Of a stretch of 64,000 bases of DNA, positions 1-64,000 are shown one piece after another (position 1 is the stretch's first letter; every line of letters begins with the position of its first letter). The position numbers and the translations under genes were made by a program. The stretch is taken from contig CANGXP010000001.1 of assembly GCA_947457935.1 (NCBI GenBank), positions 68,065-132,064 of the forward strand, read 5' to 3'. The notes beneath the pieces were generated by a model, which was not told the origin of the DNA, searched no databases, and saw only the letters and a program-made list of their open reading frames with translations. The stretch is from Alphaproteobacteria bacterium (lineage in GTDB: Bacteria > Pseudomonadota > Alphaproteobacteria > JAJTHO01 > CANGXP01).

Positions 1-235
1 TTTTCACTGTTTCCAGATGCGCCCAGCTTTTACGCTTTGAAATAGGACGAGATTCAATAATCCGAACTTCATCACCCACTTGCACAGCGTTTGTCTCATC
101 ATGCGCCAAGTACTTCTTTGAACGCGTAATATACTTTTTGTACATAGGGTGCATCACGCGGCGCACCACCAACACAGAAATTGTCTTATCTGCTTTGTCA
201 CTGACGACTGTACCTTGTAAAATTCTCTTCGGCAT
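1..235 (-). CDS. rpsQ: 30S ribosomal protein S17, 3' end cut by window edge
   Basis: Reading the minus strand from an ATG at 235 gives a protein beginning [20 protein letters not shown], the normal N-terminus of bacterial S17, followed by the basic RNA-binding segment with [18 protein letters not shown]. About 78 codons are visible and the reading frame leaves the window without a stop, so the C-terminus is missing. S17 is a primary 16S rRNA binding protein of the small subunit. It is the last visible gene of the S10 operon and follows rpmC by 12 bases, as in most bacteria. Confidence 0.95.
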
Positions 236-247
236 ATACTTTAATTC

Positions 248-451
248 CTACGCAGCTTTTTCATTCAGCAATGTTTTCAGCAAGGCAACTTTCCGACGCA
301 CCCACTTACGGCGCGCTGTATCAGACACATTCATGTTTGCTTTTTGAAAACGCAAATTGAACGTCTCTTTCTTCAGTTGCAAGAGTTCGTCTTTCAACTC
401 GTCTACTGTCTTTACCCGTAACACGGACGCTTTTCGCTCAGCTAGTTTCAT
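248..451 (-). CDS. rpmC: 50S ribosomal protein L29
   Basis: This encodes 67 residues, the usual size for L29, a two-helix protein at the polypeptide exit tunnel that contacts trigger factor and SRP. The pattern [20 protein letters not shown] is the family signature and the conserved Arg-rich second helix ([16 protein letters not shown]) follows. It lies between rplP (gap 9 bases) and rpsQ in the S10 operon, the standard order. Confidence 0.97.
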
Positions 452-460
452 GGGACTATC

Positions 461-877
461 CTACTCGCTCTCTAAACGCTTAATAAACTTGGTTTTAAGG
501 GGCAACTTCGCAGCAGCGAGAGAAAAAGCCTCACGCGCCATTTCTTCTGTTACACCATCAACTTCAAACAAAATACGACCAGGGTAGATGCGGCACATCC
601 AAAATTCTGGCGCACCTTTACCACTTCCCATCCGCACTTCTGCAGGCTTTGTGGACACAGGCACATCAGGGAACATGCGAATCCACACTTTACCAGTACG
701 GCGCAAATGACGCGTGATAGCACGACGTGCCGCCTCGATTTGACGCGCTGTAATCCGCTCAGGCTCTTTTGCTTTCAAGCCGAACTGACCGAAATTCAAT
801 CTGAAACCACTTGTCGCATCGCCGTGAACACGACCCTTGTGCGCCTTGCGGTATTTTGTACGTTTAGGACTCAACAT
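461..877 (-). CDS. rplP: 50S ribosomal protein L16
   Basis: The product has 138 residues, normal for L16, which binds near the A site and the 5S rRNA side of the large subunit. It begins [16 protein letters not shown], the classic L16 N-terminus, and contains the conserved stretch with [20 protein letters not shown] and the [10 protein letters not shown] segment. It sits between rpsC and rpmC in the S10 operon. No abnormal features are seen. Confidence 0.98.
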
Positions 878-888
878 TGTCTTATTTC

Positions 889-1545
889 CTAGCTTTTCGC
901 TTGCTCTGTCTCAATTGTATCGCCGTACACTTCCCCACGGAAAATCCACACTTTCACGCCACAAATACCGTAAGTTGTGAGAGCACGACCTTCACTGTAA
1001 TCAATGTCTGCACGCAATGTATGCAAAGGAACGCGCCCTTCACGATACCATTCTGTCCGCGCAATCTCCGCACCGCCGAGACGACCCGAACAGTTAATAC
1101 GAATACCTTGTGCGCCAAAACGAAGAGTAGATTGCACCGCACGTTTCATCGCACGACGGAACGCAACGCGACGCTCTAGCTGCTGTGCTACGTTTTCTGC
1201 AACGAGACGCGCTTCTAATTCTGGCTTACGCACTTCTGTAATATTTAACTGCACATCACCTTTGGTGATTTTCATCAACTCTTTGCGAAGCGTTTCAATA
1301 TCAGACCCTTTTTTACCAATAATCACGCCAGGACGCGCCGCATGCAACGTAACCCGTGCTTTTTTAGCAGGACGCTCAATAATAATTTTTGCTAAGCCAG
1401 CCCCTTCAAGACGCTTTTCAAGGAACTTACGCAACTGCATGTCTTGCTCAAGCTGCTTGCCATAATCTCTATCTGCGTACCAACGGGAATCCCATGTACG
1501 AATGATGCCGAGGCGCAAGCCAATTGGATTTACTTTCTGTCCCAT
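889..1545 (-). CDS. rpsC: 30S ribosomal protein S3
   Basis: The product has 218 residues and starts [20 protein letters not shown], the family signature. A KH type II RNA-binding domain follows around residues 40-110, with the GXXG-like loop in [18 protein letters not shown], and then the S3 C-terminal domain ([20 protein letters not shown]). S3 lies at the mRNA entry channel. Its ATG shares one base with the TAA stop of rplV (TAATG at 1543-1547), which suggests translational coupling within the S10 operon. Confidence 0.98.
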
Positions 1546-1904
1546 TATGCAGCCTCTTGTTCTGTCAAAATTACGGTAATGCGGCTGAAGTGTTTGATAA
1601 TACTAGCAGAACGCCCACGACCACGCGCACTAAACCGCTTTAATTTCATTGTTTTACCCACATACGCTTGCGATACAACCAACCGATCCACATCCATATT
1701 ATGATTGTTCTCCGCATTAGCAATCGCAGAACGTACCGTTTCCAGCACTTCTTTTGCTGCTTTTTTATTGGTAAATGCCAATAAATTCATTGCTTGCGCC
1801 GCTGACTTGCCACGAATGACCTGCGCCACCAAATTTAATTTCTGGGGACTGGCTTTGACGTGGATTGTCGTCGCTTCTGCGGTTTGCTGTAAAGGGTTTG
1901 CCAT
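1545..1904 (-). CDS. rplV: 50S ribosomal protein L22
   Basis: The product has 119 residues. It carries the L22 features: an N-terminal helix with [17 protein letters not shown], then the long beta-hairpin that lines the exit tunnel near macrolide-binding rRNA ([21 protein letters not shown]). Length and order between rpsS and rpsC are standard. Its stop codon overlaps the rpsC start by one base. Confidence 0.97.
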
Positions 1905-1916
1905 TGTCTTTATCTC

Positions 1917-2192
1917 TTACTTTTTCGCTTTTTTGTCTACAGAATGTCCTGTAAACGTTCTTGTTGGAGAGTATTCTCCGAATTTCTGCCCCACCATGTT
2001 TTCATTCACGGAAACAGGGATGAACTTCTTGCCGTTATACACAGCAAATGTCAAGCCCACAAACATCGGCAGAATTGTTGAACGGCGCGACCATGTTTTG
2101 ATGATGTCACGACGACCTGATGTTTTTACTTTTTCTGCCTTATTAAGCAGATATGTATCAACAAAAGGACCTTTCCAAACTGAACGAGGCAT
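1917..2192 (-). CDS. rpsS: 30S ribosomal protein S19
   Basis: The product has 91 residues and begins [20 protein letters not shown], the typical S19 start. The conserved core [20 protein letters not shown] and the C-terminal [12 protein letters not shown] motif are both present. S19 sits in the head of the small subunit and contacts S13. It lies between rplB and rplV of the S10 operon. Confidence 0.98.
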
Positions 2193-2200
2193 AAAAATTC

Positions 2201-3028
2201 CTACTTCTTAGCTCTGCGACGTACAATAAACTTGTCCGTACGCTTGTTACTACGTGTTTTTTTACCTTTAGTTGGCACACCCCATGGTGTAACAGGATGC
2301 CGCCCGCCTGAAGTCTTCCCTTCACCACCGCCATGTGGGTGATCGACTGGGTTCATCGCAACCCCCCGAACGTGCGGACGACGACCTAACCAACGGCTGC
2401 GCCCTGCTTTCCCCAACACAATGTTTTGCTGATCGGGGTTGGACACAGACCCCACAGTAGCCATACATTCTGATGGCACCATGCGAACTTCGCCAGACGC
2501 GAGTTTAATCTGAACGTAAATGCTGTCACGTCCCACTATCTGTACATATGTACCTGCGGAGCGGGCTAACTGCCCGCCTTTACCAGGGCGCATTTCAACA
2601 TTGTGCACCAATGTCCCAACAGGAATGTTACGAATTTGCATCGCATTCCCTACTTTCACATCGGCTTTTTCTGCAGAAACAATTTCTTGTCCCACTTCTA
2701 ATTTTTGCGGCGCAAGAATATATGCCTTTTCGCCATCTGTATATTGAATAAGCGCAATGAACGCTGTGCGGTTAGGATCGTATTCCAAACGCTCAACCGT
2801 TCCCACAACATCAAATTTACGACGCTTGAAATCAATCAGACGATAGCGACGCTTATGCTGCCCCCCAACGTTCCGTGCTGTAATACGACCAAGGTTGTTA
2901 CGCCCCCCTGAAGAAGAAAGACCAACCGTGAGACTTTTCTCAGGCTTTCCTTTCCACAAACCACTTCTATCAACCTGCACGAGGTGACGTGTTGAAGCGG
3001 TAACAGGTTTGAAAGATTTTAATGCCAT
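2201..3028 (-). CDS. rplB: 50S ribosomal protein L2
   Basis: The product has 275 residues, the standard length. It starts [20 protein letters not shown] and ends with the conserved block containing [14 protein letters not shown], which includes the His close to the peptidyl transferase centre, and [21 protein letters not shown]2 is a primary 23S rRNA binder required for subunit association. It lies between rplW and rpsS, with gaps of 12 and 8 bases. Confidence 0.98.
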
Positions 3029-3040
3029 TGCCGTATTTCC

Positions 3041-3373
3041 TTAAATCCCTGTAGACACATCAATGTTGTGTCCTTCAGCCAGCGACACAATCGCTTTTTT
3101 TACATCTTTACGCTTGCCGAGAACGCCCTTAAAACGCTTGGTTTTTCCCTGCACACGCAATGTATTCACACCCTCAACCTTGACGTTAAAAATGCTCTCA
3201 ATCGCTTGCTTAATCTGAATCTTCGTCGCATCAATAGCAACCTTGAAGGTCACTTGATTATGCTGACTATTCAGTGTCGATTTTTCTGTCACAACGGGCG
3301 AAAGCACCACATCGTAACGCGTAAAATCATTGACGAGTTTTTTCTTCGTCAGGGCTTTATATTTCAAACTCAT
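3041..3373 (-). CDS. rplW: 50S ribosomal protein L23
   Basis: The product has 110 residues. The family signature is [15 protein letters not shown] near residue 20, followed by the [20 protein letters not shown] helix and the loop [21 protein letters not shown]23 is the exit-tunnel docking site for trigger factor and SRP. The start codon overlaps the end of rplD by four bases (3370-3373). The N-terminal 15 residues are slightly longer than minimal L23 proteins, which is common in alphaproteobacteria. Confidence 0.96.
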
Positions 3374-3987
3374 ACCAACCTCGCTTCTAGCTCTTTTACC
3401 GCTTCTTGCGTTAAAACCAGCCTCTTGCGTTTCATAATGCTATAAACATTCGCACCAATACTAGGCAACACATCAACATTCTTAACGTTTGCAGCAGCTT
3501 GGGCGAATGAATTATCATTCGTGTTCTGCAAAATGAATAAGCTATTTGTTAGCTCTAGCGTCGCCAATTTTTCAACAACTTGCTTGGTTTTATCAACACT
3601 TGGTGTGTTATCCAAAATCAATAAATCGCCCGATGCTGCTTTGGCAGATAACGCCATGCACAGCCCCAAACGACGAATTTTTTTATTCAGGCTATACCCA
3701 TGATCACGCACAACAGGCCCAAAAATACGCGCACCGCCACGGAACTGCGGCGAACGCAAACTCCCCTGACGTGCACTACCTGTGCCCTTTTGCTTGTACG
3801 GCTTTTTTCCCGTACCGCTAATCTCGCTAATACCTTTTGTTTTATGTGTCCCTGCACGACGCTTCGCGAGTTGCCAATGAATGACACGAGCAAGAACATC
3901 TTGACGAGGCTCTACGGCAAATACCGCATCGTTCACATCAATGCTTCCCGTCTCAACGCTATCAAAGTTTATAACTTTAATTTTCAT
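3370..3987 (-). CDS. rplD: 50S ribosomal protein L4
   Basis: The product has 205 residues. The conserved L4 loop is seen in [20 protein letters not shown] and [19 protein letters not shown], the extension that enters the large subunit near the exit tunnel. The start is the ATG reading [10 protein letters not shown]. The gene follows rplC by four bases and overlaps rplW by four. In gammaproteobacteria L4 also autoregulates the S10 operon; nothing in this sequence proves or excludes that here. Confidence 0.97.
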
Positions 3988-3991
3988 AACC

Positions 3992-4786
3992 TTATTCCTT
4001 CACAGGCGTTTCAACTGACACATCAGCCACAACACCTTCTTCATCAACAACAGGCGTTTCAACCACCGTTTCTTCTACGGCTGCTACCACAGCTTCTTGC
4101 TCCACTGCTTTTTCAGAAACAACAGAAGCAGGATACGGTAAATCTTTAAAGGCAGGCTTTTTAATGGCATCACGCACAAAAACGTAACTGCCATCACTAC
4201 CCGGAACTGCACCAGCAACCAACAATAACCCACGAGCTACATCTGCGGCAGCCAATTTCAAATTCAGCGTTGTCACTTGGGCTTGCCCCATATGACCCGC
4301 CATTTTTTTGCCCTTAAATACTTTACCTGGGTCTTGACGTTGCCCCGTTGAACCATGACTACGGTGAGACACAGAAACCCCGTGTGACGCACGCAATCCA
4401 CCGAAATTCCAACGCTTCATGACACCTGCAAAACCCTTACCGATTGTCACACCCGTGACATCAATAAACTGACCAACAGCAAAATGGTCGGCTTGCAATA
4501 CGCTGCCTACAGGCACAATCGCGTCATTCGCGACACGAAACTCTTTCAAAATACGCTTTGGCTCAACTTCTTGCTTTGCAAAAAATCCCTTCAAAGGTTT
4601 TGTTACGTTCTTGGGCTTCACAACACCAGCACCGAGCTGAAGTGCTGTATAGCCGTCCTTTTCAGCAGTCCGCACACCCACAACCTGACAACCATCAAGG
4701 CTTAGCACGGTTACAGGCGTACTTACGCCATCCGCACCAAAAATGCGAGTCATGCCTACTTTTTTTGCAATGACACCTGTTCTCAT
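3992..4786 (-). CDS. rplC: 50S ribosomal protein L3 with long acidic C-terminal extension
   Basis: L3 nucleates large-subunit assembly near the peptidyl transferase centre. I place the start at the ATG giving [20 protein letters not shown], the family N-terminus; an in-frame ATG four codons upstream (4798) is possible. Conserved elements include [35 protein letters not shown] and the Gln/Lys-rich tip loop. The ordinary L3 fold ends near residue 220. About 40 further residues form a Val/Glu-rich, strongly acidic tail that is probably disordered. The gene lies between rpsJ and rplD. Confidence 0.95.
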
Positions 4787-4812
4787 GGCTTTTTCCATTC
4801 TTCTCTACAAAC

Positions 4813-5136
4813 CTACGCCGCTGCCGCAGAGAGTTTAATCTCTACGTCAACACCAGAGGCTAATTCCAATTTCATTAACGCATCCACCGTTTGCGGTGTT
4901 GGCTCAACAATATCAATCAAGCGTTTATGGGTGCGGATTTCAAACTGCTCGCGAGACTTTTTATCAATGTGTGGCGAGCGCAAAACGGTAAACCGTTCAA
5001 TCTTTGTTGGCAGTGGAATAGGCCCTCTGATTTTTGCACCTGTCCGCAGAGCAGTTGACGTAATCTCGCTGGTGGACTGGTCCAACACACGGTGGTCAAA
5101 AGCGCGAAGATGAATGCGGATAGTTTGATCTAGCAT
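4813..5136 (-). CDS. rpsJ: 30S ribosomal protein S10
   Basis: S10 is a head protein of the small subunit and, as NusE, a transcription antitermination factor with NusB. The open frame extends upstream to 5211, but the start at 5136 ([20 protein letters not shown]) matches the family and gives about 107 residues. An AGGA Shine-Dalgarno element lies nine bases upstream, and the extra upstream codons would read through an intrinsic terminator. Conserved segments [20 protein letters not shown] and [15 protein letters not shown] are present. This is the first gene of the S10 operon. Confidence 0.97.
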
Positions 5137-5185
5137 AAAGGGTATTCCTACAACTTTTTCAAATAGCTTCCCAACGTGTGGGGCG

Positions 5186-5218
5186 AAAAAAGAGCAGAAT
5201 GCATACTGCATCCTGCTC
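5186..5218 (-). terminator. Intrinsic terminator between tuf and rpsJ
   Basis: On the minus strand a 12-bp stem (5207-5218 with 5192-5203, one G-U pair) closes a three-base loop and is followed directly by six T residues (5186-5191). It lies 25 bases after the tuf stop and 50 bases before the rpsJ start. It should end most str-operon transcripts and make S10-operon transcription depend on read-through or a promoter close to rpsJ; I found no convincing promoter in the remaining 50 bases. Confidence 0.85.
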
Positions 5219-5243
5219 CTTTTCGCAATAGTTATTTTAACAC

Positions 5244-6434
5244 TTACTTAAGAATTTTCGCAACAACACCCGCACCTACAGTACGACCACCCTCACGAAT
5301 AGCAAAACGCAAGCCTTCATCCATCGCGATCGGCGCGATCAGCTCAACTTCCAAGTGCAAGTTGTCACCAGGCATTACCATTTCTCTGCCTTCAGGCAAT
5401 TTCACAGAGCCTGTTACGTCTGTTGTACGGAAATAGAACTGTGGACGATAGTTGCTGAAAAATGGCGTGTGACGACCACCTTCTTCTTTTTTCAAGATGT
5501 ATGCTTCACACTGGAAATTGGTGTGAGGCTTAATTGTACCGGGAGCCGCCAAAACTTGACCACGCTCAACGTCTTCACGTTTTGTACCACGGAGCAACGC
5601 ACCGATGTTGTCGCCCGCCTCCCCTTGATCAAGGAGCTTACGGAACATCTCAACACCCGTCATTACAGTTTTAACGGTTGGTTTAATTCCAACAATCTCA
5701 ACTTCTTCACCCACTTTGATGATGCCACGCTCAACACGACCCGTAACAACAGTACCACGACCAGAGATAGAGAATACGTCTTCAATTGGCATCAAGAATG
5801 GCTTGTCAACAGCACGAGCAGGCTGTGGAATGTAATCATCAACTGCTTTCATCAGCTCGAGAATCGCGTTTTTGCCGATCTCGTCGTTTTTGCCTTCGAG
5901 ACCACACAGCGCAGAGCCTTTGATGATAGGAATATCGTCGCCAGGGAAGTCGTAAGAAGACAACAAATCACGGATTTCCATCTCAACCAGTTCAATCAAT
6001 TCCTTATCGTCAACCATGTCAACTTTATTCATGAACACAACCAGCGCAGGAACACCCACCTGACGCGCCAACAAAATGTGCTCGCGAGTTTGTGGCATAG
6101 GACCATCTGTTGCAGAAACAACAAGAATCGCGCCGTCCATCTGCGCCGCACCTGTAATCATGTTTTTTACATAATCGGCGTGACCAGGACAATCAACGTG
6201 TGCATAGTGACGTGACGTTGTTTCATATTCAACGTGCGCTGTAGAAATCGTAATACCACGCGCTTTTTCTTCAGGGGCTTTATCAATCTGATCATAGCCT
6301 AAAAAGGTTGCGCCGCCTGTTTCAGCCAGCACTTTTGTGATTGCTGCGGTGAGCGTTGTTTTACCATGGTCAACGTGACCGATAGTGCCGATGTTACAGT
6401 GCGGTTTATTCCGCTCAAATTTAGCTTTTGCCAT
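5244..6434 (-). CDS. tuf: Translation elongation factor Tu
   Basis: The product has 396 residues and delivers aminoacyl-tRNA to the ribosome as a GTPase. The G1 motif GHVDHGKTT lies at about residues 18-26, G2 is RGITIST, G3 is DCPGHADY and G4 is NKVDMVD. Domains 2 and 3 follow with the usual signatures ([26 protein letters not shown]). It follows fusA by 54 bases in the str operon. The start reads [14 protein letters not shown]. No second copy is present in this window. Confidence 0.99.
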
Positions 6435-6488
6435 TGTCTTATGACTCCATCTTGCTTGTTTTTGTAGGGTTAATTTCTATAGTACTAT

Positions 6489-8567
6489 CTATGCGCTCTT
6501 GGCAATGATTTCTTGCGCCAATACTGTTGGTACGGGAGCATAATGATCAAAAACCATCGTATATTGGGCACGTCCTTGGCTCATTGAGCGGAGGTTATTA
6601 ACATACCCGAACATGTTTGACAAGGGAACCATTGCACTAATTACTCGCGCATTACCCCGAGAATCCATGCCACTCACCTGTCCACGACGACTGTTAAGGT
6701 CGCCAATAACATCGCCCATGTAATCTTCAGGGGTTACGACTTCCACCTTCATCACAGGCTCGAGCAACTGCCCACCCGCTTTTTGCATACCTTCTTTGAA
6801 AGCCGCACGCGCTGCAATCTCGAACGCGAGCGTGCTTGAGTCAACATCGTGATACGCACCATCAATGAGACGAATCTTCAAGTCAACGACAGGATACCCT
6901 GCAATAACGCCTGAAGCGAGGCAAGATTTCAAGCCCTTCTCCACACCGGGGATATATTCTTTCGGGATCGATCCCCCAACAATCTCATTGGCAAATTCAT
7001 AGGATGATCCGCGTCCTAATGGTTCAATAACCATTTTGAGACGCGCATATTGCCCCGATCCCCCTGATTGCTTTTTGTGGGTGTAATCAATTTCAGCCGA
7101 ACGAGTTGGCGTTTCACGATAGGCAACTTGCGGTGCGCCCACGTTCGCATCAACTTTAAATTCCCGCTTCATGCGATCAACAATAATCTCAAGGTGTAAC
7201 TCGCCCATCCCTTTGATGATAGTTTGCCCTGATTCATGATCAACAGAAACACGGAATGACGGATCTTCACTTGCCAACCGACCTAAAGCTGTTGACATTT
7301 TTTCTTGATCAGCCTTGGTTTTTGGCTCAACCGCCACTTCAATCACAGGCTCAGGGAAAATCATGCGCTCTAGCACTACAGGATGCTTTGGATCACAAAG
7401 CGTATCCCCTGTCGTTGTATCTTTTAACCCTGCCAACGCAACAATGTCACCCGCAAGAGCTTCTTTCAAATCTTCCCGAGAGTTTGCATGCATCGCAAGC
7501 AAACGTCCTACACGCTCACGCTCACCTTTAACAGTATTGAGAATATAAGAACCCGCTTCCAATTTACCAGAATACACACGAACGAATGTCAGAGACCCCA
7601 CGAATGGATCGGTCATAATTTTGAACGCTAAACCAGCAAAAGGTTCATCATCACTTGCTTTGCGGGCAATTTCCTTTGTTTCGTCATCAACATCCGTTCC
7701 CATAACACTCGGAATATCGAGCGGTGACGGCAAATAATCGATAACGGCATCCAACATAGGCTGCACGCCTTTATTCTTAAACGCACTACCACACAATACA
7801 GGAACAAACGCATAGCCCAATGTTCCCTTACGAATACAGGCTTTCAACACGTCTACAGACGGCTCTTCACCACCCAAATATTTTTCTAAAGCAGCATCAT
7901 CTTGTTCAACAGCCGTTTCAACTAATTTTGTGCGGTATGCTGCGGCTTTTTCTTGCATATCTGCAGGAATATCGCGCTCTTCGAATTTCGCGCCCAAAGA
8001 CTCTTCAAGCCACACCAGCGCCTTCATTTTCACAAGGTCAATAACCCCTGCAAAATCAGACTCAACACCGATGGGTAACTGCAATACCATCGGCACTGCG
8101 CCCAAGCGCTCTTCAATCATTTGTACGCAACGATAGAAATCCGCGCCCGTTCTGTCCATTTTGTTGACAAAACAAATACGCGGCACTTTATATTTGTCAG
8201 CCTGACGCCACACAGTTTCAGATTGTGGCTCAACCCCTGCAACAGAGTCAAACACGGTAACCGCACCATCCAGCACGCGCAACGACCGCTCTACTTCAAT
8301 AGTAAAGTCCACGTGACCAGGGGTGTCAATAATGTTAATGCGGTAATCACCCCAAAAACAGGTTGTTGCCGCAGAGGTAATGGTAATACCGCGCTCTTGC
8401 TCCTGCTCCATCCAGTCCATGGTGGCAGCGCCATCATGCACTTCACCAATCTTGTGTGAACGCCCCGTGTAGTAAAGAATACGCTCTGTTGTCGTAGTCT
8501 TCCCTGCATCAATGTGCGCCATGATGCCGATGTTACGATACTTGTTAAGTGGTGTTGTTCTAGCCAT
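6489..8567 (-). CDS. fusA: Translation elongation factor G
   Basis: The product has 692 residues, normal for EF-G, the GTPase that drives translocation and, with RRF, ribosome recycling. It starts [20 protein letters not shown]. The P-loop is AHIDAGKTT, switch II is IDTPGHVDF and the G4 motif is NKMDRTGAD. Domain IV motifs ([31 protein letters not shown]) and domain V complete the protein. It is separated from the upstream gene by only eight bases. The usual rpsG-fusA neighbourhood is interrupted here by that unrelated gene. Confidence 0.99.
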
Positions 8568-8575
8568 ACTTCAAA

Positions 8576-9202
8576 CTATCCAAGAGTTTTTATAAAGAAT
8601 CCATTTTTGTCGCAAACATCTATCGTTTCCTGAGAAGCATACTCAAGACTTTTTCTCAGCACTTCATCGTAAGCATATCTACCTTCTTTAATTAAAGAAA
8701 GCCCTATTCCCTCAAAAAAATCTGCGGAGTCACCGCCACCATTGACGTGCACCTTATTATCCGTAAGACGAAGAACGCCAAAAGAAGAACTTATCCTCCA
8801 AATTACACCTGGCATTGCCAATAAAAACGTTTGATTATATCCCTCAAATCCCGCCCCCTCATCACTTGGAGCACCAAGGACTTCATACTCCATAAGCATA
8901 TTACGCAACTGCATTGCCAAGTAAAAAGGATTTATCGGGAGCTGAAAAGGAACTATTTTTGCATCACCGTCTAGCTTCTTCTTAGATTCTTTTTGCTTCG
9001 ATAAGGCATTTGAAATAAGTTCCTCAAAATGCTCATCAATTAAGTTGTCAACGATGTAATTTCCTTCAAAAGTACCAAGAGCAAATTCTCCCTTCATCCA
9101 CCAACTAGAATGCCATTTTTCAATAAAAGAACCATTCCAGCGAGTCAGATCGGAACCTATCACTGTCTTTTTACCATCAGAAAGCGCGCACAAAATAGGC
9201 AT
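8576..9202 (-). CDS. HslV/proteasome-like Ntn-hydrolase-fold protein inserted in the str operon
   Basis: The product has 208 residues of no named family that I recognise with certainty. Two blocks resemble the HslV/20S proteasome beta fold. Near the N-terminus, ALSDGKKTVIGSDLTRW (residues 6-22) looks like the first strands of such proteins. Near the C-terminus, VNGGGDSADFFEGIGLS (153-169) followed by a helix (AYDEVLRKSLEYASQ, 177-191) and a final strand (GFFIKTLG) resembles the YAIGSGGDYALGAL-type region. The catalytic N-terminal Thr is not evident: after Met comes Pro. The middle, with a Lys-rich stretch near 70-82, is not recognisable. It sits 3 bases after rpsG and 8 before fusA, so it must be co-transcribed with them. 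The fold call is inference from pattern only. Confidence 0.55.
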   Translation of the reverse strand: MPILCALSDGKKTVIGSDLTRWNGSFIEKWHSSWWMKGEFALGTFEGNYIVDNLIDEHFEELISNALSKQKESKKKLDGDAKIVPFQLPINPFYLAMQLRNMLMEYEVLGAPSDEGAGFEGYNQTFLLAMPGVIWRISSSFGVLRLTDNKVHVNGGGDSADFFEGIGLSLIKEGRYAYDEVLRKSLEYASQETIDVCDKNGFFIKTLG

Positions 9203-9205
9203 ATC

Positions 9206-9676
9206 TTACCACTTATAATGCGAGAATGCTTTGTTCGCATCCGCCATTTTGTGGGTATCTTCGCGTTTCTTTACAGAAAGCCCCCGATTATTGCAAGCAT
9301 CCAATAACTCACCCACCAAACGCCCTGTCATTGTTTTTTCAGAACGCTTACGCGCTGCAGTAATAATCCAGCGAATCGCCAAGGCTTGCGCCCGTGCATC
9401 ACGCACTTCTACAGGCACCTGATAGGTTGCCCCACCCACCCGACGCGACCGCACCTCAACATGCGGTTTTACGTTATTGAGCGCATCTTGAAACACATCC
9501 AACGCTGAGCGTTTCGCGGTTTTTTGCGCTTGCTCCAACGCGGAATACAAAATGTTTTCCGCTATAGAACGCTTGCCTGCCTTCATCATGCTATTGACGA
9601 ATTTTGTTACAGGAACACTACCAAACTTAGGGTCTGGGAAAACTACCCGCTTTTCTGCGGCGCGACGACGTGACAT
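9206..9676 (-). CDS. rpsG: 30S ribosomal protein S7
   Basis: The product has 156 residues and starts [20 protein letters not shown]. The signature around residue 20 ([20 protein letters not shown]) and the [15 protein letters not shown] segment define S7, the head-assembly protein of the small subunit and, in enterobacteria, the str operon regulator. It lies 92 bases downstream of rpsL. That spacer contains a short GC-rich hairpin and no gene. Confidence 0.98.
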
Positions 9677-9768
9677 AAAAAATTTCCGAGTAAATGATAT
9701 TAATAGTTCCGAATCTCCGCCTACGCGGGGATAAGCTGCGACTAAGGCGCTAAAGCACCAAGTCTCGC

Positions 9769-10140
9769 TTATTTAGGTCTTTTCGCTCCATATTTAGAAC
9801 GAGATTGCTTACGGTCTTTTACCCCTTGGGTATCAAGCGCACCACGAACGATGTGATACCGCACCCCTGGTAAATCCTTCACACGACCACCACGGATCAA
9901 AATCACCGAGTGTTCTTGCAAATTATGCCCTTCTCCGGGGATATAACTAATAACCTCAAAGCCGTTACTCAAACGAACCCGCGCAACTTTACGCAACGCT
10001 GAGTTTGGTTTTTTCGGGGTTGTTGTATACACTCTTGTGCACACACCACGCTTTTGCGGGCAAGCTTTAAGAGCAGGAACCTTATTACGCACAACTGGCG
10101 CAATACGCGGTTTACGAATAAGTTGATTAACTGTAGGCAT
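9769..10140 (-). CDS. rpsL: 30S ribosomal protein S12
   Basis: The product has 123 residues from the ATG at 10140 ([16 protein letters not shown]); the open frame begins five codons earlier, but this start fits the family. S12 controls decoding accuracy. The two loops in which streptomycin resistance mutations fall, [13 protein letters not shown] and [13 protein letters not shown], carry the wild-type Lys residues. It is the first gene of the str operon and has its own promoter about 30 bases upstream. Confidence 0.98.
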
Positions 10141-10176
10141 TGTAGTCCTAAACATTTAAGTTTTTACGAGAGGCGG

Positions 10177-10205
10177 AACATAACGAGGGAGAATAGGTTT
10201 GTCAA
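10177..10205 (-). promoter_or_regulatory. Promoter of the str operon
   Basis: On the minus strand TTGACA (10200-10205) and TATGTT (10177-10182) are separated by 17 bases, close to the sigma-70 consensus. The start of transcription would fall near 10170, leaving a leader of about 30 bases before rpsL. It stands back to back with the ccdAB promoter. Confidence 0.8.
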
Positions 10206-10243
10206 GCAGCAGTAACGAAGTTTTTACAGTGTGTTATCGAAAC

Positions 10244-10285
10244 TTGATTTTTGCCTTTTATGCGTATATACTATGCGCATAAAAG
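10244..10285 (+). promoter_or_regulatory. ccdAB promoter with overlapping palindromic operator
   Basis: TTGATT (10244-10249) and TATACT (10267-10272) are spaced by 17 bases. A perfect inverted repeat with ten-base arms, CTTTTATGCG at 10255-10264 and its complement at 10276-10285, brackets the -10 element with an 11-base centre that includes it. Such a site is expected for repression by the antitoxin or the CcdA-CcdB complex, as is known for ccdAB modules. Confidence 0.8.
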
Positions 10286-10296
10286 AGGTCTTTCTT

Positions 10297-10593
10297 ATGT
10301 CTACCCCCTCGCAAAAAAAACGCGCTCTTAATGTCAGTTTACCTGTTTCCCTTATTGAAGAAATACGGCAGTTAGAGCCAACCATCAATTTTTCTCAGGT
10401 CATTCAAGCAACCTTGGAAGCACGCGCTAAAAAGGCACGAGAAGCGGCATGGTTGGAGGAGAATAAGGAGGCGATTGCGGGATTGCACGCGTTTCACGAA
10501 CAACATGGGTCTTTTGCAGACGATCTCCGCGCTTATTATGGAGAAACGCTGGTATTTGACGATAGCGAAGAACAGGCATATGAGACAGTTTGA
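10297..10593 (+). CDS. ccdA: CcdA-family antitoxin
   Basis: The product has 98 residues from the ATG at 10297, which has AGAGGT eight bases upstream; the frame is open for 22 codons further but that would cover the promoter. The N-terminal ribbon-helix-helix part reads KRALNVSLPVSLIEEIRQLE and binds DNA in this family. The acidic C-terminal tail, with WLEENKEAI and later FDDSEEQAYETV, is the part that wraps the toxin. It overlaps ccdB by 14 bases. The module lies between rpsL and rpoC in otherwise essential surroundings. Confidence 0.9.
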   Translation: MSTPSQKKRALNVSLPVSLIEEIRQLEPTINFSQVIQATLEARAKKAREAAWLEENKEAIAGLHAFHEQHGSFADDLRAYYGETLVFDDSEEQAYETV

Positions 10594-10894
10594 CGTTTTT
10601 AAAAGTCCTGCTTCATGGCGCACGACACGCCCTTATTTTGTGATTATTCAGCATGATTTGTTACTCACGCTTCCGCAAATTGCTATTATTCCGCTTGTGA
10701 AACCAGAATATTGTACGTCCCAATTGAAGCGACTACACCCCATCTTGCCCGTTCACCATGAACATTTTGTGCTGTCAACGCATGACCTCTCTAATATTTC
10801 TGTACGCGATATTCGCGGTCGTCCTTTCGCTACACTGAAACAACACGCCACCGACATCATCGCCGCGCTCGACATGCTATTTTCAGGCATTTAA
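10580..10894 (+). CDS. ccdB: CcdB-family gyrase toxin
   Basis: The product has 104 residues, the usual CcdB length, starting MRQFDVFKSPASWRTTRPYF. Family features include the FDVFKSP opening, the YFVIIQHDLL strand and a C-terminal helix ending ALDMLFSGI, the region through which F-plasmid CcdB contacts GyrA. The ATG lies inside the ccdA end, so translation is coupled. It is followed by a bidirectional terminator shared with rpoC. It looks intact; activity cannot be judged from sequence. Confidence 0.88.
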   Translation: MRQFDVFKSPASWRTTRPYFVIIQHDLLLTLPQIAIIPLVKPEYCTSQLKRLHPILPVHHEHFVLSTHDLSNISVRDIRGRPFATLKQHATDIIAALDMLFSGI

Positions 10895-10900
10895 ACCACA

Positions 10901-10934
10901 AAAAACGCGCTAGAGTCTCCCCTAGCGCGTTTTT
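10901..10934. terminator. Bidirectional terminator between ccdB and rpoC
   Basis: A perfect 13-bp inverted repeat (10901-10913 and 10922-10934) encloses an eight-base loop. The arms start with five A and end with five T, so each strand has a U tract. It serves the two converging units, ccdAB and rpoBC. Confidence 0.9.
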
Positions 10935-10953
10935 GTTTGGAAGCAACGACGTT

Positions 10954-15144
<4,191 letters not shown>

Positions 15145-15180
15145 TCAATTATCGTCTAGAGTATTCAGTCTTGCAGCACC

Positions 15181-18100
15181 CTACTCCGCCGCTGGCAAAA
15201 ACTTCTGCCCCGTCGTATTCGCCGTGAGGTGAATATCCTTCTGCCGTAGCTCCACGTTAAGAGCTAACGACCGCATCTCTTTGACAAGCACGTTGAAGGA
15301 TTCAGGAATGCCTGACTCAAAGTTATCATCACCACGCACAATCGCTTCATACACTTTGGTTCTGCCCGACACGTCATCCGACTTCACGGTGAGCATTTCT
15401 TGGAGGGTATACGCTGCACCATATGCTTGCAACGCCCACACTTCCATCTCCCCGAAACGCTGTCCACCGAACTGTGCCTTACCACCAAGTGGCTGCTGCG
15501 TCACAAGACTGTAAGGTCCAATAGAACGGGCGTGAATCTTATCATCGACCAAGTGATGGAGCTTCAGGATGTAAATGTACCCAACGGTAACTTTACGGTG
15601 GAAGGTTTCCCCTGTCCGTCCGTCGATGAGCGTCATTTGCCCTGAGGTATCAACGCCTGCTTGCGCCAACATCTCGTTCACATCAAGCTCGCGTGCGCCA
15701 TCAAATACAGGCGTTGCCATTGGCACACCGTGCTTCAAGTTGCCTGCCAATTCAAACACTTCTTGTTTATCCATCGGCGCGATGATGTCTTTATACACCT
15801 CTTCGCCATAGACAGTTTTGAGTTGCTCTTTTAGCTGCTTGTCATTGTTACCACGTTGCGCGGCTTCCAATGCCGCACCAATTTGCTTGCCCAACCCTGC
15901 GGCTGCCCAACCAAGGTGCGTTTCCAAAATCTGCCCCACGTTCATACGAGACGGCACCCCTAATGGGTTCAGCACCACATCAACAGGCGTACCATCTTCT
16001 AAGTACGGCATATCTTCTTGTGGCATAATACGAGAGACAACCCCTTTGTTACCGTGGCGTCCCGCCATTTTATCACCTGGTTGTAGTTTCCGTTTTACAG
16101 CAACGAAAACCTTAACCATTTTCATCACACCAGGGAGCAAATCATCACCCCGTTGCAGTTTTTCAACCTTGTCTTCAAAACGTGCTTCTACACGCTTAAT
16201 GCTCGCTTCAAACTGGAGACGGGTTGCAGCAATGCTGTCCATGAGAACGGCATCTTCCACAACAATTTGATCCCACTGACGCGCAGACATCTCTTTCAAG
16301 AATTTCGCATCAATCGTTGTCCCCGCCTTGCCTTTAGGGGCTTTCACAACAACTTGACCTGTCAGTTTTTCTTCTAGGCGTTCAAAGTAACTGCGCTCCA
16401 GAATCACGCGCTCTGCATCCCGCTCACGCGCAAGGTTAGAAATCTCGGCTTGTTCAATCGCCAAGGCGCGTTCGTCTTTATCAACGCCCGACCGCGAGAA
16501 CACGCGAACTTCCACAATTGTGCCTGATACTCCAGGTGGCAAACGCAACGAGGTATCCCGCACATCAGAGGCTTTTTCCCCAAAGATTGCGCGGAGCAAC
16601 TTTTCTTCTGGTGTCATCGGTGATTCGCCTTTTGGCGTTACCTTACCAACCAGAATATCACCCGCTTTGACTTCCGCCCCAACATAGACAATCCCTGCCT
16701 CGTCAAGGTTTTTGAGTGCTTCTTCGCCCACGTTCGGAATATCGCGAGAAATTTCTTCATGCCCTAACTTGGTATCACGCGCCATCACTTCGAATTCTTC
16801 AATGTGAATCGAGGTAAACACATCGTCTTTCACAATGCGCTCAGAAATGAGAATGGAATCCTCAAAGTTATAGCCATTCCACGGCATGAACGCGACAAGC
16901 ATGTTGCGCCCTAATGCCAAATCACCCAATTCGGTTGACGGACCATCCGCAATAATATCGCCTTTTTCAATAACATCGCCCACACTCACCAATGGTTTTT
17001 GATTGATGCAGGTGCTTTGGTTAGAGCGTTGGAATTTCCGCAGGTTGTAAATATCAACCCCTGGTCCTGTAATGTCGCCCTCTTCTTCGGTTACTTTGAT
17101 AACAATGCGCTTTGCATCCACTTGGTCAACAATCCCTGAACGACGCGCTGCAATCGCCGCACCTGAATCGCGTGCCACGGTTGCTTCCATGCCTGTTCCC
17201 ACAAACGGTGCTTCTGAACACAGCAACGGCACTGCCTGACGTTGCATGTTTGATCCCATGAGTGCGCGGTTCGCATCATCGTTTTCTAAGAACGGAATGA
17301 GCGATGCAGCAACAGAAACCAACTGCTTGGGTGATACATCCACAAATTGAATGTCTTCAGGGCGCGCCATCACGAAATCACCCGCTTTGCGGCAACTGAT
17401 GAGATCATCCGTTAACTTCCCCGTTTTATCCACTGCCGCATTCGCTTGCGCAATGGTATAACGACCCTCTTCCATGGCAGAGAGATAGACCACTTCAGCG
17501 GTCATTTTACCACTCTCTACCTTGCGGTATGGGCTTTCAATGAAACCATAACGGTTCACCCGCGCAAAAGTCGCCAGTGAGTTAATCAGACCAATATTCG
17601 GGCCTTCAGGTGTCTCAATGGGGCAAATACGCCCATAATGGGTAGGGTGTACGTCACGCACTTCAAAACCAGCGCGTTCACGGGTCAAACCACCAGGTCC
17701 TAAGGCCGACAAACGACGCTTGTGGGTAATTTCTGATAATGGATTGGTTTGATCCATAAACTGAGAAAGCTGGGAAGAGCCGAAAAACTCTTTTACGGCT
17801 GCAGCAGCAGGTTTCGCGTTGATAAGGTCGTGTGGCATAACAGTATCAACATCGACAGAACTCATGCGTTCTTTAATCGCCCGCTCCATACGGAGCAACC
17901 CAAGGCGATATTGATTTTCCATCAACTCGCCCACAGAACGCACACGGCGGTTTCCAAGGTGATCAATATCGTCAATTTCCCCGCGACCATCTTTCAGCGA
18001 CACCAACACTTTCAAAATATTGAGAATATCATCTTTACGGAGCACGCGCTCTTCGTCTGAACACTCGACGCCCAAGCGGCTGTTCATTTTTACGCGACCA

Positions 18101-19404
18101 ACGGAAGACAAGTCGTAGCGTTCAATATCAAAGAACAAGCTGTTGAATAAAGCCTCTGCCGTCTCCAAGGTGGGCGGCTCACCGGGGCGCATTACCCGAT
18201 AAATATCAATGAGCGCTTCTTCACGACTGAAGTTTTTATCCATCGCCACGGTGTTGCGCACATGTGCCGTCGTGTTCAAGTGATCGATGTCGAGGAGCGG
18301 CAACTGTGCAAGCCCCACCTCTTGCAACAAGCTGAGCAATTTTGCATCAAGCTCATCACCCGCCTCCGCAAGAATCTCACCCGTTTGCTCATTAATCACA
18401 TCAATAGCAAGGTAACGCCCCAGCACATCCTCTTCTGCAAGCAAATAGCTTTTGAGACCTTCTTTTGCTAACTTTGAGGCAAGACGTGGTGTCACTTTCG
18501 TGCCTGCTTCTGCAACAACGGCCCCCGTATCCGCATCAACCAACGCATTGACGAGTTTTACACCGCGTACTTTATCCGCGTTGAACGCTGTTTTCCACTG
18601 CCCTTCGCCCACTTTTTCAAACAAGGCTGTTGCATAGAAAAAACTCAAAATCTCTTGTTTGCTCATGCCCTGCGCTTCATAAGGCGCAAGCACGCGACCT
18701 TCTTTGGCGGCTGCGGCACGCAATGCACCCGTTGCCGCACCATCTAAACACATCAAGAAGGTGGAGGCAGGCAATTTCCGACGGCGATCAATACGCACAT
18801 ACAGCAAATCTTTTGCATCAAACTCAAAGTCTAACCATGATCCACGGTAAGGGATTACACGCGCATTAAACAAGAATTTACCTGAAGAATGGCTTTTCCC
18901 ATGGTCATGATCAAAAAACACCCCAGGAGAACGGTGCATTTGGCTTACAATAACCCGCTCCGTGCCATTCACAACGAATGTTCCATTGGTGGTCATCAGC
19001 GGAATATCGCCCATGTACACATCTTGTTCTTTGATGTCGCGCACAGACTTAGTACCTGTGTCCTCATCAATATCCCACACAACAAGACGCAAGGTCACGC
19101 GCAAGGGAGCCGCAAACGTAATGCCGCGTTGCTGACATTCTTCTACATCGTATTTAGGTGCATCGAATTCGTAAGAAACGAACTCAAGACGCGCTTTTCC
19201 TGTGTAATCTTCCATCGGGAAAACGGAATGAAAAACTTCCTGCAACCCAATCCGCTGGCGTTTCGCAGCGGGGGTATGCATTTGCAAAAATAACTCGTAA
19301 GAATTACGCTGCACCTCAATGAGGTTAGGCATAGCGATAACTTCGGGGATACGACCAAAGCTTTTACGAATACGTTTACGGGTGGTAAAGGAAGCCGTCA
19401 TCAT
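15181..19404 (-). CDS. rpoB: DNA-directed RNA polymerase subunit beta
   Basis: The product has about 1407 residues. I choose the ATG at 19404 ([14 protein letters not shown]) because AAAAGGA lies six bases upstream; an ATG six codons earlier (19422) would overlap that Shine-Dalgarno. The rifampicin-pocket segment [19 protein letters not shown] and [20 protein letters not shown] carries the usual drug-sensitive residues. The C-terminal [15 protein letters not shown] and [19 protein letters not shown] motifs are conserved. An insert near residues 300-390 ([20 protein letters not shown] onward) is typical of alphaproteobacterial beta subunits. Confidence 0.98.
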
Positions 19405-19431
19405 TCTAAATCCTTTTAACATTTGCGCAGC

Positions 19432-19465
19432 AAAAAAACTGGCTTCTCACAGCGAAAAACCAGTT
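19432..19465 (-). terminator. Terminator-like leader hairpin just before rpoB
   Basis: On the minus strand a 12-bp stem with G-U pairs (19454-19465 with 19437-19448) and a five-base loop is followed by a run of T (19432-19438). It lies 28 bases upstream of the rpoB start and downstream of a candidate rpoB promoter. It may act as a transcription attenuator or mRNA processing site; this is inference. Confidence 0.55.
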
Positions 19466-19568
19466 GGGCAATCTCTACAAAAACAGTGCATTGCCAAATT
19501 CTTGGCAAGCCTCAGAAAACCTCATCACGCACGAACCACAGTCAGCAATACAAACACTTGAGGGAGTG

Positions 19569-19596
19569 ACAATACGCAAGCATACACACTTGTCAA
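19569..19596 (-). promoter_or_regulatory. Candidate rpoBC promoter
   Basis: TTGACA (19591-19596) and TATTGT (19569-19574) on the minus strand are spaced by 16 bases. The element begins directly after the T tract of the hairpin that follows rplL, the usual place for a secondary promoter between L7/L12 and beta. Confidence 0.55.
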
Positions 19597-19600
19597 CCAC

Positions 19601-19641
19601 AAAAAACAAAAGAAACTGCCAGAGAATTCTCTAGCAGCTTC
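19601..19641 (-). terminator. Terminator or attenuator after rplL
   Basis: On the minus strand a 15-bp stem with two G-U pairs (19627-19641 with 19612-19626) and almost no loop is followed by a T-rich tract interrupted by G. It starts 21 bases after the rplL stop. In Escherichia coli a partial terminator and an RNase III site occupy the corresponding interval. Confidence 0.7.
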
Positions 19642-19661
19642 CTTGCTTCACAACAACAACT

Positions 19662-20036
19662 TTACTTCAATTCTACTTTAGCACCAGCCGCTTCAAGCTT
19701 CGTCTTAATATCTTCAGCTTCAGCTTTAGATGCCGCTTCTTTTACGGTCTTAGGCGCACCATCAACGAGGTCTTTCGCTTCTTTCAAGCCAAGAGCTGTA
19801 ATTGCACGCACTTCTTTAATAACATTAATTTTGTTATCCCCTGCAGAAACAAGCACAACATCAAATTCTGTTTTTTCTTCCGCAGCGGGAGCCGCCGCAC
19901 CGCCGCCTGCTGCCGCAACAGCAACGGGAGCCGCCGCAGAAACGCCCCACTTTTCTTCCAAAAGCTTTGCAAGTTCTGCCGCTTCAAGAACGGTCAACCC
20001 AGAAAGGTCATCAACGATTTGTTGTAAATTAGCCAT
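19662..20036 (-). CDS. rplL: 50S ribosomal protein L7/L12
   Basis: The product has 124 residues. The N-terminal dimerisation helix ([20 protein letters not shown]) is followed by an Ala-rich hinge near residues 38-55 and the C-terminal factor-binding domain ([20 protein letters not shown]). L7/L12 forms the stalk that recruits translation GTPases. It follows rplJ by 23 bases and shares its transcript. Confidence 0.98.
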
Positions 20037-20059
20037 GGTAAATACTCCTATATGTTAAA

Positions 20060-20569
20060 CTAACTTTTGTTGGCGAATGCCCCGACAACCCGCGCCAATT
20101 GCGCCGCAGGAGCCTGAACAATACCCGCAATCTTTGTGGCAGGCGCAAGCACGATGCCAATAATTTTGCCGCGTAGCTGATCGAGAGACGGCAATGTCGC
20201 AAGCACCTGCACTTCTGCTGCAGAAAGCAACTTGCCATCCATTACGCCAGCCACAATTGTAAATTTGTCATTTGCCTTTGCAAATTCCGCCGCCACTTTT
20301 GCAACTGCCACAGGGTCATTTGCTGCCGCAATCGTGGTTGGCCCCTTGAGCACAGAATCGAGCACTTCGCAAGGCGTACCCTTTGCCGCCAAACGCGCCA
20401 ATGTATTTTTTGCAACGCGGAATGTCGCATTTGCACCACGCATTTTCACACGCAAATCACCAGACTGCTGTACCGTCAAACCAGTCTGATGGGCAATTAC
20501 AACGAAAGAGTTATCATTAAAAAGAGAATTGAGTTCCGCCACAACTTCGGGCTTACGCGCTTTTAGCAT
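20060..20569 (-). CDS. rplJ: 50S ribosomal protein L10
   Basis: The product has 169 residues. L10 anchors the L7/L12 stalk to 23S rRNA and represses its own mRNA in many bacteria. The conserved features are the HQTGLTVQQSGDLRVKMRGA region, AKNTLARLAAKGT, and a C-terminal helix for L12 dimers (GIVQAPAAQLARVVGAF). The start has AGGA eight bases upstream. Unusually, rplKA does not precede it; that pair is found about 11 kb away on the other strand. Confidence 0.98.
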   Translation of the reverse strand: MLKARKPEVVAELNSLFNDNSFVVIAHQTGLTVQQSGDLRVKMRGANATFRVAKNTLARLAAKGTPCEVLDSVLKGPTTIAAANDPVAVAKVAAEFAKANDKFTIVAGVMDGKLLSAAEVQVLATLPSLDQLRGKIIGIVLAPATKIAGIVQAPAAQLARVVGAFANKS

Positions 20570-20714
20570 TCTACTATCCTATTGTACTGTTTTTTACAAA
20601 AATAGTCAAGAGACGCGCGGCATTCTAGAGTCAAATAGAACATCTTGCTATCTATACAGGCATTACGAAAGTCCAAAACTCTTTCCCTGTAGTCTCTGAC
20701 GGCTTTAGTAAAAG
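20570..20714 (-). promoter_or_regulatory. Candidate L10-binding leader of rplJL
   Basis: The 145 nucleotides between the predicted transcription start and rplJ hold no gene. They contain complementary segments, CTACAGG (within 20685-20700) and GCCTGTATAG (within 20647-20662), that could form an irregular stem like the L10-binding kink in known L10 leaders. Assignment rests on position and partial pairing only. Confidence 0.4.
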
Positions 20715-20721
20715 AAAATGC

Positions 20722-20749
20722 TTTATATCGATATTTTTCGACTATGCAA
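20722..20749 (-). promoter_or_regulatory. Candidate rplJL promoter
   Basis: TTGCAT (20744-20749) and TATAAA (20722-20727) on the minus strand are 16 bases apart, with transcription expected near 20715. It lies downstream of tRNA-Tyr, so rplJL could also receive read-through from the tRNA promoter. Confidence 0.55.
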
Positions 20750-20779
20750 GTATTTTTAATAGCGTTGCAAAAAAATAAA

Positions 20780-20865
20780 TGGTGGAGGAGGTAGGATTTG
20801 AACCTACGAACTCCTAAGAGGGCAGATTTACAGTCTGCTGCCATTGACCGCTCGGCCACTCCTCC
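20780..20865 (-). tRNA. tRNA-Tyr (anticodon GTA)
   Basis: An 86-base tRNA with encoded CCA. The acceptor stem pairs GGAGGAG (from 20865) with CTCCTCC next to the 3' end. The anticodon loop reads CTGTAAA with anticodon GTA, the T-loop contains GGTTCAAATCC, and there is a long variable arm (CCTCTTAGGAG region) as expected for bacterial tRNA-Tyr. Confidence 0.95.
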
Positions 20866-20885
20866 ACGCGTCGATAAGGATTTGC

Positions 20886-20914
20886 CACTATTGCGATTTT
20901 CGCGTAGATGTCAA
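20886..20914 (-). promoter_or_regulatory. Candidate tRNA-Tyr promoter
   Basis: TTGACA (20909-20914) and ATAGTG (20886-20891) on the minus strand are 17 bases apart and lie about 20 bases upstream of the mature tRNA-Tyr end. The -10 is a weak match. Confidence 0.45.
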
Positions 20915-20947
20915 CGCACACTTTTCACTCACGAGGATTTTTTCCAA

Positions 20948-21730
20948 ATGCGCCCCCCTAAAAAATCGCCTTTCCCCCAAAAACAAGGGAACACAGCCCC
21001 TAAAGCGGGGGGCTATTATCTCTATGGATTTCATGCGGTGCTGGCAGCGCTCAACAATCCGCAGCGTAAAAATAAAAAATTGTTGGTGACAGGGGAAAAT
21101 GCGAGTCGCCCAGAACTCCTCCCGTTCACAGGGAAAATTCCTGTTGAGACGTGCGGCAAACAAGACTTAGAGCGTGTGCTCCCCATGGGCGCAGTGCATC
21201 AGGGGATTGCGCTTTTGACCAGCCCCCTTGAGCAACTCGATTTAGAAGTGTTTTTGCGTGATGCGCCCGAACATACCGCCCTTATCGTCTTGGATCAGGT
21301 AACAGACCCCCACAATGTGGGCGCAATCTTGCGCTCGAGTGCGGCATTTGGTGCAAGCGCGGTTGTGGTGCAAGCACGCCATAGCCCTGAAGAATCAGGC
21401 ACGTTGGCAAAAGCCGCCAGCGGCGCTTTAGAAAACATGCCTTATATTAGTGTCACGAATATCACCCGCGCACTCGAATACCTGAAAAAAGAAGGGTTCT
21501 GGTGTTTAGGCATGGATGCAGAGGGCAGTCAGAATCTGGCGACACTCAAAATTCCTGAAAAAGTTGCGCTGGTTTATGGCGCGGAAGGGGATGGGCTGAG
21601 AAGACTTACCAAGGAAAATTGCGATGTGTTGGTGCATGTGCAAACGTCGGGAACATTTTCGAGTCTTAATGTGTCGAATGCGGTGGCGGTGGGGTTGTAT
21701 GAGGTGAATAGGCAAAAAGGAGTGGCATAA
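20948..21730 (+). CDS. rlmB: 23S rRNA 2'-O-ribose methyltransferase, RlmB/TrmH (SpoU) family
   Basis: The product has 260 residues from the ATG at 20948 with GAGGA upstream; the frame is open further but would run antisense through tRNA-Tyr. An N-terminal substrate-binding domain (YYLYGFHAVLAALNN) precedes the SPOUT catalytic domain with motifs LDQVTDPHNVGAILRSSAAF, VYGAEGDGLRRL and the C-terminal SSLNVSNAVAVGLYE that forms the knotted SAM pocket. RlmB modifies G2251 in the peptidyl transferase loop; the sister enzyme TrmH is a less likely alternative. Confidence 0.9.
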   Translation: MRPPKKSPFPQKQGNTAPKAGGYYLYGFHAVLAALNNPQRKNKKLLVTGENASRPELLPFTGKIPVETCGKQDLERVLPMGAVHQGIALLTSPLEQLDLEVFLRDAPEHTALIVLDQVTDPHNVGAILRSSAAFGASAVVVQARHSPEESGTLAKAASGALENMPYISVTNITRALEYLKKEGFWCLGMDAEGSQNLATLKIPEKVALVYGAEGDGLRRLTKENCDVLVHVQTSGTFSSLNVSNAVAVGLYEVNRQKGVA

Positions 21731-21732
21731 AA

Positions 21733-21807
21733 AGCGGGTATCGGGTATGGGGTTTCGGTGCAAGAAAGAACCTTCTGATTGAAACCCCAAACCCCAAACC
21801 CGACCTT
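21733..21807. repeat. Long imperfect hairpin filling the rlmB-purQ gap
   Basis: Runs of GGGT/GGGG on the left (21737-21756) pair with ACCCC runs on the right (21781-21803), around an inner AGAA/TTCT pairing. The structure spans nearly the whole spacer and ends against the purQ start, which has no clear Shine-Dalgarno. It may act as a terminator-like or mRNA-stabilising hairpin. Confidence 0.45.
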
Positions 21808-21809
21808 TT

Positions 21810-22499
21810 ATGAAAACAGCCGTTATCACCTTCCCCGCCTCTAACTGTGACCGCGATATGGCGGTTGCCCTAGAGCATGTTACAGGCAAAGCCCCTTTGC
21901 GCATTTGGCATCAAGAAACGCATATCCCTGATGACGTTGGGTTTATCGCGTTACCAGGGGGATTCTCATATGGGGATTATCTCCGTTGTGGTGCCATGGC
22001 GGCACACTCTGCCATTATGCAAGAGGTGAAACGCCATGCCGCACGCGGCACGCGGATTTTGGGTGTCTGCAACGGCTTTCAGATTCTCTGTGAAGCAGGA
22101 CTGTTATCAGGTGCGCTCTTACGCAACAAGGGGCAAAAGTTTATTTGCCGTAGCGTTTCCGTGCGAGTGAATACTCACTCACAATTCACCAGCGCCTATC
22201 ATGCGCCTGCTATTACACTCCCGATCGCCCACCATGATGGCAACTATTTTGCAGATGAGCGAACGCTCACTCACATCAAAGACAAGGATTTAATTGCGTT
22301 TCAGTATTGTGACGCAGCGGGGAATGTCACTCAAGAAGCAAACCCTAATGGCGCAGTGAATAATATTGCAGGGATTTTTAACGACAGCAAAACTATTCTA
22401 GGCATGATGCCGCATCCAGAACGGGTGGTGGATGGACAATTACAGGGCGGCACCGATGGTACCCCCTTATTTAAAAGCATTGTAGAGGCATTGAATTAG
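21810..22499 (+). CDS. purQ: Phosphoribosylformylglycinamidine synthase subunit I (glutaminase)
   Basis: The product has 229 residues, a class I glutamine amidotransferase supplying ammonia to PurL in the fourth step of purine synthesis. The nucleophile elbow is [13 protein letters not shown] with Cys about residue 88, and the His/Glu of the triad are in [11 protein letters not shown]. The N-terminal [13 protein letters not shown] fits PurQ. It is followed after one base by purL, the standard pair. I see no purS in the immediate neighbourhood. Confidence 0.96.
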
Positions 22500-22500
22500 T

Positions 22501-24687
22501 ATGACGGCAGTTAAAAAACTCACCGCAGCAGACGCCGCTGTACACGGTGTAACACAGCAAGAATTTGCAAGCATTGAGCGGATTTTGGGGCGTTCGCCCT
22601 CCCCCACCGAACTCGGGATTTTTTCCGTGATGTGGAGTGAGCATTGCTCGTATAAATCGTCGAAAAAATGGCTAAAAACCCTGCCGACAACCGCGCCATG
22701 GGTCATTTGTGGGCCGGGGGAAAATGCGGGCGTAATTGACATTGGCGATAATCAGGCAGCCATTTTTAAAATTGAAAGCCATAATCACCCGTCTTTCATC
22801 GAGCCATTCCAAGGCGCGGCAACAGGCGTGGGCGGCATCATGCGCGATGTGTTCACCATGGGCGCACGCCCCATTGCCAACCTCAATGCATTACGTTTTG
22901 GGGATCCGTCCCATCCTAAAACCAAGAAACTCTTAGAAGGCGTTGTGGCAGGCATTGGCGGCTATGGCAACTGTATGGGCGTGCCCACCGTGGGCGGTGA
23001 GTGCGAGTTCAACCCTGCGTATAACGGCAATATCCTTGTCAATGCGATGACGGTGGGCATTGCCGAGCAAGATAAGATCTTTTATTCGGCAGCGGCGGGT
23101 GTGGGCAATTTGATTGTCTATGTGGGCGCGAAAACAGGACGCGATGGCATTCATGGCGCAACGATGGCATCGGCAGAATTTTCAGATGATGCGGAGGAAA
23201 AACGCCCAACGGTACAGGTGGGCGATCCGTTCACCGAAAAGCTCTTACTTGAGGCCTGCTTGGAGCTGATGGCAACGGATGCGATTGTCGCCATTCAGGA
23301 TATGGGGGCGGCAGGTTTAACCTCTTCCTCTGTGGAAATGGCGAGTAAAGGCGGCGTGGGGATTGAGCTGGTGTTAGATACCGTGCCGTGTCGCGAAGAA
23401 AACATGACGGCAGAAGAGATGATGCTCTCTGAAAGTCAAGAGCGCATGTTGATGATTTTAAAGCCTGAGCGCGAAGCCATGGCGCACGCCATTTTCAAAA
23501 AATGGGAATTGGATTTTGCCGTTATTGGGCAAGTGACCGACACAGGGCGGTTGATTATCAGGCATCATGGCGTGGTGGAGGCAGATATTGTGGTAGCCCC
23601 CTTGGTGGCAGAATCCCCTGAATATGATAGACCCTATACCCTCACGTCCCCCTTGCCAGAACTAAAAGTGAACACTCACTCACTCGACACAACAGAGATA
23701 AAACAAGCGTTACAGGCGATACTCACGCATCCCAATCAAGCGAGTAAACGCTGGATTTGGGAGCAATATGATAGCTCTGTCGGGGCAGAGACGATTGCCG
23801 CAAGTGGGGGTGATGCAGCGGTGGTACGCGTTCACGGCACGCAAAAAGCCTTGGCGATGACCACCGATTGCACGCCGCGTTATTGCTATGCCTCGCCATT
23901 CGAGGGCGGCAAACAAGCCGTTGCCGAAACATGGCGGAATCTCATCGCTTCAGGGGCAAAACCACTCGCCATTACCAACAATCTTAATTTTGGCAATCCT
24001 GAAAAACCCGCCATTATGGGGCAGTTAGTGGGCTGCATTCAAGGGATGAGTGCTGCCTGCAAAGCTTTGGATTATCCCGTTATTTCAGGCAACGTCTCGC
24101 TTTACAACGAGACGAGCGGCAACGCCATTCTGCCAACTCCTGTGATTGGCGGCGTGGGTTTATTAAGCAGTGTTCAAAATTTTCTACCCAATCATTTTCA
24201 GCAAACAGGCGAAACGATTATTGTTTTGGGCGCAAACCAAGGGTACTTGGGCTGTTCGCTCTATCAAGAACTGCAAAAAATTGAGGGCAATTTCGCGCCG
24301 CCATCTGTTGATCTTGAAGCGGAGAAAGCCGCAGGAACGCTGGTGTTGAGGCTCAATTTTGAAAAATTACTCACATCTTGCCATGATATTTCTACAGGCG
24401 GGTTGCTGCTCGCCGTGGTTGAGATGACCTTTGCAAAAAAAATCGGCTGTACGCTAGAGATTCCCACCGATACAGGGCTATTATTCGGCGAAGATCAAGC
24501 TCGCTACATCATCACTACAAAATCGCTTGAAACGGTTGAAAAATGGGCGCTTGAGGCGCATATTCCGTACAAAAAATTGGGAACAACGGGCGGTGATACC
24601 CTGCTCATCAATGGAGAATCGATCGATACAATCGATCGATTACGACAGGCGCATGAAGCGTGGCTGCCGAAGTATATGGAGGCATAG
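22501..24687 (+). CDS. purL: Phosphoribosylformylglycinamidine synthase subunit II
   Basis: The product has 728 residues, the size of the short PurL used together with PurQ and PurS. Motifs include [16 protein letters not shown] near residue 50, [20 protein letters not shown] (ATP and substrate loop), and [15 protein letters not shown]. It uses ATP and PurQ-derived ammonia to make FGAM. The ATG is one base after the purQ stop. A further open frame continues into bolA four bases later, so these genes are probably one transcript. Confidence 0.97.
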
Positions 24688-24691
24688 AGCC

Positions 24692-24943
24692 ATGCCCATG
24701 ACCGCCCCCGACATCATCACCCTCATTAAATCCGCCCTGCCTGATGCAGAAGTGGAGATCCAAGACCTTGCAGGCGATGGCGATCATTATGCCGCAACGG
24801 TTGTCTCTCAAACCTTCCAAGGAAAATCACGGATTCAGCAACATCAGCTTGTGTATGCCGCGCTGATGGGTAAAATGGGTGGTGAACTGCACGCCCTTGC
24901 GCTCACCACGAAAACACCAGAGGCACCTACAAAATTCTACTAA
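24692..24943 (+). CDS. bolA: BolA-family protein
   Basis: The product has 83 residues from ATG at 24692, four bases after purL. The fold signature is a class II KH-like domain with [15 protein letters not shown] and the recognition helix region [12 protein letters not shown] followed by [10 protein letters not shown]. BolA proteins partner with monothiol glutaredoxins to carry [2Fe-2S] clusters; the conserved cluster-ligand His is in HALALTT, and the glutaredoxin gene is next. The last nine codons and the stop lie inside a long palindromic repeat (24919-25064), so the C-terminus PEAPTKFY is repeat-derived. Confidence 0.9.
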
Positions 24944-25064
24944 TCCTTGCTGCAAATGGCGTTTTTCTGCGATACAGTGCTCACGTACCCAAAAGTACGC
25001 TGCGCTCCGTTTCTCGAAACCCACCATTTTCGCTGACGGCTTAGCGAATTTTGCAAGCACCTCT
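24919..25064. repeat. GTAC-centred long palindrome, copy A (146 bp)
   Basis: An imperfect inverted repeat whose outer ends are AGAGG (24919-24923) and CCTCT (25060-25064). Its exact centre, 24991.5, is GTAC-N6-GTAC (24985-24998). Arms share ACAAAATTC with its partner GAATTTTGC, and CAAATGG with CCATTTTCG. It overlaps the bolA 3' end and fills most of the bolA-grxD gap. It belongs to the family also seen at 29293, 33610, 42597 and 51851. Confidence 0.85.
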
Positions 25065-25087
25065 TCCGTTATCCAATAGGAATTACT

Positions 25088-25411
25088 ATGCAAACCCTCT
25101 CTTCTTCCGTCCATGATACCATCGATTCCCTCGTGAAAAGCAACGATGTTGTGCTCTTCATGAAAGGGACAGCGGATTTTCCGCAATGTGGCTTTTCCGC
25201 CGCTGTATGTAACGTTTTGGAGCATTTGGATGTTACATTCAAAGATGTGAACGTGCTGGAAAGCGATGCAATGCGCCAAGGCATTAAGGACTATAGCAAC
25301 TGGCCAACCATCCCGCAACTCTATGTGAAGGGCGAATTCATCGGCGGGTGTGACATTATCAAAGAAATGTTCCAAAGCGGCGAACTCCAAGAACTCTTCG
25401 ATAAGAAATAA
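25088..25411 (+). CDS. grxD: Monothiol glutaredoxin, Grx4 type
   Basis: The product has 107 residues. The active site is CGFS within DFPQCGFSAAVCNVLEH, diagnostic of class II monothiol glutaredoxins, with the glutathione-binding segments KGTADFP, WPTIPQLYV and GGCDIIKEM. These proteins bind a [2Fe-2S] cluster with glutathione and pair with BolA in iron sensing and cluster delivery. The bolA gene is directly upstream, separated by a palindromic repeat. Confidence 0.96.
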   Translation: MQTLSSSVHDTIDSLVKSNDVVLFMKGTADFPQCGFSAAVCNVLEHLDVTFKDVNVLESDAMRQGIKDYSNWPTIPQLYVKGEFIGGCDIIKEMFQSGELQELFDKK

Positions 25412-25417
25412 ATATCT

Positions 25418-26722
25418 ATGAAAATAGCAGTCATTGGCACAGGATACGTTGGTCTCGTCACGGGCACCTGTTTTTCAGAATTTGGCGTGACCGTCACCTG
25501 TGTTGACAAAGACGCGACAAAAATTGCGCGTCTTAAAAAAGGCGAAATCCCCATCTATGAGCCAAACTTAGACAGATTGGTGGAAAGCAATATTGCCTCA
25601 GGTAGGCTTGCCTTCACCACCGATATTAAAGAGGCAATGGAAAACGCAGACGCGGTGTTTATTGCCGTTGGCACACCGAGTCGTCGCGGCGATGGACATG
25701 CGGACTTAAGCTATGTATTTGCCGTGGCAGAAGAAATCGCGCCCTTATTGCAAAATTATACAGTGGTGGTGACAAAATCCACCGTGCCTGTGGGCACAGG
25801 GCGTAAAGTTTACGATATTATCAAGCGGGTTAACCCCAGCGCTGATTTTGACGTTGCCTCTAACCCTGAGTTTTTGCGCGAAGGTTCAGCGATTGAAGAT
25901 TTTATGCGCCCTGACCGTGTGGTGATTGGCACGGATAGTGAGCGTTCACTAACCGTCATGCGCGCCTTGTATCGCCCTCTTTTCCTTATTGAAACCCCCA
26001 TTGTAGCAACCTCGCTCGAGACTGCCGAACTGATTAAATATGCGGCAAACGCATTTCTTGCCACCAAAATCACTTTCATTAACGAGATGGCGGATTTGTG
26101 CGAGAAAGTCGGCGCGAATGTGCAAGATGTGGCAAAGGGCATGGGGCTTGATGGGCGCATCGGCAAAAAATTCCTGAATGCAGGGCCGGGCTATGGCGGC
26201 TCGTGCTTTCCGAAAGATACGCTTGCCCTGATTCAAACAGGCGTGGATGCTGGATCGCCTGTTAAAATTGTTGAAACCGTTTCCGCCCTTAATGAGCAAC
26301 GCAAAGCCACCATGGCAACAAAAATTATTGCTGCTTGTGGCGGGGATATACAGGGTAAAAAAATTGCCGTGTTAGGGTTAACGTTTAAGCCCAATACAGA
26401 TGACATGCGCGACAGCCCTAGTCTTGTCATCATCCCCGCGCTACAACAAGCAGGGGCACGGGTTAGTGCGTTTGACCCCAAGGGGATGCTAGAAGCCAAG
26501 CATTTACTGCAAGATATTGATTGGTATGATTCCAGCTATGCCGCCATGCATGGCGCGGATGCGCTGGTTATCTTAACCGAATGGAATGAATTCCGCGCCC
26601 TTGATTTAACCAAAGTTAAATCCTTGCTCAATCAGCCGATCGTTATCGATCTTCGCAATATTTACAAACCCACGGAAATGCAAGCGTTGGGCTTCAACTA
26701 TACCTCTATTGGTAGACCTTAG
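25418..26722 (+). CDS. ugd: UDP-glucose 6-dehydrogenase
   Basis: The product has 434 residues and makes UDP-glucuronate from UDP-glucose with two NAD+. The N-terminal Rossmann motif is AVIGTGYVGLVTGTCFSEFG. The catalytic Cys is in NAGPGYGGSCFPKDTLAL near residue 260. The C-terminal UDP-binding domain contains LGLTFKPNTDDMRDSPSL. It starts six bases after grxD and precedes a phosphomannomutase by 12 bases. With galU at 41.6 kb it points to exopolysaccharide or lipopolysaccharide sugar supply. Confidence 0.95.
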   Translation: MKIAVIGTGYVGLVTGTCFSEFGVTVTCVDKDATKIARLKKGEIPIYEPNLDRLVESNIASGRLAFTTDIKEAMENADAVFIAVGTPSRRGDGHADLSYVFAVAEEIAPLLQNYTVVVTKSTVPVGTGRKVYDIIKRVNPSADFDVASNPEFLREGSAIEDFMRPDRVVIGTDSERSLTVMRALYRPLFLIETPIVATSLETAELIKYAANAFLATKITFINEMADLCEKVGANVQDVAKGMGLDGRIGKKFLNAGPGYGGSCFPKDTLALIQTGVDAGSPVKIVETVSALNEQRKATMATKIIAACGGDIQGKKIAVLGLTFKPNTDDMRDSPSLVIIPALQQAGARVSAFDPKGMLEAKHLLQDIDWYDSSYAAMHGADALVILTEWNEFRALDLTKVKSLLNQPIVIDLRNIYKPTEMQALGFNYTSIGRP

Positions 26723-26734
26723 GAAAAATTATTT

Positions 26735-28120
26735 ATGACACATATTTTCAACCCCACTATTCTCCGCCAATATGATGTGCGTGGAATTGTTGGCAACACC
26801 TTAGAAGAAGCCGACGCATATGCTTTGGGGCGTGCTTTTGCCACCGTTTTGCAAAACAATAATGGCAAGACTGTAACCGTGGGGTATGATGGCAGACTGC
26901 ATTCACCGCGTTTGGCGGATGCCCTTATTAAGGGATTGCGCGAAAGTGGCGCGGATGTAACCCTGATAGGTTTGTGCCCCACCCCCCAACTGTATTTTTC
27001 CACCTATCATCTCAAAGCTGATGCAGGTGTGATGGTGACAGGATCGCACAATCCCCCCGATTATAATGGCTTTAAGATGATGCTGAAGGCAAAGCCATTT
27101 TATGGAGCGGCTATTCAAGAATTAGGCGCAATCGCCGCAACGGGTAATTATGCTGTTGGGGCAGGCAGCTATCAAGAACAGTCTGTTGATGAAGCATACA
27201 TTACCCGTGTGTTGGAAGGCATTGATTTTGGAAATAAAAAACTGAAAGTTGCGTGGGATGCGGGTAATGGGGCGATGGGCAACGCGATGGTTGCAGCCAC
27301 CAAAAGAATGGCGGGCGAGCATTTCTTGCTCAATGAGAAGGTTGATGGGACTTTCCCCGCGCATCATCCAGACCCGACAGTTGCAGAGAATTTAGTGCAA
27401 CTCATCGACGCGGTGAAAAAAAATAATTGCGATGTGGGCATCGCGTTTGATGGTGATGGGGATCGTATTGGCGTTGTTGATGGCGAAGGCGGGATTTTAT
27501 GGGGCGACCAACTGCTCACCATTTGGGCAGAAGCAATTTTAGAAAAACAACCCAACGCCACCATTATTGCGGATGTGAAGGCAAGCCAAGTATTCTTTGA
27601 TGAGGTGGCGCGTATGGGCGGCAAGCCGCTGATGTGGCAAACAGGCCATTCGTTAATTAAAGCGAAAATGGCAGAAACGAAGGCTCCGTTAGCAGGGGAA
27701 ATGAGTGGCCATATTTTCTTTGCAGATAGATATTATGGTTTTGACGATGCGCTGTATGCTGCCATTCGATTATTGGAGATATTGAGTAATAAAAATATCA
27801 CGCTTGCAGAAATTCGTAAAAAACTTCCGCAAGTGATCAATACCCCTGAGTTGCGATTTGCATGTGACGAAGATAAAAAATTCGGAATTGTGGAAAAATT
27901 ACAACAGCTGTTGGCTGCCGAAAACGCAACCATGAGCACGATTGATGGCGTGCGCGTGAATACCGAGCAAGGCTGGTGGCTGCTCAGAGCCTCAAATACA
28001 CAGGCTGTGCTGGTTGCACGGTGTGAATCGCAAACACAACAAGGATTGGAATATCTGCAAGATCAACTGCAAAAGTATCTCGCAAAAGTTGGGGTGGAAT
28101 CAATGCAGATAACGCATTGA
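26735..28120 (+). CDS. Phosphomannomutase/phosphoglucomutase
   Basis: The product has 461 residues of the alpha-D-phosphohexomutase family, AlgC-like, interconverting hexose 6- and 1-phosphates. The phosphoserine loop is VMVTGSHNPPDYNGFKM near residue 100, the metal loop is AFDGDGDRIGVVD, the sugar-binding loop is LAGEMSGHIFF, and the C-terminal phosphate loop is LLRASNTQAVLVARCES. It follows ugd in the same direction. Substrate preference (mannose or glucose) cannot be fixed from sequence. Confidence 0.92.
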   Translation: MTHIFNPTILRQYDVRGIVGNTLEEADAYALGRAFATVLQNNNGKTVTVGYDGRLHSPRLADALIKGLRESGADVTLIGLCPTPQLYFSTYHLKADAGVMVTGSHNPPDYNGFKMMLKAKPFYGAAIQELGAIAATGNYAVGAGSYQEQSVDEAYITRVLEGIDFGNKKLKVAWDAGNGAMGNAMVAATKRMAGEHFLLNEKVDGTFPAHHPDPTVAENLVQLIDAVKKNNCDVGIAFDGDGDRIGVVDGEGGILWGDQLLTIWAEAILEKQPNATIIADVKASQVFFDEVARMGGKPLMWQTGHSLIKAKMAETKAPLAGEMSGHIFFADRYYGFDDALYAAIRLLEILSNKNITLAEIRKKLPQVINTPELRFACDEDKKFGIVEKLQQLLAAENATMSTIDGVRVNTEQGWWLLRASNTQAVLVARCESQTQQGLEYLQDQLQKYLAKVGVESMQITH

Positions 28121-28183
28121 GATTGCTTTGTAAATGTTTTGACAGGGTTTTAAAAAACGCGCATAGTTCTAACATACAATGGT

Positions 28184-28202
28184 AATGCTGCAGTGCAACA
28201 TT
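28184..28202. promoter_or_regulatory. Upstream PhaR-like operator of the phasin gene
   Basis: The dyad ATGCTGC-AGT-GCAACAT, with core TGC-N3-GCA at 28189-28197, lies just upstream of the phasin -35 element. Identical arms recur at 28250-28272. Known alphaproteobacterial PhaR sites are of the TGC-N3-GCA type; assignment to PhaR is inference. Confidence 0.55.
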
Positions 28203-28207
28203 TGCTC

Positions 28208-28236
28208 TTGACATTAACGATTTGGTAGCACATATA
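28208..28236 (+). promoter_or_regulatory. Phasin promoter
   Basis: TTGACA (28208-28213) and CATATA (28231-28236) are separated by 17 bases. The element sits between two identical-arm dyads, leaving room for repression by a bound regulator. Confidence 0.6.
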
Positions 28237-28249
28237 GCATAAAAGAGAG

Positions 28250-28272
28250 TTTATGCTGCAACGCAACATAAA
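28250..28272. promoter_or_regulatory. Downstream PhaR-like operator of the phasin gene
   Basis: A 23-base palindrome with one mismatch, TTTATGCTGC-AAC-GCAACATAAA read in parts, has the core TGC-N3-GCA at 28257-28265. It lies in the 5' leader, centre to centre 68 bases from the upstream copy and about 20 bases before the ATG at 28295. Confidence 0.6.
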
Positions 28273-28294
28273 TGAACAATGGAGACAAAACATC

Positions 28295-29086
28295 ATGACG
28301 ATCCCTTCAAACACCTTTAAACCTTCTACAACTTCCCCTGTAACCTCTGCTGCGCAAACCGCTAACCAAGCGACTAACGCTGCAAAATCTGTTGCGACAA
28401 GCGCTGGAAACTCTCTTGCTTCTTCTGTGGTAGCTAACCTTAAGGCTGCAGCCGCTGCAAGCAAGCCCGCTGTTGCTAAGCCTGCGGCAAAAGTTGCAGC
28501 TAAAACAAGCGCTGCTGCAACGGTAAAAAAAGTTGCTGTTGTAAAAAAAGCGACAACCGCTAGCGCCGCTGCGTCTAAAAAGACCACAAGTGCAAAATCA
28601 GCTGTAACGAGCAGTGCTGCTTTTAGCAATAAGGCAACGTCCTCTCTGCAAGGCAGCAGCAAAACAGTCAATGAGACAATTAGCAACTCTGTTAAGTCCC
28701 TCCAACAACAAGTCGAGAAAGTGAACCAAACCATGATTAAGAACAACCAAGAATTCAGCAAGTTTTTTGAAGACAACCTGAACTCAACCTTGCAAGCATT
28801 CAACATCCTTGCAAAAAGCTCTGAAGAAATCAGCAAAGCCTACTTCTCTTTTGCGCAAAACACATTAGAGAACAACATTGCTGCTGCAAAATCTTTGTTC
28901 TCTGCACGCAACGCACAAGAAGCGTTTGACCTGCAAAGCAAAACAGCAAAAAGCAACATTGATTCTTTAATCAATGAAAGCACCAAGCTGTCACAACTCA
29001 GCATTGATGCGGCAAACAAAGCGATGCAGCCTATCCAAAGCCGCATCAACCAAACTGTTGAGAGCATCATCAAAAAAGCAGCGTAG
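28295..29086 (+). CDS. Phasin with Ala/Lys-rich N-terminal region
   Basis: The product has 263 residues from ATG at 28295, which has GGAG ten bases upstream; an upstream in-frame ATG (28253) falls inside an operator. Residues 50-106 are a low-complexity Ala/Lys/Thr stretch with repeated AAK, KKV and AKP units, like the histone-like tail of PhaF-type phasins. Residues about 125-263 form an amphipathic helical phasin domain (NNQEFSKFFEDNLNSTLQAF, then RNAQEAFDLQSKTAK). Phasins coat polyhydroxyalkanoate granules. No synthase gene is in this window. A terminator follows. Confidence 0.85.
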   Translation: MTIPSNTFKPSTTSPVTSAAQTANQATNAAKSVATSAGNSLASSVVANLKAAAAASKPAVAKPAAKVAAKTSAAATVKKVAVVKKATTASAAASKKTTSAKSAVTSSAAFSNKATSSLQGSSKTVNETISNSVKSLQQQVEKVNQTMIKNNQEFSKFFEDNLNSTLQAFNILAKSSEEISKAYFSFAQNTLENNIAAAKSLFSARNAQEAFDLQSKTAKSNIDSLINESTKLSQLSIDAANKAMQPIQSRINQTVESIIKKAA

Positions 29087-29116
29087 TTTTTCGTATTGAA
29101 AAACTATAAAATGAGG

Positions 29117-29145
29117 AGGCGTGGTCTTTTGGCTGCGCCTTTTTG
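29117..29145 (+). terminator. Terminator after the phasin gene
   Basis: A ten-bp stem with three G-U pairs (29117-29126 with 29131-29140) has a TTTT loop and is followed by TTTTG. A smaller perfect nine-base inverted repeat (29084-29106) overlaps the phasin stop codon just upstream. Confidence 0.8.
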
Positions 29146-29161
29146 TTTTGGTGGAAATCGG

Positions 29162-29190
29162 TTGCGCGTACGCGGTAACTTTGCTACAAG
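29162..29190 (+). promoter_or_regulatory. Candidate tRNA-Gly promoter
   Basis: TTGCGC (29162-29167) and TACAAG (29185-29190) are 17 bases apart and lie about 20 bases upstream of tRNA-Gly, downstream of the phasin terminator. Confidence 0.4.
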
Positions 29191-29210
29191 CACTATTCTT
29201 ATTTTTGTGT

Positions 29211-29284
29211 GCGGGTGTAGCTTAGTGGTAAAGCACCAGCCTTCCAAGCTGATCATGAGGGTTCGATTCCCTTCACCCGCTCCA
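29211..29284 (+). tRNA. tRNA-Gly (anticodon TCC)
   Basis: A 74-base tRNA with encoded CCA. The acceptor stem pairs GCGGGTG with CACCCGC, the anticodon loop is CTTCCAA (anticodon TCC), and the T-arm contains GGGTTCGATTCCC. It precedes tRNA-Trp and secE, as commonly seen near nusG. Confidence 0.96.
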
Positions 29285-29292
29285 TATACTAT

Positions 29293-29440
29293 AGGGCACC
29301 TCTAGTAACCCTTTTATCGGGATGAGTGGCGAGAAAGAATTTTTTAAGGAAACGCAAGCGTACCCTTATGTACGTGCGGATTCCGAGAAAACTTCTGACG
29401 ACGCCAATCGCCCTAGAAAAGAGGTTAATAGACGTGCTCT
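29293..29440. repeat. GTAC-centred long palindrome, copy D (148 bp)
   Basis: The outer ends AGGGCACCTCTA (29293-29304) and its imperfect partner ending GTGCTCT at 29440 are equidistant from the centre 29366.5. The centre is GTAC-N6-GTAC (29360-29373). Both arms carry a TGGCG block. It lies between tRNA-Gly and tRNA-Trp. The remaining spacer, 29441-29551, shows no gene. Confidence 0.82.
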
Positions 29441-29551
29441 ACAGCGTTACTGCTTTTGATTGAGGCTAGGAATGCAAGGCGATGTGTATTTGACATACAT
29501 AAGCCGCGGCATGACACCGTCTCAATACAAAATGAGGAACGTTTTCCCTAC

Positions 29552-29627
29552 AGGAGTATAGCTCAACTGGTAGAGCGTCGGTCTCCAAAACCGAAGGCTG
29601 TGGGTTCGATCCCCTCTGCTCCTGCCA
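29552..29627 (+). tRNA. tRNA-Trp (anticodon CCA)
   Basis: A 76-base tRNA with encoded CCA. The acceptor stem pairs AGGAGTA with the 3' side TGCTCCT, the anticodon loop reads CTCCAAA (anticodon CCA), and the T-loop contains GGTTCGATCCC. It sits just before secE, the conserved tRNA-Trp-secE-nusG arrangement. Confidence 0.96.
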
Positions 29628-29658
29628 TCTTTTAATGCATCGCATAGTAAAGTTTTTT

Positions 29659-29931
29659 ATGCCCCCTAAAGCCTCAACAAAATCTGTTATGCCTGTGGCA
29701 AATGATGACAAGCAGAAGGATATGCTTCCTAAAGCACCGCGCGTTTCCATCCCGCAATATGTTCGGAATGTGAAGCAAGAATTAGCAAAAGTCTCGTGGC
29801 CGTCTAAAAAAGAAACTAAAATCACCACGTTAATGGTGTTTATTATGGTAATTATTTCTGCAATGTTCTTTTTTATTGTAGACCAATTACTTTCTTATGG
29901 TATAAGACTTGTCCTCGGTTTAGGGGCGTAA
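29659..29931 (+). CDS. secE: Preprotein translocase subunit SecE
   Basis: The product has 90 residues from ATG at 29659; an ATG at 29635 is only eight bases after the mature tRNA-Trp end and so is less likely. No strong Shine-Dalgarno decides the start. The conserved amphipathic helix VRNVKQELAKVSWPSKKET is followed by one transmembrane segment (LMVFIMVIISAMFFFIVDQL), the single-span SecE architecture. SecE clamps SecY in the translocon. nusG follows. Confidence 0.93.
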   Translation: MPPKASTKSVMPVANDDKQKDMLPKAPRVSIPQYVRNVKQELAKVSWPSKKETKITTLMVFIMVIISAMFFFIVDQLLSYGIRLVLGLGA

Positions 29932-29969
29932 GCTCGTTAAATTTGTTGAAAAATATAAGGTTTAAGTCA

Positions 29970-30527
29970 ATGACAGCACAAAGCGCACCAGAAACAGCCA
30001 AGTGGTATGTTGTGCATGTTTATTCTGGATTTGAAAATAAAGTTGCAGAAGCGATAAAAGAGCAAGCCGCTGAGCGCAATTTAACAGACCATATTCATAA
30101 CGTCGTTGTTCCGTCGGAAGAAGTGACGGAAGTGCGGCGTGGCGCAAAAATCAACACGGATAGAAAATTTTTCCCTGGCTATATTCTCATCCAAATGGAT
30201 TTGACGGATCAAAGCTGGCACTTGGTTAAAAGCACCCCCCGCGTAACAGGATTCTTAGGCGGTGGCACACGCGGCAAACCCGTTCCCCTGTCTAATGCCG
30301 AAGCAAAACGTCTTACCGCGCAACTTTCTGAAGGCTTCACCAAAGCACGCAAAACAGTTCTTCATGAAATTGGCGAAACAGTCCGCGTCATTGATGGCCC
30401 CTTCGACAGCTTCACAGGACTGGTGGATGGTGTTGACGATGAACGTCAGAAGCTAAAAGTGTCTATTTCCATCTTTGGGCGTGCAACGCCTGTAGAGTTA
30501 GACTTTACGCAAGTAGAAAAGATTTAG
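29970..30527 (+). CDS. nusG: Transcription termination/antitermination protein NusG
   Basis: The product has 185 residues from ATG at 29970 (MTAQSAPETAKWYVVHVYSG) with AAGG upstream; a TTG further upstream is also in frame. The NGN domain carries KWYVVHVYSGFENKVA and FFPGYILIQMDL, and the C-terminal KOW domain has GETVRVIDGPFDSFTGLVD. NusG links RNA polymerase with Rho or the ribosome. It follows secE by 38 bases. Confidence 0.97.
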   Translation: MTAQSAPETAKWYVVHVYSGFENKVAEAIKEQAAERNLTDHIHNVVVPSEEVTEVRRGAKINTDRKFFPGYILIQMDLTDQSWHLVKSTPRVTGFLGGGTRGKPVPLSNAEAKRLTAQLSEGFTKARKTVLHEIGETVRVIDGPFDSFTGLVDGVDDERQKLKVSISIFGRATPVELDFTQVEKI

Positions 30528-30574
30528 ATTTTTATTTATTTTTATAACGTTATAGAAAAAGAGAAGGCATATTT

Positions 30575-30865
30575 ATGAATATTACAAAAAAACAGTTTGA
30601 CGTATTTAAGTATCTTGAGCGACACTACGCGTCTGATTTGGGAGAATCAGCTAAAGTAGTTAGACGAATAACGGATGGAACTAGACCTACTAAACCAATA
30701 ATGCACGCATCGTCTGAAGAATTAAATTCACTGTCGAGAGCAGTTTTAGCGATTAGCCAAAATAGCTTGAAAGATTTAGACGACCCACTAGCATTTGTAC
30801 CAACACAACAAGACCTAATAGTATTAGCTTCTAAGTTACAAGACGCTAACCATTTGTGGGAATAG
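30575..30865 (+). CDS. Unknown 96-residue protein between nusG and rplK
   Basis: I do not recognise a family. The product starts MNITKKQFDVFKYLERHYAS with AGAAGG eight bases upstream of the ATG, so translation initiation looks genuine. It is hydrophilic and helical in appearance, with no signal peptide, transmembrane segment or Cys pair. Its composition is more AT-rich than the neighbouring nusG and rplK. A 12-base palindrome TATAACGTTATA (30543-30554) lies just upstream. nusG and rplK are normally adjacent, so this is an insertion into that cluster. Confidence 0.6.
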   Translation: MNITKKQFDVFKYLERHYASDLGESAKVVRRITDGTRPTKPIMHASSEELNSLSRAVLAISQNSLKDLDDPLAFVPTQQDLIVLASKLQDANHLWE

Positions 30866-30908
30866 TATTGTGACTTGTGCTTAAGAAATTAATATATACT
30901 CTTCACCT

Positions 30909-30943
30909 TGTGGGAGATGCGCCACATCGCACCACATCCTCCA
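30909..30943 (+). promoter_or_regulatory. Candidate L1-binding leader of rplKA
   Basis: The 100-base spacer before rplK contains a TATACT -10-like element (30895-30900) and then a hairpin in which GGAG-ATG pairs with CAT-CTCC across a bulged C. Bacterial rplKA mRNAs are often repressed by L1 through a mimic of its rRNA site in this position. The identification is by location and pairing only. Confidence 0.35.
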
Positions 30944-30965
30944 ACCTTAACAAAGGAGTTAAATC

Positions 30966-31397
30966 ATGGCAAAAAAAGTAATTGGCTATATTAAGCTGCA
31001 GGTTCCTGCAGGCAAAGCCAACCCCGCCCCCCCTATTGGTCCAGCCTTAGGTCAACGGGGACTCAACATCATGGAATTCTGCAAAGCTTTTAACGCCTCA
31101 ACCCAAGGGTTGGAAGTGGGAATGCCTATTCCTGTTGTCATCACCGCGTTTTCAGACAAAAGCTTTACCTTTGTCACCAAAACACCGCCTGTCAGCTATT
31201 TCTTGAAAAAAGCGGCAAACCTTGCAAAAGGCTCGCAAACCCCAGGGCGTGGTTTTGTCGGTAAAGTGACATGGTCACAGCTTAAAGACATCGCAGCCAA
31301 GAAAATGGTTGATTTAAACGCAAATGACATTGATGCGGCCGCCCAAATGATTGCGGGTTCTGCCCGTTCAATGGGCTTAGAAGTTGTGGAGGGCTAG
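30966..31397 (+). CDS. rplK: 50S ribosomal protein L11
   Basis: The product has 143 residues. The N-terminal domain has the conserved Pro-rich segment [19 protein letters not shown] that binds the GTPase centre rRNA and thiostrepton, and the C-terminal rRNA-binding domain contains [13 protein letters not shown] and the [20 protein letters not shown] motif. GGAG lies eight bases upstream of the start. It is followed by rplA after four bases. Confidence 0.98.
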
Positions 31398-31401
31398 GAT
31401 C

Positions 31402-32109
31402 ATGGCAACAGTTGTAAAACATACAAAGCGTCTTACCAAAATACACGCAACAGTGAATGCAGAAAAACTCTATCCCATCACGGAAGCGTTGGTTTTGGCG
31501 AAGAAAAATGCGACAGCAAAATTTGATGAGACCATCGAAGTGTCGATGAACCTCAATGTGGATCCGCGCAAAGCCGAGCAAAACATTCGTGGCGTTGTGG
31601 CATTGCCACACGGCACGGGTAAAACCGTTCGTGTTGCTGTGTTCGCAAAGGGTGATAAAGCCGATGCCGCCAAAGCAGCAGGGGCAGACATTGTTGGTGC
31701 TGAAGAACTTGTTGAAGAAATCAACAAAGGCGTGATTAACTTTGACCGCTGCATTGCTACCCCTGATATGATGGGCTTAGTGGGTCGCGTTGCGAAAGTA
31801 TTAGGCCCCAAAGGCCTTATGCCTAACCCAAAATTGGGCACTGTTACGCCTAACGTTGCAGAGGCAGTAAAAGCTGCTAAAGCAGGGCAAATTGAATACC
31901 GTGCTGAAAAAGCAGGGATCGTTCATGCAGGAATTGGCAAAGCCAGCTTCTCTGATGCTGCTTTGTTGGAAAACTTCAAAACGTTGCTCGGCGCAATTCA
32001 AAAAGCGAAACCCAGCGACATCAAAGGCACCTACATCAAAAAAGTGGGCGTAAGCTCAACGATGGGTGCGGGTGTGAAGGTTGAACTTGCGAGCTTAACA
32101 GCGGCGTAA
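31402..32109 (+). CDS. rplA: 50S ribosomal protein L1
   Basis: The product has 235 residues from ATG at 31402; the frame opens six codons earlier inside rplK but the ATG with TAGGAT upstream is preferred. The signature [36 protein letters not shown], and the C-terminal [20 protein letters not shown] are present. L1 forms the mobile stalk at the E site. A strong terminator follows, so rplJ, which usually comes next, is not part of this unit. Confidence 0.98.
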
Positions 32110-32132
32110 GGATTATTTGCATTCAAATGAGA

Positions 32133-32164
32133 AACGCCCGATAGGAAACTGTCGGGCGTTTTTT
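32133..32164 (+). terminator. Terminator after rplA
   Basis: A 12-bp stem with one G-U pair (32133-32144 with 32149-32160) closes a GAAA tetraloop and is followed by at least four T. It separates the secE-nusG-rplKA unit from radA. Confidence 0.9.
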
Positions 32165-32199
32165 GTTGGCTTCAATGTACAATCAGCTACACTACCAAA

Positions 32200-33591
32200 A
32201 TGTCCAAATCCTCCTCCCGTTTTATCTGTCAAGAATGTGGCGCGAGTGCCCCGCGCTGGCAGGGCAAGTGTGATGCGTGCGGCAGTTGGAATACCCTTGT
32301 GGAAGACACAGGCGGCGGGGCATCCCCGCAAACCAAGAAAATCAAAGGCGGGCATAAGCTAGAATTTGTGGCGTTAGAAGGCACGTCTAAGCCTGAGCCA
32401 CGGCTTATTTCAGGCATGAATGAGTTTGACCGCGTATGTGGCGGCGGGATTGTTCAAGGCTCCGCCATTCTGATTGGCGGCGATCCGGGAATTGGGAAAT
32501 CAACCGTTCTCCTCCAACTCGCAGCCCGCCTGAGCGATACCGTCCCCATTGCCTATATTTCAGGCGAGGAGTCGCTCGATCAAATCCGCCTCCGTGCAGC
32601 ACGGTTGGGGGTGTCAAAAGCGTCCGTTGCCTTGGCTTCCAGCAGTAGCCTTCACGACATTATGGCATCGCTCGATAGCGGGAAGCCGCCTGCCCTCGTC
32701 ATTATTGATTCCATTCAAACGCTGTATAGTGATGTGTTGGATTCCGCCCCTGGAACAGTCGCCCAAGTGCGCTTTTGCGCCCAAGAACTCATTCGCCTTG
32801 CTAAAAAGCGAAATTTCTGCGTGATTTTGGTGGGGCACGTGACCAAAGAAGGGACGCTGGCAGGACCACGGGTGCTGGAACATATGGTTGATACCGTGCT
32901 CTATTTTGAAGGGGATAGGGGGCATCAGTTCCGCATCTTGCGCACGGTGAAAAATCGCTTTGGCGCAACCGATGAAATTGGCGTGTTTGCCATGACGGAT
33001 AAGGGGTTGGAAGAAATTCCCAACCCCTCCGCGCTCTTTTTATCAGAACGCAGCAGTCCTGTTAGTGGCACCGCCGTGTTTGCGGGGATTGAGGGAACGC
33101 GTCCGTTGTTGGTGGAAATTCAAGCCCTTGTTGCCCCCTCGCCGTTGGGCACACCACGCCGCACGGTGGTGGGGTGGGATAATAACCGCCTGTCGATGCT
33201 GCTCGCGGTCTTGGAAAAACGCTGTGGCTTGTCGTTCATTGGGCAAGATGTGTATTTGAATATTGCAGGGGGGCTAAAAATCACCGAACCTGCGGCTGAT
33301 TTGGCTGTTGCCGCTGCCTTGCTCTCTGCTTTGAAAGACACCCCGTTGCCTTCTGATATGGTATTATTTGGCGAGGTGAGTTTGTCAGGTGAAGTCCGCA
33401 CCGTCAGCCAAACGCCGTTACGTCTTAAAGAATCGGCGAAACTCGGGTTTGGTCAGGCCGTGTTGGCGGCAGGCAAAACAGCAGACAGTAAAGATATTAA
33501 AACCACGCAACTGCAAGTGTTGAGTCAGATAGGACTCATTGTGCCACTGAAGCAGAATAAGACCACGCCAAAAACTCTTGTATCGGGATGA
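32200..33591 (+). CDS. radA: DNA repair protein RadA
   Basis: The product has 463 residues. The N-terminal C4 zinc finger is CQECGASAPRWQGKCDAC; the RecA-like ATPase has Walker A GGDPGIGKST and the RadA-specific KNRFGATDEIG motif; a Lon-protease-like C-terminal domain completes it. RadA promotes branch migration in recombination. The last codons (KTLVSG) and the stop share the ATCGGGATGAGTGG sequence found in the palindromic repeat at 29316, so the 3' end may derive from repeat sequence. Confidence 0.95.
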   Translation: MSKSSSRFICQECGASAPRWQGKCDACGSWNTLVEDTGGGASPQTKKIKGGHKLEFVALEGTSKPEPRLISGMNEFDRVCGGGIVQGSAILIGGDPGIGKSTVLLQLAARLSDTVPIAYISGEESLDQIRLRAARLGVSKASVALASSSSLHDIMASLDSGKPPALVIIDSIQTLYSDVLDSAPGTVAQVRFCAQELIRLAKKRNFCVILVGHVTKEGTLAGPRVLEHMVDTVLYFEGDRGHQFRILRTVKNRFGATDEIGVFAMTDKGLEEIPNPSALFLSERSSPVSGTAVFAGIEGTRPLLVEIQALVAPSPLGTPRRTVVGWDNNRLSMLLAVLEKRCGLSFIGQDVYLNIAGGLKITEPAADLAVAAALLSALKDTPLPSDMVLFGEVSLSGEVRTVSQTPLRLKESAKLGFGQAVLAAGKTADSKDIKTTQLQVLSQIGLIVPLKQNKTTPKTLVSG

Positions 33592-33609
33592 GTGGAGAAA
33601 AAAGTTCTT

Positions 33610-33735
33610 ATAATTATTACAATTTAAACTGTTACATAGCCGAAAACGACCGCAGAAGAGCGCGGTGTACTTTGGTACATAAGCGATGCTAAGGGCAGTT
33701 TGCAGGCATGAAGCAGTTTAAAGTGTAATAATTAT
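33610..33735. repeat. GTAC-centred long palindrome, copy B (126 bp)
   Basis: Terminal inverted repeats of 22 bases with one mismatch (33610-33631 and 33714-33735, beginning ATAATTATTACA) flank inner imperfect arms. The centre, 33672.5, is GTAC-TTTG-GTAC (33667-33678). It occupies the radA-rnpB gap and ends four bases before the RNase P RNA 3' end, so it would form a hairpin in read-through transcripts from either side. Confidence 0.88.
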
Positions 33736-33739
33736 ATTA

Positions 33740-34262
33740 GCCAGTCTCACTATAAGCCGAGTTCTGTATTTCTCCTACATGGAAAAACGATAGCTATTCG
33801 TCTAGGAGTATTGTCACCAACACCCTCAAGCAGGCTACCCGAGCGACAATCGGGAAACAGATTCTCATATCGTTTTGCAACATATGACGGTCGCTCCTAT
33901 TTGCCCTTGCTTTCCGTGGGGTTTTCAATGCCTGACGCTGTTACCAGCGTAGCGGTGCGCTCTTACCGCACCTTTTCACCCTTACCCCTGACCAACATCG
34001 ACATAATCACCCGCATAGGGACTGCGCCACGCCTTCAGCTTCCAGTCATTGACAAAAGAGTCAACTCCTTTCAGCTTCGGCTCGCTCGTCACCTCTTCGG
34101 GCGATTCTGCACGATGCTTATCTGTGAGGCGGTATACTTTCTGTTGCACTTTCCGTTGCCTCACGACACCTAGGCGTTACCTAGCACGGTGTTTCCCCAA
34201 AGCTCGGACTTTCCTCAGGAAGGGGTTAAATCCTTCCCGCAACTATCCGCAAGACTGGCTGA
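33740..34262 (-). ncRNA. rnpB: RNase P RNA, class A, with enlarged P12
   Basis: The catalytic RNA of RNase P, which matures tRNA 5' ends. On the minus strand the 5' side shows GAGGAAAGTCCGAGCT, the middle shows CAACAGAAAGTATACCGCC and GGTAAGGGTGAAA-GGTGCGGTAAGAGCGCACCGC in parts, and the 3' side shows ACAGAACTCGGCTTAT, all hallmarks of bacterial type A. Helix P1 pairs GCCAGTCT near 34259 with AGACTGGC ending at 33740. The length, about 523 bases, is well above the usual 380-430. Most of the excess lies in the P12 arm (about 33990-34130). Confidence 0.95.
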
Positions 34263-34267
34263 ATGCT

Positions 34268-34296
34268 TGATAGGCTAAAGCCTTATAATAAGTCAA
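34268..34296 (-). promoter_or_regulatory. rnpB promoter inside the ampD 3' end
   Basis: TTGACT (34291-34296) and CTATCA (34268-34273) on the minus strand are 17 bases apart, placing transcription start at about 34262, where helix P1 of the RNA begins. The -35 element overlaps the last codons of the upstream amidase gene. Confidence 0.7.
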
Positions 34297-34957
34297 GTTT
34301 TTGCTGCACCAAGGATGCAATGCGCCGAACACTTTCCGCATTAGGATCTTCACCTAAATTCTCTATATAAAAATGGCGATGAAACGCGATGGCAGCGGCT
34401 GCCTTGTCTGTCACATCATAGCCGTATTGCGCGAGAAGCGCATAGAAATCTTGGACTTCATCAATATGAGTGAACACTCGCTCATGCCACAACCCTAAGC
34501 CTTGTTCAGCGAAGGCTTCCCACGGGAACAACTCTCCGGGGTCTTGCTTGCGAAGCGGTGCAACGTCCGAATGCCCAATAATATTATACGGTGCTATTTT
34601 ATGCCGCAAAACAATACCTTGCAGCAGATGAGTGAGCGATCGCATCTGTTTCTCAGGGAAAGGCGTATAGCCCCCATCATGCCCTTTATTCACTAATTCG
34701 ATGCCGATGGAGGCACTGTTCACATCCGTAATACCATCCCAATAACTCACCCCTGCATGCCATGCCCGCTTACTCTCGTCCACCAACGCATGTACTGTGC
34801 CGTCTTCCTCAATGCAATAGTGAGCGCTCACTCGTGATTTTGGGTCACATAAGCGACTCAACGCCGCCTTGCCCGTTTTCATGCCTGTGTAATGCAACAC
34901 CACCAGACTAATCGAGAACGTCCGTTCATCAAAATTCGGCGAAATATGAAGAGACAT
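34283..34957 (-). CDS. N-acetylmuramoyl-L-alanine amidase, AmpD type (amidase_2)
   Basis: The product has 224 residues and lacks a signal peptide, so it is probably cytoplasmic and acts in cell-wall recycling on anhydro-muropeptides. Zinc ligands are visible as the His in VVLHYTGM, the His in NIIGHSDVAP and Asp in RKQDPGELFPW. The core SAHYCIEEDGTVHALVDE is conserved. Beyond residue 165 a domain with DFYALLAQYGYDV and IAFHRHF resembles a peptidoglycan-binding module, as in longer AmpD relatives. It is divergent from the AsmA-like gene, 41 bases away. Confidence 0.9.
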   Translation of the reverse strand: MSLHISPNFDERTFSISLVVLHYTGMKTGKAALSRLCDPKSRVSAHYCIEEDGTVHALVDESKRAWHAGVSYWDGITDVNSASIGIELVNKGHDGGYTPFPEKQMRSLTHLLQGIVLRHKIAPYNIIGHSDVAPLRKQDPGELFPWEAFAEQGLGLWHERVFTHIDEVQDFYALLAQYGYDVTDKAAAAIAFHRHFYIENLGEDPNAESVRRIASLVQQKLDLL

Positions 34958-34998
34958 GCTTGCAATTCCATTTATTTTAAGGACAATATTACAGTACT

Positions 34999-37518
34999 AT
35001 GAGAATTTTTCACCACTCCGTCAAATGGTCTAGCATTGTATTGATTGTGCTTGCTGGAATGTGGGCATATTTATCCTTTGCTGTAAACTGGCAAAAGGTT
35101 GCGCAACAACAGCTTGATATGCTCTCACAAGACAAACCGTTGCAACTATCCCTAGAAGGCACACCGTCTTTTTCCTTCCCCTTGGCGATGCGCCTGCCCA
35201 CCCTCACCCTACAGGCAAAAAATTCTTCGCCGCTACTGCCGCATATCACACTGCAAAATATACGGGTTTCTTTTTCGCTAAAACGCTTGTTCACGGGGCG
35301 TTTTGAAGCGGCAAGCGTGCAGGCAGAACAGGTCTTATTTGCCTCGAACAACACAGAAGCGATGCTCGAAAATTTTTCCGCGTCCCTTGCCCCTGATACA
35401 ACAGACGTTATCGCGGTAAACGGGCAGTATAACTGGAACGCGCAAGAGTATACCTTCGCGCTCCGCACACGTTTTATGGACACCACAAACGCGGCAACTT
35501 TTGCCGTCCAACTTGCCGAAAAAAACAATCCTGCAGCCTTATTGCAGCTAGCAGGGCTGGGCGTTGTGCAAGAAAATATCATCGCTGTAAAATTTGATAC
35601 GATAACACTCGAGAGCACCACCATGGCAGGACAACTCGTATTCCGCCCTGAGCCTACGCCGAGCATTGAAGGAAAATTTCATGCAAAAAAAGTAGCGGGT
35701 GGGCAATCTTTTTTTAAGGGACAAGATTTTGCCGTTCTCTCAGGGTTTATGGGCAACGGGGGCAGCAATGGCACAATCGCCGTCACTATTGAGGAATTGA
35801 ACATTCAAAACATCCCGCTTTATACCGCGCAACTAAACGCCACGTTCACCCCTGAAGCGCCTATTCGCTTGAACTTGCAGGCTGTTACCGCCACAAACGC
35901 CCCCCTCACTGCTGCTGCTTTATTTACCCACAGCAAGACGCAATGGAGCTTGGAGCAGATAACACTGCAAACAACAGCGAATACCCTCAACGGACAAATT
36001 GACTATCTCGCAACCCCTGAACCACGCTATGTCATCACGCTGAACACCCCGCAATATACGTCAGAAGCAAGCAACCCTCCTCCCCTCAACTTAGCCACAC
36101 TCGACGCTATCCGCGCCCTTAAAACCCCGATTTCCCTGTCTTTCAGCGCGGAACGCTTCAACACTTTTTCTAACGCGCATCTCTCTATTGATTTAACAGG
36201 ACGTGCCATCACGCTCCATGCCCTGAAAGCAGACGTTGCGCCGCAGCAATCCTTCAGTGCAACAGGAAGCATGGACATCGCGGGGCTTGTGCCAAACATC
36301 AACCTTAAAATTGACGCATCAAGCACCGCACTCAAGCAAATTAGCAATATTTTTGGTGCCCCCCCTGCCCTCCTAGGCTTTATTAAGGGACAAACCACAA
36401 CCACGCTTAACGGCTATGCAACCAATCTCGCCCTCAACTATACACAACAAACACCGCAAGAGCGTCTTGCTATTGAGGGCGCGATAACCCCGCATCCGAC
36501 CCTCACCTTCAAGGGCAACTCACGCTATCAAGCGCAAAACAGCCAAGCCCCGATTAACGCCGTCTCGCCGCTGCTTGTCAATGCGACAGGGTTAGAACTA
36601 AGCCAAATTCAAGGCACACTGGGGCAAGCACAAATCAGCGGGTATGCCCGCCTTGCCACCAGCACCCCGCCAACGCTAGACTTTCGCTTAGAAAGCAATA
36701 ATTTACCGGGCGGCTTTTTATTCCTCCCCTTTTTCGCGCTCCCTGCTGAAACGGGCGATGCGCGTGTTACCTGCAACTCAAGCAATCCCCTTAATCCAGA
36801 AAATGGCTTTAATTTCTCAGGTTTTGCAAGCCTGAACGGGCAGATACAACTTAAAACACAACAAACGACCTTTCAAAACAACACCTTTTATAACGCAACC
36901 GCCGCCTACACCCTGCAAAATGGTCGCCTCACGGGCAGGCTTGCCGCACAACAGCAAAACGGCAATGCGCAAATTGACCTTGCTGCGTATACAAATGCGG
37001 GATTACCAACCCTTGAAACCCGCTTTACCCTCAATAATATGAGCACGGCTATGTTTCTCACAATGGGCAACAGCGGCACAATAAGCGCAACAGGCGTTAC
37101 ATCCTCCCTTGGAAAATGCGTTGAGAATCATCAAAACAGCTTGCAGGGCAACGCCCAAGTACAAATTCAGAATATTTTTCTGCCCCTGCCAAATCTTGCC
37201 AGTGCCGCACAAATCCTCCGTAACACCCCGAATTACATCGGGCTTATTGCCGCTAAAAATTCGCTTGAACCCCAAACTTTTATTTCCAACGCCCGCAGCG
37301 ATTTGCGATTTAATCAAGGATTGGCAACCCTCCAAAATACCACCCTTGCTTTTGACGGCGGCGGCTTGCGGGTTGAAGGCGTTTTGAATGTGCCACGCCG
37401 CCTGATGCGCCTTGCAACCTTCGTCTCTTTTGATGTTATGCCGCAAAATACGCCCCCGCTGAAATTCACGGTGGACGGCAGTTTTGATAATCCGCAGGTG
37501 AATTTTTCGCTGTTTTAA
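34999..37518 (+). CDS. AsmA-like inner-membrane protein
   Basis: The product has 839 residues with one N-terminal transmembrane segment (about residues 11-29, SIVLIVLAGMWAYLSFAV) and no other span; the remainder would be periplasmic. It is rich in short beta-strand motifs such as LTLQAKNSSPLLPHITLQNI, in keeping with AsmA-family beta-groove proteins, thought to bridge lipid transport between the membranes. The C-terminal portion (GLATLQNTTLAFDGGGLRVE, PPLKFTVDGSFDNPQVNFSL) resembles the AsmA C-terminal domain. Family placement is confident, specific role is not. Confidence 0.75.
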   Translation: MRIFHHSVKWSSIVLIVLAGMWAYLSFAVNWQKVAQQQLDMLSQDKPLQLSLEGTPSFSFPLAMRLPTLTLQAKNSSPLLPHITLQNIRVSFSLKRLFTGRFEAASVQAEQVLFASNNTEAMLENFSASLAPDTTDVIAVNGQYNWNAQEYTFALRTRFMDTTNAATFAVQLAEKNNPAALLQLAGLGVVQENIIAVKFDTITLESTTMAGQLVFRPEPTPSIEGKFHAKKVAGGQSFFKGQDFAVLSGFMGNGGSNGTIAVTIEELNIQNIPLYTAQLNATFTPEAPIRLNLQAVTATNAPLTAAALFTHSKTQWSLEQITLQTTANTLNGQIDYLATPEPRYVITLNTPQYTSEASNPPPLNLATLDAIRALKTPISLSFSAERFNTFSNAHLSIDLTGRAITLHALKADVAPQQSFSATGSMDIAGLVPNINLKIDASSTALKQISNIFGAPPALLGFIKGQTTTTLNGYATNLALNYTQQTPQERLAIEGAITPHPTLTFKGNSRYQAQNSQAPINAVSPLLVNATGLELSQIQGTLGQAQISGYARLATSTPPTLDFRLESNNLPGGFLFLPFFALPAETGDARVTCNSSNPLNPENGFNFSGFASLNGQIQLKTQQTTFQNNTFYNATAAYTLQNGRLTGRLAAQQQNGNAQIDLAAYTNAGLPTLETRFTLNNMSTAMFLTMGNSGTISATGVTSSLGKCVENHQNSLQGNAQVQIQNIFLPLPNLASAAQILRNTPNYIGLIAAKNSLEPQTFISNARSDLRFNQGLATLQNTTLAFDGGGLRVEGVLNVPRRLMRLATFVSFDVMPQNTPPLKFTVDGSFDNPQVNFSLF

Positions 37519-37573
37519 CAGCTTGCAGCCATGCGTAAGTTTAAATTGGCGCACTTATTGCAATTAACTTCGC

Positions 37574-39247
37574 ATGCTTCAAAATATCGCCTTATTAGAC
37601 ATTCTAACACCCGCTGCCACACCCAAAGAGAAGGATGTTGCACACGGGGATCGTGATGCTTTTTCTCAAATATTAGACTCTGAAAACAACCGCACCCCTG
37701 AGCAAAAAAAACAAGACACCGCGCAACCGCAAGCAAATCCCGCTTCTTCTGCACAGAACAGTCCTACCCCTCAAGACGCACCCGCTGAAAAAGAACGTGC
37801 CGTAGACACACCGTCTGAGGACGATTCTCTAGCAGATATTGCCCCTTTAGAAGCCCCCCTCAAAACAGAGGCAACAACACCTGTTCTTTTGCACTCACTG
37901 CAGCCAATTCCCACGCCGCTTGCAACTGTGTTACAAAACATTGTTGATTTTTTAGCGCAACAGCCTGTCACAGAAAATGCTGATACAACGCTTGCGCCCA
38001 CACCGTCTCTTATCGGGAAAATCAATGATTTCCTGAAGACTGCAAGCACCTCTCCAACAACAACAGCGGAACAGCCTACCCCTCTTCTCCCGCAATTTGT
38101 TGCAAGTCTTGCCCCGCAAGAGTTGAAAACACTTGTGCAAACACTGAACACCATGAGCGCAAAATCTAATGTGAATACAACCGAACCGTTGGATGTTTCC
38201 TTAAACAGCACGGCAACAAACATCCCTGCTCAACAGCCTATTCAGAATGATGTTACGGCTTTAATGCCCGTTATTCTACCTGTTATTGACACAGCTCAAC
38301 CCCTTGCCGCACAACGTGCCGATACCCTCACCGCCCTGCAAAATCTAGTTGAGAGCGTTAAAGATCCCAAAAAAAATAGCACGGCAAAAACAAGTACAGC
38401 CGCTACTGAAGCAGATACCGCTACCCCCGTTGTATCGCCTCTACTCCAAGCTGCTAGCATCACTCCACCTGTTCCCCTTGCAAGCGATGCACCCGTTGTA
38501 GACAATAACATTACCGCCCCTAAAATGAGTCCTAACAGCGAAAATCAGGCAGAAATAACAACGCAACCTGAGCAACGCATCACAACAGATACTAAAGAGT
38601 CGCGGCAAGAAGTATCAACGCCCACAGACAAGCCGTTGAATGCAGCGAAAGACTCTTTCAATGCAAGCCTCCTCGCTGCACAAAATGATAATAAAGCAAG
38701 CATTCCCGCGCCTTCTCCCACAACAGACAATACACAACAGCAAACACAACAACTCAACTCCGTAACAGAGTCAAAAAGCGTCATCCCGCAAGGCCTCGCG
38801 TCAAAATTGCCGACCACACTCGCCGTAGTGGAACAAATTTCCCTGCAAATGCGCAAAGCCGTTGATGATGGCATTAGCCGTATTCGCATTAAAATGCAGC
38901 CTGCCAGCTTAGGCGCGATTGATATTAAAATGGAAGTGTCTCACGATGGGGCAGTAAAAGCCGTGTTAGGCATTGAAAAGCATGAAACTTTTGAATGGCT
39001 GCAAAAAGATTTTCGGCACTTGGAACGCATCTTGCAAGATACGGGTTTGAAAACAGATTCAAACAGTCTCAGCTTTCACTATCGTGGTGGTGGCGGACAA
39101 GACCAACAAAGCGGACAGCAGCAACAGCCTTTTGGCAACAGCAACTACAATCCCGAAAAGGAAACTTTTCTGGAAGCAAAAATTTCCCTGCTGGGTGAAG
39201 CACCTTCGTTGCGTGCGTCTCAACAAGGTTTGGATATTAAGGTTTAA
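37574..39247 (+). CDS. fliK: Flagellar hook-length control protein FliK
   Basis: The product has 557 residues. The first 400 are low complexity, rich in Pro, Thr, Ala and Gln, as expected for the flexible ruler region. The C-terminal hook-length domain is conserved near residues 420-510: SLQMRKAVDDGISRIRIKMQ followed by PASLGAIDIKMEVSHDGAVK. FliK measures hook length and switches export specificity by contacting FlhB. It lies 11 bases before flgD, which precedes flgE. No Shine-Dalgarno is clear at this start. Confidence 0.88.
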   Translation: MLQNIALLDILTPAATPKEKDVAHGDRDAFSQILDSENNRTPEQKKQDTAQPQANPASSAQNSPTPQDAPAEKERAVDTPSEDDSLADIAPLEAPLKTEATTPVLLHSLQPIPTPLATVLQNIVDFLAQQPVTENADTTLAPTPSLIGKINDFLKTASTSPTTTAEQPTPLLPQFVASLAPQELKTLVQTLNTMSAKSNVNTTEPLDVSLNSTATNIPAQQPIQNDVTALMPVILPVIDTAQPLAAQRADTLTALQNLVESVKDPKKNSTAKTSTAATEADTATPVVSPLLQAASITPPVPLASDAPVVDNNITAPKMSPNSENQAEITTQPEQRITTDTKESRQEVSTPTDKPLNAAKDSFNASLLAAQNDNKASIPAPSPTTDNTQQQTQQLNSVTESKSVIPQGLASKLPTTLAVVEQISLQMRKAVDDGISRIRIKMQPASLGAIDIKMEVSHDGAVKAVLGIEKHETFEWLQKDFRHLERILQDTGLKTDSNSLSFHYRGGGGQDQQSGQQQQPFGNSNYNPEKETFLEAKISLLGEAPSLRASQQGLDIKV

Positions 39248-39258
39248 AGAGGAACATC

Positions 39259-39954
39259 ATGTCTATTCTTACCAACAATACAACGACGAGCAACAACGCC
39301 ACCGCAGCAACAGCGGTCAAATCGTCCACAACCAATGCAGACCAGCAAAAATTTTCTAAAGACTATCTCCTGTTCTTGAATATGCTCACCACGCAACTGA
39401 AGCACCAAGATCCCACAGAACCATTAGATACCAATCAATTTACACAACAACTCGTGCAATTCTCAAATGTTGAACAACAGATCAAGGTCAATGACAAATT
39501 ACAGAAACTGGTTGATAATCAAGGCACAAGCGGTGCCTCTGCAGCCTTAAGCTATTTGGGCAAAGATGTGGATGCAAACTTCAATAAAATCACGCTTAAT
39601 GGCGGCAGTGCCCCGTATCAATTTATCGCCGATCAGAAGTATCAAAAAGTAGAGATTGCTATTCTTAATGACAAAAAAGTTGAAATCCGAAAAATCAACG
39701 GTCCTATAGAGAAAGGCTTGCAACAACTAACATGGAATGGTCGTGACAATAAAGGCAACGCTATGCCAACAGGCACTTACACTGTCAAAGTCACAGGACT
39801 TGATGCAAGCGGCAAGAAAACAGATTTAAGAACGATTATAAGCGGTAAAGTCACCAGCGTTGGCACAGAAAACGGCACACCGATGCTAACCGTAAATGGT
39901 ATCCCCCTTTCTGCAGATCAAATCATTGCTATTCGAGAGGCCGCTGCGGCGTAA
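39259..39954 (+). CDS. flgD: Flagellar hook assembly scaffold FlgD
   Basis: The product has 231 residues. The N-terminal motif FLNMLTTQLKHQDPTEPLDT and FTQQLVQFSNVEQQIKVN defines FlgD, the hook cap. A central tudor/FlgD_ig-like region (LTWNGRDNKGNAMPTGTYTV) follows. AGAGGA precedes the ATG. It is between fliK and flgE. Confidence 0.95.
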   Translation: MSILTNNTTTSNNATAATAVKSSTTNADQQKFSKDYLLFLNMLTTQLKHQDPTEPLDTNQFTQQLVQFSNVEQQIKVNDKLQKLVDNQGTSGASAALSYLGKDVDANFNKITLNGGSAPYQFIADQKYQKVEIAILNDKKVEIRKINGPIEKGLQQLTWNGRDNKGNAMPTGTYTVKVTGLDASGKKTDLRTIISGKVTSVGTENGTPMLTVNGIPLSADQIIAIREAAAA

Positions 39955-39990
39955 ATTATTACTAATTTTAAAAGCTAAGGAGACGTATTT

Positions 39991-41382
39991 ATGAGTATTT
40001 TAGGGTCGTTATTCGCCGCCGTATCGGGCATCAACGGACAATCACAACGCCTTGGCACCATTTCTGATAACGTCGCGAACGTGAGTACCACAGGCTACAA
40101 ACGGATGGAAACACAGTTTTCAACCTTTGTCACCGAATCAACAGTTTCTCGTCACTCTCCAGGGGGTGTTATTTCACGTCCACAAACCCAAATTGCGTCA
40201 CAAGGTTTATTGCAAGCAACACTGAACAATACCGATTTGGCTATTTCTGGCACAGGCTATTTCGTCGTAAATCAAAGTCCTAAACCTACTGTGGGGGATC
40301 AATATCTGTATACACGGGCTGGCTCTTTTCAAGCAGATAACAATGGAAACCTCATTAATGCTGCTGGCTATTACCTACAAGGTTGGCCTCTCACATCAAC
40401 GGGGAATTTGCCCACCAATAACGGCTCTTTAATTAGTTTACAAGCCGTCAACGTCGGGCAGGTTACAGGAAAACCTAGCGCAACATCGCTGGTTGAAATG
40501 GGACTTAATCTGCCCGCTAACTCTGCAAAAAACTCTCTTGGTGATGGCACCATCTCTGATGCTGTGCGTAACAGTGACTTAGTTGTGTTTGACAGCTTAG
40601 GGATTTCGCAAACAATACGGGTAACATGGTCACACTTAAGCAACAATACATGGGCACTCACCATCAACCCTGGAACGGGCACAATTAATGACGTTCTAGA
40701 TTCAACAGCCGTATCTCTTAACACCAGCAACGGTTTCTCCAACACTCTTTCCAGCTCTTTGACCGGTGCCGCAAACAAAAAATATCTCGTAGCATCCTTT
40801 AATAGCGATGGAACACTGGCAGATATTAAAGATCCTACATCGAGCAAATCTGTCATCAGCAACTTGGATGGCACTGTTAAAGTTAATATGGACTTTTCCA
40901 CTTCTGGTTCTTCGAATAATCAAACCATCAGCTTTAATTTTGGTACCAAAAACCAAGCAAACGGTCTTGCACAATATGATGCAGACTTCTTTACCTCATA
41001 CCTTAACCAAAACGGCGTTCGCTTTGGCTCGTTCACAGGTGTGAATATTGGGAAAGACGGTAAAGTTGTCGCGATTTTTGATAATGGTCAAACCCAACCA
41101 CTCTACCAAATTCCGCTCGTGAGTTTTGCGAACCCAAACGGTCTGGAAGTGCGCGGGGGAAACGCCTATGCACAAACAGAAGCAGCTGGGGAATTTATTT
41201 TGCGTGAAGCGGGTGCCTCTGGGACAGGGCAAATCGTTTCTTCTTCGTTAGAGCAATCTACCGTTGATCTCGCAACAGAGTTTTCCAACATGATTTTAAC
41301 GCAACGTGCCTACTCTGCTAACTCTAAGGTTATTAGTACGGCAGATAGTATGCTTGAAGAACTCATCCGAGTTGTAAACTAA
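39991..41382 (+). CDS. flgE: Flagellar hook protein FlgE
   Basis: The product has 463 residues. The N-terminal rod/hook signature ILGSLFAAVSGINGQSQRLG with ISDNVANVSTTGYKR is at residues 3-38, a variable hook domain fills the middle, and the C-terminal coiled segment reads STVDLATEFSNMILTQRAYS. FlgE polymerises into the hook. AAGGAG lies ten bases upstream. It is the last gene before a hairpin and a terminator. Confidence 0.95.
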   Translation: MSILGSLFAAVSGINGQSQRLGTISDNVANVSTTGYKRMETQFSTFVTESTVSRHSPGGVISRPQTQIASQGLLQATLNNTDLAISGTGYFVVNQSPKPTVGDQYLYTRAGSFQADNNGNLINAAGYYLQGWPLTSTGNLPTNNGSLISLQAVNVGQVTGKPSATSLVEMGLNLPANSAKNSLGDGTISDAVRNSDLVVFDSLGISQTIRVTWSHLSNNTWALTINPGTGTINDVLDSTAVSLNTSNGFSNTLSSSLTGAANKKYLVASFNSDGTLADIKDPTSSKSVISNLDGTVKVNMDFSTSGSSNNQTISFNFGTKNQANGLAQYDADFFTSYLNQNGVRFGSFTGVNIGKDGKVVAIFDNGQTQPLYQIPLVSFANPNGLEVRGGNAYAQTEAAGEFILREAGASGTGQIVSSSLEQSTVDLATEFSNMILTQRAYSANSKVISTADSMLEELIRVVN

Positions 41383-41400
41383 ATAGGGGTATAGGGCTTG

Positions 41401-41445
41401 GGCATTAGGGAATGAGAAAGTTCTACTTTCTTATCCCCTAGTGCC
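41401..41445. repeat. Hairpin after flgE
   Basis: A 20-base arm (41401-41420) pairs with 41426-41445 around a five-base loop, with a few mismatches; the inner pairs are AGAAAG with CTTTCT. No T run follows, so it is not a classic terminator. It resembles the hairpin at 21733-21807 in its G-rich arm and AGAA/TTCT core. Confidence 0.5.
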
Positions 41446-41474
41446 TTGCACTAGAGTTACCTCACTCCTCAATA

Positions 41475-41508
41475 GGCTCTATTCCCATGTGGATGGAGCC
41501 TTTTTTTT
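41475..41508 (+). terminator. Terminator of the flagellar unit
   Basis: GGCTC (41475-41479) pairs with GAGCC (41496-41500), with additional inner CCAT/ATGG pairing possible, followed by eight T. It ends the fliK-flgD-flgE transcript about 90 bases after flgE. Confidence 0.75.
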
Positions 41509-41542
41509 AGGCGGGAGGCGGGGGTTGAGAGGCGATAGAAGA

Positions 41543-41598
<56 letters not shown>

Positions 41599-41623
41599 CT
41601 CCCGCCTCTCTACTCTCGCCTCT

Positions 41624-42487
41624 CTAATATTTATCAAGAAACCCCTGCATCCCTGCCTTCAAATCAGGGCGCTGCAAGGCAAACGCAATATTCGCTTCTA
41701 AAAATCCTAGCTGATTCCCACAATCAAACCGTTGTCCTTCAAACAACAATCCGTGGAAAGGCTGGGTTTTGATAATTTTTGCAATAGCATCGGTGAGTTG
41801 AATTTCCCCGCCTGCGCCAATTTGTTTTTCTTCTAAAAAGTCAAAAATTTCTGGCTGCAGAATATACCGCCCAATCACTGCCAAGGTAGAAGGCGCTTCT
41901 TCAGGTTCCGGTTTTTCAACAATGCTGCTGGCGGTCACCAAATTCCCTGTTTGTTTTTTAGGCGTTACAATCCCGTAAGAACCCGTGCGTGCGCGTGGCA
42001 CATCTTCTAACGCAACAATATTGCCGCCCACCTTCTCGTATGCTTCAATCATTTGCTGCAAACACGACCTGTCCGCCATCACCATGTCATCCGCAAGTAA
42101 CACGGCAAATGGCTCATCGCCAATCAGATTACGCGCACACCAGACCGCATGTCCTAAACCCAAGGCTTCTTGCTGGCGGATATACGCCATTTGCCCTGCT
42201 TTGGGGGTGCAGCTTCTCACTTTCTCTAAAAATTCTGATTTACCGCGCTTATGCAGCGTATCTTGCAGTTCATAACTATAATCGAAATGGTCTTCAATCG
42301 CGCTTTTGCCGCGTCCCGTCACGAAAATGCATTCTTCAATGCCTGCCGCCCATGCCTCTTCCACCGCATATTGGATAATCGGCTTATCCACCACAGGCAG
42401 CATTTCTTTGGGCATCGCCTTAGTTGCGGGTAAAAAACGTGTCCCCAAACCGCCCACAGGGAAAATAGCTTTACGAATTTTTTTCAT
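41624..42487 (-). CDS. galU: UTP-glucose-1-phosphate uridylyltransferase
   Basis: The product has 287 residues and makes UDP-glucose, the substrate of the ugd product encoded at 25.4 kb. The nucleotide-binding motif is FPVGGLGTRFLPATKAMPKE, followed by MLPVVDKPIIQYAVEEAW. Later motifs include LGLGHAVWCARNLIGDEPFA and VEKPEPEEAPSTLAVIGRYI. It converges on flgE and has its own strong promoter. Confidence 0.96.
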   Translation of the reverse strand: MKKIRKAIFPVGGLGTRFLPATKAMPKEMLPVVDKPIIQYAVEEAWAAGIEECIFVTGRGKSAIEDHFDYSYELQDTLHKRGKSEFLEKVRSCTPKAGQMAYIRQQEALGLGHAVWCARNLIGDEPFAVLLADDMVMADRSCLQQMIEAYEKVGGNIVALEDVPRARTGSYGIVTPKKQTGNLVTASSIVEKPEPEEAPSTLAVIGRYILQPEIFDFLEEKQIGAGGEIQLTDAIAKIIKTQPFHGLLFEGQRFDCGNQLGFLEANIAFALQRPDLKAGMQGFLDKY

Positions 42488-42514
42488 AGTATCACTCTTT
42501 GTAAAATTGGGATG

Positions 42515-42543
42515 TATATACTGCTTTCATCAATGCTGTGCAA
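42515..42543 (-). promoter_or_regulatory. galU promoter
   Basis: TTGCAC (42538-42543) and TATATA (42515-42520) on the minus strand are 17 bases apart, giving a leader of about 20 bases before the galU ATG. Confidence 0.7.
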
Positions 42544-42596
42544 GCCATTTAAGGGTTTACATCCCCCCTTGTTATTCGCTAGAACACGCGTACTTA

Positions 42597-42705
42597 TTCT
42601 TGTTTCAAGGAGTGGCGAGCGAAAAAGTGCGCGCCGCGCGGAATGTACAGAATAGTACCTGAGCACGGCAAGCAATTTTGCAGCCGTCAAAACATGAAAC
42701 AACTT
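42597..42705. repeat. GTAC-centred long palindrome, copy C (about 108 bp)
   Basis: TTGTTTCA (42600-42607) and TGAAACAA (42695-42702) bound imperfect arms whose centre, 42651.5, is GTAC-N6-GTAC (42645-42658). The left arm contains GAGTGGCGAG, shared with copy D, and the right arm contains GCTCAG-like and TTTTGCAGCC sequence shared with copy A. It ends ten bases before the ettA start. The outer boundary is less sharp than in the other copies. Confidence 0.7.
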
Positions 42706-42715
42706 CGATAAAATT

Positions 42716-44395
42716 ATGGCTAGTTATCAATATATTTTTGTAATGAAGGGCTTGCGTAAGGTTCTACCCACGGGGCGCGAGCTATTAAAAGACGTGTGGC
42801 TGTCGTTCTTACCAGGTGCCAAAGTGGGTGTCTTAGGGCCTAATGGCGCAGGGAAATCGACGCTGTTTAAAATTATGGCAGGGATTGATAAGGAATATCA
42901 GGGCGAAGCATGGGCAGCAGAGGGCGTAAGCGTCGGGTATCTCTCCCAAGAGCCTGAGCTTGACCCTGCCTTAACCGTTCAACAAAATATTCTTGCAGGC
43001 TTAGGCGACATTCAAGCCAACCTCACCCGTTTTAATGAAATCAGCGCGAAATTCGCTGAAGAAATGAGCGATGACGAAATGAATGCGCTCCTTGCCGAAC
43101 AAGGCGATTTGCAAGAAAAAATTGATGCCGCAGGCGGTTGGGAAATTGAGCGCACCATTGAAATTGCCATGGACGCGCTCCGTTGCCCCGCGCCAGATAG
43201 CCCCGTTACCCACCTTTCGGGGGGCGAGAAACGCCGCGTTGCGCTGTGCCGTCTCTTATTACAAAAACCTGATTTATTGCTGCTCGATGAACCAACCAAC
43301 CACTTGGATGCAGAATCCGTTGCGTGGCTGGAACGCTATTTAGAAGAATATCAGGGTACGGTTGTCACCGTTACTCACGATAGATACTTTTTGGATAACG
43401 TCGCCACATGGATTCTCGAGGTAGACCGTGGGCAATGCTTCCCGTTTGAGGGCAATTACTCAAGCTGGTTAGAGCAAAAGCAAAAACGCCTTGCCCAAGA
43501 AGAAAAAGACGAGAAAAACCGTGAAAAAACGCTGGATAGAGAATTAGAGTGGATTCGCCAGTCCCCCAAAGCCCGTCAAGCGAAAAGCAAGGCAAGGATT
43601 GCAGCCTACGAAGAATTGCTCCAACGCGAGAGTGAAAAACAGGCAGATAGTGCGCGGATTATCATCCCCGTGGGCGGTCGCTTAGGCGATAACGTGTTGG
43701 AAGCGAAAAACCTCTCCAAGGGCTTTGGTGAGAGATTGCTCATTGAAGACTTAAGCTTCAGCCTGCCTCCGGGGGGCATCATCGGCGTGATTGGCGCAAA
43801 CGGTGCAGGAAAAACAACCTTGTTCCGCATGATTACAGGCAAAGAGACACCTGATAAAGGCACATTCACCGTCTCTCCCTCTGTCAAACTTGGCTATGTC
43901 GATCAAAGCCGTGATGCACTCAATGAAAACAAAACCGTGTGGGAAGAAATCTCTGAAGGCGCGGAAATTATCGAGTTGGGCAAAATCAAAATTCCCAGCC
44001 GTGCCTATTGCGGCAATTTCAACTTTAAGGGCGCAGACCAACAGAAAAAAGTCGGGCTATTGTCAGGCGGGGAACGCAACCGCGTGCATCTTGCCAAAAT
44101 GCTGAAAAGCGGTGCGAACGTGTTGCTGCTCGATGAACCCACCAACGATTTAGATGTGGAAACCTTACGCGCGTTAGAAGAAGCGTTGCTCGATTTTGCA
44201 GGCTGCGCGGTGGTCATCAGCCACGACAGATGGTTTTTGGACAGAATCGCCACGCATATTCTGGCGTTTGAAGGCGACAGCCACGTCGAATGGTTTGCGG
44301 GCAACTATGAAGCCTACGAAGAAGACCGCAAACGCCGCATGGGCGACAACGCTGCCCAGCCGCATCGCTTGAAATTTAAGCCCCTAACACGGTAA
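42716..44395 (+). CDS. ettA: Energy-dependent translational throttle ABC-F protein EttA
   Basis: The product has 559 residues with two ABC ATPase domains and no membrane segment. Walker A motifs are GPNGAGKST near residue 40 and GANGAGKTT near 360; signatures are [12 protein letters not shown] and [12 protein letters not shown]; both Walker B regions read LLLDEPTN. The linker between domains with [20 protein letters not shown] is the ABC-F P-site tRNA-interaction motif. EttA gates initiation according to ATP level. The ATG has no clear Shine-Dalgarno and follows a palindromic repeat. Confidence 0.95.
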
Positions 44396-44416
44396 GATGA
44401 CGCGGTAACTAAGATA

Positions 44417-45397
44417 ATGCACACGCCCTCCATCGACGCCCTCCTCGCGCTCACCGCCACAGATTTGGTGGCAGTGAACACGTTGATTGTGGAGCAGATG
44501 CAAAGCGACGTGCCGCTCATTCCGCAACTCGCCGCGCACCTCATTATGGCAGGTGGCAAGCGCATTCGCCCGCTGCTCACGCTTGGCAGCGCACTCTTGT
44601 GCGGCTATCAAGGCACGCGTCATCTTAACCTTGCGGCGTGTGTGGAATTTATTCACACCGCCACTTTGCTGCACGATGATGTGGTGGATGAAAGTGATAA
44701 ACGGCGCGGGCGCGAAACCGCCAACACCATTTGGGGTAATAAAGCAAGCGTGCTGGTGGGCGACTACCTGTTTAGTCGTGCCTTTGAAGGTATGGTAGCG
44801 GATGGCTCGCTTAAAGTTTTAGGCATTCTCTCGCGTGCCTCCGCCGTAATTGCCGAGGGCGAGGTACTGCAACTCAGCAGTATGCATAATGCCTACACCA
44901 CGGAAGCGCATTACATGGCGGTGATTCGCGCCAAAACGGCGGCGCTCTTTGCAGCGGCAACCCAAGTGGGCGCGGTGGTTGCAGAAAAATCCGCAACCGA
45001 AGAACAAACGCTTTATGATTTCGGCATGAACCTTGGCATTGCCTTCCAACTCGCCGATGATGCGCTGGATTACAGCGGCACAGCGGCAACAGGCAAAACT
45101 TTAGGCAATGATTTTGCGCAAGGCAAAGTCACCCTCCCCGTCATCCTTGCGCTGCAACAAGGCGATGAAACAGAAAAGTCTTTCTGGAATAATGCCCTGA
45201 GTGGCGCACCTTTAGAAGACACCGCCTTTACAACCGCGCAACAGCTTCTTGAGAAATATCAAACGGTGGAAGCAACCCTCACCCGCGCCCGTGCGTTTGG
45301 CGCACAGGCAATAGAAAATCTTGAGGTATTCCCCGACAGCCCTATTAAGCAAGCGTTACACGATGTGGTACTATTTGCAACGGAACGACCGTATTAG
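44417..45397 (+). CDS. ispB: Polyprenyl diphosphate synthase, IspB/octaprenyl type
   Basis: The product has 326 residues, an all-alpha trans-prenyltransferase for the ubiquinone side chain. The first Asp-rich motif is LLHDDVVDES near residue 90, and the second is FQLADDALDYSG near 220. GGKRIRPLLTLGSALLCG is the family's substrate-phosphate loop. Chain length cannot be read with certainty. Its end overlaps the convergent glycosyltransferase-like gene by four bases. Confidence 0.93.
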   Translation: MHTPSIDALLALTATDLVAVNTLIVEQMQSDVPLIPQLAAHLIMAGGKRIRPLLTLGSALLCGYQGTRHLNLAACVEFIHTATLLHDDVVDESDKRRGRETANTIWGNKASVLVGDYLFSRAFEGMVADGSLKVLGILSRASAVIAEGEVLQLSSMHNAYTTEAHYMAVIRAKTAALFAAATQVGAVVAEKSATEEQTLYDFGMNLGIAFQLADDALDYSGTAATGKTLGNDFAQGKVTLPVILALQQGDETEKSFWNNALSGAPLEDTAFTTAQQLLEKYQTVEATLTRARAFGAQAIENLEVFPDSPIKQALHDVVLFATERPY

Positions 45398-46431
45398 TTT
45401 TTTGGGAGAAACTTGAGATGCGGCGACCACTGAGGATTCGCCTTTTGCGGATTCCACACCGCCAAATCCGTTTCGCGAAACAGCATACTCATTACAAAAT
45501 CTTGCATCTCAATCGCGCAGCGTTGCTGATGGCAGATGTGATACACCATCAGCGTTTCGGGGTTACACAACACCCCGCGCTGAATATACTCCTCTAAATA
45601 TTCATAGGCATTTGCCATCAAATCGTTGGTTTGAGAATCGGCAAACGTAATCACATCGTTAAAAAATACGTCGCCTGCTCCGATGTATTCGCCGCGCTCC
45701 AGATTGCGATACGGGAACGCTGCACTCAATGCCTGAATCACCTTGCCATCGCGATCGGTAAAACCCGAAGTCGCAGGGAAATAAACCGTTTGAGGGGCAT
45801 TTTTACCCTCTAGTAGCACAGGGGAGAAGAGTGCAAGATCCGCCCGTGTCTTGATCACAAAATCATACTGAAAGCCTTGTTTTACCTCGTACTCCCGCTT
45901 TAAATCATTCGCTTTTTGTACGTGAAAAAGCGCGGAAAACGTGCGCATGGGGTCGCGTCCATTCACTTCTGGCGGAATATTTAAATTGCGTACTTGGCTT
46001 GAGAACCGCGCAGAATCATAGTTCCAGAGCGTGACGCTTTTCAAATTTTCGCCAAAAGCAGCGTAAAGCTCTTCTTCAGAAATAGGCCTGTCAGCCTTTA
46101 ATCCTGCGGTGTTCGGCGCGTAGATAAAAACATCGGCATTATAACGTTCAATCAGGTGTTTTTTTAATGCGGGCAGCGTTTGCTCCCAAGTCCGCAGAAA
46201 CCCTGAGAGACAGACCGCAACGCGCAATTTTTTATCAGGGGGCGGCACGTCCAAACTATAGCGGAAACCCGCAGAAAACTTGCCGTTGTAGTAATCACGA
46301 ATAAAATCGAGATTTTCAAAATGTTCTGTCGGCCACATCAAATTTCGCGCAAAACGCCGTAAGGTGTACTCAAACGCTCGCTCTTGGCGTTTGTAATATT
46401 GCAGACGGAGTTTTTGCAGGAGCTTTTTCAT
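45394..46431 (-). CDS. Putative glycosyltransferase-like protein
   Basis: The product has 345 residues and I do not recognise a named family with certainty. It begins with a basic segment (KKLLQKLRLQYYKRQER). Then comes a Rossmann-like opening, RVAVCLSGFLRTWEQTLPAL at about residues 69-88, then YDFVIKTRADLALFSP near 190. A KTRAD-type motif following a LSGxxRTW motif is typical of uncharacterised glycosyltransferase-like proteins found near capsule genes. No signal peptide or transmembrane span is seen. It is alone on this strand between ispB and clpA. Confidence 0.6.
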   Translation of the reverse strand: MKKLLQKLRLQYYKRQERAFEYTLRRFARNLMWPTEHFENLDFIRDYYNGKFSAGFRYSLDVPPPDKKLRVAVCLSGFLRTWEQTLPALKKHLIERYNADVFIYAPNTAGLKADRPISEEELYAAFGENLKSVTLWNYDSARFSSQVRNLNIPPEVNGRDPMRTFSALFHVQKANDLKREYEVKQGFQYDFVIKTRADLALFSPVLLEGKNAPQTVYFPATSGFTDRDGKVIQALSAAFPYRNLERGEYIGAGDVFFNDVITFADSQTNDLMANAYEYLEEYIQRGVLCNPETLMVYHICHQQRCAIEMQDFVMSMLFRETDLAVWNPQKANPQWSPHLKFLPKN

Positions 46432-46524
46432 AAAGTTGTTTTTGTAAGGGGTGTCAGTGATTGCAAAAATTTTTTCATGCTACCGTAGTAGCGGATCAGC
46501 ACATCTTGACAAGCATTTTGTGGA

Positions 46525-48816
46525 CTATTCCACTAACGCCTCTTCCTTGTGCGTTGTGGGCTTTTTGCTTGCAGGATAGCTGAACACCAAGGAATCCTTA
46601 GCGGCATCAACCAATACTAAGCCACCGTGCATGAGCTTTCCAAACAACACTTCTTCCGCTAGTGGCTTTTTGACATGCTCTTGAATAATCCGCGACAAGG
46701 GTCGTGCCCCAAACTGCGGACTATAGCCCTTTTCGCCTAACCATTCCCGTGCTTTTTCGGTCAGTTCAATGGTGATGTGTCTATCTGCGAGTTGCGCTTC
46801 CAACTGCATAATAAATTTATCAACCACCTTGCCGATGTGCTCTTTTTTCAGCGGGGCAAAGGAAATAATAGCATCTAAACGGTTGCGGAATTCAGGGGTG
46901 AACAAGCGGTTAATTGCCTCGTGGTCATCGCCAGAACGGCTCTCTTGCAAGAAACCGAGTGCGGGTTTCGCCAGTTCTGACGCCCCTGCATTGGTTGTCA
47001 TAATCAACATAATATTGCGGCAATCAATGGATTTGCCTGTGTGATCGGTGATTTTGCCGTTGTCCATCACCTGCAACAGAATGTTAAAGAGGTCTGGATG
47101 GGCTTTTTCGATCTCGTCTAAAAGCAAGATGGCATAAGGGTTTTGATCAATCGCATCGGTCAACAAACCGCCCTGTTCAAAGCCCACATAGCCCGGAGGT
47201 GCGCCTAACAAGCGCGATACGCTATGCCGCTCCATATATTCGGACATATCAAACCGAATGAGTTGCACGCCCAACACTGTTGAAAGCTGTTTCGCCACCT
47301 CGGTTTTGCCCACCCCTGTTGGCCCTGCGAACAAATAGCAGCCGATCGGTTTTTCATTATCGCGTAAGCCCGCACGTGCCATTTTAATGGCAGAATCTAA
47401 CGCCTCAATCGCTTCATTTTGCCCGAAGACCACCGTTTTTAGGTCACGCTGCAAGTTTGATAAAATATCTTTTTCTGATTTTGCGAGGGATTTTTCAGGA
47501 ATACGGGCGATTTTCGCAATCGTCACCTCAATATCTTTCGCGTTGATTACTTTTTTGCGTTTGAGCGGCGACAATAAACTTAACGCCGCTGCTGCTTCAT
47601 CAATCACATCGAGCGCTTTATCGGGCAGTTTACGGTTGGGAATGTAACGATTTGACAGCTCAACAGCCGTCCGTATCGCCTCGTTCGTATAGCGCACATG
47701 GTGGAATTTTTCGTAATAGGGCTTTAATCCACCCAAGATTTTAATGGTGTCTTCCACGGTGGGTTCAACCACATCAATTTTTTGGAAACGACGCACAAGG
47801 GCGCGGTCTTTTTCAATATGATTGCGGAATTCTGTATAGGTTGTTGAGCCAATGCAGCGCAACGCGCCGCGTGCGAGTGCGGGTTTCAGCAGATTTGAGG
47901 CATCCATTGCCCCGCCACTGGTTGCCCCTGCGCCCACAAGCGTATGCATTTCATCAATAAACAACACCGCATTTTCATGCGCTTCAATTTCTGAAACGAC
48001 ATTTTTCATGCGCTCTTCAAAGTCCCCCCGATAGCGCGTGCCAGCCAACAACGCGCCCATATCAAGCGCGTAAATGGTGGTATTGAGCAACACTTCGGGC
48101 ACTTCGCCTTCAATAATACGACGCGCCAACCCTTCAACAATTGCGGTTTTGCCCACCCCCGGCTCACCCACATAAAGCGGGTTGTTTTTGGTACGCCGAC
48201 ACAGAATTTGGATGGTTCTATCGACTTCTTTATCCCGCCCGATGAGCGGGTCAATTTTGCCTTTTTGCGCCTTATCGTTGAGGTTCACACAATAGGCTTG
48301 CAGGGATTTTCTGCCCTCTGATTTTTCTGCATCCTCCTCGTTTTCTGCGTTGGGTGCGTTGCGTTTTGGGTTATTTTTATTTGAGGCTTTGCTAATCCCG
48401 TGAGAGATATAATTCACCGCATCAAACCGCGACATATCTTGTTCTTGGAGGAAATACACCGCGTGTGATTCTCGCTCTGAAAACAAGGCAACAAGCACGT
48501 TTGCGCCCGTTACTTCACTACGCCCTGCTGATTGAATATGGATAACGGCGCGTTGAATAACCCTTTGGAAACCCGAGGTAGGGCGCGGCTCTTGCGGGAT
48601 TGCCATCACAAGATTATTGAGTTCTTTATCAAGGTAAGCTGAAATATCATGCCGCAATCTATCGAGGTTTATCCCGCATGATTGCAGCACTTGGGCTGCA
48701 TCTTGATCATCCAACAACGCAAGCAACAAATGCTCAAGCGTTGCAAACTCGTGGCTGCGCTCATTCGCAATATTGAGGGCACGGTGCAGACTTTTCTCTA
48801 AAACGGGTGATAACAT
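46525..48816 (-). CDS. clpA: ATP-dependent Clp protease ATP-binding subunit ClpA
   Basis: The product has 763 residues. The N-terminal Clp_N repeat domain ([20 protein letters not shown]) is followed by AAA module 1 with [17 protein letters not shown] and module 2 with [14 protein letters not shown]; arginine fingers and the ClpP-contact region are typical. ClpA unfolds substrates for ClpP, especially N-end rule proteins delivered by ClpS. It follows clpS by nine bases. No clpP is in the window. Confidence 0.97.
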
Positions 48817-48825
48817 GGTGTCTCG

Positions 48826-49170
48826 TTACTCCTTTTCCAGCGTACATTGCAGCGGATGCAGATGCTGTGCTCCAAAGTCACGCACTTGCGCCACCTTGGT
48901 TTCTGCAACCTCTAACGTGTAAACCCCACACATGCCAACGCCCGTTGTGTGCACTTGCACCATAATGGCGGTGGCCTCCTCCAGTGTTTTATTGAAAAAC
49001 TTCTGCACAACAAACACCACAAAATCCATGGGGGTGTAATCATCATTCAGCATCAATACTTTATACAATGCAGGTTTTTTAGGCCGTACAAGTGTTTGCG
49101 TTGCCGCGAAAGTTTTGTTGCCCCCATAAGGATTATGAGTGTTTTGTGCGGTTTTCTTAAAAGGAATCAT
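48826..49170 (-). CDS. clpS: ClpA adaptor protein ClpS
   Basis: The product has 114 residues from the ATG at 49170; an in-frame TTG two codons upstream is weaker. The conserved core [20 protein letters not shown] and the [20 protein letters not shown] segment form the N-degron pocket of ClpS. The N-terminal 30 residues are an unstructured extension as in the family. It precedes clpA in the same operon. Confidence 0.95.
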
Positions 49171-49270
49171 AATCAAAAAGTGTGAAGGAAAGGTTTTTGG
49201 GGAAATTTTTTATTCTAGGGCACCTCTACCCTCTCAAGATATAAGCGCGTTATGGGCGTTTGCCAAGCAT

Positions 49271-49543
49271 CTACTCTTTATAAATATCGCGCCGATGCCC
49301 TATTGCGGTGATAAAAACCGTCTGTTTTTCTGTATCAACCACATAGAGCACGCGGTAATCACCCACACGCAACGAGCGCGTATGACTCAAACTAAACTGC
49401 AACGGCTTGCCAAAGCGTATCGGATCAACAACAAGTTTGCTCTCAATAGTTTTGCGAATACGCTGCTTTATTGCGCCATCTAGCGCGGGAATATCTTTTT
49501 TAAGAACGTCTTTTGCGTAAACGATCGTCCATTGCACCTGCAT
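49271..49543 (-). CDS. RelE/ParE-superfamily toxin
   Basis: The product has 90 residues from ATG at 49543, which shares its A with the antitoxin stop (TAATG); a GTG three codons upstream is also in frame. The fold signature is MQVQWTIVYAKDVLKKDIPA at the start, KQRIRKTIESKL in the helix and the strands SLRVGDYRVLYVVD and FITAIGHRRDIYK, containing basic residues expected of mRNA-cleaving RelE-type toxins. It is the second gene of the module. Confidence 0.88.
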   Translation of the reverse strand: MQVQWTIVYAKDVLKKDIPALDGAIKQRIRKTIESKLVVDPIRFGKPLQFSLSHTRSLRVGDYRVLYVVDTEKQTVFITAIGHRRDIYKE

Positions 49544-49764
49544 TATTGCCACGCTTGCTCGTGGCTAAACCATTCGGTCGTTTTCGCAAAACGATCGTCT
49601 GCTTGCTTGGAAAGCAACACATCTTCCTGTAATTCTAAGGCTTCGCGAATGAGATCCGCCGCCGTTGCGGAAAGCGAACGATTGTGTTGCGCGGCAAACA
49701 GTGCCAGCAAGCCGCTTGTTTTTGTATCAAGCATTACCTGAATGCGCGGGTTTACCGTAGCCAT
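49543..49764 (-). CDS. Ribbon-helix-helix antitoxin of the RelE-type module
   Basis: The product has 73 residues. The N-terminal ATVNPRIQVMLDTKTSGLLA segment is a plausible ribbon-helix-helix DNA-binding part, and the C-terminal EDVLLSKQADDRFAKTTEWF segment is the likely toxin-binding region. AAGGAAACAG precedes the ATG. It overlaps the toxin start by one base, and its promoter carries a dyad over the -10 element. Confidence 0.82.
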   Translation of the reverse strand: MATVNPRIQVMLDTKTSGLLALFAAQHNRSLSATAADLIREALELQEDVLLSKQADDRFAKTTEWFSHEQAWQ

Positions 49765-49797
49765 ATCTGTTTCCTTTAAGATTCATAAAACCAAAGA

Positions 49798-49827
49798 AAG
49801 TGTACCACTTAATACGCACTTTTGCAA
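49798..49827 (-). promoter_or_regulatory. Promoter and operator of the RelE-type module
   Basis: TTGCAA (49822-49827) and TACACT (49799-49804) on the minus strand are 17 bases apart. The palindrome AAGTG-TAC-CACTT (49798-49810) covers the -10, and a further CACTTT half-site lies at 49817-49822. This is the expected placement for autorepression by the antitoxin complex. Confidence 0.65.
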
Positions 49828-49928
49828 GAAGAGCCTTTTTTGAAAGAAAACTTTCCTGATACTTATTTGCAACAGCCCTATTCTCTGTTTATCTTTATGG
49901 CTTCTTTACGTCATTTTTCCATTGACCG

Positions 49929-49952
49929 CCCATAAAATCCCATGCTATCCCA
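49929..49952. promoter_or_regulatory. MraZ-box candidate: three phased TGGGN repeats
   Basis: Three CCCA blocks at 49929, 49939 and 49949 are spaced exactly ten bases apart, reading on the minus strand as TGGGA, TGGGA, TGGGC with five-base spacers. Escherichia coli MraZ is known to bind three TGGGN repeats with five-base spacers upstream of its own operon. They lie 120 bases before mraZ. The 305-base gap 49765-50069 holds these boxes, the toxin-antitoxin promoter and the hairpin below, and no gene. Confidence 0.7.
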
Positions 49953-49996
49953 ATTTAGACCAAAAAATAACAAAAGAATATCCCCTAACTTTAGAC

Positions 49997-50019
49997 AGCC
50001 CAGCGCATACTGCTGGGCT
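49997..50019 (+). promoter_or_regulatory. Hairpin in the mraZ leader region
   Basis: An eight-bp perfect inverted repeat, AGCCCAGC (49997-50004) with GCTGGGCT (50012-50019) and a seven-base loop, is followed after seven bases by six T residues. It could be a weak terminator or attenuator before the dcw operon; the T run is displaced from the stem. Confidence 0.45.
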
Positions 50020-50069
50020 TCTCACTTTTTTCGGGGGTTTTAGTTATTGTGGCGTAAGGCTCAATCGTC

Positions 50070-50537
50070 ATGTCACTTTTTTTATCAACATATGTCAATA
50101 AAGTTGACAAAAAAGGGCGCGTTTCTGTGCCATCCTTATTTCGTGCCGCTTTGGAAACACAAAAATTTCAAGGTATTGTTGTTTTTCGCTCCTATAAACA
50201 TCCCGCCCTTGAGGCGTTCGGCCTTGATCGCATGGCGCAACTCAGCCAAAGCCTTGATAAAAACTTCAATCTTTTTTCTGATACGCAAGACGACCTTGCT
50301 GCCTCTATTTTTGCAGACGCGCAACAACTCGGTTTTGATGGCGAGGGACGCATTACCCTGCCCGACGATATAGCAGCACACGCAGGCATCACCGAAAGCG
50401 CGTGTTTTGTGGGGCGCGGCGCAACATTCCAAATTTGGGCACCTGATACCTTTAAGCAACATCAAACGGCAGCGCGTGCCCGCGTACAGCAGGGCAATGT
50501 TAGTATCGCCCTTCATGCATCAGAAGTAGGGCAATAG
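50070..50537 (+). CDS. mraZ: Transcriptional regulator MraZ
   Basis: The product has 155 residues, with the two SpoVT-AbrB-like halves of MraZ: KVDKKGRVSVPSLFRAALE near residues 11-29 and the second GEGRITLPDDIAAHAGI. MraZ represses the dcw operon in Escherichia coli by binding TGGGN repeats; three such repeats are present upstream. AAGG lies about 11 bases before the ATG. It is two bases upstream of rsmH. Confidence 0.95.
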   Translation: MSLFLSTYVNKVDKKGRVSVPSLFRAALETQKFQGIVVFRSYKHPALEAFGLDRMAQLSQSLDKNFNLFSDTQDDLAASIFADAQQLGFDGEGRITLPDDIAAHAGITESACFVGRGATFQIWAPDTFKQHQTAARARVQQGNVSIALHASEVGQ

Positions 50538-50539
50538 TC

Positions 50540-51466
50540 ATGGAAAGTGCCCACACCCCTGTTATGCTGCAAGAAGTGTTGCGGGGATTGCAATCCACCA
50601 CAGCAGGGCACTATGTTGACGCAACCTTCGGAATCGGTGGCTACAGCAAGGCTATTTTACGAGAAAACAACGCGTCAACCCTCACCGCGCTTGACAGAGA
50701 TCCCGCTGCGAAACCATTTGCCGCCGCGATGAATGATAATCGCTTTCGGTTTATCCCTGAGCAATTCAGTAAAATGGCTGACTTCTTAGAGCAGGATAGC
50801 GTAAACGGCGTGGTGTTTGATTTAGGGGTGTCTAGCCCGCAACTGGATATTGCAGAGCGGGGCTTTTCGTTTCGGTTAGACGGCGCACTGGATATGCGGA
50901 TGAGCCAAGCTGGCATGAGCGCCGCTGATGTCATCAACACCTATCCTGAAGAGGATATTGCAAACATCATTTACCAATACGGCGAAGAGCGTTTTTCACG
51001 GCGGATTGCACGGGTGATTGTAGCAAAACGCGCTGAGAAAGCCATTGCCACCACCACAGAGCTTGCCAATATTGTGCGTAGCGTGTTGCCGCGCAAGGGC
51101 AAGGACACGATTGACCCTGCAACCCGCACTTTTCAAGCGTTGCGAATATATGTGAATCAAGAACTGCAAGAATTAGAAGAAGGCCTGCACGCCGCCACAA
51201 ATTTATTGGCAACGGGCGGACGGTTGGTTGTGGTGTCGTTTCATTCGTTGGAAGACAGAATTGTCAAAAATTTTATGCGGGCACAGAGCACAGAACCAAG
51301 CGTTTCAAGGCATTTGCCGCAACAAGCAACAAGCGCAATGCCGCTTAAAACTATTTCTCGAAAAGCGATTCTTCCGTCTGAGGAAGAAATTTTTGCGAAT
51401 CCCCGCGCCCGTTCCGCAAAATTGCGGGTTGCAGAAAAAATTCAATCCCCTATACAAAATAGCTAA
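50540..51466 (+). CDS. rsmH: 16S rRNA (cytosine-1402-N4)-methyltransferase
   Basis: The product has 308 residues. The SAM-binding region reads GHYVDATFGIGGYSKAILRE, and the RsmH signature VVFDLGVSSPQLDIAERGFS with DGALDMRMSQ follows. The C-terminal SFHSLEDRIVKNFM is also conserved. RsmH methylates C1402 in the decoding site. It is the second dcw gene, between mraZ and ftsL. Confidence 0.97.
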   Translation: MESAHTPVMLQEVLRGLQSTTAGHYVDATFGIGGYSKAILRENNASTLTALDRDPAAKPFAAAMNDNRFRFIPEQFSKMADFLEQDSVNGVVFDLGVSSPQLDIAERGFSFRLDGALDMRMSQAGMSAADVINTYPEEDIANIIYQYGEERFSRRIARVIVAKRAEKAIATTTELANIVRSVLPRKGKDTIDPATRTFQALRIYVNQELQELEEGLHAATNLLATGGRLVVVSFHSLEDRIVKNFMRAQSTEPSVSRHLPQQATSAMPLKTISRKAILPSEEEIFANPRARSAKLRVAEKIQSPIQNS

Positions 51467-51480
51467 CAAGGCATAAAAAT

Positions 51481-51852
51481 ATGAAAAAACTCACCCTGTT
51501 TTCTTTTTTCCTCTCCCTTGTCGTGTGCGCGGCAGTGTTCAATTTAAAATCACAAGTAAACGCCCTGAATACCCATATTAGCGAAACGCGCCTTGCGATT
51601 GCGGACGCAGAACAGTCCTTGCATGTCCTGCGCGCCGAATGGGCACACGTTAGCCAGCCAGAATTTTTGCAATATCTTGTAGATAACCACACCACCTTAT
51701 CGCCCTTAGAGGCACAGCAATTCGCCAGTGTAGAAACGCTGCCCACACAAACGGTTGCCAGCGCAACAGAAAACACGCCTCTTTTGCAGCAAACAGCTTC
51801 TGTTGATTCAATACAGCCTTGGGAGTTTGCAGAAAAAGCCCCTATTCGTTAG
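51481..51852 (+). CDS. ftsL: Cell division protein FtsL-like
   Basis: The product has 123 residues with one N-terminal transmembrane segment (LTLFSFFLSLVVCAAVFNL), then a coiled-coil periplasmic helix (about residues 24-60) and a Gln/Thr-rich tail. This architecture and the position between rsmH and ftsI identify FtsL, which forms the FtsQBL divisome complex; FtsL sequences are poorly conserved, so identity rests on context. The stop codon overlaps the start of a 145-bp palindromic repeat. Confidence 0.8.
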   Translation: MKKLTLFSFFLSLVVCAAVFNLKSQVNALNTHISETRLAIADAEQSLHVLRAEWAHVSQPEFLQYLVDNHTTLSPLEAQQFASVETLPTQTVASATENTPLLQQTASVDSIQPWEFAEKAPIR

Positions 51853-51995
51853 GTTTTGTTGAGATTTGTTGTATTTTGGTCTGCAAATGTCGTCTTTCTG
51901 CGATACGATGCTCTTGTACGAAAAAGTACACTGCGCTTCGTTTCTCGCAAGCCATCCATTTTCGCCTCAAAATACTTAAAATCTCAACAAAACCT
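51851..51995. repeat. GTAC-centred long palindrome, copy E (145 bp)
   Basis: A perfect 17-base terminal inverted repeat (51851-51867 and 51979-51995, AGGTTTTGTTGAGATTT and its complement) bounds imperfect arms with further matches such as GTATTTTG/CAAAATAC. The centre, 51922.5, is GTAC-N6-GTAC (51916-51929). Arms share TTTCTGCGATAC and CTGCAAATG with copy A in the same order. It lies inside the dcw operon between ftsL and ftsI. Confidence 0.9.
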
Positions 51996-52022
51996 GCCGT
52001 GCAATATATTTAAAGGCGGTTC

Positions 52023-53720
52023 ATGCTCTCTACCTTACCGCTTATCCCCCTTATAACCGACCCTTTTGAAGCAAAGGCTTTGCGGCGCGCAAAACAGCGT
52101 CTGCTGTTGGTGTCGATTTTTTGTGGGGTGCTTTTTATCTGCATTGCCGTCTCCCTCGTTAATTTATCTTTTTCCTCTGCAACGAAAAATCGTCAATATC
52201 TGTTGGGCGCACCCAAAGCCTATCAGCCAGAACGCGCCGATGTTCTTGATAGGAACGGCATGCTGCTTGCAACCAACCTTGTAACACACTCTTTGTTTGC
52301 CAACCCCCAAGATCTGATTGAACCGATTGTTGCAGCAGAGAAACTTGCGCAAACATTCCCCGATTTATCCTTTGCAGATCTTAAAGCTAAATTATTGTCT
52401 GATAAAGAATTTGTGTGGATTAAACGCGGACTAACTCCGCAACAATATTTGGCGGTTAATCGCCTTGGATTACCGGGGCTTGATTTCAAACGCGAAGAAA
52501 AACGGGTATACCCGAAAGGCGCGTTTGCCGCCCATATTTTGGGATATACCGATGTTGATGATAAAGGTATTGCGGGGATTGAACGCACGTTTAACAAAAA
52601 ACTCTCTCATCAAAAAGAAGAAGTCTTGTTGAGCATTGACGAGCGGGTACAACATATTCTTACCCACGCACTGACCAAAGCAATGACTGATTTTAACGCG
52701 GTTGCGGCAGGCGGACTGGTGTTGGACATTAAAACAGGGGAGTTGCTTGCCATGGCATCCCTGCCTGATTTTGATCCAAATATTCCGCAACAAGCCTCAA
52801 AAGAGGAATTATTTAATAGAATGACGTTGGGTGTTTATGAAATGGGCTCCACAGTTAAAATTCTCACGTTTGCTATGGGGTTGGAAAATGGCACCGCCAC
52901 CCTTCAAAGCAGTTATGACGCAACACAGCAGCTTAAAGTGGGACGATTTAAAATTGATGATTACAAAGCAAAACGGAGATGGCTCTCGTTTCCTGAGGTA
53001 TTTTTATACTCCTCGAACATCGGTTCTGTGAAAATAGCGCTTGATGTGGGCGTGACCAAACACAGAGAATTCTTACAAAAATTGGGGCTTTTGTCCCCTG
53101 CTCCGCTTGAGCTGCCTGAAATGGGTGCGCCGCTTATCCCCACCCCGTGGAATGAAGTAAACACCATGACTATCGCGTTTGGGCATGGGTTTTCCGTCAA
53201 TGCCATTCAGTTGTGTGCAAGCATTGGCGCAGTTTTGAACGGGGGACAATTTATTCCTGCAACATTGATTAAAGACGGCAACAAACATAAATCTCCCACG
53301 CCTGTTATTTCGCCTGAAACATCAGAAATTATACGTCGCCTGATGCGGATGAATGTTATTGCAGGCACGGGCACAAAAGCAGAGGTTGCTGGCTATTACG
53401 TGGGTGGGAAAACGGGAACGTCTGAAAAGAACAGCGCGAAGGGGTATAATAAGAAGAGCCTCCTTTCGTCATTTATTGCTGCCTATCCCATGTATGACCC
53501 CCGCTATTTAGTTTTTGTGATGGTTGACGAACCCAAAGGAAACGCTAAAAGTTTTGGCTATGCAACAGGCGGGTGGGTTGCAGCCCCCGCTGTGCGAGAA
53601 ATTATTGCCAAGATGTCACCGTTATTAGGGATTATGCCTGCAGCGGTTGATGACCCCGCGCTAAACGAATCGCTTGCTGTGCCGATAGAATTCATAGGAG
53701 ATACCATTGCTGACCACTGA
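52023..53720 (+). CDS. ftsI: Penicillin-binding protein 3, septal transpeptidase
   Basis: The product has 565 residues, a class B PBP. An N-terminal transmembrane segment (LLLVSIFCGVLFICIAVSLV, about 29-48) anchors it, and the dimerisation domain has RADVLDRNGMLLATNL. The transpeptidase domain shows the three penicillin-binding motifs: SxxK in GSTVKILTF, SxN in YSSNIGSVKI, and KTG in GGKTGTSEKN. It makes septal peptidoglycan with FtsW. It overlaps murE by 14 bases. Confidence 0.96.
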   Translation: MLSTLPLIPLITDPFEAKALRRAKQRLLLVSIFCGVLFICIAVSLVNLSFSSATKNRQYLLGAPKAYQPERADVLDRNGMLLATNLVTHSLFANPQDLIEPIVAAEKLAQTFPDLSFADLKAKLLSDKEFVWIKRGLTPQQYLAVNRLGLPGLDFKREEKRVYPKGAFAAHILGYTDVDDKGIAGIERTFNKKLSHQKEEVLLSIDERVQHILTHALTKAMTDFNAVAAGGLVLDIKTGELLAMASLPDFDPNIPQQASKEELFNRMTLGVYEMGSTVKILTFAMGLENGTATLQSSYDATQQLKVGRFKIDDYKAKRRWLSFPEVFLYSSNIGSVKIALDVGVTKHREFLQKLGLLSPAPLELPEMGAPLIPTPWNEVNTMTIAFGHGFSVNAIQLCASIGAVLNGGQFIPATLIKDGNKHKSPTPVISPETSEIIRRLMRMNVIAGTGTKAEVAGYYVGGKTGTSEKNSAKGYNKKSLLSSFIAAYPMYDPRYLVFVMVDEPKGNAKSFGYATGGWVAAPAVREIIAKMSPLLGIMPAAVDDPALNESLAVPIEFIGDTIADH

Positions 53721-55149
53721 TGACATAGTCGCCGCTGAAGTGGGTATTGTTCCTGCTATCACGAGCATAACGCTTGATTCACGCCTTGTTACCGAAGGGG
53801 CGTTGTTTATTGCTATTACAGGCAATCACGCCGATGGACTGACGTTTATTGAGGATGCTATTCGCAGGGGGGCTGCTGCTGTACTTGTGGCAACAGAACA
53901 AGCGGCGCGTTTACGCACTCTTTCTGTTCCCGTTTTGACCAGTGACAATGTACGGCGAAGCGCAGCGTTGCTTGCGACGCGATTTTATACGAATAGCCCT
54001 AAAACACTGGTGGGCATAACGGGTACAAACGGAAAAACCTCCACCGCCTTTTTAACTGAACAGTTATGGGAACTCAATAATTGTGCTGCTGCCAGCATGG
54101 GCACGCTGGGGGTACACTCCCAAAAAATGGTTGTGGCGGGCACGTTGACCACGCCAGACCCTCTAACACTCCATCAAAATTTACAAAAACTTACGGAAAC
54201 GGGCGTTACGCACGTTGCGCTGGAAGCATCGAGTCATGGACTGGAGCAACATCGGCTAGACGGACTACACTTAGAAGCCGCTGCCTTCCTTAATCTCACG
54301 CGGGATCACCTAGATTATCACAAAACGGAAGAGGCGTATTTTAGTGCGAAATCCTTGTTGTTCTCTCGTCTTCTGCCCGAGGGGAAAACAGCGATTTTAC
54401 CTGTTGACTCACCGTATTTCGGCGCGTTGCGAGACATTTGCACGGCAAAGAACCATAAAATCATCACGTTTGGGGAAAATGCGGCAGATTTACAGGTGTG
54501 CCGCATCAGCCCCACGCCGAAGGGGCAAGAACTCACATTGTCACTTTTTGGCGAATCCTTTGAGGCGTTTTTGCCGCTGTTTGGCACGTTTCAAAGCACA
54601 AATATTCTTGCCGCTATCGGGCTTGCTTATGCAACGGGCACACCGATTGACGCACTGGTTGCAAGTCTGCCGCGCCTTTCAGGCATTAAAGGTCGGATGG
54701 AAAACGTAAGCCCCGCCAACAGCCCGTTTAACATTTTTATTGATTACGCGCACACGCCTGATGCCCTTCTCAAAGCCTTACAATCCGTGCGAGCACACAC
54801 CACAGGAAATATTCACGTTGTGTTTGGCTGTGGCGGAGACAGAGACACAGGGAAACGACCGATTATGGGGAAAATCGCGGCTGATTTTGCTGATTTTACC
54901 ATTATTACCGATGATAACCCGCGCACCGAGGATGCAAAAACCATCCGTGAGGCGATTGCGGCTGCCAACCCCAACGCCCTTACCATCGGAGAGCGCACGC
55001 TTGCCATTGCAACCGCGTTGAATAACGCTAAAGCGGGTGATAGCGTCCTTATTGCAGGTAAAGGACACGAAATGGGGCAGGTTGTGGGCACGGTAACACT
55101 CCCCTACTCCGACCATGCGGCGGTGAAACAGGTTTCGGGGATTGCATGA
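53707..55149 (+). CDS. murE: UDP-MurNAc-tripeptide synthetase, meso-DAP adding
   Basis: The product has 480 residues and starts with TTG at 53707; AGGAG six bases upstream and the overlap with the ftsI end support this start. The ATP-binding loop is [20 protein letters not shown]. The DNPRTED motif in TDDNPRTED is diagnostic of enzymes adding meso-diaminopimelate rather than lysine. Its stop overlaps murF in ATGA. It catalyses the third amino-acid addition to the muropeptide stem. Confidence 0.96.
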   Translation: MLTTDDIVAAEVGIVPAITSITLDSRLVTEGALFIAITGNHADGLTFIEDAIRRGAAAVLVATEQAARLRTLSVPVLTSDNVRRSAALLATRFYTNSPKTLVGITGTNGKTSTAFLTEQLWELNNCAAASMGTLGVHSQKMVVAGTLTTPDPLTLHQNLQKLTETGVTHVALEASSHGLEQHRLDGLHLEAAAFLNLTRDHLDYHKTEEAYFSAKSLLFSRLLPEGKTAILPVDSPYFGALRDICTAKNHKIITFGENAADLQVCRISPTPKGQELTLSLFGESFEAFLPLFGTFQSTNILAAIGLAYATGTPIDALVASLPRLSGIKGRMENVSPANSPFNIFIDYAHTPDALLKALQSVRAHTTGNIHVVFGCGGDRDTGKRPIMGKIAADFADFTIITDDNPRTEDAKTIREAIAAANPNALTIGERTLAIATALNNAKAGDSVLIAGKGHEMGQVVGTVTLPYSDHAAVKQVSGIA

Positions 55150-56510
55150 CAATGTTATGGTCATCAGAAGACCTCAAAGCCGCCCTCAACGTGCCTGTTA
55201 TAGACGGCATTGCAGCAACAGGGGTGTCTATTGACACGCGCACGCTACAGCCTCATGATTTGTTTATTGCAATTACGGGCGAGCATAGCGACGGCAATAA
55301 GTTCGTAGACCCAGCGTTTGCCAAGGGGGCGGCGGCGGCAATAATTTCTGCACCCTCCTCTCATCCGCGTACAATCTTGACAAATGATACAACAGCGGCT
55401 TTGCAAAAGCTTGCAGCGTTTAGTCGAAAGCGGTTTCAGGGCACGCTGATTGCGCTCACAGGCAGTGTGGGGAAAACCACCGCCAAAGAAATGCTGCTGC
55501 ATTGTTTGCACCGCCAAAAACCGAGTTTTGCAACGACAGGCAACCTGAATAATCATTTTGGTGTGCCGCTAACCTTAAGCCGTCTACCTGCTGATACGGA
55601 TTATGCGATTATTGAGATGGGTATGAATCATGGGGGAGAAATTGCGCCGCTCTCACTCCTCGCGCAACCGCATCTTGCCTTAATCACAACGATTGCGCCT
55701 GTTCATATCGGCAATTTTTCGGATGGCTTAGAGGGGATTGCAAACGCAAAGGCAGAGATTTTTGCAGGACTAAAACCTGACGGGATTGCGATTCTTCCCC
55801 AAGACGCACCCTATTTTGAAACCCTAACCCGTGCGGCGAACGCGCATAAAATTATCACGTTTGGCAATAGATCTCAGGCAGATTGCCAGCTTTTAAGCAC
55901 CACCTATACCGCTGAAACCGTTGCTGTTACGGCGCGTGTGGCAGACACAACGCATCAGTTTGTGTTGAGCACGCCGAATGTGGCGCTTGTCCACAATGCT
56001 CTTGCAACGCTTGCCGTTTGTTATGCTATCGGGGCGGATGTTTCAGCAGCAGCCAACGCCCTTAAGACATACACGCCGCTTTATGGGCGCGGCACGGTGC
56101 AAACCGTGACTGTATCGGGCAAAACGCTCACCCTGATTGATGAAACCTATAACGCTAGCGCCGCTTCCGTCATCGCCGCCCTTGAAACACTGGGCAGACG
56201 CACCACCAAAGGCAGGCGCATTGCCGTGTTGGGCGATATGCTGGAATTGGGAGAGCATAGCGACGCACTCCACCTTTCCTTAGTTCCCACCCTTGAAAAA
56301 GCAGGGATTGATAAAGTTTTTACAGCGGGCGTTGCCATGCAGAAAGTTTTTGCTAGGCTTCCAAAGCATCAACAAGGAATTGCTGCGCCAACTGCAGAAA
56401 TACTTGCGCCTTTGTTGCTGGATGCGCTAGAGTCTGGCGATACTGTGATGGTCAAAGGCTCGGCAGGTATGAAAATGCAGACTATTCTTAAAACAACAAT
56501 AATACAATAG
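55146..56510 (+). CDS. murF: UDP-MurNAc-tripeptide D-alanyl-D-alanine ligase
   Basis: The product has 454 residues. The ATP loop is [19 protein letters not shown], followed by the family's [18 protein letters not shown] and [14 protein letters not shown] segments. Later [16 protein letters not shown] and GDMLELG are typical of MurF. It adds D-Ala-D-Ala to complete the pentapeptide. Start overlaps the murE stop by four bases (ATGA), and mraY begins four bases after its end. Confidence 0.95.
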
Positions 56511-56514
56511 AACA

Positions 56515-57603
56515 ATGCTTTATTCCCTTTTTTTGCCACTTATTGATCATAGCGCGTTTTTCAACCTGTTTCGGTATCTTACTTTTCGCACAGGCGGCGC
56601 AATTTTAACGGCACTTGTTATCAGCTTTATGTTCACACCTGCGCTCATTCGCTGGCTGAAGAAAAAACAAAATGGCGGTCAACCGATTCGGGATGATGGT
56701 CCTGCATCGCATGTTTTGACGAAAAAGGGCACGCCCACCATGGGCGGACTGATGATTTTGCTGAGCACCTGTTTGAGCACGTTGTTGTGGGCGAATCTTG
56801 AAAACCTGTTTGTGTGGGCAATTTTAATTGTGACATTAGGCTTTGGTCTTATTGGCTTTAGTGATGACTACCTCAAAGTGACCAAGCGCAACACGAAAGG
56901 GTTATCGGGCAAGAAAAAGCTCGCGCTGCAAACATTTTTCACCCTGATTGCGATTGCCCTTACGCATCAAGCAACAGACCCCTCATTGCAATATAAGCTT
57001 TCCATTCCTTTTTTTAAGGATGTGTTGTTAGATATGGGCTTGTTTTTCTTTGTGTTTAGTATTTTCGTGATTGTCGGGGCATCCAACGCGGTGAACCTGA
57101 CAGACGGGTTAGATGGGCTTGCAATTGTTCCTGTGATGATTGCAGCGGGGTGCTTTTTGTTGATTAGTTATCTGACAGGCAACCTTGTGTTCGCCAATTA
57201 TCTTAAAATTCATTATGTGGCGGGTGCAGGCGAAGTGACGGTATTTTGTGGCGCACTGATTGGGGCAGCCTTGGGCTTTTTATGGTATAATGCTCCGCCT
57301 GCGCAAGTGTTTATGGGTGATACAGGCTCATTAGCGTTGGGGGGCGCCTTAGGCATCATCAGCGTTATCACCAAGCATGAATTGGTTCTGGCGATTATTG
57401 GCGGGTTGTTTGTGATGGAGGCGGTGTCAGTTATGCTGCAAGTTGCCTCGTTCAAGCTCTACAAGAAACGTATTTTTCTCATGGCGCCCATTCACCACCA
57501 TTTTGAGAAAAAGGGCTGGTCTGAACCAACCATTGTGATACGGTTTTGGATTATTGCTTTAATTTTAGCCCTGATTGGGCTTGCAACCTTGAAAATACGA
57601 TGA
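56515..57603 (+). CDS. mraY: Phospho-N-acetylmuramoyl-pentapeptide transferase
   Basis: The product has 362 residues and about ten hydrophobic spans. Signature motifs are [46 protein letters not shown] and [13 protein letters not shown]. It transfers phospho-MurNAc-pentapeptide to undecaprenyl phosphate to form lipid I. It shares ATGA with murD at its end. Confidence 0.96.
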
Positions 57604-58958
57604 TTACGGCTTCTCTTTATAATAATAAAACCATTGCTGTGCTTGGCTTGGGCAAGACGGGGTTGGCTGCTTGTGCGTCCCTTCAGGCGGGCGGCGCAAC
57701 GGTGCTTGCGTGGGATGACAACACCAAAGAACGGAATATTGCAGCGGCAGTGGGATACACTCTTGCGGATTTACACACTATAGATTGGCAAACTATTGAA
57801 GCATTGATTCCCAGCCCTGGGATTGCATGGACGCACCCTATTATCAAAGCGGCGATTAACAACGGCGTTCCTCTTTTAAGCGATGTTGATATTTTATTTG
57901 AACATGCGCCAAACGCTGTTTTTATCGGCATCACAGGCACAAACGGCAAATCTACCACCACCGCCCTTATCCACCATGTTCTTAATGCGTGCGGCATTCC
58001 TGCGCAAATTGGCGGCAATTTTGGTATTCCGACGCTTTCCCTCACGCTGGATACAAAAGTATTCGTGCTGGAAATGTCCTCCTATCAATTAGAGCTGTGC
58101 GAAAAAACGCGGTTTCATCGCGCTGTGTTCTTAAATCTTACAACTGACCATTTGGAACGCCACGGCACGATGGACAAGTATCTTTCCGCAAAAATGCGTA
58201 TTTTTGCGCAACAACAAGCGGAAGATACAGCGATTGTTGGCATGGATGATGATTATGGGCGTGAGGCGTATCACGTTTTATTTTTGCAAAAAACCCAAAA
58301 AATTATTGGCATCGGCACACACACACTGAAAGTGCCCAGCTACTTTGCAGAATTTAATCAACTTATCGACGCAAAAACAGCGCAGGAAAGCGCGGTGCTT
58401 GACCTTGCCAAAGTTCCCTCTTTGGCAGGGATTCACAATGCACAAAATATTGCCGCCACGTTTGCCGTCGCCAATAGCATGGGACTGGAAGATGGGGCGA
58501 TTGCGCGGGCTATTCAAAATTTTCCTGGGCTTGCCCATCGACAAGAATTAGTAAAAACGCTTAATGCCGTTCAATACATCAATGATAGCAAAGCCACCAA
58601 TGCAGATGCGGCTGCAAAAGCCCTCGCTTGCTATAAAAATATTTACTGGATTATTGGCGGTCGCCCCAAAGGCGGCGGGCTTGCCCTCGCAGAACCGTAT
58701 TATAAAAATATCACCAAAGCCTATTGTGTGGGAGAGGCAGAAGCAGAATTTGCAGGCTATATGCAAGCCGCCACCATACCGTTTGAACGGGCAGGAACAA
58801 TTGAGAATGCCGTAATACTCGCGCATCGTGACGCACAAACGGATGGTCAGGATGCTGTTGTTTTATTATCGCCTGCGTGTGCCTCTTGGGATCAATTCGC
58901 CAATTTTGAGGCACGGGGGGAGAAATTCCGCGAGGTTGTACTTCGAGTAACCGCATGA
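57600..58958 (+). CDS. murD: UDP-N-acetylmuramoylalanine-D-glutamate ligase
   Basis: The product has 452 residues from the ATG at 57600 overlapping the mraY stop. The N-terminal Rossmann-like segment is [20 protein letters not shown], the ATP loop is [20 protein letters not shown], and the C-terminal domain carries [19 protein letters not shown] and [13 protein letters not shown]. It adds D-Glu to UDP-MurNAc-L-Ala. Its stop shares four bases with ftsW. Confidence 0.96.
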
Positions 58959-60082
58959 ACACCAGCTTACATCGCGGCGATAATAGTGTTTTAGGGCGTT
59001 GGTGGTGGACAGTAGACAGGCAGTTGCTGTTTGCAACGATGCTGTTGATTTTATGCGGGATTATTATGATTATGGCAGCGGGAACCCCTGTTGCCAAACG
59101 CATCGGTGCGCCAAGCAATTATTTTATTTCCCACCATCTTATGGTTCTCCCCGTGGGATTACTGCTTTTATTTGGCACGTCCTTGCTATCCCCGCTTTAT
59201 GTGCGGCGTTTAGCCGTTATCGGTTTGTTGTGTTCTTTCCTCGCGCTTCTCGCGACGCTGCTGATTGGCGTTGAGATTAAGGGCGCACGACGCTGGATTA
59301 ACTTAGGATTTTTCTCTCTGCAAGCCTCAGAGTTTTTAAAACCCGCTTTGGCGGTTGTTTGCGCGTGGATGTTTGCGGAATGGCGCAAAGAACAAGGATT
59401 TAAAGGATGGTTAGTTGCGATTGTGCTGTTCGCATTCAGCGTCTTATTGTTGATGCTACAACCTGATTTTGGCATGACCTCCATCGTCTCCGCTGTCTGG
59501 TTTACCCAATTTTTCATCAGCGGTATGCCGCTGATTCTGGTGATTATTGGCATTCCGTTAATGGTGTTGGGCGGCGTGGGCATTTACCATCTATTTCCAC
59601 ACGTACAAAGTCGTATCAATCGTTTTCTTGACCCTGATTCTGGCGATACCTACCAAATCACGCAATCGCTCAAAGCCTTCAAAAATGGGGGGTGGTTTGG
59701 ACAAGGCCCTGGAGAAGGACGCGTTAAATTGCACTTGCCCGATGCCCACGCGGATTTTATTTTCTCTGTTTTAGGGGAAGAATTCGGTATTTTTGCTTGT
59801 TTGCTGCTCATTGCCTTGTTCGTCTTCATTTTTTATCGCGGAGTGCGGCTGTTGCTGGGGGAGAAAAATCTGTTTGTGTTATTAGCTGCGGCAGGGCTTC
59901 TCACACAATTTATGCTGCAAGCCTTTGTAAACATTGCCTCAAGTATTAGCCTTATTCCCACAAAGGGCATGACGCTGCCGTTTATTAGCTATGGGGGGTC
60001 GTCGCTTCTTGCCATGTCATGGGCAATGGGGATGATTTTGGCGTTGACGCGCAAACGGACGAGTAGCAGAATGCGGGAGTAA
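58955..60082 (+). CDS. ftsW: SEDS-family glycosyltransferase FtsW
   Basis: The product has 375 residues with about ten membrane spans. SEDS hallmarks include GARRWINLGFFSLQASEFLK and, near the C-terminus, LPFISYGGSSLLAMSWAMG. The large periplasmic loop with the conserved catalytic-site region (DPDSGDTYQITQSLKAF, GGWFGQGPGEGRVKLHLPDA, HADFIFSVLGEEFG) is present. It polymerises glycan strands at the septum with FtsI. It shares TAATG with murG. Confidence 0.95.
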   Translation: MNTSLHRGDNSVLGRWWWTVDRQLLFATMLLILCGIIMIMAAGTPVAKRIGAPSNYFISHHLMVLPVGLLLLFGTSLLSPLYVRRLAVIGLLCSFLALLATLLIGVEIKGARRWINLGFFSLQASEFLKPALAVVCAWMFAEWRKEQGFKGWLVAIVLFAFSVLLLMLQPDFGMTSIVSAVWFTQFFISGMPLILVIIGIPLMVLGGVGIYHLFPHVQSRINRFLDPDSGDTYQITQSLKAFKNGGWFGQGPGEGRVKLHLPDAHADFIFSVLGEEFGIFACLLLIALFVFIFYRGVRLLLGEKNLFVLLAAAGLLTQFMLQAFVNIASSISLIPTKGMTLPFISYGGSSLLAMSWAMGMILALTRKRTSSRMRE

Positions 60083-61161
60083 TGCTAGATTCCCTCTATC
60101 CTTCTATTATCCTGACCGCTGGCGGCACGGGCGGACACGTTTTTCCTGCTCTTGCGACAGCAGAAGCGTGCTTGGAAAAAGGCGCGTCTGTTACTTTTAT
60201 TACCGATATGCGGGGCAAAAAATATCTTGTTTCACAAGAGAAAATTACCGTTAAAACCATTGCAGTGGCACGTTTTGGCGGCAGTGTTGTTGATCGCTTA
60301 AAAGCACCTTTTTTGCTTATTAAATCGTTTCTGCAAAGTGTGAAAATTTTACGCAACGCTAAACCTGTTGCAGTGGTGGGATTTGGCGGCTATCCCGCTT
60401 TTCCTGCCGCTCTTGCCGCGTGGGTGTTGGGTGTTCCTGTTATCCTGCATGAGCAAAATGCGGTGGTGGGGCGAAGCAATCGCTGGCTTTTAAAAATCGC
60501 CGCGAAGATTGCCTTAACCTACGAAAACCCGCGATTTTTATCCGCTTTTGCACAAACAAAATCGATTGTGATTGGCAACCCTGTACGCGCCATATTTCAG
60601 CAAACGCCCTATACGCCGCCATCAGACAGTGTAAATTTGCTGGTGTTGGGCGGCAGTCAAGGGGCGAGTGTTTTCAGCCACGTCATCCCTGATGCCCTGT
60701 TATTGTTGCCAAAACATCTGCAACAAAAAATCCACATCACCCAACAAGCGCGTCCAGAAGATGTCGCCATCGCCCAACAAAAATACGCTGAAATCGGCAT
60801 TAAGGCTACCGTTGCCGCCTTTTTTGATAATGTGCCTGAGTTATTAGCGACAGCACAACTGGTGATTGCGCGTTCTGGTGCCTCCACCTGTGCGGAAATT
60901 ATGGCCGTGGGGCGCCCCAGCGTTCTTGTCCCCTATCTTCATGCCAAAGACGACCATCAAACCGCCAATGCCATTCATTTGGTACGACAAAACGCCGCAT
61001 GGATGCTTGCCCAAGCAGATTTCACTGCACAATCACTTGCAGAATTGCTCACTCTCTTGCTAGAAGATGCGGATATTCTCTCTCGTGCTGCAACCAACGC
61101 CGCACAGGCTGCCCCGCAACAGGCAGCAGAGAAACTCGCACAATTAGCAATAGGTTCGTGA
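60082..61161 (+). CDS. murG: UDP-GlcNAc:lipid I N-acetylglucosaminyltransferase
   Basis: The product has 359 residues. The N-terminal Gly-rich loop is [20 protein letters not shown], the second is [17 protein letters not shown], and the UDP-GlcNAc-binding region contains [20 protein letters not shown]. It converts lipid I to lipid II at the inner membrane. Start shares one base with the ftsW stop, and its own TGA overlaps the murC ATG. Confidence 0.96.
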
Positions 61162-62549
61162 TGCATACGTCTATCCCTCTTGAAATTGGCATCCTGCATT
61201 TTGTGGGCATCGGCGGCATTGGCATGAGTGGCATTGCGGAGATTTTGCACAATTTGGGCTATAAAGTCCAAGGCAGTGATGTGTCAGAAAGCAGCAATGT
61301 GGCGCGTCTCAGGAAGCTAGGGATCAGTGTCTTTATCGGGCATAAACCTGAGAACCTTGAGAATGCGCATGTGTTGGTGGTGTCCTCCGCCATTAAACCT
61401 GATAACCCTGAGCTGATAACAGCACGCAATCAACGCCTTCCTGTGGTGAAACGCGCTGAAATGCTGGCTGAATTGGTGCGCCTCAAATGGTCGATTGCGA
61501 TTGCGGGCACGCACGGCAAAACCACAACCACCACGCTGATTGCGCAAATTCTGGAGACCGCCAAACTTGACCCCACCGTCATTAACGGCGGGATTATCAA
61601 CGCCTACGGCACTAACACCCGCCTTGGTGCAGGCGATTGGATGGTGGTTGAAGCGGATGAATCCGACGGGACGTTCCTCAAATTGGGCGCAACCATTGCT
61701 GTTGTCACGAATATTGATCCTGAACACCTTGATCATTACGGCGATTTTGAAACCCTGAAAGCCGCCTTCGTGAGTTTTATTCAGAATTTACCGTTTTATG
61801 GCTATGGCGTGGTGTGTATTGACCATCCAGAGGTGCAAGCTCTCATTCCGAAAATTGCCGACAGACGGCTGATTACCTACGGCTTCAGCCCGCAAGCGGA
61901 TGTGCGTGCTGTCAATTTACGCAAAACCGCCACAGGCACACTGTTTGATGTGGACGTGCAGGGACGCGTCTTGCAGGACTTATTTTTACCCATGTTGGGC
62001 GAACACAACGTACAAAATGCCCTCAGTGCTGTTGCGATAGCGCAACAACTCAAAATTGACGATGAAACGCTGAAACAAGGGCTTGCCAATTTTAAAGGCG
62101 TGAAACGGCGATTTACCTTGGTGGACGTGGTAGACGGCGTGACAATTATTGATGACTATGGGCATCATCCTGTGGAGATTGCCGCTGTGCTGAAAGCCGC
62201 CCGCGATGCAACCGATAAAAAGGTTATCGCCGTGGTGCAACCGCACAGATACACCCGCGTGCGCGATTTATGGGAACAGTTCTCTACCTGCTTTAATTTG
62301 GCGGATAGCGTGGTGTTACTACCGATTTATGAAGCAGGCGAAACGCCGCTAGACGGCATTAGTAGTGTGGCGTTGGGTGAGAGCATTCGCAATCATGGGC
62401 ATAAAAACGTCACTGTGTTGGAGAGTGCCGATGCGCTCGCGGCTCTTATCAAAAATACCGCCGCAACAGGCGATTATGTGGTGTGTTTAGGGGCAGGCAA
62501 CATCACACAGATTGCCCACGCGCTGCCTGCTCAACTCAAAGTACTGTAA
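61161..62549 (+). CDS. murC: UDP-N-acetylmuramate-L-alanine ligase
   Basis: The product has 462 residues from the ATG at 61161 (TGATG overlap with murG); an open frame reaching 60999 lies antiparallel to no other gene but inside murG and is not used. Motifs are [39 protein letters not shown], and [14 protein letters not shown]. It adds the first amino acid, L-Ala, to UDP-MurNAc. It overlaps murB at TAATG. Confidence 0.96.
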
Positions 62550-63436
62550 TGCTTGACCGCTTGCCCCCTGTTCGCGGTACATACACAACAAACGCGCCGC
62601 TGCATAACAAAGTGTGGTTTGGTGTAGGCGGTGCGGCAGACGTGTTGTTTGAGCCACAAGATGTTTCGGATTTGCAACATTTTTTGTGCCATACACCGCG
62701 AGATATTCCCCTGTTCGCACTGGGTTTAGGGTCAAACTTGCTGGTGCGAGAAGGCGGCATCAAAGGTGTTGTCATCCGCCTTGGTAAAGCATTTCAAGCG
62801 ATTACTGTTGAAAATGAAACACTTATTACAGGGGCAGCAGCCCTTGATAAAGTGGTGGCACAAACAGCTTTCAAGCATTCCCTCACAGGGCTTGAATTTT
62901 TAAGTGGCATCCCTGGCACTATTGGCGGGGCGGTTAAAATGAATGCGGGATGTTACGGATGTGAAACAAAAGACACGCTCTACACTGCCGATGTTGTAAG
63001 CCGCGATGGCAGCCTTGAAACGCTTAGCAATGCTGGCTGTGGCTTTTCTTATCGTCATAGTAAGGTAGGCGATGATATTATTATTGTTTCGGCATCGTTT
63101 CAATTAACGCATGACGATAATAATTCGATTGCGGAACGATCGCAAAAAATTAAAGTTGAGCGAGAAGCCGCCCAACCCAGCAAGGTTCGCACAGGCGGGA
63201 GCACATTTAAAAACCCTGTGGGACACAAAGCATGGGAACTGATTGATGCGGCAGGTTGCAGAGGCTTAAAACGAGGGGACGCGCAAATTTCCGAAAAACA
63301 CTGCAATTTTCTCCTCAATCTGGGCAATGCCACGGCAAAAGACATAGAAATGCTTGGAGAAGAGGTGCGAACTCGTGTAAAAGAACAAACAGGCATTACC
63401 CTCGAATGGGAAATTAACAGAATAGGCGTAGAATAA
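62549..63436 (+). CDS. murB: UDP-N-acetylenolpyruvoylglucosamine reductase
   Basis: The product has 295 residues from the ATG at 62549. The FAD-binding motif is ALGLGSNLLVREGG, followed by LSGIPGTIGGAVKMNAGCYG. The catalytic Ser is in RTGGSTFKNPVG and the acidic residue near the end in ITLEWEINRIG. The sequence fits the type I or IIa enzymes of proteobacteria. It makes UDP-MurNAc from enolpyruvyl-UDP-GlcNAc and is the last dcw gene here; ddl and ftsQAZ are not in the window. Confidence 0.95.
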   Translation: MLDRLPPVRGTYTTNAPLHNKVWFGVGGAADVLFEPQDVSDLQHFLCHTPRDIPLFALGLGSNLLVREGGIKGVVIRLGKAFQAITVENETLITGAAALDKVVAQTAFKHSLTGLEFLSGIPGTIGGAVKMNAGCYGCETKDTLYTADVVSRDGSLETLSNAGCGFSYRHSKVGDDIIIVSASFQLTHDDNNSIAERSQKIKVEREAAQPSKVRTGGSTFKNPVGHKAWELIDAAGCRGLKRGDAQISEKHCNFLLNLGNATAKDIEMLGEEVRTRVKEQTGITLEWEINRIGVE

Positions 63437-63441
63437 TCGGC

Positions 63442-64000
63442 TTAAACCTGCATACCGAACGTATTGTTACGATGAGCAAGCGCAGCAGCTATATGTTCCA
63501 TGCTTCCTCCAACTGGTGTAAGGAGTGATGCCCCTATATCCTGTCTTGACGGTAGATACATTTCTGGTGCTTGAATGAGAGAGGTATTATTTTTCTTTAA
63601 TAGTGACCTAACACGTTCATATTCTTCAATTTCCGCCGCTGTTAATGTCTTAGGTAATGCAACAAATTTTGACGCATCTTGCATTGTTAGGTGTAATTTT
63701 TCTAAAGTGTCCGCCTCGGCACGTTGATTTGTGTGCACACTCACGACAACACTATTCCCCCCTATCCCGTCAAAACTATGCGGCATCCCCTCACCTATAG
63801 CGACCATAACGCCCCGATTAGGGGCAATAAACGTTCTAAATCCACTTTTCTGCTCACCGTTTATTACAAAGACAGCAGGCTGTATTATATAATCTTTGCC
63901 CTCTTCAAACGTCTGGTCATCAAATGAGGGTCTTACAGTTGTCGGAATACTGATGATGGAATCATCTCCCGCATACAAAAAGAGTACCCTGCCGCCAAAA
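63442..64000 (-). CDS. Unknown protein, 5' end cut by window edge
   Basis: The frame is open from the stop at 63442 to the right edge, so the N-terminus is missing; an in-frame TTG at 63978 is not needed as a start. I do not recognise a family. The visible part contains short beta-rich stretches (DYIIQPAVFVINGEQ, SVVVSVHTNQRAE) and then a helical region (TLTAAEIEEYERVRSLLKKN). No transmembrane segment is seen in the visible part. It converges on murB with a five-base gap, and no terminator separates the two. Confidence 0.6.
   Translation of the reverse strand, partial: FGGRVLFLYAGDDSIISIPTTVRPSFDDQTFEEGKDYIIQPAVFVINGEQKSGFRTFIAPNRGVMVAIGEGMPHSFDGIGGNSVVVSVHTNQRAEADTLEKLHLTMQDASKFVALPKTLTAAEIEEYERVRSLLKKNNTSLIQAPEMYLPSRQDIGASLLTPVGGSMEHIAAALAHRNNTFGMQV

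Follow-up and report, generated by a model that had tools for sequence, protein, structure and literature searches.

Described PhaR Operators and the Layout of the Window Locus

Phasin genes of several bacteria carry sites for the repressor PhaR; the phaP gene of Rhodobacter sphaeroides has two of them. At phaP1 of Ralstonia eutropha H16, one site (BS1) lies directly 5′ of the −35 element and another (BS2) around the transcription start, with a sigma-70 promoter between them and a third site predicted inside the gene; phaP3 DNA of the same organism with more than one site was shifted by less PhaR (PMC12849132). In Bradyrhizobium diazoefficiens, phaP1, with two TGC-RNY-GCA sites around the −35 element, and phaP4 have been footprinted with PhaR; combined with further promoters, they yielded the consensus TGCRNYGCASMA (PMC6201568). 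The two phaP1 sites are separated by about 29 bp, and the proximal site extends to the −10 element; altering either raised the PhaR concentration needed for a shift from 0.5 to at least 1 µM (PMC10888616). The phaP1 and phaP2 promoters of Sinorhizobium meliloti each have two palindromes flanking the −35 element; altered palindromes abolish the shifts, and repression by AniA/PhaR is lifted by PHB (PMC12542648).

The window analyzed here is a stretch of 64,000 bp; the alphaproteobacterial assembly from which it comes has 72 contigs totalling 1,825,837 bases. It contains two dyads with the exact arms ATGCTGC and GCAACAT, centred at 28193 and 28261 and thus 68 bp apart. The original prediction of identical-arm dyads at this distance around a phasin promoter agrees with the sequence in that both dyads are present, TTGACA lies between them and a PF09361 gene belongs to the locus; the first dyad begins at 28185 and not at 28184 as had been given. 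The features of the locus are as follows.

28139–28167, plus strand: possible second promoter 5′ of O1, TTGACA-N17-CATAGT, from the promoter scan, relative to which O1 would be at about +19
28185–28201, no strand assigned: O1, upstream predicted PhaR operator, ATGCTGC-AGT-GCAACAT, core TGC-RNY-GCA, centre 28193, about −50
28208–28213, plus strand: −35 element TTGACA of the phasin promoter, read by eye between O1 and O2
28231–28238, plus strand: weak −10 region, by eye, either CATATA (28231–28236, 17-bp spacer) or TATAGC (28233–28238, 19-bp spacer)
28253–28269, no strand assigned: O2, downstream predicted PhaR operator, ATGCTGC-AAC-GCAACAT, centre 28261, about +18
28281–28284, plus strand: Shine-Dalgarno-like GGAG, by eye
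28295–29086, plus strand: phasin gene, 263 aa, with PF09361 at residues 152–251 (E 2.9e-18) and TIGR01841 at residues 173–256, above its cut-off

From the promoter elements, we infer that transcription starts near 28243. The start codon was taken as the ATG at 28295 by reading the sequence. A longer frame is possible from an ATG inside O2 (28253); the position 28295 was preferred because it is preceded by GGAG and because a transcript starting near 28243 would offer hardly any space for ribosome binding ahead of 28253. The promoter scan of the window did not list the TTGACA between O1 and O2, only the TTGACA-N17-CATAGT further upstream, and the latter is doubtful since one such match was found in the scanned region versus 1.3 in shuffles. 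A minus-strand frame of 228 codons, running antisense through the phasin gene, overlaps the dyad pair and is no gene. When up to two mismatches to ATGCTGC-N3-GCAACAT were allowed, seven matches occurred in the window versus a mean of 0.96 in shuffled sequence (0 of 100 shuffles reached seven); O1 and O2, being near-palindromic, are each counted twice among the seven.

The window resembles phaP1 of R. eutropha in having one site before the −35 element, one around the transcription start (presumed in the window) and a promoter of the sigma-70 type between, and the Ralstonia motif YTKNTGCRNYGCANMAR fits both window dyads except at the outermost bases (PMC12849132). Ralstonia is a betaproteobacterium, however, and O2 of the window would reach deeper into the transcribed part (about +18); in addition, the window phasin gene contains no TGCRNYGCA that would correspond to the third Ralstonia site. 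The two TGC-RNY-GCA sites of Bradyrhizobium phaP1 are also like those of the window, whose centres AGT and AAC both satisfy R-N-Y (PMC6201568, PMC10888616). As described in these reports, the Bradyrhizobium sites flank the −35 element, whereas the window sites flank the whole promoter. Both window sites deviate by one base from the Bradyrhizobium consensus, with A where S is expected. The two palindromes per promoter in S. meliloti are likewise shared with the window, unlike their position around the −35 element (PMC12542648). The PhaR site of R. sphaeroides FJ1, CTGCNNNGCAG (Chou and Yang 2010, as quoted in PMC12542648), has the CTGC-N3-GCA core in common with the window dyads, whose right arm reads GCAA versus GCAG in FJ1. 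Judged by sequence, the window dyads are most probably an ordinary pair of PhaR operators arranged as at R. eutropha phaP1, and as such of a kind already known (PMC12849132).

PHA Genes and Other Sites in the Same Genome

A phaR homologue, which the original prediction had made a point to be checked, is encoded in a single copy at L001:1459-2034. Its product scores 131.9 bits with TIGR01848 (cut-off 109.45) and carries the PF07879 (DNA-binding) and PF05233 (accumulation) domains. In a comparison with named PhaR loci, no near named relative was found among the 80 of 400 that were kept, from which very near records may have been omitted; the best segments were 45–61% identical. The genome also contains a class I PHA synthase gene (phaC) and a phaB gene above the cut-off, located behind a frame read by eye as phaA. 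A depolymerase was not found with the PF06850 profile. Two phasins exceed the PF09361 cut-off and two more matches fall below it.

The second phasin, on another contig (L033:1266-1377), is accompanied by the dyads TTATTGTGC-GCT-GCACAATAA and ATGC-GTT-GCAC at a distance of 103 bases, and TTGACG and TATAAT lie in the interval; this bracket is the widest among 87 scored pairs. The expectation that the dyads would recur at other PHA genes was thus confirmed at the second phasin and at no other place searched. No TGC-RNY-GCA dyad precedes phaR or phaC, and with one mismatch allowed in the 300 upstream bases, phaC had no match and phaR had one, 284 bases before the gene. The roughly 215 bases examined upstream of phaA contained no dyad, while one core lies inside the phaA frame; phaZ was covered by the PF06850 search. 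On the evidence of phaR in the genome, the similar pair at the second phasin and the paired sites at phasins across PhaR-bearing genomes described below, the assignment of the window dyads as PhaR-type sites of a phasin promoter is well supported.

The exact core TGCTGC-N3-GCAACA occurs genome-wide, without mismatches, only at the two window sites. Pairs of TGCRNYGCA spaced by 45–75 bp are found at six places in the genome, and the window pair alone stands at a promoter; in the other five, a single stop-to-stop frame (257 to 784 codons) covers both sites. The strict motif TKBTGCRNYGCAVMA has 15 genomic places with no mismatch, three of them at the two phasins. Ten of the remaining 12 overlap a frame that is 70 codons or longer (those on L018, L028, and L162 near the first codons), and two, on L155 and L163, overlap none. 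These 12 are single sites, and no meaning is attached to them. The L163 dyad (L163:1501-1515) stands 49 bases 5′ of a cytidylyltransferase-like gene, the L028 site is upstream of a polyprenyl synthetase gene with a short frame intervening, and the L155 site lies between a ribonucleotide reductase gene and a frame without a match.

Survey of Alphaproteobacterial Phasin Loci

Profile searches with PF09361 matched 24 of 41 genomes and, in a class-wide draw, 254 of 386; with PF07879, draws of the same size gave 23 of 41 and 235 of 386. The survey set comprised 123 phasin loci from 111 alphaproteobacterial genomes, each read from 300 bases upstream to 30 bases downstream of the chosen start, and its PhaR-bearing subset comprised 115 loci from 103 genomes. 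Four of an earlier 39 loci were dropped, having a phasin profile E above 1e-6: L058 (a pair 30 bp apart), L150 (three sites), and L151 and L152 (none). A group of 60 regions was drawn, mostly at one per genus, from the best-scoring among the matches listed, which biases the set against weak phasins; the inclusion of G180 and G371 was deliberate, since PhaR had not been found there. Start codons were set by rule as the first ATG after a Shine-Dalgarno-like run, which is wrong in some loci (L048 and L224), and the L192 region has just 165 upstream bases.

The regions from PhaR-bearing genomes contain 216 TGCRNYGCA sites. At least one is present in 107 of the 115 regions and at least two in 89, leaving eight phasins without a site and 26 with fewer than two; degenerate second sites visible by eye in some single-site regions (L179 and L224) were left uncounted. 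Dinucleotide shuffles gave a mean of 6.6 sites, with two sites in at most 2 of the 115 regions. Among decoys, the reversed centre TGC-YNR-GCA gave one site, other centres three, and seven other palindromes from 0 to 4 each. The coding sequences of the phasins themselves, amounting to more bases, held seven TGCRNYGCA sites.

None of the four phasins from small genomes without PhaR (G009, G015, G021, and G022) has TGCRNYGCA, and one of them has TGC-CCC-GCA. The co-occurrence of PhaR and the site has a Fisher p of 6e-5, uncorrected for kinship. Four genomes in which PhaR was not found have sites all the same, G069 a single one and G334, G371, and G180 pairs. The phasins of the latter three (L188, L226, and L252, respectively) show the standard operator pair. 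Because PhaR is present in members of the same genera as G334, G371, and G180 and in the family of G069, assembly gaps are suspected, or else another reader of the site. Of the 61 sampled families with phasins read in PhaR-bearing genomes, 52 had a pair spaced by 45–70 bases. Among the order-mates of the window genome, three genomes, all with PhaR, have six phasins, one with a pair, two with single sites, and three with none.

The breadth of this sample also bears on whether O2 could act as RNA, by folding into a hairpin in the 5′ leader or contributing to a terminator, instead of being bound by a protein. The sequence TTTATGCTGCAACGCAACATAAA can indeed pair as RNA and was listed as terminator-like on the minus strand; however, the purine-N-pyrimidine centre and the TGC/GCA core are conserved in O1 and O2 alike across many loci, and O1, with the same motif, lies upstream of the favoured promoter and hence outside its leader. 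Such a role for O2 is therefore extremely improbable.

Position of the Operators Relative to the Promoter

Adjacent sites in PhaR-bearing genomes gave 109 spacings, 65 of which fall at 55–61 bases, 12 at 18–23, six at 28–32, five at 47–50, eight at 63–68, and 13 elsewhere. A pair at 45–70 bases occurs in 81 of the 115 loci. For 87 of the 99 pairs at 45–105 bases, a −35 element of at least 4 of 6 bases was found in the searched space. The centre of O1 lies 13–17 bases 5′ of the first T of this element in all 87 cases (10–21 were allowed), and the centre of O2 lies 41–45 bases 3′ of it in 68 of the 87. With the first T taken as −35, the class-typical positions are about −50 for O1 and about +8 for O2. 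In the window, O1 is placed as usual, with its centre 15 bp ahead of the −35 element, and O2, 53 bp 3′ and thus at about +18, lies about one helical turn (~10 bp) beyond that of most loci. In G001, the sole order-mate with a pair, O2 is 50 bases after the −35 element. The Bradyrhizobium layout was recovered at L189, from a genome of 8.0 Mb in which eight phasin matches were found, as two sites 29 bases apart around TTGACT, which speaks for the survey method.

An operator arrangement described in a few species thus recurs across alphaproteobacterial phasins; relative to the −35 element, O1 varies by at most two bases around one position, and O2 mostly does likewise. This regularity across the class is what lends the finding some interest. 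The literature search found no paper surveying the paired layout across the class; as subscription journals were mostly outside its reach, this is a weak negative. The TGC-RNY-GCA pair offers a ready motif for searching PhaR targets in genomes not yet studied.

The favoured explanation, to which we assign a probability of about 0.88, is that the window dyads are PhaR operators forming a steric clamp on the promoter, relieved when PHB granules titrate PhaR. Without PHB, PhaR would occupy both operators, O1 flush with the −35 element on its upstream side and O2 covering the initially transcribed bases, and would exclude RNA polymerase from the promoter or block its departure. Once granules form, PhaR would be pulled onto the polymer and the operators vacated, so that phasin would be made in step with the granule surface. 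The present analysis contributes to this explanation the sites, the promoter-like sequence, the PhaR gene, its co-occurrence with the sites and the fixed class-wide geometry, and PhaR binding to the motif and titration by PHB have been published for other species; we infer that the genome's own PhaR binds these two sites and that it acts sterically. Counting against the explanation are the one-base departures from the Bradyrhizobium consensus, the more distant O2, the sites in genomes where PhaR was not found, and the phasins with one site or none in PhaR-bearing genomes, order-mates included.

The original prediction had suggested cooperative or looped repression. In a loop, a PhaR tetramer would grip O1 and O2 together and hold the promoter in a small loop as LacI does, the pair being needed for its geometry. 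PhaR is reported to be tetrameric in Bradyrhizobium and Paracoccus (PMC10888616), and a LacI-like loop has been proposed at Ralstonia phaP1 (PMC12849132). The spacings of 48, 58, and 67–68 bp, each close to half-integral helix turns, are suggestive as well. On the other hand, a DNA loop of 58–68 bp is stiff. Under looping, the two operator–promoter half-distances would be expected to compensate each other; instead, they were weakly positively correlated, with rho of +0.18 for pairs at 54–61 bases (n = 69), +0.28 for the 82 pairs at 45–70 bp, and +0.15 with one pair per family (n = 43), although selecting pairs by the summed distance biases this correlation towards negative values. The variance of the summed O1 and O2 distances was also not below that of shuffled sums. 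The uncompensated half-distances imply that each operator is positioned relative to the promoter, as a steric block requires. In Sinorhizobium, moreover, a single site, either one, was enough for a gel shift (PMC12542648). The looped part of the suggestion is thus not supported for the window pair, where the operator–promoter distances vary independently on the two sides, and looping is considered unlikely. Cooperation has been reported for other species, and O1 and O2 may cooperate without a loop. The purpose of the second operator, whether steric clamp, cooperation or loop, can now be addressed by a spacing experiment.

A broader version of the steric clamp can be proposed tentatively, and we regard it as rather doubtful. 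The arrangement of O1 at −50 and O2 at about +8 might be an ancestral and general alphaproteobacterial coupling of phasin to polymer, in which the operators would lie on roughly opposite helix faces, O2 would be displaced by about one turn at a time (48, 58, and 67–68 bp, with the window at +18), and one PhaR tetramer would wrap the promoter without forming a loop; the steps rest on few families. For the seven families outside the main spacing class, too small a number for a phase test, the helical phase gave R of 0.51 at 10.5 bp. If true, spacing by half-integral turns would represent a type of constraint new for a repressor of this sort.

The arms of the window dyads differ from the usual pattern, in which O1 is closer to TTG-TGC...GCA-CAAAA and O2 closer to ATGT-TGC...GCA-GCAT. 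Identical four-base arms (4 + 4) at both operators were seen in one of the 85 pairs compared, that of the window. Equal arms are therefore unusual, both window sites being of the O2 type; no special mechanism is needed for them, and nothing shows that they are important. They would be explained if the locus had arisen by duplication as two tandem promoters, each with an operator at about +18, namely TTGACA-N17-CATAGT with O1 and TTGACA-N17-CATATA with O2. The distances from the −35 element to the dyad centre, 54 and 53 bp, agree with such an origin, and a promoter-like sequence upstream of O1 was found in the window pair alone among the 82 tested. On the other hand, the similarity of the segments outside the dyads was equalled in 9% of shuffles, so the alignment is not significant; chance alone would be expected to give one promoter match of this kind there, and O1 already occupies the class-standard place for the downstream promoter. 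A duplication is accordingly judged quite improbable.

Phasin Protein

Besides PF09361 and TIGR01841, the window phasin matches TIGR01985 below the cut-off of that model. Its N-terminal half (28295–28750), 150 residues long, is rich in lysine and alanine (23% A and 12% K), with a net charge of +17. This composition recalls the histone-like tails of PhaF and PhaM. At least 90 residues precede the domain in 11 of the 123 compared phasins, several of them with a like composition and some with a start that is probably misplaced. The Lys/Ala-rich half of the window phasin might link granules to the nucleoid.
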